The notes under the pieces were generated by a model that was not told the DNA's origin, searched no databases, and saw only the letters and a list, made by a program, of their open reading frames with translations. 64,000 bases of DNA. Source: Brachionus plicatilis (taxonomy: Eukaryota; Rotifera; Eurotatoria; Ploima; Brachionidae). The position numbers and the translations under genes were made by a program. The stretch is from positions 1,012,571 through 1,076,570 of the forward strand of contig QEOQ01000256.1 of assembly GCA_010279815.1 (NCBI GenBank). Reading direction: 5' to 3'. Position 1 is the stretch's first letter. Each line of letters begins with the position of its first letter. Positions 1 through 64,000 of this stretch are shown here, piece by piece.

Positions 1-2313
1 ATAAAAGAATAATTTCTAATAATTTACTTTTTAAAAAAATTGTGTTTAAATTTAGAATTCCAAATTAAACTTTTTTTAATTACAGTAAAGTACGGTTATA
101 ACGAAGTTTAATCTTTTAAAATTTTTTATTTGATCATCAATATTTCCTTTGTTAATTAAGATCTTTTTTATTTAAATGAGTCAAAAATATTTTGTTTCAT
201 GTTGCTTTCACTCTCAAAATTTATAATGCTTAATTTTTTCAAATTAAATCAAATATAAAGAATCATATTTTTCAATTTTTTATAAGATTTATATGAATAT
301 TCTCTTATATTTTTATTGTGACCAACTCATCATACTTTTTCCCCAAAATAATTATTTATTAAATTTTATGAGCAATTATTAATAACAGAAAATATTTAAA
401 AATTTATGGACATAATTTTTGTTTATTTATGGATACCAATATTAAAAAAAAATTCATCGAAAATTTAATCAAAAAATCAATAGTAAAATATAGAAAAAGT
501 TTATTTTTAAGTTTAATTCTAATTCTAAGATTATTTTTTTTTGAAAATGAGTTGATTTAATTTTAATAAATAAAAAGATCTGTCTTATTTTAGTCGAGTA
601 AATGTCACTGTCATTTTTTAAAATTTTAGAAAATAAAAAAATTTTTCTTTTTTATTTTAATAAGACATTTTGAAAATTTAAAAAAAATCCAAAGCAAATA
701 ATTTATAATTTTTTTACCAAACATAAATTGTCAAAGCATGAACCTTTTCCTCATAAATTTTTTATTTAAATAAAAAATTTTGTACAACACAAAAAATTCA
801 TTAATAATTTAATTTATCACCTTTTTTCATTCAAAAATCATCCCAACATCATTTTAGCTCGAAAATATATTTTTTTAAAATTTAAATTAATAAGGAGAAT
901 TTATTTTCTATATCAATTTTAATTTTAGACATCAATTTACTTGGAAATTTTATATTAAAAATTTTGAAATTGTGTGATCAAAACGACTAGTACTTGAATT
1001 TAACAAGACTCTCTGAATCCCATCTGAAAAATGGTTAATAGCATAAAATTAGTTTAATTTCTTAAAATTATCATAAGAAAGTAAAAAACTAAGTTAAAAT
1101 TTTATTTTTATAAAACAATATTATTAAAATAATTAAATTAAAAAGGAACACATTTGCATCACAAGTCATCTGATACATTAAATAATCAATGTTATTATTA
1201 GAGATTCAAATTTGTTGATATTTTGAGAAAAATCTTATCAAAAAATAGGATAAATAATATTCATGATGAAAATTAAGAAAATGATAATAATGTTAAAATT
1301 TTATCAATCAAACCTACATATTTTTCACTTATCATATGAAAAATTGCAATATATAATAATAATAATAATAAATATAATTAATCCAAAAATAAAAAAAGAC
1401 TCTTTGCAAAACTTTAAAATCAATATATTTGAGAGTAGGGAGTCTTGAGAGATGTATTGATTTTTTTTATTTAAAACATCTAATAATACATGAACATAAA
1501 AAAATAAAGCAAAGTTTTTTTTGGTTATTGTAGATTTTTGTAAAATATTTTAGCAAATATTAGCTATTAATTCAAAATAATCAAATGGAGTTTACATATA
1601 TAGTAATAGTAAGTTAAGCATTGCTATCTCTTATTATCAAATGAGGCATATTATGCATGGATAAAATAAGCGTTTTAAATCTTATCTTAGTAAATTAATT
1701 CCTACCAATTTACGCAATTTCAATTCCTCTTGAAATTATGCAATGAAAACAACGCTCTTTTCTTTTAAAATCCTCCTTGCAAACCAAAGCGTTTGAAATC
1801 CAAAAATCCTCGAAAATTCATAAGTTTATTTAAAACGTTCTATTAGATTAACAATATGCTAAGACATGAAGATCGATTATACCACATTGTAGTATCGTTT
1901 CCATCGATTTGTGCAAGACAATTCTTTATCTTTAAATGTAAGTACCATTTTTTTTTACCTGTATTTAAGTACTGAATTTTTTGGAAGATTTACCTATTCA
2001 AATGTCAAACTGAAAGTGCTGCTAATCATTTTAAAATAAAAAATTTCAATTTGAAAAATATTTTAAAATTTTTAAGAAAAAAAATTAATGTAAAAATAAA
2101 TTGCGGAAATAAATGTTAATACATTTTAAACAATTATTTCTTTAGTTTAATTTTTATACCTGCTACTGAATTTAAGTTAATTTTATAACGATAAAAAAAT
2201 ATTGAATTAATTTCTTTAAAAAAACAAAAGAATAAAATTTATAGTTTTTTTTGTTTTTTAAAAAAAATTCGAAAAAAAAAGAAAAACAAAAAAAATGAGT
2301 TTTAAAGGTTCAA
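1..2313. other. AT-rich intergenic stretch, no gene seen
   Basis: No convincing coding sequence on either strand; open frames are short and low-complexity. The only recognisable item is a pogo/Tigger-like terminal sequence at about 82-110 (CAGTAAAGTACGGTTATAAC), nearly identical to the pogo end at 51027. No partner end is visible nearby, so it is a solo terminus. Confidence 0.6.
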
Positions 2314-2321
2314 GCGAGAAT

Positions 2322-3466
2322 TAGTGTTGTAAATAAATAACATTTGAATTTACTTTTAAATAATTAAATTAATTTTTAAATTTGAGTTTGAATTTAAACA
2401 ATTTTTTATTTGAGTTCAAATTTAAACAAATTTTTTATTTGAGTTTAAGTTTAAACAAATTTTTTATTTGAGTTTAAGTTTAAAACAAATCTTTCATTTG
2501 AGTTCAAATTTAAACAAATTTTTTATTTGAGTTTAAGTTTAAAACAAAATTATAAGTTAAGTTTTAATTTAAACCCAGAATAATAATTAAATTTAAATTC
2601 AAAATTGAATCATAATTCAATTCAATTTAGAATTTAAAAAAGTCAAATTATTAAGCTTATATTTGAAAATCAAAACGAAAATTTAAATTTATTTTGGTGG
2701 TTTATATAGTAATTGTATTAATTTTAAAACGTAATTAACAAATAAATTCTAAAAATAAAGTTTTTTCCATTTTTTTTCTTTTTCCAACTATTATTTTTTT
2801 TGTTCAAGGTCTTTCTAAAACAATATGTAAATATTAATTTTTTCTTATATATTAAAAACTAATTTATATTCTTTAAAATGAGTTAAACTCAAGATTTTTT
2901 ACAAGCCTTTTACTACTCAATCGATTAACAAAAAGCAATACATTAAAAGATCTCTTTCCACAATAATTCAATTAAAGTTAGAAAATTTTAGAAAATAAAA
3001 TTGCTGATATTACACTGTTGAATATAGTAAAAGAAATTCCTCAAGTAATATGTTTTTTTATTTGAAAAAAGAGCATGCAATGGAATTGGGATATCAGCAT
3101 AAAATTTTAGTAGGTTTTAGTTATATCCGAAAATTTAAAATAGTCAAATTGTTTAAGTGACTTTAATTAAAACATAATTTAAATAGAATTTAGAATTATT
3201 TAAGTTAATCTTGGAATTTAAATATTTTTTGAGTTTAAATTCTAATCCAAATTTTATTATAGTTTAAATTTGAATCCAAATTTTCTTTTAGTTTAAATTT
3301 GAGTCCAAATTTTCTTTTAGTTTAAATTTGAATCCAAATTTTATTTTAGTTTAAATTTGAGTCCAAATTTTCTTTTAGTTTAAATTTGAATCCAAATTTT
3401 ATATTAAATTTAAATCGAAATAAATCGAATAATTTGTTCAAATCGCCAATTTGATTTACAACACTA
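2322..3466. mobile_element. hAT-type MITE, 1,145 bp, 8-bp TSD
   Basis: The element has 13-bp perfect terminal inverted repeats (TAGTGTTGTAAAT) and is flanked by an exact 8-bp target-site duplication, GCGAGAAT, at 2314-2321 and 3467-3474. Sub-terminal tandem repeats face inward: about 2390-2560 on the left (units around TTTATTTGAGTTTAAG) and about 3220-3410 on the right (units around TTTAAATTTGAATCCAAA). No transposase is present. The 8-bp TSD and the TAGTGTTG-type end are typical of hAT elements. Confidence 0.9.
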
Positions 3467-3474
3467 GCGAGAAT

Positions 3475-3944
3475 CAAAAAAATTTAAGAAAGCCCATAAA
3501 AATCTATTTTTCGTTTTAAATTGTAATCTTATTCCAATTTGGATACAATCAAATACGCCATTTACAAATATGCCATTTGGTTCTCTTTAAAAATATTTAT
3601 TTAAATTTATAAGTTTTTTCAAATAATTTTTTTTGGCCTAAGAAATAAGAGGATATTCTTAAACACTAACACTATTTTAAATTTTATTAACTTTATATAT
3701 TTTATTTTAGAAATATTTGGAGAAATTTTTGAAATGTCGCTCTGATATTGAAATTAAATTATTTAGTTTTAGAAAATTTTAAGAGAAAAAAAAAATTCTA
3801 TTTCTTTCCTTTACTTTTACTTTTACTAATTCTAAATAAAATTTTTGACCTTTTGACTGCTGAATAAGACAATAAAATAACTAGCTTTAAGTTTTTTTTT
3901 AATATCTAAGTTGGTTTGATTTAATTTTATACTCAATGCTTTAA
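3475..3944. other. AT-rich spacer, nothing recognised
   Basis: Lies between the hAT MITE and the piggyBac-like MITE. It contains homopolymer runs and no coding-like frame. Confidence 0.5.
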
Positions 3945-4347
3945 CACTAGAAGCACCAACGAGTCAAAATGGTTATTTTTCGATTTTTGGCCGCTAAAAT
4001 CCAAGTAAATTTTATTTTTTGAGCATAATTTTTTTTTCAGCATAAAAATAAGAATAACTTTCTAAATTAACTAAATTAAAATAAAAAAAAATTTGTTCTA
4101 AATGGTTTATGTGGTAATTATAAAGCGACAGATTTTTGTTCAAAATGTAAAAAAGCAGTGTGTATTGCACAAAATAAATAGAGAGTATTTATAAAAAAGT
4201 GTGATTGACCATGGATATTTTTTAAGGTCTAAGAAAAGACTAAAATTTATTAATTTACTATTTATATTTTAATTTGAACATAAAATAAATGATTTATTCT
4301 TTAATTATCATAACCAGTCAAAATGACTCGTTTTGGTGCTTCTAGTG
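3945..4347. mobile_element. piggyBac-like MITE, 403 bp, TTAA target
   Basis: Bounded by TTAA at 3941-3944 and 4348-4351. The terminal inverted repeat starts CACTAGAAGCACCAA at both ends, followed by a CGAGTCA block that is offset by two bases between the ends. TTAA duplication and a CACTAG-like terminus are typical of piggyBac elements. No ORF is present, so it is non-autonomous. Confidence 0.85.
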
Positions 4348-4651
4348 TTAAAGAAGTAAAAAAAATTTAATTAAAGTATAACTTATAAAAAAATTAATGA
4401 ATATGCTATCGTTTTCTTATTAAATGTTTTTCAATCACAATTTACCTTAAAGTATAAAAATTCAACTGCAAAAATATAATTCATGAAATTTAATTTATCA
4501 CCATTTTTTCGTTGAAAAATCTTCATGTAACGCTGTAAAATAAAGCGTATCGTTATCTATTTTAAAATCTATTTTAGTAGGAAAAGAGCTCTTGTAGATG
4601 ACGCACTTATATGCTTACACCATTTTTTCGGTCTTTACTATGACTCCCAGG

Positions 4652-5529
4652 CAGGCAATTGCACCCAGGTTTTTTCTGGTATTGGGTGTTGGGTTGGGTT
4701 TAAATACACATACCTAACTTAACACCCAAATACGCATTTTTATTTGGGTATGCACCTGAAAATACCCATAAAAATCAGGTGCATTATTTTAAAAATGAGT
4801 TACTTAATCAATTTTCACAAAATGAATAAATATTATTGAAAAAAAATTAAGAATAAAGCTCATAAAAATTTATTTATTTTTAATCTAATTAATTTTTAAT
4901 TAAACAAGTTGATTTAAATCTTTTAATATTTCAAAATTGGCCTTAAAAATACATCTCATTTCGAATAAATCATCATTAATGTTTTGTCGATTTTTTTGGC
5001 TAGTGAACCCGCAAATGCTAAAAAAACGATCAATGCATGAACTTGAAGAATTAATGTTCAGCAAAATTTGAGCTAGTTTAAAAAGTTTAGGATATGATTT
5101 AGAATGGTTAATCCAGAACTCTTTAGTTGATTCAATTGCTGGAATAATTTTGAAATCTTCTTTTTTCTTATGTTTTGAACTATTTTGACCATTTTGTGTT
5201 TGAGTAGTGTTTGATTGAGAAGTTGTCTCGTTAGTTGATGACTCGATTTGACTCATTTCAGCATTATTTTTTTCAAATAAAAAATCCTCACTGATCATTC
5301 TTAAAGCGGCGATCCCTTTAGAAAACAAACCTGCTGACCAAGATTCTCCAAGCCAAAGCTTTAAACCGGAAACTTTTTGTACAGTAAACAAAACTGATTT
5401 TTTTAAGTATATCAGGTTTGGGTGTAGCTGCATACTCGAAAAAAATGGGTATTTGGGTGCTAAGTTAGGTATGGGTATTTAGACCCAACCCAACACCCAA
5501 TACCGAAAAAAAAGGGGTGCTATTGTCTG
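4652..5529. mobile_element. Non-autonomous hAT element, 878 bp, with long TIRs
   Basis: Termini start CAGGCAATTGCACCC (left) and CAGACAATAGCACCC (right, reversed), with inverted repeats of roughly 85 bp containing TATTGGGTGTTGGGTTGGGT. Flanked by an exact 8-bp duplication, CTCCCAGG (4644-4651 and 5530-5537). It carries only the C-terminal part of a hAT transposase, so it is an internal-deletion derivative. It sits inside LINE codons. Confidence 0.93.
4900..5433 (-). pseudogene. hAT transposase C-terminal fragment (dimerisation domain)
   Basis: A 177-codon open frame whose last third matches the hAT C-terminal dimerisation region: KLAQILLNI, then an SSSSCIDRFFSICGF stretch (equivalent to the usual S-S-A/x-E-R-x-F-S), then QKNRQNINDDLFEMRCIFK. 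The catalytic RNase H-like core and the BED finger are absent. The first residues are read from the terminal repeat, so the start codon is probably fortuitous. The frame is uninterrupted, suggesting a fairly recent deletion copy. Confidence 0.85.
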
Positions 5530-5918
5530 CTCCCAGGTCTTTCTGTTCAGAAGTCTCCGTCAACTTGTGGACTTAATCCTCTTTTGATATATAATATTCC
5601 GTTCTTGGATTAATTCTACCAATATGCCTTACTTCACATTTCTCAATGTTGTATTCATCGACCATTTTCTGCACCATTTGACGAGATTATTAATAATTTT
5701 TGTAAAAACTCTTTCATTATCCTTTCATTTACTTCATTAAATATACAATATATCTTGCTGTCATTCGCATACAGAGAGCATCTTCCTTTGAATATTTCTG
5801 GAAGGTCATTAATATAAATAACAAAGAGAAGTGGACCAAGTACATATTTTTTTCCAAAATCATAATATTTGAAAATTGGCTGAGAAAAATTGGAGCCAGT
5901 AAAATGTTTTTTTGACAT

Positions 5919-6923
5919 TTTCTAAAAAATAAATCAATGATATATAAATCAAGCAAAAAATCTTCCAGTTATATTGATTTGAAGTTGAGATAACAAGGGA
6001 TCAAAAAAATCGACAAAAAATAGTGGTCAGTGTTTTAGAATATCCCCTTATTTCTTTGAAAAAACTTAAATCTAAATTAATATTTTTAAAGATATGACAC
6101 ATTTGTGGTTGTGTCCAAAGTGGAATAAAATTAAAATTTTAATCGAAAAATAGATTGGTGAGATGCTTCTTAAAATTTTTCATTACTAATGCTGATTAAA
6201 AGCTGAGCTGAAAAGGATGAGCTCAAAAATTTTTTTTCCATCAGAATAGAAAATTTCATAATTTTAAAGTAAAATTTTTTTCTCGGAAATAGTTTTCATT
6301 TTGATAAGATTTTTTATCATAAATAAAAACTTACGAAATTGATGAGTACAGATACAAGTAAATATCCGAGATTTAAAATTTTTACCAGTTCGTGTTTATT
6401 TTAAATTAAATAATCATTATTATTTTCCATTACTTTTTTTTAAATATAAAAAATTGGACTCTTTATTTATTTTAACAAAAATTGTTTTTTAATTCTTTAT
6501 TTGAAGATTTGAAAATAAGCTCTTATAATTGAAATAAAACCGGTTTTCAAATGGGTTCTCATTTCAAGCCCGATTAAACCGGTTTGAAGATTTTAAAACC
6601 GTTCTAAAACCGGTCTTGAGATCAGAACCGGTCTACCGGCCCTAGTTTTAAAGCACAAGTTGACTAATAAATTAATTATTTAATTTATTTACTAGTTTTG
6701 TTGCACATTATCTGCAATCAGATTTACGCACTTTTACTTTGCAATAAACTATACTTAACTATATTAAACTTAATTTTCTTATAAAAAATTAAAAATTATG
6801 AAACTTTTTATTTGGTGAAAGAAATTTTAAAAAATACTCATATAATAGCTCATACTTTTTTTAATTTTTTTCTGTCTTTATTTTTATATTCGGAATATTC
6901 TTGCTTTTAAAATCGGTTTTAAT
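5919..6923. other. AT-rich spacer with an AACCGGTT cluster
   Basis: No gene. At about 6538-6645 there is a cluster of AAACCGG/CCGGTTT motifs ending in a TAGGGCCGGT-like sequence (reverse strand), reminiscent of a hAT terminus. No matching left end was found. Confidence 0.4.
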
Positions 6924-7191
6924 CAGAGTTGTTCAAATCTCCCAAAAAAAAGTCCAAGTCCAGACTTTTTATAAATTTGCTAAATCAGGCTTCATATCAA
7001 AAAATTTATATACTCTTGGGTTTTCTAATGCAATAAATTTGCCATATATCAGAATTTTCTTGCAATTTTAGCATAAATTTCTTCACATTTCTTCTTCAGT
7101 ATTCAAAATTTTAAAGTCTTTGCTCGGACTTTTGAAAAAAAAAGTCCGAACTTGAACTTGACATGAGACTTGTGGCTTTTAAACAACTCTG
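6924..7191. mobile_element. hAT MITE family A, copy 1 (268 bp)
   Basis: Terminal inverted repeat CAGAGTTGTTnAAA with internal AAGTCCAAGTC-type repeats, flanked by an exact 8-bp duplication GTTTTAAT (6916-6923, 7192-7199). A second complete copy is at 56167-56461 with a different target duplication, and a fragment is at about 45023-45135. Confidence 0.92.
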
Positions 7192-7319
7192 GTTTTAATT
7201 CAATATACAAATAAGTAAAAGAGTTGGATTTCAAGCTTTTATTTTTGATTAATTTTAATTTTAAAGTCCTGTTTTTTTTTTGGAACTAAATAAAGTCCTG
7301 AATAATTTTGTTTTAGGTT

Positions 7320-7740
7320 CTTACCAGACTTGTTTTTAAGTCACAAGTCTTAAGTTTGGTAGATGACTTTTCAATCACCTTTACAATTGAAATAAAAGAT
7401 ACTTTTCAATATCTTATTCCGGAAAGTAAATTAAGATATAATTTTCTTTCTAAGATTTTATTTAAACTTTTCTAAAAATAACTTCAAGGTTAAAATTTAT
7501 TAAAATTTTATTTTTTCCTTTTTTAATCTTAAAATTACATCTTTACAAAGTCAATGACTTAAAATTTTTTTTTATTTTTTAAGTCAAGTCAATAATGATT
7601 TGATAAATCCAAATTTGATACAAATAAAGTAGTTGCTTCCAAATTCCTGGCTGTTAATATATGTGGTCTGTTAATAAAACCAGATTTAGAAAAAAATTCT
7701 TTCAACTGGTCCTGATTAAGCAGGTATTGATAAAAATTTT
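7320..7740 (+). repeat. Dispersed repeat family B, copy 1
   Basis: Shares blocks with the inverted copy at 34650-35075: ACTTGTTTTTAAGTCACAAG, TTGCTTCCAAATTCCTGGCT and TTTCAACTGGTCCTGAT. Both copies can be read as VNxTRFRKKxFQLVLxKQV, so the family may derive from an element ORF, but no known domain is recognised. Confidence 0.6.
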
Positions 7741-7911
7741 TGTGACTTATAAACAAGTATGGTTCTTACTTAAAGGAATAAGTAAAAAAAATCATAAAAA
7801 ATTTTTCCTCAGAAATAGATTCTCGATAAAATTTTTAATTCAGTAATTGTATCCATTAATTTGTCATTCTTCATTCAATCACACAAATTTGGAAGTATTT
7901 TTTTTTTTAAG

Positions 7912-10900
7912 TTCGACGAAATGAAGCTATTTATTGTTTGATCGGCTTTGGAATTGGAATAGGATGTTGTTTAGTGTATAAATGGTTTCGGACTACGATG
8001 TTTACTTTTAGCTATATTGACACAAAACCGCTTACCGAGTCCCAAAACAATACTCTAAATAAAAAAGATAATGAAAATGATTTATTGTTAGTCAATTGTG
8101 ACAAAAAAAGGATCCGGTCATCTTTTTCAGATTCTGTATTTAAACGAAAAAAATCACCTAAAACAAAACGGGTCGATAAAGCCAGCAATTTGAGTGTAAA
8201 AATTAACTTTAGCCAAGGATTTGGCTTCAATTTGATCAAGTATTTGAACAGACTGTCATTTAAAAATTCGAAATATAAAAGGCCTTTGAGTCGTTTGAAA
8301 CAATTTCAAGTAAATAAAAAAAAAAAGAACATTTTTCAGAAAAGCGATCATGTATCTTCTATTAGAGATGATTTTTTTTCGGCTAAAATTTCGAGTTTAG
8401 ATCCAACATCGAATTTTGATTCAACAAAAAATGTAGACAAGACTGATAAAAATAGTGATTTAGAGAAAAAGTTGTTGAATTTTGGATTAAAAAAAAGCTC
8501 GGAAAATTTGTGTAGAAATGGTGATATTAATAATTCATTTTTGGATTTTTCCAACTGTCTTACAGTCAAAGAAGAAAACAAAAATGATAGTTTATTTGGT
8601 GATGATGATGATTTATTTGAAGTTCAAACCGATTTGAGCAAAAAAAATTGTAATTTTGACATCGAAAACTTATCAGGTAAATAATAATTTTTTTAAACTA
8701 ACAAATAATCTCCTAAAAAATTGACTAATTTATTCTCAAAATATTTATTTTTCAAAGAAAATTTCAACATTAATTTTTTTTAGTTCTTAACTTTAGAATA
8801 ATTTTTTGCAGAATTATAAGAATTTTTATCACATTTTCTAAAATACAGAATAATTTTTACCAAAATTTCAATTTTTTTGGCTTACTATTTTGCCGCCAAA
8901 AAATATACTATCAAACAAAAACATTGGTTTTTTGTAAAAAAAATTTTTATTAAATAGTTTCAATTTATATTAAATATTTTTTAACTAAAAGATTCAATTT
9001 ATTTTAATGTACTAAAGGTTGTTTCTTAATTTTAGTTTATATTTTTTACGTACCAGTCTTTTGCTTTCACGCTTCTTTTTGAAAACAATATTTTTAAAGC
9101 TAAAAACTATTTGGATCAGTTTGGTCTTAAGTGCGGAATACTACAATATATTTGCAAAATTTTTTAAATTTTGCTAAATAATTTTTAAAATAATTTTTAC
9201 ATATGGAAAGTTTTTTTTTTCTATTTTACATTTTTAGAAACAATTGCGTAATTAAATTTCAAATTTTAACATCCTTAAGTATTTAGTTTAAATTAAACAA
9301 CATAATTTCAAAATTTCAAAAAAGTTAAATAGAAAAAAAAACTTGCCATATGCAGTTTCTAAATTGCCATTAAGCTTTAATAAACTTTACACATTTTAAG
9401 CATCTATTGAGTACATTAGATTGATCAAAGTCAAGTTTAAAATTATTTATCACTTTTAAATTCAGTCATTTTTAAATGTTTAATAAAAGGTATAAGTGAT
9501 TTTTATATATTTTAGAGCTATTTCCAATGAGCGTATTTTTATAGCTATTTTATATTATGTGTCTTTAGTGTCCTTTTCTTTTTGAGGAGAATATTCTGTC
9601 CTATTGAGTCTTTTAGTGTACTTTTGTGTGTGTCCACATTTGAAAATTTAAATTTTTCTAAAATTTAAGAACTTTTTTTCTAGATATTTTCTCATTAATA
9701 TTTCTCAGGAAATTTGGCTGAGAAATAATTTTTTTTATTTTGTTTAAAAATATAGCATCAATGACAAGACAAAACGAATTTTTTATTAAATAGTTTCAAT
9801 TTGATTGAGTCAACAATTCCTAAACAACATTCAGCAATTTGCATAAAAAAAGTACAGAATATTTTCCTTACATTGAAAAGAACACTAAAGGACACAAAAG
9901 GACAAAATTTAATTCTTTTTAAGTATGGGACACAAAAGGACAGAATATTCTTCTTACATAGAAAAGGACACAAAAGAACATAAAAGAATTTTTAGTATTA
10001 AATTCAAGCTCATTGTCAATCCATGATATTTTAGAAACATATTTTTTTAAGAACGAATGATTCTAATTAACTCCAATTTTTTGTTAATAGGAATTTTGGA
10101 ACGGAAAAATACATGGATAGACAATGAATTTAAATAATTAAAAAAACGTTTTCCTTTCTGTACTTTTTGTACTTTTTCTAATTATCTTATTTGGCCCTCT
10201 TACTTTTTGTACTTTCTGTACTTTTTGTACTTTTTCTAATTATTTTATTTGGCCGTTTTACTTTCTGTACTTTTTGTACTTTATCAGTATTTTAATTATC
10301 AAATTAAATTTAACGGGGTCCGGGGCGGAGCCCTGGTTTAGGGATTCGGGTATGTAAAAGATAAGAGAAATTTTAGTTAAAATAATATTAATAATTAAAA
10401 TTTTTATTTTTTGTAATGTTTTTTTTTTTAATTGGATAAAGTACAGAAAGTACAAAAAGTAAAACGGCCAAATAAAATAATTAGAAAAAGTACAAAAAGT
10501 ACAGAAAGTACAAAAAGTAAGAGGGCCAAATAAGATAATTAGAAAAAGTACAAAAAGTACAGAAAGTACAAAAAGGACCAGGGCTAAATGAATAAATTAG
10601 AAAAAGTACAAAAAGTACAGAAAGTACAAAAAGTAACAGGTCCAAATAAAATAATTAGAAAAAGTACAAAAAGTACAGAAAGTACAAAAAGGACCAGGGC
10701 GAAATAAATAAATTAGAAAAAGTACAAAAAGGACCATGGCGAAATAAATAAATTAGAAAAAGTACAAAAAGTAAAAAAAGGATTTACTTTTAAATTTTTT
10801 CATTGTCTGTACCTCGAAAAATAAGTCAAAAGTCAAAAATTGATTCTCTAGACTATTAAAGTTGATCAGTTGTTTTTTAAGATTAATTATTATTTTCAAA

Positions 10901-12197
10901 AATATTAAATTAAATATTTATAATATTCAGTTTTTTACCCAAAAATTTTTAAATTTTAATTCGAATATTTTAGAGATTCAATTTTTAATTTGAATAAATT
11001 AATTTTCAAGTATATTATTCAAAAATATTTAATGTTCAAAAATTAAATTCAAACGTAATTTTTATTCGAAATGATCCTTATTCGAATATCTGTTCGAATA
11101 TGCATATTCGATTTTATCACTAAAAAAATCTCATAAAATTTAAATTTAAAGAAAATAAATATGAAACTTTAATAAATTAAAATATAATATTTAAGAAAAA
11201 TAAAATAGAAAAACCCCTTTCGACCTATTTAAAGAAAAAATTCAAATAAAATAAACAATCTTTTATGCTTTTACAATTTTTATTTTTCAAGCAATTTTTC
11301 AAGAATATTTAATTTAATTAATTCAAAATTATTCAATTTTTTGTATAATATTTACTTTTTGCTCTAATTTATGTGTTTTTTCAATTTTTTAAAAAAATCA
11401 AAAATAACTTTTACAAATCCCAAAATTAACGCTAATGTGGCTGAAAGGGAGAATTAATATTCATTCCAAACAGCCAGGGGATTTTTCCCAAATTATTTTT
11501 TAAATAAATAAATAAAATAGAAAAATTTAGAATTTTTTTTTCCGGCTTTTATCTGTTCCATAATTAAATAATATTTTTTGAGAGAAAGCCATCAGTTTAA
11601 GATAATAATTTTAATTATTTTTTCATTTAATCAATTTAATGTAATTTTGCTATATTAATGTTCGAAAATTGATTTTGATGAATAATTTTTAATAAAAAAA
11701 TTTTTCGATTTTTTTTCTTTTATTTAAATGTTTTTTTTAATTATTATTTTTAAGATACAAAACTTGGTGCTTCAAAGAAAAAGTCACAAAATTCGGTAGA
11801 CAAAAGTTTAGACGAAGCCTTGGAGCACATTGACCGGTTAAAGAAGGACATGAATCATCTATGTAGTGATTTGGATTTGTTATATAATAGCAAAAAGGAC
11901 ATAAATGAATCAAATAATGACTCTTATCAATCAAATGTATCAAGAAATTCAAGTTTTTCAAACTTAAATTTCGAATTCGACGATGATCTCATGGAAGATT
12001 TTTCCTCCTTAAATGAACACTGCCGACTTAAAACGCCTTTTCGCGAATTAGATGTACCAAAATCTGTAAATATTTTTTCAGCTGAAAAGTCAACACAGAC
12101 TAATAGAATGGGGCCAAAAATTTTCACCATTAAAACAATGAAGAGAATATCGAGTAGAAAGATGAATAAAATTTATAGAAATAATAATCAATTTTAG
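7912..12197 (+). CDS. Unrecognised two-exon (or more) gene with an N-terminal membrane segment
   Basis: Exon 7912-8676 follows an acceptor (T-rich tract then AAG) and ends at a GTAAAT donor; the frame is then rejoined in phase by exon 11755-12197 after a TTTTTAAG acceptor. The joined frame reads through to a stop at 12195-12197. The first exon codes for a hydrophobic segment, CLIGFGIGIGCCLVYKW, then a long Lys/Ser/Asn/Asp-rich and probably disordered region with an acidic FGDDDDLFE patch. The second exon gives a short amphipathic helix (LDEALEHIDRLKKDMNHL) and a basic tail. No ATG precedes the membrane segment in frame, so an upstream first exon is likely; the first in-frame ATG is at 7998. 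The intron of 3,078 bp holds repeat elements. Function unknown; it may be a single-pass membrane anchor or scaffold protein. Confidence 0.6.
9517..10025. mobile_element. TIR repeat family C, copy 1 (509 bp, 10-bp TSD)
   Basis: Ends carry an inverted CAATGAGC core (left GCTATTTCCAATGAGC; right, reversed, CATGGATTGACAATGAGC). Flanked by an exact but AT-rich 10-bp duplication, ATATTTTAGA (9507-9516 and 10026-10035). Internally it is rich in GGACACAAAAGGACA-type repeats in both orientations. A related copy lies at 53713-54038. A 9-11-bp duplication would suit a Mutator-like element, but the class is not certain. Confidence 0.7.
10143..10775. repeat. Large inverted repeat of GTACTTTTTGTAC units with a GC-rich loop
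   Basis: The left arm (about 10143-10285) and right arm (about 10435-10567) are near-perfect reverse complements built of GTACTTTTTGTACTTTCTG units alternating with a TTATTTGGCC spacer. The loop (10286-10434) contains a GC-rich stretch near 10313-10350 (GGGGTCCGGGGCGGAGCCC). The right arm continues with further degenerate units to about 10775. It lies within the intron of the unrecognised gene. Confidence 0.85.
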
Positions 12198-12689
12198 AAA
12201 AGAAAATTTAACCAAACAAAGAGTCAAAATTGAGTTGATAAATTTTTCAAATTACAAAATCACAAGTCCAATGGATTTTTTAGGAAAATATTTTGTCAAA
12301 TCCCAATGAATCAGATTCCATTTTTTTAAAATGTAAAAATGTCTTAGCATCTAATTTAATCTAATCAATGGATTAAACAAGCGCTTTTCTAAATTAAACA
12401 TATTTTTTTAAACTTTATTAGATTTTTACCAAAACCGGTACAATTAGAAAAAAAATAATTGTTAAATAATGTAATAAAATTTTAATTTATTTCAAATTAT
12501 TTGAAACTTTTCGTTCAGATATTTTAATAACTGTTTTATTCATTTTATCTCAAATCACCATAAGATAGAAGTCAATGATCAGTTAATAATTTCTTTATTG
12601 TTTGAGAAGCTTTTTATCCTCTCATTTGAGAATAAATAATAAATTAATTAATTCAAATTTAGTATTATAAAAGGCTTAAATTATTCACG

Positions 12690-13195
12690 CTAGTTAAAGA
12701 ATTCAAAATGCTAGGTAAATAAGAAATTTCGCTAAGTATAAAGTTTAATTTGCTAGGTAAGTAAAAAGCTAAGATAGAAATTATTTTTTGCTATGTATTA
12801 TTTATTTATATTTCTAGGTAAATTTTAAAAAAATGTGAAATTTAAATAAAATTTAGTTAGGTAAAATAAAACAATTGCTAACTTTGAGACAGTCAATCAA
12901 ATAATGCAAACATAATTTTTTTCAAATTTAATAATAAATTTATTATTATTAATAAATTTAAATTATTTTAGTGATAAATTCGCTCTTATGTATTTAATCA
13001 ATGAACTAAATACCCAAGAGAGACCCTCTATTACATTCTTCCTGTTTAAAAAAGGATTTTTATCAAACAGCCTAGTAATTTAATTTTTTACTCTAGCACT
13101 TTGATTTTTTTACAAAGCATTATGAAATTTTTACCTAGTGTTTTTTTCAAATATTTATCTAACATTTTGAATTTTTTAACCTAGCATTTAAATGT
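12690..13195. repeat. Degenerate GCTAGGTAAA minisatellite in inverted halves
   Basis: Left half (about 12690-12860) carries repeated GCTAGGTAA / GTTAGGTAA motifs; right half (about 13075-13190) carries the reverse complement (ACCTAGCA, ACCTAGTG, AGCCTAGT). The halves flank an AT-rich centre, like a decayed foldback element. No TSD was found. Confidence 0.5.
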
Positions 13196-13252
13196 GTTCC
13201 ATTATAAAAAATAACAAAAAAATTTATCATCAAAAATTAAATCATTTTTTGT

Positions 13253-16200
13253 CTATAATTTAAAATCGCGTTCAATCATTGTCAAGTTGAGGGATTCAAA
13301 TTGCCATTTTTGACTGTCCAATTTTGTATCACAATTATTCATAAAAACTTCTTTGCGTTCTTCATTTGAATCTAGACAAAGTTTGCTTATTGAATGGACT
13401 ATCTGCAAATGCTTCTATTAAATAATTTAAAAAATTAGACTTGATGAATTTTAAAAAAATTCCTCATTTTAAAATTACTGGACTGTATATAAACTCTTGA
13501 TTTCCGTGCATTCCATGACATTCAAAAAGCAACACTGGACTGCCAGGATCGCTTCTACTAACATCCCAGCAAACATTCCTGGATTTTGGCCTGATGTCTT
13601 TGTGCCATGTTAACTCAAAGATTTGCTCACCTCCAATGTCTTTATTTGAGCTTTGACAATTTTCAAGACCGAAATTACTTTTAGAAGACTTGAATTTTGT
13701 GTCAATGCACAAATTGGCTTCAACATTGCGGATTTCTCCATAAGCGTAAGGTGAAGGTATAACTGGGGGATAATAATTTACCATGTCAGATGCCACATTT
13801 TCCATAAACCATTTAAATGGTTTACAATTTAAAGACTTTCTTATATCGATTTGTTTTGTCAAATCGCCAGTATCTATGCTTTTCATATTAGGTAATCGTT
13901 TGTAAACATATTCTTTATACTCATCCATCCATGTTTCGGCAACTCTCTTGTGATTCTTAATTAAAAAATAGAAAAATTCAAGCATTTTTTTTATGATTTA
14001 AAAATATTTAAAACCCTTGAAACGTAGTCACCAGCTCCAAATGCACCGAATGGATTAAATTTTCTATAAACATGACCAATTCTGGAACAAGGAGCTAATA
14101 TCAAAGTAAATAATTGAGATTATTTCACTCATTTAAGCATCTATACCATCAACTATTCTGCCTCCACATTGCCAAACTTTGAATGATAATTCATACTGTT
14201 CACCACCCCATACATCAAGACCTTCATCGTATCCGTCAAATTTAAAGAACCATTTTTTGCTGATAGCAAATAAACCGCCAGCCATTACAGGACTCCTGGA
14301 AATTTTAGACTCATTAGAAAATATTAAGATAATAGAGTTGAAATGGTCATTGGAATTTTATATGTATAAAATTTTACTGAATTTTACGTCAAGTTCTGTA
14401 ATTTTTTGTAAATTTTTGGGCACAAAATTTAAAAAAATTGATACAGAAAAAAATTATATTAATTTTAATGAAACAATATGCTATTGTAGAATTTAAAAAT
14501 ATTGTGAATCTTTCAACTATTTTTCAAAAAAATTAAATCCATTTTTTTCTAATTTTTAACTTTATTTGACAAAAATTTACCATAAATAACAGAATAAAAA
14601 CTTTTCAAAAAATGGTAACCGTTCACTTCATTTATTTTTTTTCAGAACAATAATTTCTTAAAATTATTATTTAACAACAAATTGAGAAAATACTTAAATT
14701 TTTTCGAAAATCGAAGCCAAATAAAAATTAAAAAAATTTATCCAAATAAATAAATAAATTTTTAATTTTTTCTTAAAAAAACTTTACATTAATTTAATTT
14801 AATAAATTTTAGATTTTTTTTTAGTATTTTTTGTAAAAGTTGTTGCATAACTTTTATGATAGGAAATTCTATGGCAAGATGAAAATAATTTTACATTTTA
14901 GTTACCAAAATTTTGGTAACTTAATAATTTGAAGGAGTTTTTTTTTTATTTTCTGAAATATTGCACAAAAAATCTAAAAATATGAAAATGTAAAATTTTC
15001 TACGTTTTGCCAATTCTATGAAATATTTATCTTAAAAAATACATTTCTCTGATTATTGTCTAAAAAGAATCGGATCATGTTTACTTTGTGATCGAGTTTT
15101 CACAAATAATGTGATCATGGGTCTCATGTCCAGAATGTAATCATTTCGATAACAAAAATATTAATTAAACTCATTGTGACCAAATTTGATCACAAAAAAA
15201 TATTTTTGAATACCACATAATAAATGATTTTAATGTCAAAAATCAGTTAATCATATTAATAGTTTATTATTTTATTTCAAAATATTTTGTTGGCTCTATC
15301 AATAACGGAAGTTTTTATAAATGATAATTGGGTAAAAATTTTTGAATTTTTCAATACTAAAGTTACTTTCAATAGAAAATATTTTCAGATACTTTTATTT
15401 AGTATTTTTTAGTTAATTAAATTTAGAAAAAATAATTTTATTCGAATATGAGTAAAAAAAAATAGGACTTAAACTATTTATCCTTGGATAATTCTTTACT
15501 AATCAGTATTAAAATTTAAGTATCTAAATAGTATTAAAATAAATTAGTGTTTTTTAAATTTTTTTCTCAACTTAAGTAAAAAAAAGAACTGCTTCTTTCA
15601 AATAACAAATAAAATTAAATTCCTTCTCAAATTTTTAAAAAGAATTTCTCTAATTTCATATTGAAAATAATTTACAGTGAATTTCATCAAAAAAATCTAC
15701 TTTCTTTGAATAATTAAAGATACCTTTTTTGGGACTTCTTATCTAGTGTTGGTAATCGCCTCCAATCTATTGATATAATGCCAAAATCGACTATTCTTTT
15801 TTAAATGATTTTTTTTATTATTATTATTATTATTAAAAAATTTAGGCACATGCCAAGGCAGTTCAGAAATGTAAAAAACCTTCTTTTCAGCCTTCATTCA
15901 ATTTGATTTTGATTATTTAAAAAAAAAAGATAAAAAAGTCGAAAAAAGATGTTTGTAGTGGATTTTTCAAAAATTGATGAAATTTGGTGATTAGTTGTGT
16001 GCAGTGTTGTCAGAAAAAATATTTTTTGCTTATTTCGCTTTAATTTAGAGATAAACTATTTATTAATGATTAAATTATTAATTAGTTGACTAAAAAATAT
16101 TTAACCAATTTAAACTAAGTCGATTACTGAATTGTTTATTGATAATCAATTGCCAACACTATTCTTTTTATTCATCATTTTTCAAGTAAATTTTCTTAAA

Positions 16201-17631
16201 TGAAAAAATAATCCTAACTCACAGAACTGTTTTCTTAAATTTTTGAATGTTTTTGTTGAATTTTAATAAAAAGTTTAATAAAAAGGGGACTACAACTACT
16301 CAAAACTGATTTGGAGTCAAATTCCAAGATGAATTTTTAAATAAAAATAAATACTTAACATTGAAAAAATTTCAATGATCATGCCATCACTGTAAATTAA
16401 GCAATTTTAATGGAAATTTTACTCAAAAGGTTCAGTGGGATCACGCTTGTTTTCATCTATGAGTGGAATTCGTTTGTATAATAAGTCCCAGTCAAACACA
16501 CCTCTAGCACCATTATCCTGAGCAGTGTAAGCAAAGTTTTCTTCATTAATGACATCAATTAAAGGACAAACAACTGTTGTATAATTCAGAGCAATCGGTT
16601 CAATTAATGGTGGAAGCCAATTCGTATTGCATTCGATATGCGAATCGAAAAATACCAGGACTTCAGCTTTAGCCTGACGAGCACCTGCCATTCTTGTTCT
16701 AATCAGACCTTCTCTTTTTGTTAAACGAATTATTTTAACTAATCCTTTGAAATTTTCTGAACTGTAATCGTCCAATTTTGTTTTCAAAAATTCTATCAAA
16801 AAATATTCAAAAAACTTTTATCAAAAGCTTTAGATTTAATTCACCTTTTTTACTAAAATCATCCACCAAAATTATTTCTTCCAGTAATTCAGCCGGGGTA
16901 CGCCTGATTATGCTGTAAATTGATCTTATAAGAACGGAAAAATGTTCGTCATGAAATGGAATAATGACACTTATTTTTGGCAAATTTGACAAATAAAGTT
17001 TTTTTTTGCAGCTAACAAAAAAAATGGATTAAAATATTTAAAATTTTATTTTAAACTCAATTTACTCAGAGTGGCGAATGTCATTTAAAGACCTTTCCAG
17101 CGATATTTTGTCGCTTACCAATGCATTAAAGCCATTTTGAGAATACAAAGTTTGCTTCAAACTTGACTGTGCATCCATTGTGTCCAGGACAAATCCTTGG
17201 CCTTGTTCGCCAGCGCCAGTTCGCTGACTCTCGCCAGCTATCTGGTTATAGTTGTGCCAATCTTTTTTTTCATTTTTTTTCTCTTGATTTTTTTCTAAAT
17301 TATCTAGAATTTCAAAATTTTCTTCCACTCTTCTTTCTATTTGTTTTTCATCAAATTCATAGTCGTTTTGATTTTTGTTGAAAAATTTATCAATTTGATT
17401 CAAATCCTTCAAATTGTTTGCATTGAAATCACTTAAAATTTAGATGTAAATAAATTTTACTTTAATATTTTGATCTAGAAGGCCAACACCGTTTGCACCA
17501 TCTTTTAATAATTCATTCTTCAGGTCAATTTTTGCCAAATTTCTGTTCTTAGTATAAAAAATGGAGTAAAAACAGTACACTAATAATACGATAATAAATA
17601 TTTTTAATAGCTGACTTTTAATTTTTCTCAT
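13253..17631 (-). CDS. GALNT10: Polypeptide N-acetylgalactosaminyltransferase, GALNT10-like
   Basis: A Golgi type II enzyme that starts mucin-type O-glycosylation by moving GalNAc from UDP-GalNAc to Ser/Thr. Eight exons join in frame to 638 codons: 17461-17631, 17066-17406, 16845-17011, 16423-16792, 14147-14295, 14015-14094, 13479-13955, 13253-13414; all introns are GT-AG. Exon 1 gives a short cytosolic tail and one membrane segment ([15 protein letters not shown]); exon 2 is a Lys/Glu/Gln-rich stem. The GT-A domain shows [18 protein letters not shown], the FFDSH (DXH) metal site and [28 protein letters not shown] and [17 protein letters not shown] point to the GALNT10 subgroup. The last two exons form a ricin-type lectin domain with CLD-type repeats. 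The usual DSHCE is DSHIE here. Most introns are about 50-70 bp; one of 2.1 kb (14296-16422) contains a hAT-like MITE. Confidence 0.95.
15744..16161. mobile_element. Probable hAT-type MITE in the GALNT10 intron
   Basis: Ends read TAGTGTTGGTAATCG (left) and, reversed, TAGTGTTGGCAATTG (right), differing at two of the first 15 positions. The flanks TTCTTATC (15736-15743) and TTCTTTTT (16162-16169) match at 6 of 8 bases, as expected for an aged duplication. No ORF. A CCCAACACTA-type end is shared with other hAT MITEs in the window. Confidence 0.6.
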
Positions 17632-20424
17632 TGTCTTTTAACAAGTTCTAATAATGATCGTTTATCATTTTTTTAAAGGTGGTAAAGAAATTGGAATTTT
17701 GTAAAATATTTTAAATTAAAATATTAAAATTTTTTCTTTACTAAAGCAACACAAATGAATTTATTTTATTTTGATGATTAGAATTCTTTGGACGAGTTAA
17801 ATGTATTGACTTAGTGTAACAATTTATTCATTTCACAAATAATTATCTACAAAGATAAAAAAAATTTAATTTTTCCTATTATAATTAGACTTATATGTTT
17901 AAAAATTTGACTCTTACAATTCGTAAAAAAAATTTGAACAAAAAACGAGTAACACTTTGAAAAAAAAAATTCTTAAACACATAGTTAAGTACATTTTGGA
18001 ATAAATTTTCATATTTAATTTCTAATAATTCTCAATTAAATGCGGCGTATTGAGGTTGCAGAATTTTTTATTTTAACTTTTAAATAAAACAACTTTATTC
18101 CGAAACCAACTTGCTTATTTTAACTTATTTATTAAAAAATAAATTGCATCAAAGCTTGAACATGCTATGATGCACTTTTTTTACTTAAAATTAAACTTTT
18201 TTTTTTTTAAATCAGTAAAATCGATAATTAATTAAATTTGATTAATGTTTTTGAAAAAAACATATTTTAGATCAAAAAGATTACATTTTTTTTTCATCAT
18301 TTTTTCTCTTAATAAAATTTTTGATTATTCTTTAAAAGTTATTAATATAGAATTTCTCTGAAAAATTTTATCCTGCACATATTAATCATAAATAATCAAT
18401 TCCAGAATTTCAACGCAATAAATACTTTCTGGCTTTGTACCAATCCTCTTATGACATTTTGCCAACTACATCCATTTGATTTTCTAGCTGAAACTAATTA
18501 AATAATTAGTGATTAAATATTATAATAAAAATATTTTTTATCTAAGAATGTAAGCTATCAATTTAATGGTTGATTTTCTCTTAAAGGTATTTTCAATCGA
18601 AAATATGAGTCTTACAAAATTTATTTCACCCCTTCAATAGAAGTTATGGTTGAACAAATTAATACAAATAAATATTTTATTTAATGCTAAATTTGAAGAG
18701 CATATTAAACATTGGAAAAAAAAAAGATAAAGCTCGATTTCCGGCCCATAGACAGAGATAATGATTAGGCAAATTTATTTATAAATCCATGTAAATTTTC
18801 GTTTATTTACGAAAAATTCCCCAATAAATAAACATAATTAAAATCTTTTAAAATTAAAAATACTACAATTTTACTTATATTTGAAAAAAAAATTTTAAAT
18901 ATCAATTTTTTAAAAATTACTGCTATTTTAGAAAAAAAATTCAAATCTGTCAACTCTATTTCTACATAAAACTAAAATTAAATCTTTATTAATAGACTTG
19001 CTATGATTTTTTTATTAATTATCTCAATTACTATATCGATTTCCTTTTTTTATCTATTATTATATTTTCAAATTATCAAATTTTATTTCAACCTTTTTTA
19101 AATGTATAAAAATTATTATTGGACTTAAGATCTTTTGGAAATCAAATATTGCTTAAATTGCTTCTGGTTCATTTTTTATTCATCAGTGAATCGTTTAAAT
19201 AATTTCAAAATCATTTAAATTGGGTCCAGGTCATGCTTAATATTTTAAAAAAAATTTTTAAATAATTAAATTTTTTAAAAGACAAGCCAAGTTTATTTTT
19301 TCCCTAAAAATCACCGAAAATAGTCAAAGTAAACAGGCAGAAAGAGATATGATAAATGGAAATAAAAATTAGGCTAAAATATCTCTAAATACTTCAGACT
19401 TAAAATTGTACTTAAAAAGCAAAAAAATCGGTAGCATCTTTATAAGAGATACCAGCCCAAACTTGATTTGCACAACCTTTAATAGAAATTTAGAGCTAGA
19501 TGTGATAGCTTGAGGACTTGAACCCAATTGAGAACTTTTTCTTCTGCGTCTCATTCTAAATCCTTAATTTAACTCTTACCTTTTCTAATTAAAAGAAAAT
19601 ATACTTAACCTAATTAATATCTATACTTGTCATAATTTATCCGATTTTAACATAGCTTAGTTTAATGCAACAAATATCATTACAAACTATAGATAAAATC
19701 ATAAAATAAAGATTAATTAATAAAAGGACAATGTTTAAAAAAAAAACAGAATAAAAATATTAAATTTTTTTTCGTTATTTTGCTTGTTTTAATAGATAAA
19801 CCAAAATATTCATAGTAAAAATTTAAGATTTTACCTGAATTTAAGAAATATTACACAAGTTTATTTTTTTATTTAAAAAAAGCTGAAAAACTGAATAAAA
19901 TTGAAATTTTGAGAAAAATTATAAAAATACCAGCAAAATTAGAAAATTTTTGACCTCTTTAGATTTAGGTTCTGCATGTATAAAATTTATATGAAAATTA
20001 CCTCTTTAATGCAATTTTTAAATTTTATTGACCAAAGTTTTTCAAAAATCTAATAAGTTTATTTACTAATGTTTGAGTAATTTTTCCTAAATAAAAACGG
20101 AAATTTAACTCAATATTGTATTTATTTCAAATTTTATTTTTAATTGATTTTTTGATTTTTTTAGTCAGATAAACAAATAAATAATAATCAACTTTGCGTA
20201 GCAATTTTTTGAATGAATTAGAGTTGTCAATTATTATCAGCGAAAAAAGGCAAAAATAAAAAAAATATAAAAGATCGTAAAATTTTACACCATTGTGACA
20301 TTCAAAAGTCATTAGTTAAACAACAAGTAATATATTCTAGTAGTAAATAAATAATAAAAAAATTTTTTAAAAAAATTGTGCAAAATGTATTTGAAAATTA
20401 TGAAAAAAGTGAACTTTTTAAAAT
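17632..20424. other. AT-rich intergenic stretch, no clear gene
   Basis: Only isolated coding-like snatches occur: a minus-strand open stretch near 18390-18490 and a 61-codon minus frame at 19369-19554 starting with an Arg-rich MRRRRKSSQ. Neither has a recognisable domain or supported splice partners. Confidence 0.5.
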
Positions 20425-20432
20425 AAATTTTC

Positions 20433-21573
20433 GGCATCTTGAAGTTGATGATCAATTCAAAGAGTTAGTCATTTGATATTAAAATTTATCTTTAGAATGA
20501 TTTAAATAATTTCCATAAAACATGATTTACATGTTATGTAGATATAAGAAAAAATTTAATTTCAAAAATATTTGTAGAAAAGATAGATCTTTTCATTTTA
20601 TTATTTATTTGGGAATTTAATATTTGAAATTAATTTTTAAATTTAATTTTTAATTTTGATTGCTTGATACAAATACTTTTAAAATAAAAAAATTCAAAAT
20701 CAACTCTAAAAAAAATCAGTTTAAAAAAATTAAATTTAACAATTGATTTAAGAGATAAATGGTTCCCCACCAAACCAAAAACTTTCTTACACAAATCACT
20801 ACAAAACAAAAATTTTTTGTGCCGAATTCAAAAAAAATTTTTACATATTTAACCAAATAACTGGCTAACACAAATTTTTTGTGGTGAAAAAAAAATTTAT
20901 AAATTTGTTATATAATTTTTTCAAATAGTGCTTATAAAATTATATATGAAAAAATTAAATATTGAATTAATAAAATAATTAAATTAAAATCTATTTTAAG
21001 GAAAACCAAATTCCAGCTAATTTTGGACGACCTTTTTTTGGGTTTGTTAACAAATTCGTCGGATTCTAATGTAATATTGGCCCTGAATCATTCAATGAAT
21101 TGTCATTGTTCTTTTTTTCTTTTTATTTTTTTGTATTTTTTTATCTCCTAAAATTCGGAATTTTTTTTTTATTACGTAAAATCATAGGCATTTTATTATC
21201 TAAAATATTTAGTGGCAGTTTTTAATAGATATTAAAAAAATTTTTACTTAGAAGTTTTTTTATTTGTGGAGAGCAGTTTTTGTCTTAATCATGTTATTTT
21301 TTTGCTAAAAATTTTTCTTTAAGGGGAAAAGTTTTTGATTTATGGGTGACAGTTTTTGTTTGTGGGACTAGGTGGACCCATTGTTAAAATCAATGGGTTT
21401 AGAAAAAATTTTTTTAATTATTTTATTTTTTCAATCTACATAACATGTAAAGCATGTTACATTAAAATTATTTAAATTAATTTAAAATCTAAAGATAAAC
21501 TAAACTCTTTGAATAAAGATAAAATCTTTGAATTGAAATGATATTTTGAATTAATCATCAACTACAAGATGCC
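20433..21573. mobile_element. Long-TIR DNA transposon remnant, 1,141 bp, 8-bp TSD
   Basis: Starts GGCATCTTGAAGTTGATGAT and ends with its near reverse complement. Imperfect inverted arms of about 115-150 bp include an ACATGTTATGTAGAT block at both inner edges. Flanked by exact AAATTTTC at 20425-20432 and 21574-21581. No transposase frame remains. The class is uncertain; the GGCAT-type end resembles the MULE-like MITE at 22053. Confidence 0.75.
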
Positions 21574-21839
21574 AAATTTTCGTTTCCTTTATTTATTAAT
21601 ATAAGTAATTAATTAAAAAGCTACGGCAGGCAAGCAATAAATGGTAGCTTGATGCACCGAAATCTTTATTATTAATAGTTTTCTTTTTCATAATCTTTAA
21701 ATTAAAATAAGTAAATGAAATACAAAACTTTATTAATAAAGATGTAAAATGAGCCTGCAAAAACGAAAAGATCCTGGAAAACTTATTAGCTCACTATTGA
21801 ACATTGCGGACCTCTTTAGACAAGGTATAAAAGTATCAA

Positions 21840-22600
21840 TCAATTTTTGAATTGATTAACTGTGGAAACTTCAATAACTTTCGATGGTAAGTTATTCGAT
21901 TCGTTTACCACTCTATTGGTGAAGAAGCTGGACATAGACAAATTTAAATTTAATTTGTGTATAAAAAAGGATAACAATTAAATAAAAAATTAAGTCTTTT
22001 AAATACATAAAAATCAGCTCACCATTGAAACGCGGATAGACGCGTCTACTCGGGCATTGTGAATTATGATACAAAAAACATAAAAATAATATTAAAAATG
22101 CCAAAGCTTATGTTCTAAAGGACCTAAACATGATCTGTAAATTGTAGCAGCTGATACATCCTTTGTACCACCAATATAATAATTCTGCAAAACTTTGCAA
22201 GATTCAGAAAATTGTGAATTTGGGATATTAAAAATCCAACTCAACTTCAAATGGTGGTACAGAGGATGTACCAGTTGCTACAATTTACAGAACATGTTTT
22301 AGTCGGTCCAGATTAAAGTTCTGGCGTTTTTTATATTTTATTTTTGTTTTTTGTACTAAAATTCACAGTTTTCTGAATTTTGCAGAATTCTGCAGAATCA
22401 GTTTATTGGTGGTACAAAGAATGTATCAGTTGCTACAATTTACAGAACATGTTTTAGTCCGTCAGAACTTAAGCTTTGGCATTTTCAATATTTTGTTTTT
22501 GTTTTTTGTACCAAAATTCACAATGCCGTCTACTCGTTCTTGGACTTAATTGTCAAAAAAAAAATTCTGCTCGGATAAAAAAAGCGAAAAAAAAATAAAA
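21840..22600 (-). pseudogene. LINE RT C-terminal remnant, split by a MULE-type MITE
   Basis: Minus strand 21845-21935 reads FFTNRVVNESNNLPSKVIE then VSTVNQFKN, the characteristic end of animal non-LTR RT ORFs. Further upstream, around 22000-22045, RRVYPRFNGELIFMY resembles the preceding R-R-x-R-G-D-L-I region. The copy is broken by stops and by insertion of the element at 22053-22527. Assignment of the flank beyond 22536 is weaker. Confidence 0.6.
22053..22527. mobile_element. Mutator-like (MULE) MITE, 475 bp, 9-bp TSD
   Basis: The two halves are almost full-length inverted repeats of about 190 bp, starting GGCATTGTGAATT. Internal motifs TTTGTACCACCAATA and AAATTGTAGCA recur in each arm. Flanked by an exact 9-bp duplication, GTCTACTCG (22044-22052 and 22528-22536). 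Long TIRs plus 9-bp TSD fit the Mutator superfamily. A related fragment is at about 28706-28775. Confidence 0.88.
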
Positions 22601-23019
22601 ACTGAAAAAAGAGCTCCAAATTGAGACTTCTAGCTAATATTGATCTGTATTCGAAACTAGTATAAAAACAAATTAAAAATATGTAAAAGATCTGTATTTT
22701 AAAAAAATGATTAAAATTTTTTTTTATTTAATTGCGTTTTAAATCCATTATTTTAGATGTATATTTTTTTTTAATAAAATTTTTAAACAAAAAAACTAGA
22801 TTTTAATTTAATTTTCTTTATTTTTACATGGTAGACGCGTCTTCTTGCTTTTTTTTACCCTAGAGCGTCAACTTACTTTTTAAAAACTGAGCACATCTCT
22901 GATAAAAATGATTTAGCATCATTAGATAATTTGACAAAAGTTTCACAAGTTAAATAATCCATTCACTTTTTACAGTGGCGTATCTACCATTGGGCGAAAG
23001 CGGGCGAATGCCATACCTC

Positions 23020-23058
23020 ATCTTTTTTAGGTATGGCGGCGCCATACCTAAAAAAGAT
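23020..23058. repeat. Perfect 19-bp-stem hairpin at the hAT left end
   Basis: Positions 23020-23038 and 23040-23058 are exact reverse complements separated by one G. The arm includes TAGGTATGGCG; the same GGTATGGCGAA motif occurs near the right end (about 24762-24773, reversed). It could form a cruciform near the terminus. Confidence 0.9.
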
Positions 23059-23064
23059 AATATA

Positions 23065-23212
23065 AGTCAAAAGAAGCGCGATCAAAAGTGTATGCTTGAG
23101 AAATAAATTTTTAAATAAAGAAGAATAAAAAGTCAAAAGAAGCGCGATCAAAAGTGTATGCTTGAGAAAGAAATTTTTAAATAAAGAAAAATAAAAAGTC
23201 AAAAGAAGCGCT
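23065..23212. repeat. 66-bp tandem repeat, about 2.2 units
   Basis: AGTCAAAAGAAGCGC starts at 23065, 23131 and 23197, giving a 66-bp period. Units 1 and 2 are nearly identical, including GATCAAAAGTGTATGCTTG. Lies between the TIR and the transposase start of the hAT element. Confidence 0.9.
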
Positions 23213-23325
23213 TTTCTTTTTTTTTTTATATAAATTTCCTTGAATTTCAAAAATAGCGTCTTATCTCTTTTATCATTTTTTAATATTTTTAAACTTAGAA
23301 TTTAATATTAAAACTCCAAAAAAAT

Positions 23326-24623
23326 ATGAAAAAATATTTGACAATACAGTCTTCAAAAAGTACGATTTTTAAAGACCAAACAAACAGCGCTCTTATAACA
23401 AATATATGCGACAACAATAATCATACAAGTCTCGAACCTAGCCAACCTAAAATTGATTTTCATCTCGATAATGATAAAAGGAAATTTTTATTTAATTGGT
23501 TTGCATTATATCCTTGGCTAGAATACAATATTGAAATAAATAAAGCATTTTGTTACGCATGCAAGACTTTCTCATCAAATAATACAAATAAAGCGTTTAT
23601 TTCAGAAGGTTATGCAAATTGGAAAAACGCTATTAGTAGCTTTATCAAACATCAAAATTCAGAAAGTCATAAATTTGCAACTGAAAAATGGGCTTTGAAA
23701 AAACTAAATAATAAAAAATGTCTAGAATTGTTAAACGTTCATCAGGCGAAAGTTCAAAATGAGAATAGATCAAATTTAAAAAAAATAATTGAAATTGTCA
23801 TGTTACTCGGAAAACAAGGCCTTGCTTTTAGAGGACATAATGAAAGCGATACTTCTAGAAATAAAGGAAATTTCAAGGAAGTCTTAAATTGGTATGCTAA
23901 AAAAGATAGCTCACTTAGAAGCTTTATTTCAAATACAAAGAATGCAACCTATTCCTCTTGTACCATACAGAATGAACTGATTAGCATTATATCAAATCAA
24001 ATGGTTGCTAACTTAATAAAATCAATAAATTCTAATGCTCAGAAATCGAAAATTTTACTGATGTAAAAGATCAATTTAAAAGTGTTTTTTTCAAACTAAT
24101 AAATAACATAATCGATCAACTTAAAGAGAGATTTAGTGACGATTTAATTCCAATTACATACATTTACGATATACTTTTTGACAATAAAAAAAAATTTGAC
24201 TTAAAGGATTTGGAAACAAATTTAGACATATATAAAGAGATAATTAACTTCGATAACTAACTTAGTGAAATTAATGTCTGGCAAAATTTTAGGAAAAATG
24301 ATGAGTTTAATTATAAAATAGAAGTAAATTGTATATATAAGTTAAAAGAAATTTTTATAGTAAATAATCTAATAACATTGTTTCCGACGATTTCTAAACT
24401 ATTTCAGATATATTTAACTATACCAATTTCATCAGCTTGCGCTGAACCTTCATTTTCATGTTTAAAACGACTTAAGACTTGGATTAGAAACACAATCTCA
24501 CAAGAACGTCTTTCTAGTTTAGCAATTTTATATATTGAAAAAGAAGAACTAGAGCTTTTAAATTTAGATAGTATTGTAGATATTTTTTCATCAATCAAAG
24601 ACAGAAAGACTTGTTTCAACTAA
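23326..24623 (+). pseudogene. hAT transposase (TTF-finger/DUF4371 type), internally deleted
   Basis: The ATG at 23326 opens 246 codons with the TTF-type zinc-finger region: FNWFALYPWLEYN, INKAFCYACKTF, then GYANWKNA and HQNSESHKFA. It proceeds to LGKQGLAFRGH, the usual start of the DUF4371 segment, and stops at 24064. The frame shifts, and the C-terminal part continues from about 24045 to 24623 with one stop (TAA at 24258). It ends in ISSACAEPSFSCLKRLKTW, the hAT dimerisation motif. The central RNase H-like region is missing, so the protein cannot be a complete transposase. Confidence 0.88.
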
Positions 24624-24803
24624 ATGTTTTAAAAATTGTTATTTTTTTCTTTTAATTTTATCTATTTACATTCAATAACCCAATTAATAATAATTTTGTA
24701 ATAAAATAAATTTTTGTATTTTTTTCACCCCCCCAACACCCGGTACAGTCATTTGAGTTCGCCATACCTCTTAAAAAATCCTGGATACGCCACTGACTTT
24801 TTA

Positions 24804-26741
<1,938 letters not shown>

Positions 26742-27333
26742 ATTAAAAAGAAAAATTTTATTTTACCTTTACTAAAAACATATTCTACATTAAACTTTAT
26801 TTCAGCCCTGATTTTGTCAAATGTTTGCATTAGAAAAAAATTTTGTGTTTTTTAGATTTTTGCAGGAGAATTTAAAAGGAAAGAAACGATTTAAATTTTG
26901 TAAGTTAGGATGAAATTTTACGTAACGCATTTAGTTTTAATCATTCGATTCTAGTCTATTCTCAAAAGTTAATTTATTTGGTAAAGGTTAAAAGTTTTTA
27001 ATTGTTTATTTATTCGATCACCACTTTTGTTCTATAAAATTATTTTCATTTAATAAAAATTGATAAAAAACGTTTTTTCCAATTTACATTATGGATATTT
27101 AATATTTATTAAATATTAACACTGGTCTAGATTTTTTTTAAGAGCTAATAAATATAAAAAATAATATTTATTTTGTGTAGTTAAATTAATTCATCACGTA
27201 GCTAATAATAAATTTATTTTTAAAACTTTAATTGACAAGATTTTTTAAGAGTGATAATCTTTTAACACGTTGGCAATTTGAAGTTTGAGATCAAGATCAA
27301 TAGATTAAAATATAAATTGTAATATTTTTTTAA
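26742..27333. other. RAB14 3' flank, AT-rich
   Basis: No gene. Several AATAAA-like hexamers follow the stop codon, for example near 27053, so the RAB14 polyadenylation site probably lies here. The exact site cannot be chosen by sequence alone. Confidence 0.4.
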
Positions 27334-28003
27334 GGGAGACTCTATTGCAACACTTTGTGTCAATGGTATAGGCTATTGACACATGATATCATTTTTAATC
27401 TAAGATTTTTTTAAAATTTTTATTATATAAAGGAGTTTTTAATTGAAATATAAAGATATAAATTTTTAAGTCAAAAGAAAACCAAATATTTAATAATAAT
27501 TTATTTTTTGGATCGCGTTCGCTTTGAAACAGGACTTTGTGTATCATTTTTACAACAGTAAAAAGGATATGGGGCAATACTTGTTGAAGACATGAAAAAT
27601 GCCTCAGACAATTTTTTTTTCAAATATTCTTATAAATATGAATGTGCTGATTTAGAATTTATGTATTTTAGTTCAATATGATTGAATTTTTCATGCTTTA
27701 TAATCAATAGAAAAAATAATTAAAAAATTATCCAAATTTTTAATTTTTACAATAAAAAACAAATTTATTACGTTTTTTAAATTTTGATCCTATCTAAAGG
27801 AATGAAGCGAATGTTTCCGGTCTTAGCATTTTTAATATATTGTTAAGAGACAAAAAATAAGTAAAAAAAAGTATCTTTGAAAATTTTTGAGTTGGGGATA
27901 TTTTACTCCAGAGACTCTAGAAGACAAGCACCTTTTATTTTGTTTAATTTAGTTTATTTTGATAAAACTATAAAAGTTACCAAAATATAAATTTAATTTT
28001 CAG

Positions 28004-28146
28004 ATTCCTTAAAGAAATTTGTTCAAGAAAACTTTTTACCAGGGAAAAATAAGTATCCATATCACCCTTATAGAACTAAAAAGAAAGATTCCCGGCCAAA
28101 ATGTGGCAAAACTTTTATTGATTATAAAGCATTTCATGCTTTATAA
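28004..28146 (+). pseudogene. Coding-like exon inside the foldback element
   Basis: After a good acceptor (TTTAATTTTCAG, ending 28003) an open frame reads SLKKFVQENFLPGKNKY, then PYHPYRTKKKDSRPKCGKTF, and ends at TAA 28144-28146. Composition is more codon-like than its surroundings. No family is recognised; it is probably cargo or transposase of the element, but a host exon cannot be excluded. Confidence 0.4.
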
Positions 28147-28705
28147 TTAAAAATTTGGATAATTTTTTAATTATTTTTTCTATTGATTATAAAGCATGAA
28201 AAATTCAATCATATTGAACTAAAATACATAAATTCTAAATCAGCACATTCATATTTATAAGAATATTTGAAAAAAAAATTGTCTGAGGCATTTTTCATGT
28301 CTTCAACAAGTATTGCCCCATATCCTTTAAATTTTTAAGATTTTTTCATATCAGATCCCGTTGATTAGCTTTGAAATTTAGTTAAAATCTGAAAGATTCA
28401 ATTAAAAACTTATAATTATTAATAGAATAATTTTCTCTCATTCGGAGAAAAGTTTGATAATTTCAATTATTATTTTCAATTTAAAAAATATTTTATATAA
28501 ATTTAGAAATCAGATATTTGAAATTGTTTCTTCACAAAATTCTTCCTATCAAAAAAAAAATATAGAAAATAGTATTATTTTAAATAAGTTCATTAGAATA
28601 TTTTTGAAAATTGAATGTCTTCAACTAAAAATTTGCTAAATAAATGCATTTAACTGTGAATAAAAAAGATTAAAAGAATATATATTTATTTAATAGATAT
28701 ATTCC

Positions 28706-28775
28706 TGTACCACCAATATACTGATTCTGCAAAACTCTGTAATAAATCTTCAAAATTGCGAATTTGGGATATTTT
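28706..28775. repeat. Fragment of the MULE-type MITE family
   Basis: Shares GTACCACCAATATA, TGATTCTGCAAAACT and GAATTTGGGATATT with the MITE at 22053-22527. Both termini are missing. It lies in the segment that interrupts the foldback's right arm. Confidence 0.7.
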
Positions 28776-28799
28776 TATCTAATCCAATAAACGCTAAAC

Positions 28800-28913
28800 A
28801 GCGATAAGATGTTTGCCAGGGAACAAGAGTTTGTTGACAAAGAGAAAAGGTTGAAAAACTTTTTGGTCGACACACAAAGTCCCGTTTCAAAGCGTACGCG
28901 GTTCAAAAAATAA
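28800..28913 (+). pseudogene. C-terminal coding fragment in the foldback right arm
   Basis: An open frame ends SDKMFAREQEFVDKEKRL, then KNFLVDTQSPVSKRTRFKK and a TAA at 28911-28913. The last part is mirrored by the left arm (27500-27560). It looks like the basic C-terminus of an element-encoded protein; no family is assigned. Confidence 0.35.
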
Positions 28914-29110
28914 ATTATTATAAAATATTTGGTTTTCTTTTGACTTAAAAATTTATATTTTTAAATTTCAATTAAAAACTCCTTTATATAATAAAAATTT
29001 TAAAAAAATCTTAGATTAAAAATCATATCATGTGTCAATTGACTACACTATTGCAACACTATGTGTCAATAGCCTATTCTATTGACACATAGTGTTGCAA
29101 TAGACACTCC

Positions 29111-30282
29111 GTTTTTTTAAATAGTAGAGAAAAAATAAATTTTTTCTAAAGAAATTACTTGACATGTCATGTCAAGTTTATTTTCATATTTAAAATTTTA
29201 AAAAGTCCCTTTTTATTGAATTTTTGAATTAACTTAACCTAAATTATTTAAATTATTGAGGCAGATTGAAGTTTATGATCAAATGTAAATTTCAGATCAA
29301 AATTTTTAGTTTTTGAGTTTAATAAAAAGGTTTTATTAATCATTTTTTTAATAATAAATGACTAAAATTTTTTAAACATTAATTGTTTAATCTTTAATTA
29401 AATATAAAATTATATGAATTTTTGTCTGAAGTAAAAATGGAATTTTGATCAATATTTTGAAATTTTGAAACTCAAAATTTAACTTTATTTTGCCGTAATA
29501 TATTTTAATTGATATTTAAGTATCATTCTAAGTCTAAATTTGGATGCCTTAATGTGGATTTTTAATTTGTATTTTTAGTTTTCAAAATAAAGATTTTACA
29601 AAAATTAATTAAAAATCAATTAGGAAAAAAAAGTTTTTTTTTTATTTTAATTAAAATAGTAAACATCTTATGCTTAATTTTAAAAAAATGAATAAAAGCT
29701 AATTTCATCATTTTTATCAATACTATAATGAATTACGTTTTGATCATATGATCATGACCAGGAACTTCAAGTTGCCAATTATTGATTGTTTTTGTTAAAT
29801 AAATTAGAGATAAATCATTTTGATGTTATATTGATAATGAACCATTATTAGAAATAACATGCCTAGTAATGTTTAGTATTTATTCCTTAAAAATTACTAA
29901 AAACATTGGATTAATTAAGTTTTCAAATTTTAATTGATCGTTATGATATTAAAATTTGATGTGAAACTTCAATGTGCCAACTCTTTTATTACCGCTTAAC
30001 TATTGATTAAATTGACTGATTTGAATAATTCTAGTATAAATAAGAAAAATATTTGATTTTTTCAATATTTGATTATAAATAAAAAATAAATTTCAAAAGT
30101 TCTTCAATTTAAACTTTAAATTTTCAATCTCTCCGTACTTATTTATTGATTTTGTTTTCACTTTTTAGACTAATTTTAAAACAAGTTTATTTTTGTATAC
30201 ATTAAATTTCTGACCAAAACAGCTTCAGTTGGGGTCATTTATTTAAAACAAATTAAAAAAAAAAATTTCTTCACAACAAAGA
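29111..30282. other. AT-rich spacer
   Basis: No gene seen. It includes repeat R copy 1 (29264-29400), listed separately. Confidence 0.5.
29264..29400 (+). repeat. Dispersed repeat R, copy 1
   Basis: Direct copy of 36368-36490. Shared blocks include AATGTAAATTTCA, TCAAAATTTTTAGTTTTT and AATCATTTTTTTAATAATAA. Divergence is moderate. No termini or coding content are visible. Confidence 0.7.
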
Positions 30283-30507
30283 ATGAGTTTTGAATTCGAG
30301 TCAATTTCTACTTCAATTATTCGTAGAGAAAATTTAAATGAAGATAATCAAACAGACAATGACGTTGACTAACCAGTTTCAAAAAAATTCAGAGATTCTT
30401 TAAATCCGTACCACTTGCACAAAACTTATCAATCACTTGATTCTAGTATGAATGAACTTTCAAATTGTCTTTATAGAAACTTTGGTATAACCAAAGCAGC
30501 CTTTTAA
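30283..30507 (+). pseudogene. Short coding-like frame with one internal stop
   Basis: From ATG 30283 the frame reads MSFEFESISTSIIRREN and so on, meets TAA at 30370-30372, and continues in the same frame (PVSKKFRDSLNPYHLHKTYQ and onward) to TAA at 30505-30507. Continuity beyond the stop suggests a decayed gene or element ORF. No homology is recognised. Confidence 0.35.
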
Positions 30508-30727
30508 TATGACTACACAATCGAATATATGACCATTTTCATTACCTATTTTATAAGCTGTTTGATTTTTATTTCACTTATTTTTTCTTAAAAATATTAA
30601 TAATTGAATCGTAAAAGAATAGCTTGAGATTTTATATAATTGTAGTTAATTAAAGATTGAGTTAAATTAATTATTTGTTTTTTTGTTAATATGTGTCGAG
30701 CTAAAGCTTCTTCAGATTAAAAACAAA

Positions 30728-30967
30728 TCAAAACTGAGAAGAAAATAGTAAAATAAAATAAAATGATAAAAATTGAATTAAGAGGATGTCGATATGTCTT
30801 GATTCGGAACCCTCTCCATATTCTTTCACCAGTCTGTCAACCAATGTAACAGAATAACTCAGCCCTGCTCCAACATATCTCTGACTCAATTCAAAAAGTC
30901 GAATCAAGAGTATTAGTAGTTGAAGTTTATTTAAATCTCTTGATCTATAATGTTTGAAGAGTATCAA
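30728..30967 (-). CDS. Unrecognised minus-strand frame next to the assembly gap
   Basis: A 79-codon frame whose middle, ELSQRYVGAGLSYSVTLVDR then LVKEYGEGSESRHIDIL, has coding-like composition and higher GC than its surroundings. The rest is hydrophobic and AT-driven. Upstream sequence for this strand enters the N gap at 31019, so this could be a terminal exon of a gene in the gap. The nominal start is TTG, not a true start. Product unknown. Confidence 0.35.
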   Translation of the reverse strand: MILFKHYRSRDLNKLQLLILLIRLFELSQRYVGAGLSYSVTLVDRLVKEYGEGSESRHIDILLIQFLSFYFILLFSSQF

Positions 30968-31018
30968 ATTTTCTCAAATCAAAATTTTAATACTAAATTC
31001 TTAAAAACTTAGAAATCT

Positions 31019-31754
31019 NNNNNNNNNNNNNNNNNNNNNNNNNNNNNNNNNNNNNNNNNNNNNNNNNNNNNNNNNNNNNNNNNNNNNNNNNNNNNNNNNN
31101 NNNNNNNNNNNNNNNNNNNNNNNNNNNNNNNNNNNNNNNNNNNNNNNNNNNNNNNNNNNNNNNNNNNNNNNNNNNNNNNNNNNNNNNNNNNNNNNNNNNN
31201 NNNNNNNNNNNNNNNNNNNNNNNNNNNNNNNNNNNNNNNNNNNNNNNNNNNNNNNNNNNNNNNNNNNNNNNNNNNNNNNNNNNNNNNNNNNNNNNNNNNN
31301 NNNNNNNNNNNNNNNNNNNNNNNNNNNNNNNNNNNNNNNNNNNNNNNNNNNNNNNNNNNNNNNNNNNNNNNNNNNNNNNNNNNNNNNNNNNNNNNNNNNN
31401 NNNNNNNNNNNNNNNNNNNNNNNNNNNNNNNNNNNNNNNNNNNNNNNNNNNNNNNNNNNNNNNNNNNNNNNNNNNNNNNNNNNNNNNNNNNNNNNNNNNN
31501 NNNNNNNNNNNNNNNNNNNNNNNNNNNNNNNNNNNNNNNNNNNNNNNNNNNNNNNNNNNNNNNNNNNNNNNNNNNNNNNNNNNNNNNNNNNNNNNNNNNN
31601 NNNNNNNNNNNNNNNNNNNNNNNNNNNNNNNNNNNNNNNNNNNNNNNNNNNNNNNNNNNNNNNNNNNNNNNNNNNNNNNNNNNNNNNNNNNNNNNNNNNN
31701 NNNNNNNNNNNNNNNNNNNNNNNNNNNNNNNNNNNNNNNNNNNNNNNNNNNNNN
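31019..31754. other. Assembly gap (736 N)
   Basis: All bases are N. Nothing can be said about the content. Its presence shows the sequence is a scaffold, relevant to judging large inverted repeats elsewhere. Confidence 1.
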
Positions 31755-32419
31755 TAAATCTATTCAACTATTTTTTAAAAAATTAAAAATTATTAAAAAA
31801 CTTTTAAACACAAATTTTTTGTGAAATATTCATTTTGAATTACATCACCCTTTTTTTTGAAATTTTTGAATCATTCAAAAGACATAATTTTATTCTAATT
31901 AAAAATAATAAATGATCATTAAATAATCATGATAATTCACTAAATGAAGCCGACTCAATTGATAAACCTCAAGAACATCATGTCACAAATGCAAAAATAG
32001 TTGATTAGATTTATATAGTAACATTTCAATCTTCAAAATCACAATTTTTTAATGAAAAAGAAGATGATGTAAAATATTTTATTAATTTAATAATTTTTTT
32101 GTTCATCAAATAATTTTTGTGTTCAAAAATTTCTTATTTGTGAGTGACAGTTTGTGGTCAATCAATTATCTCTTTACATTTTAATTTTGTAAAAAAATAA
32201 AATTGTAAATTAATATCTTTTATTTAATCTGATATTATAAAAACAAATATTCTCATGCTAAATAATTATTTCCAAGCGAAGATTAGTGTCAAAGAGCACA
32301 TAAAAAGTGTAATAAAGAAATTAATTTGGACCTATCTTTAATTTTTGTTTTGCTTGATGAGGTAAAAAAAAGAAAAGATGACTAGACTTTTATCTCAGGC
32401 TTTAAATTATTAAATTAAT
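31755..32419. other. AT-rich spacer downstream of PHF12
   Basis: A short coding-like snatch at about 31930-32005 (NSLNEADSIDKPQEHHVTNA, then a stop) is similar in style to the broken frame at 30283 but has no recognised domain. The rest is low complexity. Confidence 0.4.
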
Positions 32420-34054
32420 TTAAATAATTAGATTTTTTTTGTTAGAGTTATTGATCAATTTTTGCAAAACATCTATTTCTTGATCAAGCGAGGACGAAGA
32501 GCGTTCACTCAGCTGTCTCACTTGCTCCAGTTTATCAATCAAATTGGCCTTGGACAGCTTTTTGCTTTGATTGTTGGTTTTGAAGGCCTTTTTTTTCACT
32601 TGGTCCCATTTACGGCTTGTCACGTCCTCCTGATTTGCATCAAAGCTAAGATCGTAATCTATGACCACGAATAAAAATCTAAAGCATCCAATCTGAATCA
32701 AACTTCCATGTTTTAGTTCAACCGAGCCCTCATAGGCTGCCAAATGGTCTTGTCCCCCCTCTTCATCCAACTCACCAAGCTCAAAGCCCAATTTCACACA
32801 ATCCACTCCAACACCGTGTTCGCTATAGTTCAAAATCTCATACCTATTGGTGCCAAAGTCATGGAAAATTGTGGCATGCCTATCGGACAAGTGTTTGCAT
32901 TGAACAAACTCATTTGCCAGACAAACGTCATTTTTGGCCGACTTGCCAATACTTGTGCAACTCTTGGTCAACGGTATGGGATACTCGAACAAGTCGTATT
33001 CATCGGACACATATTTAAGCAGGGCCTTGGGCTTCACCAAATCATCGCGGCTTAGACTCGCAATTTTTATCCTAATCTCTTTTGTTTTGTTTGACAGCAG
33101 CGCCAACGATTTGGCAGCGCAGAAAACTTCGCCAAAACACAACGGCTCAAAATGATCAGGTTGACTTTTTTGCTCGTACAAATTCTTAACTGTTGTTGGT
33201 ATGTTTGAGGCTGGAATGGGTCTGCAAAAAGCATTTTTGTTCGACATATCATTGCATTTGTTTATGAACTCTTTTTCTATTTTTTTTTGTTTTTTAAAGT
33301 GCAGTTCAAAATCATTCCAGAGCTTGATTCGGTCACTTAACTTTTGACTTTTGAGAAATTTAGTGTTCAACAAATGCTCACAGTGCATAGGACACATCCA
33401 AATTTTGTCTTTGGTGGGAATTTGGTCGATGTGCATGAAGAGACAATCTTGGTGATAAATGGATTCACAGTAGTCGCATTTGATCATCTTTTTGCTCCAC
33501 TCAAACTTGGAGCATATCTGGCACATTTGGCGGCTGTTCGAACTCTTGCTTTGATAGGACGCTGCCTTTAGCTTGTACTCGTTGGCAAACCATTTGATGC
33601 GCGATAGGCCCGGGATGCTAAATTCACAGTGAAGATTCATTTCATTGGAAAGGGCCATTTCTTTTGGGTTGAGCGATTTGGCCATGCGGCACAGGGTGTC
33701 CAGTGCGCTGTCTGATTCGTATTTTTCAAAGTGAATGGTGGTCTTTTTGGTGTCAGCATGGTTGACTCCGATCATTGAGTTGTTCTTGCATTTGTTGCAC
33801 AAAAATTCGCCCTTGGGAATTTGGTCGATGTCAAGGGGAGGGTTGTGGCACAAGAGGTGAAAGGAAGCGGGGCATCGGTCGCAGTTTATCAGGTTGCCGC
33901 CTTCATTACAGTTGTAGCAGTACTCGTCGTTGATCAACGAAGATGACTCCTTGGAGTTTTTCTTGCTCTTCTGGCTTGGATTGAGGCTAAAATTGAAAAT
34001 GCTGTTCAAACTTGTTATGTAGCTATCTGCGCTGGCAATTTTTTCCAAACTCAT
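32420..34054 (-). CDS. PHF12: PHD-PHD-FHA chromatin protein, PHF12-like
   Basis: A single uninterrupted exon of 544 codons. Residues about 45-92 form a PHD finger with the C4HC3 pattern (YCYNCNEGGNLINCDRCPAS through LCNKC). A second PHD-like finger lies at about 177-232 (MCQICSKFEWSKKMIKCDYC through WMCPMHC). An FHA domain is at about 365-465 (SIGKSAKNDVCL, CKHLSDRHATIF, HGSLIQIGCFRFLFV). This PHD-PHD-FHA order is that of PHF12/Pf1, which bridges the Sin3-HDAC corepressor to other repressors in the nucleus. Vertebrate PHF12 is about 1,000 residues, so this form is shorter, mainly after the FHA domain. GC content is clearly above that of the flanks, as for other real exons here. The ATG at 34054 begins MSLEKIASADS. 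Confidence 0.9.
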   Translation of the reverse strand: MSLEKIASADSYITSLNSIFNFSLNPSQKSKKNSKESSSLINDEYCYNCNEGGNLINCDRCPASFHLLCHNPPLDIDQIPKGEFLCNKCKNNSMIGVNHADTKKTTIHFEKYESDSALDTLCRMAKSLNPKEMALSNEMNLHCEFSIPGLSRIKWFANEYKLKAASYQSKSSNSRQMCQICSKFEWSKKMIKCDYCESIYHQDCLFMHIDQIPTKDKIWMCPMHCEHLLNTKFLKSQKLSDRIKLWNDFELHFKKQKKIEKEFINKCNDMSNKNAFCRPIPASNIPTTVKNLYEQKSQPDHFEPLCFGEVFCAAKSLALLSNKTKEIRIKIASLSRDDLVKPKALLKYVSDEYDLFEYPIPLTKSCTSIGKSAKNDVCLANEFVQCKHLSDRHATIFHDFGTNRYEILNYSEHGVGVDCVKLGFELGELDEEGGQDHLAAYEGSVELKHGSLIQIGCFRFLFVVIDYDLSFDANQEDVTSRKWDQVKKKAFKTNNQSKKLSKANLIDKLEQVRQLSERSSSSLDQEIDVLQKLINNSNKKNLII

Positions 34055-34477
34055 ATTGGATTATCAGACATTTTTTGTGTATTTTTATTACTAGCTCTTG
34101 ATTAAAAATTTATTTTAATTTGATGAACACTTTGCTGTATGTGTTAACTAATTTTCAATGGTAAAGTTACTTTTTTTGTCTGCTAAAAGACTGGAATTTT
34201 TTTTGATACTTTACTGACAGAAATAAATTGTTGGAATGAAAGAAGCATTCTCTTACCAAGAGTTGTTTAAAAGGCTCACAATACTTTTTTTTGTTTTAAA
34301 GTGTTTTTAAAGTTGATTTAATAATAATTTATTAAATACAGTGATGATTTCATACTAGGGTTTTTGGAATTTTATGTAATTTTTCTAAAATTTACGTAAA
34401 AATTGGTAAATATACCGAATTTTTCGAAAAATTACGTAAAAACAAAAATTTCAAAAAAATGCCATTTTAAAATTTTT
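34055..34477. other. PHF12 upstream region
   Basis: AT-rich and without coding sequence. From about 34370 it contains TTTACGTAAA-type repeats resembling the mariner-type MITE at 54564-55439, but too diverged to call an element. Confidence 0.35.
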
Positions 34478-35075
34478 TCAGTAAATTGAAAAAATTTTAA
34501 AAAAATTGAGGAAAAAAAATTTACCGATTTTTACGTAAATAAACATAGAAAAAAGAAATTTGAAACAGTAAATTTCAGTAAAATTTGGAAAAAAATTTTT
34601 AATCTGAATTAAAGGTGATAATTCTATATTAAAATTATTATTTTTATTAAAATATTTATTCTGACTTGTTACCTGCTTCATCAGGACCAGTTGAAAGATT
34701 TTTTTTCTAAATCTGGTTACATTCACAGACCACCTAGGTCAAGATTAATTCAATTGGCAATGTTCACTAATGAAGATTACTTCAATTTGTACAATTTTGT
34801 AAATATTTTACTAAAAGTCAATAATACTTGCTAATTATTTTTTTCAATTAGACAATTACTTTTTTTATTTTTTTTTATTTATTTTTTTTTTAATTTGCCT
34901 ATGTGGCTGAAATAAATAAATAATAATAATTAATAGCCAGGAATTTGGAAGCAAATTCTTTATTGGTATCAAATATGGATTTATTAAGTCATTGACTTGA
35001 CTTAAAAATAAAAAAAAATTTAAGTCATTGACTTGACTTGACTTAAGACTTGTGACTTAAAAACAAGTCTGACAT
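34478..35075 (-). repeat. Dispersed repeat family B, copy 2 (inverted)
   Basis: Reverse-complement copy of 7320-7740. Both carry the segment readable as TRFRKKxFQLVLxKQV, the TTGCTTCCAAATTCCTGGCT block and the AAGTCAAGTC tract. This copy has about 190 extra AT-rich bases between two of the blocks (about 34740-34930). It may be a LINE or PLE 3' end; not proven. Confidence 0.6.
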
Positions 35076-35230
35076 TATTAAGAAAGCAAAATTGTTTTTT
35101 TTTTTAATTTGGATTTATTTCTTTAACATAAATACTTTATCGTATTTTTAATTTCAATAAACGATTAATAAGATAATGATGTAAATTAAAAAAAATTTTT
35201 TTTGTAGGTATTATAGGTTCTGCTTTAGAG

Positions 35231-35729
35231 TAGTGTTGGGATCCGTACAAGCGGACACTTAACCGGCCAAAATTTTCAGAAACCGTAACCGTGTCTGCAT
35301 TAGCTGGACAACCTTTAAACGAGCGGTCATTTGGCCGGTAAGCCAGGTGGCCTAATTTTTGGACCGCTAAAAAAAAAATAAAAATTTTATTCAAAAATAA
35401 AAAAAAAGTAAAAATTTATACAAAAAATAAAAAAAAAAAAGTAAAAAATTCCAACAACCAGTTTCTATTAATTTTTGAGTAAAATTTTTTTGATAAAATT
35501 TTTTACTTTTATTTTTTAATTTTTGAATTTATTTTTTTTAATTAAAAAACTACTTTTTTTTTAAATAATAAACATATTAATTTATCGTAAATTTTTATTT
35601 TTTTGCCGGTTTTTTGGCCGCCCGTTTATTTCGGCGGTCCAAAAATTAGACCGCCTGGCTGACCGGCCAAATGACCGCAAAAAACCGTCCGCCTAATGGA
35701 CCGGTTTGGTCTGATCACATCCAACACTA
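35231..35729. mobile_element. hAT MITE with CCGG-rich inverted arms, 499 bp
   Basis: Ends start TAGTGTTGGGATCCG (left) and, reversed, TAGTGTTGGATGTGATC (right). Flanks CTTTAGAG (35223-35230) and CTTTATAG (35730-35737) match at 7 of 8 bases. Inner arms are inverted copies containing GCGGTCATTTGGCCGGT and CCTAATTTTTGGACCGC around an AT-rich centre. No ORF. Confidence 0.82.
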
Positions 35730-35737
35730 CTTTATAG

Positions 35738-36609
35738 TAAGAATTTATAAATTTTTTATTTAGCATCCAATGTTTTTTTTAGTTTCATTCGTAATAATCA
35801 TCATATTTATTATAAGTTAATAGCTAACATGACGAGAATGATAAGATATGTCATCAAAATAGCCTTTTAACTTTAAAAATGTAATTTAAATATTAAGAAA
35901 TGAAAAAAATATAATATGTGCTCGGAATAATGGACATTTCAAAAGAGAAAGAAAAGGTAGCAGTTCCAAACGGTAATAAATTTTTATTAATCTCTAATGG
36001 AACAAAATAGTCTGCCTTTATTTTTTGTTACAAAATAAGCTTTAAATTTTTTTGCAATATATCTTCAGAGATGAATCTTCCAATTTAATATTAACCTTAA
36101 TAATTAAAAAATAAAAACCCTCTCATAAAAAAAAACAAATAAAATAAAGGAAATTAATTTGTAAAATAAGCTATTGCAATACCTCATGTAACCAAGTCCC
36201 TGTCTCTCTCTCTATTTATGTAGTATTTTAGCTGAATTAAATCAATTAAATAGAAAAGTTTAATTTTATTAAAGGAATAGCATCGTACCAATAATAAGGT
36301 ACGAAATTATTTATTAATCTAAAGTTTATTTCGGGATTATTTCCTAAATTTTTCACATTGAATTTTTTCGGCAAATTGAAGTTCATGATTAAATGTAAAT
36401 TTCAAATCAAAATTTTTAGTTTTTGGGTTTAATAAAAAAGCATAATTAATCATTTTTTTAATAATAAATGACTAAGCTTTATTAAACATTAAACATATCT
36501 TAATCAATATAATATAATATAATATCAAGAATCAAATTCAATTGATTGTCAAAACATTGTTGGCTGTAATAAAAGCAAGCTAGTCAGAGTTGAGTCATAT
36601 GTCGAATTA
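35738..36609. other. AT-rich spacer with repeat R copy 2
   Basis: No gene seen. Repeat R copy 2 lies at 36368-36490. A short CTCTCTCTCTAT run is near 36205. Confidence 0.45.
36368..36490 (+). repeat. Dispersed repeat R, copy 2
   Basis: Same orientation as 29264-29400. Shares GGCAnATTGAAGTTnATGAT, AAATGTAAATTTCA and ATCATTTTTTTAATAATAAA. No boundaries or TSD are clear. Confidence 0.7.
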
Positions 36610-37815
36610 TTTGGACAAAATCTAAAGTTAAAATTTCAGGCTTATGTGCTTCTTTTATTAGTCCAGATTCATTGCCTAAAAACATGACAGATAAAATCGA
36701 AAATTTTATCGAAACTGGAAACCAGTCGAAAGGTCTGTTTCTAACGAACACAAACCTATTATTGTTCAGATCAAAAGAACCGAATGTTCGTTTATCTCCT
36801 TCTTAAACTTCAGAGACTTAAGACTTAGACTTCACAATAATCTACTTTCCAGGAAAACAAAATCTAGCTGATCTATTGTCAAGACTGAACGTAGCAAATG
36901 CGATAGACGAAAAAGCGAATTCGTTAGATATCAAACTAAATTATAGAATATAAACAAGACAATGATAGAGATTTAGCACTAGTAAAGATGGCATTAAGGT
37001 CTAAAGACGAAGAAATACTTCAAGACTGTGTTTTTTCAAAATTTTGATGTTGAAACTTCAACAAACTCCAAATGGAAAATGGCATTCTCTAAATGAAGAA
37101 TAAAGATGGAAACTTAGTCACGGTTGTACCAAAAAGACAATGGTCTCAAGTTTACTCAGTTTGATTTATCATTTGAAAAAAACATATAGAAGCATTTCAT
37201 CAAGATTTGTTTGGCCCCAATTTCATAGTTTCATCCTACACTAATGTATTACCTGTGATTTTTGTCAGAGATTTAAACAATCAACTAGGAAGCCTAACAG
37301 ACATCTGCTTGTATCAATCAAAATCAACAAAATATGAGACTTAATTTGCGTCGACGACGTGGGTTTCATTGAAAATTACAATCAGGTGATTAATAGTCAT
37401 CTCAACTGATCATTTTTCAAAAATTGTAATAGCAAGAGCTTTACCCAGTTCAGCAAAAATCGCAATAACCTTCCTCAAGGAAGATCTGATCAACAAGTTC
37501 GGAGTCCCATTAGCGTGGCTGACCGATCAAGGGAGAAGTTTCGAAACTCAAAATTTTGCCGAATTTTGCGGCAAATGCACCATTAAGAAATTTTAAGCAT
37601 TCAAAAGCTTTGAACCTAAATTTAATGGCCCTTTTGAAATCAATAGAGTCATCGGCGATTTTAATTTTGAAATTCTCGATCCTCAGAATGATAGGACTAA
37701 TATTGTTCATTTTTACAGACTAATCAAGTGTAACATGAGAAAACCAAAAAAGGAAACATTAAAGTTTAATCGAGAAATTTTAAATGACACATGGGCTGGG
37801 AATAGAACAAGATTA

Positions 37816-37877
37816 GCCATCTTTATTGATTAACCGTTAAAATAGAGCGACCAACAACATTCCAACAGGTCAAGAAA
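37816..37877 (+). repeat. 62-bp direct repeat, left copy
   Basis: Begins GCCATCTTTATTGATTAACC and ends GGTCAAGAAA; matches 38951-39012 with three differences. The pair flanks the Penelope-like RT segment. Reading from the left flank through one copy into the right flank keeps Gypsy coding order, so it looks like a long target-site duplication. Confidence 0.9.
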
Positions 37878-38950
37878 CATCTTTCCATTGTGATTAATAG
37901 CATTAACTATTAATATTATTTATTAATTAGTAAAACTTAAATTAAATAAATGTATTTCTATTAGAGTGTTTAATAAACCTTTATTTAAAAAAATGTAAGC
38001 CAGGTTCTAGTAGAATTCTTCCAAAATTACATAAGAAAAGATTTGGTATAAGACCCATAATTAATTGCATAAATCATCCAGCATCTAAATTATGTGGATT
38101 TATCGATATAATTTTTTAGAAAGTTTTAATCAATTGTTATACTTTCCTAAAAGATTCTCAAGAATTTTTATAAATCTTTAAAAACAAAAAGTTTGATTCT
38201 GAAAATTTTTTTATACTCATGTGACTTCGAATCTTTGCATACTAATATTGAACCAAACCATGCAATAAACATAATATGTGATTTTCTCAGAGATTCTTAT
38301 ATTTTCATTGATAACTTTGATTTTATTTTAATTTAGTATACATATAATTTTTGATTCAATTTTAAGTCAAGAATTTTTCAATTTGAAAATTTAAATTATT
38401 TACAGATAAAAGGGTTACCAATGGGGTGCAAATGTGGACCATCATTAGCTAATCTCTTTCTTTTCATTTTAGAAAGAAAATGGATTACTTTTCATCCAAG
38501 TTCTATATAAGCGATTTATAGATGACACTATTATTGTTTCTATGATTGAATTGAATACTCAGGATTTAACTTCACAATTTTTATATTTAAAACTAAATAT
38601 TGAAGAAAAAAAAGCAGTTATATTCCTTGATTTAAAAAAAACCTTTGGTATGATACTTTAAATATTAATTTTTTATTTATATATTAAGCCTCCTAATTCT
38701 TGTAGTTACCTTATACCTATTTCAAACCATCCATCTCATATTTTTGAAAATATACCGATTTCCTTATTTAAGAGAATTCGAAGAATTTGCTCATCTAATG
38801 CTGATTATTTTAGCCATTCTAGAGACCAAGTAATTCAATTGATTTGACAAGAGTATAACTTAGATAGAATTTTAGGTATTTGCAGGTCAATAGGAAATAA
38901 AAGCAGAGATGAACTTTTGCCATGTAAAAATAGAACTTTAGTTGATAATT
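37878..38950 (+). mobile_element. Penelope-like (or related) reverse transcriptase fragment
   Basis: Degraded coding in mixed frames. RILPKLHKKRFGIRPIINC then INHPASKLCGFID at about 38015-38110. SLHTNIEPNHAINIICDFL at about 38230-38290. IKGLPMGCKCGPSLANLFLF at about 38408-38465. A catalytic YKRFIDDTIIVS box at about 38508-38540. Then LYIKPPNSCSYL and KRIRRICSSNADYF at about 38680-38810. The order and the MGxxCGPSLAN / FIDD motifs fit Penelope-like RTs. No GIY-YIG endonuclease is present, so the copy is incomplete. Confidence 0.7.
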
Positions 38951-39401
38951 GCCATCTTTATTGATTAACCGTCAAAATAGAGCAACCAACAACATTCCAA
39001 AAGGTCAAGAAATAACTCTATCTAAATATTCTACAAGTCAAGAAATTATTTTGAATCAAGTATTTATTATTCAAGAACTAATTAATACTTATCAGAAGTC
39101 TATCACTTCTCAACACGTTGAGGAAACCCAGGAATTGGATAAGTCAATTATCAACTTGGATAACATAAATTTTTTCGATTCAGAGCAAACAATCCTCGAG
39201 GATCAGCAAAGAGATAACTTAAATTTGCTCGTAAATAGTCAAATAAAATCTGAGCCCGAAGAAGAAACTTTAGTCAAAACTATCGTTGATCCTAAAGACT
39301 TAAAATCAAGTGTAAACGCAAACGGTGTCGAATGGCTAACATGCAATAACTGCGAAAAACAATGCAAAGGCATCAAAGGGTTTGAAATCTCACATGACTA
39401 A
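38949..39401 (+). CDS. Open C-terminal extension of the Gypsy pol, unrecognised
   Basis: 150 codons, uninterrupted, beginning in the right copy of the 62-bp repeat (PSLLINRQNRATNNIPKG). The middle is Gln/Glu/Asn-rich and acidic; the end has WLTCNNCEKQCKGIKGFEIS followed by H-D, a Cys/His cluster (C-x2-C-x3-C then H) that could bind zinc. Judged to be the tail of the same retroelement because its start lines up with the pol frame before the insertion. Its role is unknown. Confidence 0.55.
   Translation: MPSLLINRQNRATNNIPKGQEITLSKYSTSQEIILNQVFIIQELINTYQKSITSQHVEETQELDKSIINLDNINFFDSEQTILEDQQRDNLNLLVNSQIKSEPEEETLVKTIVDPKDLKSSVNANGVEWLTCNNCEKQCKGIKGFEISHD
38951..39012 (+). repeat. 62-bp direct repeat, right copy
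   Basis: Partner of 37816-37877 with three base differences. Here the reading frame is open (CAA where the left copy has TAA), so the left copy has decayed separately. Confidence 0.9.
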
Positions 39402-39719
39402 ATCAAGTTCAAAACACCATGAAATCAAAAGAAAAAAATAAAGGTTTTCCAAAAAATGTACCCTTATCTTCCATTTAATTAATTTCAAAAAATTCAACCT
39501 ATTTAATCTATCTTTTTATTTTCTAATCAAGAAGCATTTTTATCCCTTTTGTTGAAATATAAACCCATCAATCTCATCCCAAACTTTAAGAATTATAAAC
39601 CTATTTTTGTTTCTATTTTATTGTTCAATATATCTAGGCCATGAGATCAGTTGAATTAAATGTTTTTTTTCTTTAACCAAATACAGTTACGTTTAGACTC
39701 TCCTAAAAGCAAAAAATAT
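39402..39719. other. AT-rich sequence after the pol tail
   Basis: No coding sequence recognised. Probably the 3' untranslated part of the retroelement. Confidence 0.35.
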
Positions 39720-40785
39720 CAAGAATTTAACTTTAACGGTTGGAAAATGTCAAGAGCTAATTCCAATCAATTCGAACACTTTTTTATCATTTTTAAATAA
39801 AAACATCTGACCCGCGGTTCGCCCACAGGTCAGCCACCATTTTTAAGTAATAAGCTTATAAGCTTATTTACCACCTAGGTAAGCTGATCACGCGGACGGC
39901 TAGCTCCACTAGCGTGCTTAAAGCGTGTTTCGCACTCTTTTTCCACACACCCATTTTTAAAAAGCTTCTCGAAAGCTCTTTGGCTTAAGTCTGGTGCACA
40001 CACACCCTCTTTTTCATACTCTCTTTCTCTCCAGACTTCTCTTAAACTCTCGCCTTCGTTCGAAAGTATGCTTCTTTCAGATACTATTGAACTCTTCGCT
40101 AACCTTCAAGACGAGCTTAAAAAGCATGGAGACTGGCTAATAGTTTTAAGGATATTTCTTCATAGACAGAGCATCTACTTAGACCCTGGTTTTTCCAAAT
40201 CAGAAACAGATGAAGCTTGGGATGCGTTTTTAGACGACGAGATCTCTAAGGTCTCTCAGACTAGGCTTACCCAAAGCCTGATATCCAACGTCGGGACTAC
40301 AAAGAAACAGCTGATCACATAGATCAACAAAGCTGTTTCGCGTGAGCTAAAAGAGTCCAAGTTTCAATCAAAGAAGCTTAGGAACTACCACTCAACGGCT
40401 GAGGAAGCCTCCGATGAAGAGGAGCTTAAGCCGACACAGCCACGCGTCCCTCCTTCCCCTTCTATAGTTTGTCTTACTAGAGATCGATTCTTAATACGAA
40501 TTTTGATTTAGATAACTCGACCGAAATAGCAGAAACATGGCAGAAGAAAACACGACACCGAGACCGATGACACAGATTAACATCGAAGCGTCCATCCGAG
40601 ACTTCGCCACCGCCATTTCCGAAATAAAGGCCCGATATGAAGACTCGCGCACTAAAAGCCGAGTACGATTTTCGTGAGTTAGCGCGCTTGCCACCGGGTG
40701 TCAGGAAGGAACTTATATCAAACATCCTTCAGCAAACCACTGACCTTCCAAATTACTCAAGAATCCACAGGTGGGAGTATGTAAC
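39720..40785 (+). mobile_element. GC-rich retroelement block: possible LTR/leader plus gag fragments
   Basis: Base composition jumps well above the surroundings. 39800-40060 is a non-coding leader-like region with pyrimidine tracts (CTCTCTTTCTCTCC). It is followed by a frame at 40068-40322 (MLLSDTIELFANLQDELKKH and onward), which continues in frame past a stop as a charged tail ending near 40500. A second start at about 40537 (MAEENTTPRPMTQINIEAS) runs by frameshift into LKAEYDFRELARLPPGVRKE at about 40650-40780. These look like gag/ORF1 pieces of a Gypsy-type element, possibly the same family as the pol at 36.6 kb. The block ends abruptly at the hAT left end. A repeat copy of the LTR was not found. 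Confidence 0.5.
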
Positions 40786-41169
40786 CAGTAACGTATCGAC
40801 TAACTTTAAATCGATTAATCTTTTTAGTCGACCTTTTAATCGATTAATTTTTTTGAGTCGATTATTAAATCGATTAATTTTTTTAATCAACTACTAAATC
40901 GATTTAAAAATCGATTGATTTTTTCTAGTTGACCGTAATGTTTCTAATATATCTCGTAATGAAAAATTAGGAATTAGCAAGACATATTTTTTTTAATTAA
41001 TAAACATATATAAATTTATTTAAAATTTAAGCAAAATAGAATCAAAACTTGAAATTTAGTTATTTATTTAAAAAAAAATTTTATTTGTAATATAAAACAA
41101 GATTTAAATTATAAAAATTAAAAATTTGAAACGATTTTAAAAATTAAAAAAAAATTATTAATTAATTTT

Positions 41170-43386
41170 CTATAAATTTTGTGAAACTACCATCATTTTG
41201 TGAATTTTTAGTGGATTTAATTTATTTCTTCTTTCCCAGACTGTATAGCCTGTGTCAGAAAAAAGTTGTTCGGAGAGTACTGAAGTATCTGGGATGCATA
41301 AAATCGATTTATCAACCTTAAAAAGAAAGGATAGGTTTCTGAGTTCATATTCCAAAAAGGTAATTGTAGTTATATATATATTTTGTTATAGTTATAAATT
41401 TCTCTTTCGATTATATTTAGTCTCTAAGCTGTTTTGTTATTATTTATATCTTTATTAAAATCAAATAATTGGAGTGTAGATTTTATTTTAGAGTGGGAAC
41501 CTTTTTGTTGAGATGCTTCGAATTTATTTAAGGAATCAGGTATATTGCTTAAATTTACAATCCTTAAAACTTGTTTTTGTTCAGTTTTAAATTCGGAGAT
41601 GATGATTTTTATGATGTTCTTTGCTTCTGTTAAAAACTCTTTTCGATATTTTAAAATCTCCCGAATAGTTTAGTTCGAACATCGAGAAAAGTTGCTGCTA
41701 TCAAGATTTTATTAATAAATATTCCGTTTTTGTCAGTATATATATTTGTCCAATAGTTTAAAACTTCCTTTAGGACTCTAACAATTAAAGAATTATTTGG
41801 ATCTACTAATAAACTAGCCTGCAAACAGCCAAAAGTAGAAATTGCAATAGAAATTGTCACATATTTACATCCAGATAACTCAAGAGTTGCATTATAAAAA
41901 TGCTCAAATACCTGGATAATTTCCATAATTTTGTCTTTATCAAATTCACTGATCGACAAATCTTCATATTTACGACGAATGTCAGGTTGAGTTAAAGCGT
42001 GATTAATTGCATCTAATTGTTCTTAAAAGCGTTCAATCATCATATAAGTTGAGTTCCATCTTGTTTTAACATCTTGTATCAATTTATGCTGATCGATATT
42101 AAGTAATATCTGAGCTTCAGACAGGTATTCACTTAACTTAGTTGATTATTGAAAAACACTGACTATTTTTCTACATTTTTCAATGAGTCTTGCATAATTT
42201 TGTATTCATTCGGCTTCGATATCAGATAAAAATTTTTCCTCTCCCCAATTTTCAGTCTCAAGCTCCTTAAAAAATATTCATTATATAACTTAGTGTAAAG
42301 TTAAAAATGATTTTTTGTTCAGCTGACTTAATGTTAAAATAGATTTAATATAAATAAATGCAAAGATATTTATTATTAATAAATTAAGTTTGGGAAATTT
42401 AATATGAGTATTAATTTAGCCACTAAATTTGTTTCATGAAATTAACAAGAAAAATAAAAAATATTCAAAATTAAAAAATACATAAAATCGTTTGAATATT
42501 TTGATTTTCTCTGTACAGCTAAATTGGTTAACTTCTTTTCGCATCTGTGATAAAGATGTTCTTGATTCTGGATTTACATCCGAATTAAGAAGCGATGACA
42601 AATTGATCATGTTAGAACAGTTGTCAGTTACAATTCCTAATATTTTATCAAATATGTCATATTCGTTAAAACCATTATAAGATTTTCTTTAATGGCTTCG
42701 CTTGAATGAGTTCCTGGAAGATGCCGAACAGCAAGCGTGTATGATGATAAAATCATTCTTTCATCTAAACAATGACAAGTAACCCCCATATAAGGATATT
42801 TCTGGATTGAAGTCCAAAGATCTAAAGTTATTGAAATTGACGAAGCTTTTGCCAAACTAGATTTAATCTTGATCACTGTTCTATCGAATTCCTCATTTAA
42901 GATATTGCCGGATAAATTTTTTCGCTTCGGAATTGAGTAATTATTGTCTAACTCATGGACAAAATCTATAAACTCTCTATTTTCAACTATACGAAAAGGA
43001 AGGCTTGCACTTAAAACAAATTTCAAAAGCTTATTGTCTGTTTTTGTATTACACTTCATTTTTTTGGTATTCGGTTCAGCTTCGTTTTCAGAATCTTCTT
43101 CTTTAATTTCCTGAGTAATCGAATCTTCACTTAGATTATGATTATTTCTAAGGTGATTCTTAATATTTGATGTTGAACAAAGCCATAGATAAAATGAACT
43201 GCAGTGTGAGCATTGCAAACATTCCTTTCCATTTATTAGCTTCTTGTAGCAATGTTCCCAAATAATAGAAGATTTTGAATAGCTTTTACGATTATTTCTT
43301 ATTAATGGGACCTGCTGATTCACGTTTAAAAGTTGAGTATTTGATGGCTCATCCAGGGAACTAAGGGGTTGAATAAAACTTTCCAT
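41170..43386 (-). pseudogene. hAT transposase with BED zinc finger, multiply broken
   Basis: Starts at ATG 43386. The BED finger spans about residues 38-85 (IWEHCYKKLINGKECLQC through IKNHLRNNH). It runs to SITLDLWTSIQKYPYMGVTC, frameshifts near 42650, and continues as YDIFDKILGIVTDNCSNM. After a non-coding break it resumes with QDVKTRWNSTYMMIERF (about 42010-42070) and the 102-codon frame 41651-41959. It ends with the dimerisation motif SVLSEQLFSDTGYTVWERR in 41170-41355. Stops and frameshifts make it inactive. Confidence 0.88.
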
Positions 43387-43639
43387 TTTTTTAAGAATAA
43401 TTTTTTCTAATAAGGAATAAATTACATAATTAAAATGAAAAGTTAATTTGTAAAATTTGATTTTTTCTTAAAATTAACTTTTTATTAATATAATTTTTTA
43501 ATTTATTATTTTTGTTTAGGAAAGTTACTTCCTAAATGTATAAAAAACAAAGGTAATCGCATGCCACAAAAATTATTAATAATTTAAATTAGTAAAATTT
43601 TTTATATTATATTAATATAAGGTGTTATATTTCTGGTAA

Positions 43640-43850
43640 AAGCGAAGGCAAAGTTTTTCTGAAGGGGAATCTATAGTGTAAAGTGAGGGAAAGATGAAGG
43701 GATAAGGTTTAGTTGGGGTTGACGGTTCCTTGGCAGGGGTCTCTACCAGACCTTAGTCCTGTGGCGCTTCCTGTCCTTGGTCACCAATTTCCCCGTTTTA
43801 GCCTCATCCTCTTTTTCTTTTTAGTCAAAACCCCCTGATCGCAAAAATTT
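43640..43850. other. GC-rich island of unknown origin inside the hAT
   Basis: A roughly 200-bp stretch much richer in G+C than its flanks (for example TTGGCAGGGGTCTCTACCAG and CTGTGGCGCTTCCTGTCC), lying upstream of the transposase start. No ORF, tRNA fold or SINE promoter boxes could be recognised. It could be an element promoter or an unrelated insert. Confidence 0.4.
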
Positions 43851-45022
43851 TTTACGATATTTAAGGAATATTCGAAATTATTTTGACTTTTCAAAGCATC
43901 AAAAAAGAGTTTACCAAATTTTACGTAAAATTATGAGTACTATAATACTATTCTTGAGGTAAAAATCTTAAAAAAATTAAAATAAAAGTGTAAGATTTTT
44001 TATTTCTTTTATTTAAATTTATCACAAAATTAATTCTTTGGATTAAATATGATCAATTTTAATTTTTTACAAAACAAAAAATCAAAATCATTCGTAAATC
44101 ATATCACGAAACATGCATTGGCATGACTCTAGAATCGTAAAGAAAAACCATTCGTCTGGAAGCAAACAGATTGTCAGTAATTTTGTTGTTGGATTTTATA
44201 AATGAGCAACTAATGACATTTAATATGAACAATCAAGTAAAAAATCATGATTATATTAAAATTTTTTAATCTTGAATAAAAAGTTTGCATTATTGCAGTC
44301 TTTATATTACATTTGATACGGATCTTCATATTAAATTTTTTTAAAATTATTATTTTGCTTAAAATAGGTGATCGGGCTTTCAAATGTGTCATTTTTTTCA
44401 AAATAAGGCTGTACATAGGTAACTTTAATATAATATTTTGGTTCTGTATCTAATTTCAGTTAGTTAGGCTTTAAAATAAATCATTTAAAAAAATAATTTA
44501 AAAGAAATAAAAAAATTTTATTAAAATTAATAATAATTAACCTTTCTACTTTCGCTCAAAAAATCCACAATCTCTTCATGGCAAAAGCGCTCCAATTAGG
44601 TACATGTCCAAAACTTTTTTGCAAGTAAATAAAATTATAATTTTTTTCATATTTGATTTTAAAATAAATATTGAACACGATTTTTAATTTTTTATTTATT
44701 TAAAACGTGCAAAACTGTTTTTAAATATTCAATTTATGGTATTTTTTTTTAAATAGGAATATGAATCTTTAGAAAGATATTAAAATAAGATGTTGTCAAA
44801 TTCTTTGTCTATCCTTTTTCTTGATTTAATTTTTTGAATTTTAATCTTTATTGCTAATTCCTTATTTTTCATTTCGAGATATTTTAGAAACTAAATAGTA
44901 AACAAGAAAAAATCAATCCATTAAATAATCGACTCAAAAGAATTAATCGATTAAGTAATCGACTAAAAAAAATTAATCGATTTATTAAATTTGTTAATCG
45001 ATTGGAGTCGTTTGCCAACACT

Positions 45023-45135
45023 AAATGCAACAGATTTGCCATATATCAGAATTTTCTTGCAATTTTAGCATAAATTTCTCCACAATTTTTCTTTCAGTAT
45101 TCAAATTATAAAGCCTGGAGTTGGACTCTAGAAAT
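45023..45135. repeat. hAT MITE family A, fragment (copy 3)
   Basis: Matches the right-centre part of family A: AATGCAACAGATTTGCCATA, TATCAGAATTTTCTTGCAAT, then TTTCAGTATTCAAA. It begins exactly at the hAT right terminus, so the left half was lost or displaced. Confidence 0.8.
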
Positions 45136-45456
45136 AAGATTTATGAAAAAAGGTCCCGAATTAATTTACAACAACAATTTGAGTAAAAAAGTTTTAAAGC
45201 ATTTAAGAGATTACCCACCGCTTTCAAAAATGCGACTCTTACTTTTTCAACCAAATGGATAAAATTGTGAGCAAGTTTGGCGCTTTTTGTTTGGAATATA
45301 GTAGAAAATTTGCTTAGAGCTAATTGAAAATTCATTTTGTTATGGTAACAAAGAATAAGTTAACTTCAATAAGTTAAAGAAAAAATTAAAGAAAATTATC
45401 AAAGCAGTATCGTTCAACCGGATAGTAAACTATTTAGAAAAAGCAAATATCAAGCC
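45136..45456. other. Unassigned spacer
   Basis: Contains a 64-codon minus frame (45141-45335) without recognised features. Otherwise nothing identified. Confidence 0.35.
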
Positions 45457-45891
45457 TTAGAAGTCGCAATCGATATGTGATTCGATATCGATATCGAGCA
45501 ATAGGTCATTTAAATTTTTTCCCTTTTTTTTATTTACCCTTTCGTAATTTTTTCCCTTTATATAGAAAGACTTAAAAAAAGATAGGAATAAATATCTTCT
45601 TCCGGGCTGTATCTTCTTTCGGGTAATATTCGGCAACGATTGCTGGATCATAATTCGATTGGAGTTGTTGGAGAGCTTCGGCCTAGCTTCTTGAAAAGCT
45701 AAAATTTGAGTCGTTTCGTGCTTCTTTTTTGAGGTTGTCGTATTCTTTTCGGCATACTGTTTCAATTGGAGAAAACTTTTTACAGCTACCTGAATGTTTA
45801 GAACCTTCAGTGGCTTTCTTTCGATTGAACCGAATTTTTTGTTATATTTTAAGAAAGTTTTAATTCCAAATTGGTAAACTTCAAGGCTCAT
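45457..45891 (-). CDS. Unrecognised 144-codon basic ORF beside a pogo terminus
   Basis: Open frame starting MSLEVYQFGIKTFLKYNKK, Lys-rich throughout, with a QILAFQEARPKLSNNSN stretch and a DIDIESHIDCDF tail. It lies about 20 bp left of the pogo-type terminus at 45910 and reads away from it. No domain recognised; a transposon-derived DNA-binding protein is possible but unproven. Confidence 0.3.
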   Translation of the reverse strand: MSLEVYQFGIKTFLKYNKKFGSIERKPLKVLNIQVAVKSFLQLKQYAEKNTTTSKKKHETTQILAFQEARPKLSNNSNRIMIQQSLPNITRKKIQPGRRYLFLSFFKSFYIKGKNYERVNKKKGKNLNDLLLDIDIESHIDCDF

Positions 45892-45909
45892 TTCAAAAAG
45901 ATATTTATA

Positions 45910-46760
45910 CAGTACAGTCCGTTTATAACGAACACGCTTATAGTGAAAATTCGTTTTTAACGAAAATAAATTTTATATTTGGCAGAACAAGAATCTTTTC
46001 AATGTAATTTCTTATGAGTATAACGAAGTTCGGATATTACGAAAATTCGGTTATTACGAATCACTTTTTAACAAATATTAGTGAGTTTCTCTTGGTTTAT
46101 AACGGAGTTAGGAAAAAAAATATTTTTGGTTTCTTTGTTTTTGTTAGATTTTAAAGAATAAGTACTAATTTATCTAATTCTAATTGCGAGGAACGAGCCA
46201 AGCCGAGACGAGCTTAATAACCAAACAAGACCATTCGGTTTTGGACTGAATCAATTTGATTTGAGGGGAAAGTAAGCAGAACTATTGGATTAGATTCGAA
46301 TTGATTCGCGAAAAAACTATCATCTATTGGATAAAAATCCAATTACAGCACAAACAAAAATATCTTTTAACGTTTCGTTATTCGCATATTTAAAGCTCTT
46401 CTTCACTATCTTATAATAAGACTAATCTTTGAAAATTAAAGAATTTATAAATTGCTTGAAAATTCACACATTTACCTTTATAAATAAAAAAAAATGTATT
46501 CATAAAAATAATTTCATGATTATGCGAATATTGATCAAGATCTGGCTATACATCAAGAAAAAACAGACGACGAAATAATCAATTTAATTAATAAAAAAAA
46601 CGTACAATCAGACGAAGTTTTAAATTAGTCAAGATATGACGAATCAGATAACGAATCTTCAAATTTTATCGAATCATTTCAGGACGAAAATTTATCAAAT
46701 CAACAAGCTTTAAAATTAATTGATCAATTAAGAAAACATCTTTCAAAATCTACACACAAT
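45910..46760 (+). mobile_element. pogo/Tigger element, left portion with transposase C-terminal codons
   Basis: Begins after a TA with CAGTACAGTCCGTTTATAAC, a pogo-like terminus, with further TATAACGAA-type motifs to about 46110. At about 46515-46760 a frame reads DQDLAIHQEKTDDEIINLIN, then one TAG, then SRYDESDNESSNFIESF and QQALKLIDQLRKHLSKSTHN. This acidic-then-helical tail is typical of Tigger transposase C-termini. Coding is cut at the hAT-like copy starting 46761; the continuation is found in reverse at 51293-51198. Confidence 0.75.
46753..46760. repeat. Target-site half CACACAAT
   Basis: 8 bp directly left of the first 2,079-bp element. Its exact reverse complement, ATTGTGTG, sits left of the second copy (51294-51301) rather than a direct copy at 48840. 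Confidence 0.95.
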
Positions 46761-48839
46761 CAGACAATTTAACGCATTTTTTTTTGAGTATGAGTGTGAG
46801 TTTGAGTGATAAGCACTCAACTCTCACTCACACTTGATCACGCATAATTTTAGCGTGATACACTCACACTCACACTCAAAACGTATTTTTTTGCGTGACA
46901 CAATTTAAAAATATTTTAAAATTTTTCTTTTTTTTTAATGTCAAAATAAATAAAATTAAATTTTAAACATTTTGAAATATTTTTTAAGTTCGAATTTTTA
47001 TTTAAATAGGCAAAAGCTAGCACAAACAGTTGATTGAGAACTTGATTTATTTTTGCTTTAAAATTTTTCTCATTTATCAATATTTTATACGGAATAATTT
47101 CATGATGTTTTAGTTGATTTAATAATTATATATTTGATAAAAATAATATTAATTTTGTTTAATTTTTTAATTATTTATTTTAAAAAAATCAAAATAAATT
47201 GATTTCATTTTATACCAAAAGGAACAATTAGATCTCTTGAATAATCTAAATAACTGGTAAAAATTCTTCTGATTCTGATAAATATGAAAACAGGGATTTT
47301 CACGAATATGTGTTAAGGGTGATTAGAGTCTGATATTAAATAATGAAGAAGCTTTGTTTATGGATTTAATATTAAGATTCCGCTTAGTTGTATCCGAAGT
47401 TAATATATATTAATACATTTAAGCCCAAATCATAACTTTTGATAAGTTAGATTAAAGCTTGTGACTTAAATATAAGCCTGATTTTTTTAATTTTTGGACT
47501 ATTAATTCAATCAAAAATTTTTTCAGAAGTTTAACCACTATCGTCTGCTTTATATGTTTTTTTTTAAACATCTATCTTTAAAATTTTGAATTAAAATACG
47601 CCTTGTGTATAATTCAAAAATAAGTAAAACTATTTAGCCTTACGTTACTTTCTTAATTTTAAATTATAGAATCGATACAGTCAATACAAATAGCTAAAAA
47701 ACTGAAATTGTAGCTCAACTTTAAACTTGGACAGAAAAATTAAAAAGACAGGTTTTAATTCGGCGTCGTACCATTCTGATCTAAGCGTTTTTGAATTTAT
47801 ATCTTATTTTTTCTATCAAAATGTATAAAATTAACAAAAGTTTGGGTTGGTGCGATACGGTGCATTAGATATTACTATCTTTGATTATTATTAGAGTCGT
47901 TTAGTTTTAAAATATCCACTTTGGTAATGTTTATCGATTTGAGGAAAAAACAATAGAAGAAAAGAAAAAAATTCCTTTCTTAAGTTTTGTGAAATTTGGA
48001 ACTTAAAACAGAAAATAAACGTGCAAGAAATCTTTTTTAGAGGTTGAAGGCTTGCTTTTCAAATTCAACATAGTAAAACATACAAAAATACTTCAACTTT
48101 AAAACCTATTACTGATGTGCAAAATCTCTGCAAAATGCAGTTGTCTTGGACATATTTAAATTTAATTTCTGCCAAATTCGCAGAGTTTAATGCTAATAAT
48201 GATTCAATTATGCATGTCGCATAATATTGAATTTAAATAACAAGTTTTTACTTAAAGAAACAAACCAAGAAGATTTTTCAAGTTAAAAATTTTTTTTAAC
48301 TTCACATAGCTCTATTTTCTTTATTTAATTAAGTTCGTTTCAATCCAGTTTTTTCCTAAAAAATTTTTAAAGTATTTTTTCAAATATCAACGAAATGTAA
48401 GGGAGTCCAAGCGAACAAATTGAAACCAACTTAAGGCTCCCTAATTTCTTAATCTTACTAAAAAAATAATATATTTTATTTTTAATTTCAAGATTAATAA
48501 AGATATTGTTCTAATACAAAAAATTTTTTTAAAAAGTTTAAAACTAAAAATAAATCGAGTTCTCAATCAACTGTTTGTTCTAGCTTTGGCCTATTTAAAT
48601 AAAAATTCGAACTTAAAAAATATTTCAAAATGTTTAAAATTTAATTTTATTTATTTTGACATTAAAAAAAAAGAAAAATTTTAAAACATTTTTAAATTGT
48701 GTCACGCAAAAAAATACGTTTTGAGTGTGAGTGTGAGTGTATCACGCAAAAATTATGCGTGATCAAGTGTGAGTGAGAGTTGAGTGCTTATCACTCAAAC
48801 TCACACTCAAAATGAGCCTAATTTGAGTGAAAATGTCTG
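46761..48839 (+). mobile_element. hAT-like non-autonomous element E, copy 1 (2,079 bp)
   Basis: Begins CAGACAATTTAACGC and ends (reversed) CAGACATTTTCACTC. Terminal inverted repeats are about 300 bp and contain dense GAGTGTGAGTGTGAG / GATAAGCACTCAACTC motifs and GTGTCACGC. The interior has no long ORF. Copy 2 (51302-53380) has the same length and is near-identical in inverse orientation. Flanks are CACACAAT on the left and CTTTTAAT on the right (48840-48847), which do not match each other. Confidence 0.93.
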
Positions 48840-49321
48840 CTTTTAATAAATAATCAAAGCTAAAAACATGTCTTTTAAGATTTGTTTTTGTAAGAAAAAT
48901 TGATTACTTTCGAAATATATTAAGTTCATTACCGAAAAAAGAATTTTTAAAAAATTTTTTTTTAAATTCAAGATTCTGATCTTCAATGAAGACTAAATCT
49001 TCAATTAAAAGTTCGAAGTCTGACTTTGACTTTTCACTATTAGTATTATTATTATTTTTTTCAGCCTCATAGGAAATTAATAATTAAAAAAAAGAGAAAA
49101 AAAAAAGTTGAACCGAAAACTCGAAGATACAACTGCGGGGTTAAAAAACGAAAATTCAGTTGAAATGCAGTCATTTAACTTGTGTTTCACATTAAAAAAT
49201 AGTTTATAGGACGGGTTAATATTGAATTTTCTTTTGTAGTGTCTCATTAAATTTTTGGGCTAAATGCATCGATTGAAACTGTAAATTCGGTTTCAAACGA
49301 TTCATAGAAAAACAAAAAAAT

Positions 49322-49840
49322 TTTCGATTGTCCCCAGTCACAAAAAAAACGATGATTAATCGATGAAAATTGATAGATGAATCATTAATGAGTTGGGAAC
49401 CATTTCATCGAAATTCATCGATGAAAATTAGAATATTTCATCGGTAATAATCGATGAAAAAATACTCTAATACATCATAATTTTTTCAAATTTTTCATTA
49501 ATATTTCAAATTATTTTAAAGAAGACAATAATAAGCAGAAGTTTTGAAAACATAAGTTTTTTTTCCAAATTTTTTCAAAGTTTATCCACACTTTTGATTC
49601 ATTAAAAACATCAATTCACTTTTTCTCAATAGAAAAAATTTGATGTTTTACTTTTGAGTAAATTATTAGCTTTAGAATTGTGGTTTATTGTCTTTTAAAT
49701 AGACTAAAGGCAGCTTGAGTAAATTTTTGAAACAAAGAACAGTGCTAGCAACCCAATTAGACATATAGTCCTTTGTTAAGAGGAGATCCACTAGAAACAC
49801 AATTAATTAAGAATTTACAGTAATTATCAGCTTTTTATAA
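49322..49840 (+). repeat. Dispersed repeat D, copy 1
   Basis: Shares CCCAGTCACAAAAAAA, GATGATTAATCGATGAAAAT, AATAAGCAGAAGTTTTG and GAGGAGATCCACTAGA with 54390-55665. This copy lacks the mariner-type MITE present in the other one, so it shows the empty site. Boundaries are approximate. Confidence 0.75.
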
Positions 49841-50392
49841 AGTTAAATTTCCAGAAGTATTCGATATTTCAGCTTCATATCTTTCGTCTAGTAGAGTGTG
49901 TAATTCTTCTAAAATGTCTGAATATATAATTTTCCTACTGTTTTCCTCATTTTTACAGTATTTTACGATTTATACCCTTAAATATCAAAATTTAATTTTG
50001 TTATGGTTTATCTAAAAAAAAAAAATTTTCCTTTTGATTTTGAAACTTAAAAAGAAATAAAAAATTATTGATATTTAAAATAAAATTAAAAAAATAAGCG
50101 TAAATTTTTTTTATATTTTGATTTTTTTGTTTGGCTCAAATTAGACCCGTCTTGGCCGTTAACGTAGTTTTCTAAATTTTCGACTGACAAGAGTTAAAAG
50201 CTGTTAGATCAAATTTAAATAACAAGAGAAGATGGGATGGCCTGTTGTTGACATAAGCCAATAAAAGAAAAAGGAAAGTCGAAATCGATATCTTTTAAGC
50301 ACAAAACTTTATACGAATATACTTTTTAGGAATATCGATTTGTGTTTCTTATTCCTTTTTATTTACAATAAATAGCAAAATTTTTGTTGTAA

Positions 50393-50810
50393 CAGTCGAG
50401 CTTCGTTATAACGAATTGCTTCGTTCCAAAAAGAGTGTTCGTTATACAGAGGTCTCCATTATTAATGAATGAGAAAAAAATAAATTTATTTATATAGAAA
50501 TATTTATTAAAAGTGAAAAAAAAATTAATTGGTTTTTATAAAAGTGGATTTTTTTGATTGCTTAAGTTTTACTTTATTGCCAATTTCCTTTTCTAATTCG
50601 ACGATCTTTTTCAATAAAAAACGATTATCATTGTCATCTGCTAGCAAAAAATCTTATTGTTTTTGTAATATTTCCAAAAATTCTGCTTTTCAAATAATTT
50701 GCTTAGGTTCGTTTTCTTGATCATCTTCATCTTCAAATGATTCAGAATTTGGTATTTGATTGCGTTTTTGAAGCACTTGGTTTATTATTTCTCGGATTGA
50801 GTATCATTTT
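50393..50810 (-). pseudogene. pogo/Tigger transposase C-terminal remnant, second copy
   Basis: Minus strand reads REIINQVLQKRNQIPNSESF, then EDEDDQENEPKQII, a stop, and a Lys-rich helix to KQSKKSTFIKTN at about 50529. It is followed by a pogo-like end reading CAGTCGAGCTTCGTTATAAC at 50393. The acidic patch then helix mirrors the remnant at 46515-46760. Two internal stops. Confidence 0.6.
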
Positions 50811-51026
50811 TCCCTCTGTAATTTTTTCCTTGCATAATTTTTTCCCTGTTAAATTTTTTGCCTCTTAATAATCTATGATAAAATCAGCCAATTAGGAAAA
50901 AGATTAATTAAATAAAATTAACCATTTAACTCTGACTTTTTAAGAAAAAATAAAATGTCTTTATCTAAAACCCATAATTCAAATTTCTAGCTCAATACCT
51001 GAGTGAAAAGCTTAGCTGTCTAAATA

Positions 51027-51293
51027 CAGTGAAGTACGGTTATAACGAAGTCATCCAAAATGAATCCAAAAGCAGTTCGTTATAAACGAATTTTGTTATA
51101 TCCAAATAAAAGAAAATAATGTTATTTTTAAAGTTTTTATTAATTTAAAAAGTATAATCTAGTACAATAAATCATAATTCATCAGAAATCAAAAAAATTA
51201 TTTTTTAAAAAAATCCAATATTGTTTTTTGTTTGACCATTAAGCCAAAAATTTCGGTTTCAATGCTTTCCAAATTTTCAATAGACGTTTCAAA
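51027..51293 (-). pseudogene. pogo/Tigger right end and last transposase codons
   Basis: On the minus strand, 51293-51198 reads FETSIENLESIETEIFGLMV, then KQKTILDFFKK and TAA (51198-51200). The terminus, read on the plus strand, is CAGTGAAGTACGGTTATAAC at 51027, preceded by TA. The QK-x-I-x-DFFKK ending is a common pogo/Tigger C-terminus. Its coding joins in frame to the end of the plus-strand fragment at 46760 if the spacer is flipped back. Confidence 0.8.
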
Positions 51294-51301
51294 ATTGTGT
51301 G

Positions 51302-53380
51302 CAGACATTTTCACTCAAATTAGGCTCATTTTGAGTGTGAGTTTGAGTGATAAGCACTCAACTCTCACTCACACTTGATCACGCATAATTTTTGCGTGAT
51401 ACACTCACACTCACACTCAAAACGTATTTTTTTGCGTGACACAATTTAAAAATGTTTTAAAAATTTTCTTTTTTTTTAATGTCAAAATAAATAAAATTAA
51501 ATTTTAAACATTTTGAAATATTTTTTAAGTTCGAATTTTTATTTAAATAGGCCAAAGCTAGAACAAACAGTTGATTGAGAACTCGATTTATTTTTAGTTT
51601 TAAACTTTTTAAAAAAATTTTTTGTATTAGAACAATATCTTTATTAATCTTGAAATTAAAAATAAAATATATTATTTTTTTAGTAAGATTAAGAAATTAG
51701 GGAGCCTTAAGTTGGTTTCAATTTGTTCGCTTGGACTCCCTTACATTTCGTTGATATTTGAAAAAATACTTTAAAAATTTTTTAGGAAAAAACTGGATTG
51801 AAACGAACTTAATTAAATAAAGAAAATAGAGCTATGTGAAGTTAAAAAAAATTTTTAACTTGAAAAATCTTCTTGGTTTGTTTCTTTAAGTAAAAACTTG
51901 TTATTTAAATTCAATATTATGCGACATGCATAATTGAATCATTATTAGCATTAAACTCTGCGAATTTGGCAGAAATTAAATTTAAATATGTCCAAGACAA
52001 CTGCATTTTGCAGAGATTTTGCACATCAGTAATAGGTTTTAAAGTTGAAGTATTTTTGTATGTTTTACTATGTTGAATTTGAAAAGCAAGCCTTCAACCT
52101 CTAAAAAAGATTTCTTGCACGTTTATTTTCTGTTTTAAGTTCCAAATTTCACAAAACTTAAGAAAGGAATTTTTTTCTTTTCTTCTATTGTTTTTTCCTC
52201 AAATCGATAAACATTACCAAAGTGGATATTTTAAAACTAAACGACTCTAATAATAATCAAAGATAGTAATATCTAATGCACCGTATCGCACCAACCCAAA
52301 CTTTTGTTAATTTTATACATTTTGATAGAAAAAATAAGATATAAATTCAAAAACGCTTAGATCAGAATGGTACGACGCCGAATTAAAACCTGTCTTTTTA
52401 ATTTTTCTGTCCAAGTTTAAAGTTGAGCTACAATTTCAGTTTTTTAGCTATTTGTATTGACTGTATCGATTCTATAATTTAAAATTAAGAAAGTAACGTA
52501 AGGCTAAATAGTTTTACTTATTTTTGAATTATACACAAGGCGTATTTTAATTCAAAATTTTAAAGATAGATGTTTAAAAAAAAACATATAAAGCAGACGA
52601 TAGTGGTTAAACTTCTGAAAAAATTTTTGATTGAATTAATAGTCCAAAAATTAAAAAAATCAGGCTTATATTTAAGTCACAAGCTTTAATCTAACTTATC
52701 AAAAGTTATGATTTGGGCTTAAATGTATTAATATATATTAACTTCGGATACAACTAAGCGGAATCTTAATATTAAATCCATAAACAAAGCTTCTTCATTA
52801 TTTAATATCAGACTCTAATCACCCTTAACACATATTCGTGAAAATCCCTGTTTTCATATTTATCAGAATCAGAAGAATTTTTACCAGTTATTTAGATTAT
52901 TCAAGAGATCTAATTGTTCCTTTTGGTATAAAATGAAATCAATTTATTTTGATTTTTTTAAAATAAATAATTAAAAAATTAAACAAAATTAATATTATTT
53001 TTATCAAATATATAATTATTAAATCAACTAAAACATCATGAAATTATTCCGTATAAAATATTGATAAATGAGAAAAATTTTAAAGCAAAAATAAATCAAG
53101 TTCTCAATCAACTGTTTGTGCTAGCTTTTGCCTATTTAAATAAAAATTCGAACTTAAAAAATATTTCAAAATGTTTAAAATTTAATTTTATTTATTTTGA
53201 CATTAAAAAAAAAGAAAAATTTTAAAATATTTTTAAATTGTGTCACGCAAAAAAATACGTTTTGAGTGTGAGTGTGAGTGTATCACGCTAAAATTATGCG
53301 TGATCAAGTGTGAGTGAGAGTTGAGTGCTTATCACTCAAACTCACACTCATACTCAAAAAAAAATGCGTGAAATTGTCTG
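51302..53380 (-). mobile_element. hAT-like non-autonomous element E, copy 2 (2,079 bp, inverted)
   Basis: Same length as copy 1 and near-identical after reverse complement; one visible difference is the C in AATTTCACGC against A in copy 1. Flanks: ATTGTGTG left (51294-51301) and ATTAAAAG right (53381-53388). ATTAAAAG is the exact reverse complement of the right flank of copy 1. Confidence 0.93.
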
Positions 53381-53388
53381 ATTAAAAG

Positions 53389-53712
53389 CAAGTTTTTCAA
53401 ATTTTAATACGGCATTAAGGCTTGAGATTTTTTCAAAAAATAAAAAATAAAATAATGATTTTTTCTTTCCAATTTAAAGCGCTGGATCAAATGTAAAATT
53501 ATAAAAAAACAATTTTAATTTTCACTAAAAAATCTAAATTCTAAGATGGACGAGATGGAATGTTTAATCGAGATAAATTGTACGGATAAAATGCAAGACT
53601 CGTGGTATTAAAATAATTTATAATTTAAAGGTCAAAATAAGAAAATTTAAAGATTTTAAGCATAAGCTAATCAAAGAGTAGATACTTCGCAGCGGAATCT
53701 TTATATTAAAGA
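53389..53712. other. Spacer with a possible pogo-like coding scrap
   Basis: Near 53545-53600 a plus frame reads KMDEMECLIEINCTDKMQDSWY and then stops. Function not assignable. Otherwise AT-rich. Confidence 0.3.
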
Positions 53713-54038
53713 GCTATTGACAATGAGCGTGTTTTTAAAGCTAAATATTCTTTTGTGTTCTTTTGAGTCCTTTTCTTAGTAAGAATAATAAATTTTCCTT
53801 TTGTGTATTTTTGTGACCTTTTCGTTATAAATTAGGTTATTTAACTTAAATAAATTTTTTTCAAAATTTGGGTCAATATACTGAATTTTTCTAATATTTG
53901 AATGAATCCAATACTCAAAAATGATTCTAATTATGATTAATCTTATAAATCAAAAAGATAAAAGGACAAAATATTGTGCTTACTAGGTAAGGGACACACA
54001 ATTTTTAGTATTAAAAATAAGCTCATTTTTAATCCATG
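53713..54038. mobile_element. TIR repeat family C, copy 2
   Basis: Left end GCTATTGACAATGAGCG and right end (reversed) CATGGATTAAAAATGAGC correspond to copy 1 at 9517-10025. Internal GGACACACAA / TTGTGTTCTTTTG motifs are shared. The flanks do not give a clear duplication. Confidence 0.65.
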
Positions 54039-54059
54039 ATATAATCCACACACCAAAGT

Positions 54060-54290
54060 AATTTTATTATTTAATAACAATCTTTAATCACCCTTAACAC
54101 ATATTCGTGAAAATCTCAATCTTTTTTTTATTTATAAGAATAAGAAGAATTTGTACACATCATTTAGATTATTCAAAAAATTTAATTGTTCAATTAGTTA
54201 AACAAGGTAATGATTTCAATAAAATAACAGAGACATTTCGTGATATAGCAAAAAAAGAAAGAAGTGGGATTTTTTATTTTGTAGCTTGAA
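54060..54290 (+). pseudogene. Coding relative of part of element E, HTH-like
   Basis: About 54075-54200 matches the interior of element E (AATCACCCTTAACACATATT, CGTGAAAAT, TTTAGATTATTCAA) but here remains open: HLDYSKNLIVQLVKQGNDFN then KITETFRDIAKKERSGIFYF. LVKQGNDFNKI resembles the first helix-turn-helix of Tc1/mariner-type or hAT DNA-binding regions. It suggests that E's interior derives from a coding transposon. The domain call is tentative. Confidence 0.4.
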
Positions 54291-54389
54291 AGTTTAAATT
54301 TTTCAGTTCATTTGACAAGAACATAACAGACTTAAATATAGTATAGTAAATTTATTAGATTTATTTTTATTTCAGTCAAAAAACCTGAA

Positions 54390-55665
54390 TAAACCCAGTC
54401 ACAAAAAAATGATGATTAATCGATGAAAATTGTCAGATGAATCATTAATGAGTTAGGAACCATTTAATCGAAAATAATCCATTGAAAAATATTCTAATAC
54501 ATCATGATTTATTTAATTTTTAAAATAATATTTATTTTAATTATTCAAATTATTTATAAGATACAGTGCTGCTACGATACCATGAATTCACCATATTTTA
54601 CGTAAAATATGGTAATCTAAAAAACGGTATCTATCGTAAAGTAACGATAATTATCGTCAATTTCCTATAATTATTGTAAAATTCAGTAAAAAAAAAAAAA
54701 TCCAAAATTTCTCCAAAAAAACTTTTCATTAAAAAAATTTTTTTTTTGAATTTTTTGAAAAAGTAAGAAAAAATAAAATTTTGATTGACTTTATGACCAA
54801 AATTAACGTAAATTTCAGTAAATCATTGTAAAAAATGGTGAAAATGGTAAAAAAATCAACAAAAAAGGAAGAATTGATTTTTTTTTATTTAATTTTTACA
54901 CTTATTGATGTTTATATTTTAATTATTTACCTGAACCAAGATATAGCTTCTTCTGAATAAAATACAAAAAACAAAATGTTGCTAAATAAAATAAAATTAA
55001 GATTTAAAAGAAGAGTAAAAATGATTTAGTAAATAAGTTGTTCAACTAGGTGAATTTTTACTGTTAGTTAAAATATCAAGAGTCTTAAAATTTATTAGGC
55101 GGTAGCAAATATATCTATGAATCATTATCGCCCATTTTTACCATTTTTTACAATGATTTACCGAAATTTACGTTAATTTTAGTCAAAAAATTCAATCAAA
55201 ATTTTATTTTTTCTTATTTTTTTCAAAAAATTCAAAAAAAAATTTTTTTTAATGAAAATAGGTTTTTTTCGAGAAATTTTGAAATTTTTTCTTTTCACTG
55301 AATTTTCAATAATTATGGGAAATTGACGATAAATACCGTTCTTTAGGTTACCATATTTTACACTAAATATGGTAAAATATCGTTAATTTACCATAATTTA
55401 CGTAAAATATGGTGAATTCATGGTATCATTACAGTACTGTAAGAAGATAATAATAAGCAGAAATTTTAAAAACATAAGTTTTTTTTCAAAATTTTTTCAA
55501 ATTTTATCTAAACTTTCGATTGATAAAGAAAATCAATTCACTTTTTCTCAATAGAAAATCAAAGAACATAGCTATTAATCAAATTAGATATAAAATCCTT
55601 AGATAAGAGGAGATCCACTAGATACACAATTGATTAAGAATTTACACTAACTATCGGCTTTATGT
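54390..55665 (+). repeat. Dispersed repeat D, copy 2, interrupted by a MITE
   Basis: Two parts (about 54390-54563 and 55440-55665) align with repeat D copy 1; the interruption is exactly the mariner-type element 54564-55439. The second part lacks about 120 bp present in copy 1. Confidence 0.75.
54564..55439. mobile_element. Mariner-type MITE, 876 bp, TA target
   Basis: Inverted ends CAGTGCTGCTACGATACCAT and (reversed) CAGTACTGTAATGATACCAT extend through GAATTCACCATATTTTACGT. TA dinucleotides flank both ends (54562-54563, 55440-55441). The paralogous repeat D copy at 49.5 kb shows the empty site. The interior is inverted along most of its length and has no ORF. The left end is also rich in TTTACGTAAA-type short palindromes. 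Confidence 0.88.
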
Positions 55666-55889
55666 GTAGCAAGTTTAGAAAAAAATGGCACAAAAGTTTA
55701 GTTTAATTTGCTTAGTTTAGAGTGGACAAGACCTTTCCCATTTTTTTTCAAAATTTAAAATCAGGCTAATCTAGCTTTAAAATAAATTAAAATTATATCA
55801 TAAATTTGAATTTTCGATAAGTTATTGGTAAAAAATTTACGAAACCATCAAAAAAGATTTGTACAACTTTGTAAAATGTTTTAAAAATC
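55666..55889. other. AT-rich spacer
   Basis: Nothing recognised. Confidence 0.4.
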
Positions 55890-56166
55890 TAACCCTTACT
55901 TTTGCCCTTTTGAATATAAAATTCGAACTTAAAAAATATTTCAAGATGTTTAAAATTTAATTGAATATATTTTGGCAATAAAAAAAAATATTTTTTTTAA
56001 TTTTGTTACGCAAAAAAATTGCAAATGTCTGCACATGTTGGTCTTTAAAGTAACTTTTTATAGTTTAGAAAGATAAAGGCCAAATTTCAATATATTATGG
56101 CAATGGTACAATTTGCAGAGATTTTGCACATCATTAGCAGACTTTGACAGTTGATGAATGTTGCAC
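55890..56166 (-). repeat. Diverged fragment of element E (copy 3)
   Basis: Shares AAAATTCGAACTTAAAAAAT, ATATTTCAAnATGTTTAAAA, AAATGTCTGC and GCAGAGATTTTGCACATCA with element E but in a rearranged, shortened form. MITE A copy 2 is inserted at its right side. Confidence 0.65.
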
Positions 56167-56461
56167 CAGAGTTGTTTAAAAGTCCCAAAAAAAAGTCTAA
56201 GTCATTTAAAAAAAAAGTCCAAGTCAAGAATTTCTTTTTAAAATTTGCTAGATTAGGCTTCATATCAAAAAATTTATATACTCTTGGGTTGTCTAATTCA
56301 ATAGATTTGCCATATATCAGAATTTTTTTGCAATTTTATCATAAATTTCTTCTTCAGTATTCAAAATTTTAAAGCCTGGACTTGGACTTTTGATTGAAAA
56401 TTAAAAAAAAAAATTCCGGACTTGGACTTGACATGAGACTTGTGACTTTTAAACAACTCTG
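56167..56461. mobile_element. hAT MITE family A, copy 2 (295 bp)
   Basis: Ends CAGAGTTGTTTAAAAGTC and the reverse complement, flanked by an exact 8-bp duplication TGTTGCAC (56159-56166 and 56462-56469). Closely matches copy 1 at 6924-7191, with the shared block ATATACTCTTGGGTTNTCTA. Confidence 0.93.
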
Positions 56462-56469
56462 TGTTGCAC

Positions 56470-57135
56470 TTATAGAACTAGTTAAAAAGCTTTAGAAAAA
56501 AGTAACAAGCTTTTTTTCTATTTTATATCAAGTTTCACAAAACTGAAAAATTTTGAGCATAAAGTCTATAAAATTGACCGACAATGATGTTTATATATTT
56601 TTTTAAATAAAGATAAAATTATTTTCAAATTAATGTCACATTTTTAAAAACGATTTAACAGGAAAAAATTTAAAAAAAAAATTTTTTTAGGCTATTTTTA
56701 TTTTAAACTTTTATTAGTCGAAATAATCTTTATAAAATATTGTGGGGTCTGGGAGAGTTTTAGAGATTTTTTATTTGATTGTTTTATAACTTTTTTTTAA
56801 AATAAAAGTTCATAAATTCTAGCTATTTTTTTCCATAAGCCTAAAGCCATTAAAAATTTTAGAAGCAGCAATAAATAATTTTTTAATCTCCTAGACAGTG
56901 AAATGAATAATTCTAGATCTGAATTTTAGTTAGCATTTATTTAAATCATAATTTGATCATTATCTTAACAATACACACCCAATTGTGTGTCGACGCCTTC
57001 AAATCTAAAGTTATAATCAACATAAAATATTCTCATCCAGCAGTACACACACGAAATTTTCTTTAACCTAAAAACTGGAAACTAATCATTGATGACGTAG
57101 AACATTAACTTTTATATATTGACTTAGTTATAAAT
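56470..57135. other. AT-rich spacer
   Basis: Mostly non-coding. On the minus strand near 56955-57010 a short frame after an acceptor-like TTTAG reads FEGVDTQLGVYC and stops; it might be a terminal exon of the VWA-like fragment upstream, but the join is not certain. Confidence 0.4.
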
Positions 57136-57440
57136 TTTCAAATAGTAGATAGCATTATAGTGAACAAGTTTACACCCATTTCAATTAGTCTAGCTTTAGC
57201 TAAAATCAAAATTTCGTCTTCTCTCCATCCGCTGTAAACGATTGTGTTCATTTTAGCATTCAAGTTTTTTGAGTAGCTTAAACATGGCCAGATTTCCAAA
57301 GCGTGTTTGCTTTCTATACCTCCTTTACCAATGTATCTAAAAGTGGTGTGATTTAGTAAAGGTGTATATGCAGGACCCACCCTAAACAAAATTACCTTGC
57401 TTTTAATTATTTTCCAAGCGTTCTTTTTTAAAAAGCTTTA
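57136..57440 (-). pseudogene. von Willebrand A-like domain fragment
   Basis: The minus frame reads NAWKIIKSKVILFRVGPAYT, then HTTFRYIGKGGIESKHALEI, then VYSGWREDEILILAKARLIE and MGVNLFTIMLS. The spacing of RVG, Y-x-G-x-G-G-x-x-x-x-x-A-L and A-x-x-L-x-x-x-G-V-x-L-F-x-I follows VWA domains (as in collagen VI or matrilin types). The domain is truncated at its N-terminus: the MIDAS DxSxS motif is absent. It could be a lone exon of a larger gene or a pseudogene; no ATG or complete model is visible. It lies head-to-head with GLUD, under 100 bp away. Confidence 0.5.
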
Positions 57441-57536
57441 GAAGCACTGAACATAAATTCTAGATACTTTCTAAACAAAAGATAGCTGAATAAATTTAAA
57501 AAAAAAAATTAATTTTAGATATTTATTTGTTTTAAC

Positions 57537-59217
57537 ATGTTAAACCAGGCCATTAGATCAACCCTGCTTAATTGCAGCGTGCTCAAGAGTTCGCTGTTGA
57601 GAGGACAACCAGCCATTTGCAATGGTTCGTACAGCACTTCGGCCGAAGCGGTGGACGATGTGAACTTCTACAAAATGGTCGAGATGTTCTATGACAGAGC
57701 GGCCACCATTGTCGAGGACAAAATGGTCGAGGAAATGAAGTCTCGCGACACTCCCGAAGTAAAACGCAACAAAATAAAAGGAATTCTTAAGGTGATCAAG
57801 CCATGCAACCACGTTTTGGAGATGACTTTTCCTGTCAAAAGAGACAATGGAGAATTTGAGATAATCGAAGCTTGGCGAGCGCAGCACTCCCAGCATCGTG
57901 CACCGTGCAAGGGAGGAATCCGCTACTCCAAAGATGTGTGCATTGACGAAGTAAAAGCACTCTCTGCTTTGATGACTTTCAAATGTGCATGTGTTGACGT
58001 TCCTTTTGGCGGCGGAAAAGCCGGCGTAAAAATCAATCCAAAAGAGTATTCTGAAGCCGAGCTGGAAAGAATTACGCGCCGCTTTGCCGTTGAGCTGTCC
58101 AAAAAGGGATTCATTGGACCCGGCATTGACGTGCCCGCGCCAGACATGGGCACTGGCGAGAGAGAAATGGCATGGATAGCCGACACCTACGCCAACACCC
58201 TTGGCCACTCTAACATCAACGCGTTCGCTTGCGTGACCGGCAAGCCAATATTGCAGGGAGGCATCCACGGAAGAACGTCAGCTACTGGTCGTGGTATTTA
58301 CCACGGCATCGACAACTTTGTCAACGAGGCCTCGTTCATGTCCCAGGTCGGTCTTTTGCCGGGCGTCCAAAACAAGACCTATATTGTGCAAGGCTTTGGC
58401 AATGTCGGCCTTCACTCAATGAGATATTTGACCAGACATGGGGCCAAGTGTGTTGGCGTTTTGGAATGGGACTGTGCCATTGTCAACCCAGACGGTATTG
58501 ACCCCAAAGAGTTGGAAGACTACAAAATTGAGCATGGAACAATCAAGGGATTTCCGGGCGCTCAGCCATATGCAAAAGAAAACATAAGCGATTTGCTCAC
58601 TGAAAAATGCGACATCTTGGTGCCGGCTGCAAGCGAAAAACAGATCACTAAACACAATGCCGAGAGAATACAGGCTAAAGTTATTGCCGAAGGCGCCAAT
58701 GGCCCTGTTACCCCCGAAGCAGATGAAATTTTAAAAAAGAAAAATGTACTTGTAATTCCAGATTTGTACATAAACGCTGGTGGAGTCACTGTCTCCTACT
58801 TTGAATGGCTCAAAAACTTGAACCATGTGAGCTATGGCCGACTGACATTCAAGTATCAAAAAGACACCAATTATCATTTGTTGGGAAGTGTTCAAGATTC
58901 GCTTGTCAAACAGTTCGGTGGCAAATTGGCCATTGAGCCAAGCGCTGAATTTCTGAAAAGAATGGCTGTAAGTCATCTTTTTTTTTTTTGGTTTTAAGTT
59001 GTTAGAAAGTTGAATTGAATTTTTTTTTTTTATTAAGGGCGCTTCTGAAAAAGACATTGTTCACTCAGGTTTAGAATATTCAATGGAACGATCTGCAAAA
59101 GCTATTATGAGAACTGCCATGAAATATAATCTGGGCTTGGACATCAGAACTGCTGCCTATGTAAATGCCATTGAAAAGGTAGTCAAAGTGTACGAGAGTG
59201 CTGGATTCACATTTTAA
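57537..59217 (+). CDS. GLUD1: Glutamate dehydrogenase, mitochondrial
   Basis: Converts glutamate to 2-oxoglutarate and ammonia with NAD(P)+ in the mitochondrial matrix. Two exons (57537-58967 and 59038-59217) join in phase 0 to 536 codons; vertebrate GLUD1 is about 558. The N-terminus ([20 protein letters not shown]) is basic and Ser/Leu-rich, as in a mitochondrial transit peptide. PCKGGIRY and [14 protein letters not shown] hold the substrate site and catalytic Lys. [24 protein letters not shown] (the Rossmann glycine motif) and [12 protein letters not shown] follow. The second exon encodes [19 protein letters not shown] and the C-terminal helix. The antenna region of animal hexameric GDH is present in exon 1. 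The intron is 70 bp, GTAAGT...AAG. GC content is far above the flanks, and codon choice is stronger than in neighbouring remnants. Confidence 0.98.
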
Positions 59218-59766
59218 AATTATGATAGCCAAATTTTTGTTTAGAGATTATTTTTAAAGGTCTTGTTTGAGAAAAATAGAAAATTTTCCTCAAAAAAATC
59301 AAGCAAGATGTCTAAAAATATTTGGTACTTTTAGTCTTTTAAATAAATAAATATTTTAGTGTTTTTTTTTTAGTTTTTTTTTTTGTCAAGAGGATTTAAA
59401 TTTAAATGAGATTTATAAAGGCTTGTATTTAACTGGGCATTAAAAAAATGCCATATAACAGACCATAAAAAACTGAATGAGCATTAATTCAGTTTATAAA
59501 CGTTATTATTCTGTTCGTTGTATGTTATTATTCTGTTATCATTTATTTAGAAATAAATTATATACAGTATTGCATTTTTTTTAAACAAATAAATTATGTG
59601 CCAATTATTTACAAAATAGAAGGCTATTATGAATATTTCTGTTTTTTAATTTATCAATTAACATAATTAATTAAATAAAAATGCAAAAAAAACTAGACAG
59701 AAAAAAAAATTGCTGAATAAATTAATTGAGAAAAATAGTGATAAAATTTAGGAGAAAAAAAAGTTG
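59218..59766. other. GLUD 3' flank
   Basis: No gene. AATAAATAAATA-type polyadenylation signals occur at about 59341-59355. Then AT-rich sequence with a TTATTATTCTGTT repeat near 59500-59540. Confidence 0.45.
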
Positions 59767-60270
59767 CACAAAAGTTTAGACGCATTCTAATTTTTAGTAT
59801 TTAAAATGACCACCTTTTGCATCATAACAAGCACGAATACATTTAGGCATTGATTCAATTAATTTTTTCACAAAATCATCAGGTATATTTAGCCATTCCT
59901 TCAGAAGAGTCGATTTTAAGTGCTCGATTGAGGTCAACTTTGTTTCTACCAATTTTGCATTAAATTAATACATTTAAAAATCCATTTAAGTAAGTTAATT
60001 GATATTTAATTAGAGATTAATGATGTGCGTCTAAACTTTTGTGCAAAAATTTTTGACTCAAATTTTTATGGGCTTTATTTAATTTCAATTTTTCAGCTAA
60101 GTTTAAATTCGAATTATCATGTATTTTATATCAATTTGTAGGACAGGGTTAGTTTTATTAAAAAACGATTTTAATTTAATTTATTTCAAAAACAAAATTT
60201 AGTATTTTTATGTCTGACGAGATAAACGTATGAAAAAAACTTGTGCGTCTAAACTTTTGTACAGCAATGT
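59767..60270 (-). mobile_element. Tc1-like transposon remnant with three terminus copies
   Basis: Terminal motif CACAAAAGTTTAGACGCA at 59767-59784, with reverse copies at about 60025-60042 and 60244-60270; the last is complete to ACAGCAATG followed by TA. Between the first two, the minus strand ends a Tc1 transposase: LTSIEHLKSTLLKEWLNIP, then FVKKLIESMPKCIRACYDAK and GGHFKY. The remainder of the transposase is missing. Confidence 0.82.
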
Positions 60271-60387
60271 ATAAACAAGCATTAATTAATTTAAACAATA
60301 ACAATGAGAAAATTTTTTTTAGCATTATAAACCAGTAAATGAATATAAAATTTTTAACAAAGTAACATTAATAAAACCATTATTGCA

Positions 60388-60787
60388 CTAATAAAGCACC
60401 TTTAGCTTTTGCAGGTCAAAATTATTAATTGGTAGCAAACGTAATGCTCTTTTACGTTTGCTACCAATTTCGACATTCTTAGCCTCCGGAGGTGGTTTGC
60501 AATATTTCAATCTTATTGACATCCCGATACTATGTTTGCACATGTTATTTTTCAAAAACTCTGGACAGCTGCAAGTACTGTTTCCCTTCACTTGTATTGC
60601 TTGTCATCGAAATACTCCAAATGCCATCACTTTTGATTTTTTCCATTGCTTCGTTCTTGTTGTTAAATGTACATAATGGAGTCCATTTTCTTCTTGTTTG
60701 TTTGGATCTTTTTTTGACAATTTCTGTTTCCACATATTCTGTATCATCTGTGTCGCTTTTATATTGTGCTACTTGTTGACTTGCCAT
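60388..60787 (-). pseudogene. MULE-type transposase fragment with SWIM zinc finger
   Basis: Two overlapping minus frames. 60787-60545 begins MASQQVAQYKSDTDDTEYVE and covers a basic region and FNNKNEAMEKIKSDGIWSIS. After a frameshift, 60591-60388 gives CSCPEFLKNNMCKHSIGMSI (SWIM: C-x-C-x(n)-C-x-H) and KPPPEAKNVEIGSKRKRALR. This SWIM-then-GxKRKR arrangement is typical of Mutator-like transposase C-terminal regions. The catalytic domain is absent. Confidence 0.75.
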
Positions 60788-60844
60788 TTTATGTAAGACT
60801 TAAGTTTTTTCATCGTATTTATATTATACAAAATGTACCGATAC

Positions 60845-61949
60845 ATTAGGAAAGGTGTCGCTAAGGACTATTCAAAGATGGACACAAGAATACAAAAATT
60901 CCGGTAAAACTGTTCACTCTTAATCTCCTGGAAGACCAGCTACCATTTCGAGTCATATTTTAAAAAAAAGAATTAGGTCTTTGGCTAATACTCACTCGCA
61001 ACGTCAGATTAGTCTTAAACTGAAGTTTCTGTGGGGTCGGTTTCAAAAATTTTGAAAGAATTAAAACTCAAAGTATATTCTTTAAATCAATTTCTAATTT
61101 ATTTTTACCTTAAAATTTTTTTTTCGTAGCCATATAAAAAGAGAAAAATCCCTCTTCTCACTCCTAACCATGTTAAAAAACGTTACACTTTTTCACAGCT
61201 TTGGAGGAAAAAAAATAAAATTATGTTTAAAAACTTACCTATTTTGTTCTCAGATGAAAAAATATTCACTGTGGATGGGGGTTTAAACAAACAAAATCAA
61301 AGAATTTATGCAATTTCTCGCGAAGAAGCTGACAAAAAAGGAGGTAATTAATTAATTACTAGAAAAACTCAAAATTTTTGTAAAATTTATTAATAAGGAC
61401 ATTATGGGGTAAATAAAAACCCTCTTTCAGTAATGGTTTGGATAGGGATGACAGAGTTTGGTCTAACTAAACCTTATTTCATAGGCGAGGGTTATTTAAT
61501 TAAAATTAAAGTAAATCAATTTAATTTTATAACTTTGAAAAGGTGAGACAATAAACTCTATTTATTACAAAAGAAAAATCTTACCTTTTGCAAAGCGTGA
61601 AGGAAATCGGTTATGTGGAACAAATAAATGGGTATTCCAGCAGGATGGGGCGAAGCCACATACGGCAAATATAAGCCAGAACTATTGTAGAAATAATCTA
61701 CATTTGTTTATTTCGAAAGAAATTTGGCCGCCCAATTCACCTGACTTGAACCCATGCGATTTTTATCTTTGGAATGCGATTGTTACGCGTATGAAGGTGA
61801 ATAAATTCGCAACGAGGGATGAATTTATAGAAGAAATAAAAAGAGCAATCACTAAAGTACCAACAGGTGAGGTTAAAAAATTAGTTTGTTCTTTTACTAA
61901 AAGAGTTCGTAATGTAGAGAATTCAAAAGGAAATTATTCGAATAATTAA
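60845..61949 (+). pseudogene. maT-like (DD37D) mariner transposase with three short introns
   Basis: The N-terminal helix-turn-helix part (VSLRTIQRWTQEYKNSGK, GRPATISSHILKKRIRSLAN) has one stop and one frameshift. It is followed by SVGSVSKILKELKLK. From there the frame passes three GT-AG gaps of 57, 54 and 52 bp (61073-61129, 61344-61397, 61491-61542), each restoring phase exactly. Catalytic motifs are FSDEKIFTVDGG, WVFQQDGAKPHTA and WPPNSPDLNPCDFYLWNA. The second and third acidic residues are separated by 37 residues with D last, the DD37D (maT) signature. The remainder is open to a stop at 61947-61949. Probably inactive because of the N-terminal lesions. Confidence 0.8.
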
Positions 61950-63513
61950 TAAACTTTAAAAATAAATACTTTTTTTTTAATTCTGAATTGAAAATACAAA
62001 ATAACAATCATAAATATTGTATATCAAATAAAAGCTCAGTTTATTAGCTTTAATTTAAGCACACAAACTTATACTTTGAACTAAGTGATTATAAATAAAA
62101 TTTGACTTAAAGACTACCATAGATTTTTCATAAAAAAGATTATATAAAATAGTGAAGGAAATAATAAATTGTAAAAATTTTTATTTTTTTATGAAGTTGA
62201 ATCAAATTTATAAAAGTGTTCAAAATTTGGTGTAAATATCTTGTTCCATTCAAAAGTTATGCGATCAAAATCAAAAATATACCAAATTTTTTACTTTTTA
62301 AAATAAGGTTAAAATTTAAGGGTTTTTGAGTATATCTTTTGAACCGAATGTAATAAAAAAAAGATCTATATATCATCTTGATCCTTGTTTGATTATCTAT
62401 CAGATGATATATAAAACTTATTAAAATAATATCATTAACTAGGAGGACATTGAGATTATTTATGTGGAGTCAAGGTTATGCCGTTTATTTCCGGTATAAA
62501 AAAAGCAGATAAATTATACAAAGTGTTTTATAATCATGAAGGTCTAATGTATATATGTATAAAATTTCAAAAGTTTTGTATGAACCAATCAACAGATTTT
62601 ATCGAAAACAAACTCGCGCCAACCTTTATTGAACACCCGTTATTATAATTTTTATGTATCTTTTCTACTTAATTAATTTAATTTTTCGTGTATTTTGATG
62701 ATAAATTTTTTTTATAAGATGTTTAAATTTTTTTTTTGATTATATTTTAATAATTTTGGCGATAAAAACAAAAATATTTTGATGATAAATTTTATTTTTT
62801 AGATGATAAAATTTTGATGCTATTTATTAAATTATTTGATTATTAATTTTAAATATTTGATGATAAATTAAATACCACCAATTTCAAATGTTTTTATTTG
62901 ACTTGTTACTTAAACTAAGGAAAAAGAAAGAAACAACTTCAAAATTTGATACAACTTTATTTTTGATGTTATATTTCTAGATGCCTTACTCAGTCAGTTA
63001 ATTTATTTTAAATTTTAAAATTGTTTAATTTTTTGAATTATTTAATTTAGAATTATTGCTTTATTTTGATTCAATGAATTGGTTTAATAAAACTTTAAAT
63101 ATAAAAAATTCAAATAACAGGTCGTTTATTTCATACACAAATGAGATGTGAAATTAAATCAAAAAAAATAAAATTTAAACTCTTTGAACCAAATAATAAT
63201 TTTAAAAAGAAGAAAGCATTTGATTCCTAATTTGAATCTAAATCTTTTTTCAAAAAAAAAATACATAAAAAGAACCTAAAGGTTTAACTTTTTTTATAAT
63301 TACAAATAAATTTAAAGCGCTTGTTTAATTTTTTTTTGAAATTTTTTTCAGACCGTCAAAAAGATATTAAAATTTTAATCAAAAAAATTTAATGTCGGAC
63401 CTTTTTTAATATTCGGCTAGATTCAAAGAATTTTTTGATTTTGATTTTTCTATCTAAAAAAAAAACAATAAAAACAAAATATAATCTTTCTAAATATTTA
63501 AAAATTTTTGAAA
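61950..63513. other. AT-rich stretch, no gene seen
   Basis: No coding-like frame or recognised element. GATGATAAATTTT-like repeats occur at about 62690-62870. The part just before 63514 should contain the 5' UTR or promoter of the next gene. Confidence 0.5.
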
Positions 63514-64000
63514 ATGAAAATTGGTTTGGTGAAAATTTTGTTAATTTATTTTTTAAGAAATGGCTCCTTTTTTGAAAGTAAAAGCTGTCAAAAATCTCTG
63601 AACTACTTTCATCTGGAAGAAAGGTCCCCTTTCCAAGTAATACTATTCATAAAAGACTTTAATTCGTTCCAACAAATACAACTGACATGCTATAAGCCTA
63701 ATTTGACTAATTTAATAACACAATTTGTAATAATTCCAAATAGAGAAATAGTGTTCTCAATCGATTTCTCATCAATGGATCAATTTGTTTCAAAAAATTT
63801 ATTTGTTTATTTGGCAAACATTAGAGCGATAGATGTCCAAACGTTTGGTTTCAAAAACCGAGTGAACAAATCTTTAAATGTCATTACTTTGTCTTATTCC
63901 AAATTTAGTATTTATTATCCCAAATCTAATTTTAATATTTGTTCAAACATTTTATTAAATGATAAAAAATTTTTTCAATTTTTCAAAAATATAAATACCT
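63514..64000 (+). CDS. Start of a secreted or membrane protein, cut by the window end
   Basis: From ATG 63514 the frame is open for 162 codons to the last base. It begins MKIGLVKILLIYFLRNGSFF, a basic then hydrophobic signal-peptide-like start, followed by ESKSCQKSLNYFHLEE. Repeats of the type LFVYLANIRAIDVQTFGF and LNVITLSYSKFSIYYPKSNF look like irregular leucine-rich or receptor ectodomain sequence, but no family is assigned. Composition is clearly codon-like compared with the preceding 1.5 kb. Splicing further on cannot be judged. Confidence 0.7.
   Translation, partial: MKIGLVKILLIYFLRNGSFFESKSCQKSLNYFHLEERSPFQVILFIKDFNSFQQIQLTCYKPNLTNLITQFVIIPNREIVFSIDFSSMDQFVSKNLFVYLANIRAIDVQTFGFKNRVNKSLNVITLSYSKFSIYYPKSNFNICSNILLNDKKFFQFFKNINT

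Follow-up and report, generated by a model that had tools for sequence, protein, structure and literature searches.

Two near-identical inverted copies of a putative hAT-like element with exchanged target-site duplications around a 2.5-kb spacer in Brachionus plicatilis: a possible trace of hybrid element insertion

The inverted copies and their flanks

The window analysed is a 64,000-bp stretch of Brachionus plicatilis DNA (contig QEOQ01000256.1), in which two copies of one element lie in opposite orientations on either side of a spacer; no open reading frame of at least 80 amino acids was found within positions 46000-54500. The copies, the octamers adjoining them and the spacer are:

46753..46760, plus strand: L1, CACACAAT, left half of target-site duplication X, found once in the empty site of all four fetched paralogs
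46761..48839, plus strand: copy 1, a putative non-autonomous hAT-like element with the ends CAGACA/TGTCTG
48840..48847, plus strand: R1, CTTTTAAT, half of target-site duplication Y, now carried by the inverted spacer
48840..51301, minus strand: inverted spacer, 2,462 bp, whose right end belongs, reversed, beside position 46760 (paralogs on C29, C40, C2 and C69)
51294..51301, plus strand: L2, ATTGTGTG, the other half of duplication X, reversed
51302..53380, minus strand: copy 2, the same hAT-like element inverted, with 2 differences from copy 1 in 2,079 bp
53381..53388, plus strand: R2, ATTAAAAG, the other half of duplication Y

Both copies are 2,079 bp long and, with copy 2 read as its reverse complement, align without gaps at 99.90% identity. 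The two substitutions are A at 46771 of copy 1 versus C at 53370 of copy 2, and A at 48678 versus T at 51463. Copy 1 carries long inverted repeats, each roughly 310 bp (46761-47068 and 48531-48839), with divergence over about the outermost 30 bp.

An earlier note on this DNA had described exchanged flanks around the two copies, and these proved exact. L1 is the reverse complement of L2 at 8 of 8 positions, and R1 of R2 likewise, 16 of 16 bases in total, while neither copy has a matching pair of its own (L1 versus R1, 4/8; L2 versus R2, 4/8). Exact reverse complements were encountered in 65 of 400,000 random pairs of octamers drawn from the window (1.6e-4), so two such matches would arise by chance with a probability of about 2.6e-8. 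The outer flanks of the 6.6-kb block do not match each other, which rules out that it inserted as a single composite element.

The split host element and the inverted spacer

The left insertion site, X, falls within another transposable element, which we take to be of the pogo/Tigger type, a name assigned from general knowledge rather than from a transposase-domain search. The assembly splits this host element in two, and further repeats lie nearby:

45910..46760, plus strand: left part of the host element, pogo/Tigger-like, with the end CAGTACAGTCCG preceded by TA
46181..46418, strand not assigned: distinct repeat (about 238 bp) nested within the host element's left part, with 27 rows elsewhere
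49333..50317, strand not assigned: repeat of about 985 bp contained entirely in the inverted spacer, with further genomic rows
51027..51301, minus strand: right part of the host element, with the end CAGTGAAGTACGG at 51027 beside TA

The two host-element ends in the window have the same polarity, which is impossible for an intact element. An intact paralog (861 bp, positions 867-1727 of locus L068) has both ends, opposed and each beside TA. Site X is empty in all four fetched paralogs of the host element from the same genome, where CACACAAT occurs once and the piece corresponding to 51301-51025 joins the left flank directly, in the orientation opposite to that in the window. Compared with these paralogs, site X is complete. 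Since the empty-site paralogs have the opposite order, the spacer is almost certainly inverted relative to the ancestral arrangement, as far as the assembled sequence goes, with breakpoints inside the two element copies; that the actual DNA, and not the assembly alone, carries the inversion is very probable. The inversion is visible from the paralogs independently of the exchanged flanks.

At site Y no paralog was found: the right flank, 53381-54042, matched only itself in a genome search, and hence no empty Y site is available. The spacer segment 48840-49332 also matches itself alone, barring one row, which starts 23 bases ahead of the nested repeat at 49333..50317. With site Y lacking a paralog, its ancestral state is deduced from the 8 bp alone. 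The assembly showed no second haplotype of the region, the unique flanks matching themselves only. As for the nested repeats, the one at 46181..46418 has its 27 rows elsewhere at 89-97% identity (among the best 40 of 1,176 candidates) and the one at 49333..50317 has eight nearly full-length rows at 90-95% (among the best 40 of 290).

The element family and the kinship of the two copies

Ends and pairwise identities were counted over a family sample of 32 fetched loci. Ordinary members of the family have matching 8-bp duplications: both ends are exact in seven, and the flanks of five of these match at 8 of 8 positions, those of L051 at 7 and those of L044 at 1; no partner copy for the unmatched L044 was found within about 9.5 kb on either side. 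Three further loci, L056, L058 and L063, have a degenerate second end, their ends being doubtful, and their flanks match at 3, 5 and 2 of 8 positions, respectively. One end was found in 12 of the 32 loci and none in the remaining 10.

Duplications of hAT elements are 8 bp long with the consensus nTnnnnAn, and their terminal repeats follow YARNG. Five of the seven perfect duplications (CTTTTAAT, CTTGAGAG, CTTATAAA, TTCATGAG and ATTGTGAA) fit the former, while CACACAAT, GATCTAGT and the imperfect duplication of L051 do not; CAGAC agrees with the latter at four of five positions. The description of the copies as hAT-like, already given in the earlier note, is thus consistent with the duplications, and the family is putatively hAT; no transposase (PF05699) linked to it was found among the best 150 of 357 hAT candidates, whose positions were compared by eye. 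The hAT-domain match nearest to a family copy, on C47, was considered as an autonomous relative and rejected, as the 4.6 kb fetched around it contain no family ends. The 308-bp terminal repeat used as a query returned the same family places among the best 40 of 70 candidates.

The two copies are far closer to each other than to the rest of the family. Among the 32 loci, the best other pair reaches 97.56% over at least 400 bp (737 bp) and 95.33% over at least 1,500 bp; the nearest relative of the two copies is 94.69% identical over 2,128 columns, and in a genome search with the element the next match above 400 bp after the pair stands at 95%. Some shorter stretches, of 148-222 bp, align at 97.7-98.9% between other loci of the family. 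Both differences between the copies are private. At alignment column 11, C, as in copy 2, is present in all 15 aligned family rows, so that the change belongs to copy 1; at column 1918, A, as in copy 1, appears in 29 of 37 rows (the others being three gaps, three G and two T, with some loci contributing two rows), so that the change belongs to copy 2. As each copy carries a single private change and their identity lies above the family background, they share one parent copy and are siblings. Of the earlier proposal that the spacer was inverted between two independently inserted copies, the inversion is supported and the independence is not. Sibling copies fit a single aberrant transposition, or a local hop followed by recombination, better than two unrelated insertions.

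An inverted pair on C67 (L052 and L053) was rejected as a parallel case: its members are 93% alike over 1,900 columns and the similarity extends past the family part, so that it is a larger repeat.

Origin of the inversion

The inverted copies, the exchanged duplications, the reversal of the spacer at X and the recent common ancestry of the copies are all seen in the assembly. That one event lies behind them is inferred, as are the correctness of the assembly and the assignment of the family to hAT. The earlier note weighed homologous recombination between the copies against misplacement of the spacer by the assembler; an aberrant transposition in one step, which would give identical flanks, was not among its options.

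Hybrid element insertion (HEI) is tentatively favoured as the mechanism, at somewhat less than even confidence. A non-autonomous hAT-like element would have inserted into the pogo-like element at X or, equally possibly, first at Y. In a later step, probably during or just after replication, transposase would pair ends of the copies on two sister chromatids, the left end from one and the right end from the other, and the resulting hybrid element would insert 2.5 kb away. Each end staying attached to its own chromatid, the intervening DNA would be inverted and both copies would end on one chromatid in opposite orientation, so that each copy would be flanked by the old duplication on one side and by the new on the other. 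One event would account for the identity of the copies, their closeness, their orientation and the exchange, and the locus has the expected product: opposite copies with two differences in 2,079 bp, both private, and exchanged flanks. Under HEI neither site would be expected to lose or gain sequence, and X is complete against the paralogs. The fuller claim, that this is a natural sequence-level trace of sister-chromatid HEI in which one event doubled and turned an element, inverted 2.5 kb and left identical copies, is slightly less probable.

Ectopic recombination (NAHR) is a real, if less probable, alternative. A local hop would first give identical opposite copies, each with its own duplications, and a crossover between the 2.1-kb arms would then invert the spacer, perhaps repeatedly. 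Opposite copies with exchanged duplications, as found here, are an accepted sign of it (PMC2775673 and PMC8225341), and arms that are long, 99.9% identical and 2.5 kb apart make a good substrate. It requires, however, a close insertion, an opposite orientation and a crossover. Since no other pair among the 32 loci exceeds 97.6% over at least 400 bp, a burst of two independent fresh copies was not seen, and the local hop must have been that of a sibling; the identities of up to 98.9% in the short alignments are a point against HEI. According to Delprat et al. 2009, HEI and ectopic recombination have similar outcomes, but the copies are identical under the former and chimeric under the latter (PMC2775673). 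Here chimerism cannot be scored or shown, because the copies have no inherited difference and differ by private changes alone, and a crossover between sibling copies from a local hop would yield the same sequence as HEI.

The genome holds another close, near-identical inverted pair, from a different hAT family, whose copies lie 6.7 kb apart, each with its own matched duplications. It favours recombination over HEI insofar as close inverted insertions do happen, although pieces of that family occur elsewhere in the genome at 98-100% identity. Of the near-identical inverted pairs examined (n=2), one has exchanged duplications and one its own. Also telling against HEI are the 8 bp on which the ancestral state of Y rests and the fact that HEI has been described for P elements, with related reactions for Ac/Ds, so that its extension to a family for which no transposase was found would be by analogy.

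An assembly artefact, in which each copy truly has its own duplication and the spacer was placed the wrong way round between the 2.1-kb arms, is improbable. The arms differ at two positions only, so reads shorter than about 2.1 kb could not fix the orientation, and the contig, like the window, stops 10.6 kb farther on. However, the 6.6-kb block contains no N, and its contig is 1,076,570 bases long (assembly of 102.9 Mb in 173 contigs), which suggests that reads spanned it.

Two independent, unrelated insertions followed by inversion and later homogenised by gene conversion are very unlikely: inverted arms can convert each other, but this would call for a conversion tract covering the full 2,079 bp, down to the terminal base at each end, and erasing every inherited difference. 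Least credible are reversed-ends transposition (RET), replicative transposition of the bacterial type and composite insertion of the entire block. A replicative inversion such as bacterial IS elements make would be expected to leave the same flanks, but we know of no replicative intramolecular transposition in hAT elements, and the mismatched outer flanks speak against the composite. RET does yield inversions with transposons at the breakpoints, but a new matching pair of duplications and loss of the inter-element piece would be expected (PMC8225341), whereas here both original pairs are intact and exchanged.

Significance and relation to known systems

The kind of rearrangement is already known, and the locus is a fresh natural example of it. 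Inversions are known to arise from pairs of transposons; in this case the two breakpoints are preserved to single-base precision, and the family-wide identity pattern, which argues for sibling copies, makes a single aberrant transposition a serious option beside recombination of independent copies. If confirmed, the combination of exchanged duplications with identity at sibling level, judged by the family background, could serve in genome-wide surveys to gauge the share of each mechanism in small inversions. Were HEI the mechanism, such pairs would be a fingerprint, countable in any genome, that separates aberrant transposition from recombination.

Inversion 2z3 of Drosophila buzzatii, generated by Galileo, shares with this locus the opposite copies at the breakpoints, the exchanged duplications, the single-copy empty sites (here at X) and the long terminal inverted repeats. 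Galileo belongs, however, to the P superfamily, with 7-bp duplications and an inversion of chromosomal scale, against 8 bp and a 2.5-kb segment here, and its copies are chimeric, which its authors took as proof of recombination, whereas the rotifer copies are identical (PMC2775673). The predicted product of P-element HEI in Drosophila, an inversion between identical opposite copies with old and new duplications exchanged, is likewise shared (Gray 1996, 2000, as cited in PMC2775673 and PMC3744419); the superfamily is another one, and what is seen here is a possible product rather than the event itself. RET and sister chromatid transposition of maize Ac/Ds have in common with the present case the hAT superfamily (putative here), 8-bp duplications, involvement of the ends of two copies and inversions, but RET inversions have a new matching pair of duplications and lose the inter-element piece, while here both pairs are intact and exchanged (PMC8225341, PMC3744419). 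Finally, a head-to-head pair of VANDAL21 in Arabidopsis also consists of close opposed copies that make their region rearrange, with inversions among the products, though somatically, in another superfamily and with deletion of the spacer as the most frequent change (PMC12312487).

Inverted copies and exchanged flanks

The block of interest comprises three segments:

46761-48839, copy 1 of the non-autonomous element, 2,079 bp
48840-51301, spacer
51302-53380, copy 2, inverted relative to copy 1, 2,079 bp

Both copies lie where the earlier note had placed them, and copy 1 differs from the reverse complement of copy 2 at two positions, with no gaps over 2,079 bp. The exchange of their 8-bp flanks is likewise confirmed, the left flank of copy 1 being the reverse complement of the left flank of copy 2 and the two right flanks being related in the same way (16 of 16 bases). 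An exact reverse complement between 8-mers of the window occurred in 65 of 400,000 random draws, which gives about 2.6e-8 for both flank matches by chance. The outer flanks of the block, CACACAAT and ATTAAAAG, do not match, so it is not one composite insertion.

Element family

The genome contains at least 145 matches to the element (from the best 40 of 543 candidates). The family sample consists of 32 loci (L033-L064), listed places on contigs C68, C90 and C15, for example, being left out. Both ends are exact in seven of the 32 loci, five of which have identical 8-bp flanks (GATCTAGT, CTTGAGAG, CTTATAAA, TTCATGAG, and ATTGTGAA); the flanks match at 7 of 8 positions in L051 and at 1 of 8 in L044 (C6:1001600-1003387; ATTATTAA versus CACGCCAT). 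The roughly 9.5 kb to each side of L044 hold no partner copy, and its unrelated flanks are possibly another product of exchange or recombination. By a looser rule, L056, L058, and L063 have a degenerate second end, doubtful as a true end, with flanks matching at 3, 5, and 2 of 8 positions, while 12 of the 32 loci have one end and 10 have none, the latter including L049, with decayed ends and, in another comparison, flanks matching at 7 of 8. Well-kept family copies thus have matching duplications as a rule, one that the pair in the window breaks reciprocally.

The consensus of hAT duplications is nTnnnnAn, which fits five of the seven perfect duplications of the family, and the duplication length of 8 bp and the CAG...CTG ends of the element are likewise consistent with hAT. 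Since the element has no open reading frame of at least 80 aa and no transposase linked to its family was found among the hAT-domain matches listed, the label "hAT-like" is of the right strength for these 8-bp, mostly nTnnnnAn duplications and CAG...CTG ends. Two loci on contig C67 about 37 kb apart, L052 and L053, are inverted copies of a larger repeat (93% alike over 1,900 columns) that holds part of the element.

Common origin of the copies

The earlier note had the copies inserted independently, a claim not supported by their identity of 99.90%, far above the family background, with only one private change each. In 274 alignments of 400 bp or longer, which cover 248 pairs of the 32 loci and the two copies and may include flanking sequence, the next best reaches 97.56% over 737 bp and the best other of at least 1,500 bp 95.33%; nine short alignments (148-222 bp) between other family loci stand higher, at 97.7-98.9%. 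The nearest relative of the pair among the fetched loci, on contig C92, is 94.69% identical over 2,128 columns, with more than 100 differences. The A of copy 1 at column 11 is new, since C stands there in every one of the 15 aligned family rows. The T of copy 2 at column 1918 is most likely new, A being found in 29 of 37 rows (three gaps, three G, two T; certain loci contribute two rows). Both copies thus descend from one recent ancestor.

Two hAT-domain matches on contig C74, of equal score and on opposite strands, pointed to C74:180300-190200 (L079), which contains another pair:

776-1529 and 8215-8968 of L079, inverted pair, 754 bp each, 1 mismatch, 6.7 kb apart

This pair belongs to another hAT family (ends TAGTGTTGTGAGTCGACTA), and each copy keeps its own 8-bp duplication: one is flanked on each side by ATTATTAG, the other by GTAAGCAT. 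In this comparison of two pairs, near-identical close inverted copies thus need not have exchanged duplications. Since pieces of the C74-pair family occur at 98-100% on C23, C3, C43, C152, and C100 (one nearly complete copy, on C45, is at 90%), a pair of recent, independent insertions is readily explained there, which is not so for the window's family.

Ancestral order at the insertion sites

The left insertion site, X, lies in a host element that we take to be pogo/Tigger-like:

45910, start of the left part of the host element, containing the left flank

Searches with the left flank and with the spacer match the same places on contigs C29 and C40, where the end of the left flank and the start of the spacer's right end, read in reverse, overlap by exactly 8 bp (C29:180827-180834, C40:364877-364884). 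In all four other places listed where the left flank is matched to its final base (on C40, C29, C2, and C69), CACACAAT is present once at X, followed by the sequence found reversed from 51293 downward in the window. The C2 copy of the host element is complete (861 bp), with opposed ends and TA beside each; the window counterparts of these ends, at 45910 and 51027, are both on the + strand, a polarity that an intact element cannot have. Once X is rejoined, the reading frame just left of it stays open across the junction, enters the spacer end in its reversed orientation and terminates at a stop placed as in C29; the host element is broken, with an in-frame stop further left of X. From the paralog order, the same-strand ends, and the frame across the rejoined site, it follows that the spacer in the assembly is inverted relative to its ancestor at X, a well-supported reading that agrees with the earlier note. 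A third pogo-like end, CAGTCGAGCTTCG, lies inside the spacer at 50393 (+), 634 bp from the end of the host element, and is perhaps part of a second pogo-like fragment.

No paralog of the right insertion site, Y, was found: neither the right flank as far as 54042 nor the part of the spacer before the nested repeat matches anything but itself, except for one row of the spacer search starting 24 bases before that repeat. Only the 8-bp flank match suggests inversion at Y.

Mechanism

Hybrid element insertion is the tentatively preferred mechanism, held at slightly under even confidence. As worked out by hand, two ends, the right one from one sister copy and the left one from its sister, would insert together at Y, in the chromatid on which the copy retains its right junction, and the product would be X-copy-Y'-reversed spacer-X'-copy'-Y, the arrangement seen. 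According to Delprat et al. 2009 (PMC2775673), its outcome is otherwise strikingly similar to that of recombination, the copies being identical under the former and chimeric under the latter, and recombination was chosen there because the copies were chimeric. The window copies, in contrast, are identical, so that hybrid element insertion fits by this criterion. The criterion is weak, because two recombining copies could already have been identical, as siblings produced by a local hop. Such a hop followed by recombination is a real, if lesser, possibility, and the preference for hybrid element insertion is a matter of parsimony, since it needs a single event where the alternative needs two or three.

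A spacer flipped during assembly is improbable: the block has no N and lies within a 1.08-Mb contig of an assembly of 173 contigs (102.9 Mb), which speaks against a flip caused by short reads. The assembly may also represent a heterozygous inversion in one orientation only; no alternative haplotype was seen there, the unique flanks having no second copy. Work on maize (PMC8225341, PMC3744419) demonstrates the joint use of hAT ends from two copies and describes inversions by reversed-ends transposition as creating a new matching duplication pair with loss of the inter-element piece, a route rejected here since the window shows neither. Both leading routes, hybrid element insertion and a local hop with recombination, are known ones, and the pair adds a further case to a familiar type of rearrangement.

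Other features of the window

24375-24542, match to the hAT dimerisation domain (PF05699, 40.4 bits), far from both copies
27562-27745 and 28145-28328, perfect 184-bp inverted repeat
27342-27545 and 28869-29072, 91% inverted pair outside that repeat
31019-31754, run of 736 N inside an open frame, either a gap or withheld sequence
57537-58997, long open frame

The 184-bp repeat and the outer pair probably constitute a young element bounded by long inverted termini, and the frame at 57537-58997 appears to encode an animal glutamate dehydrogenase.
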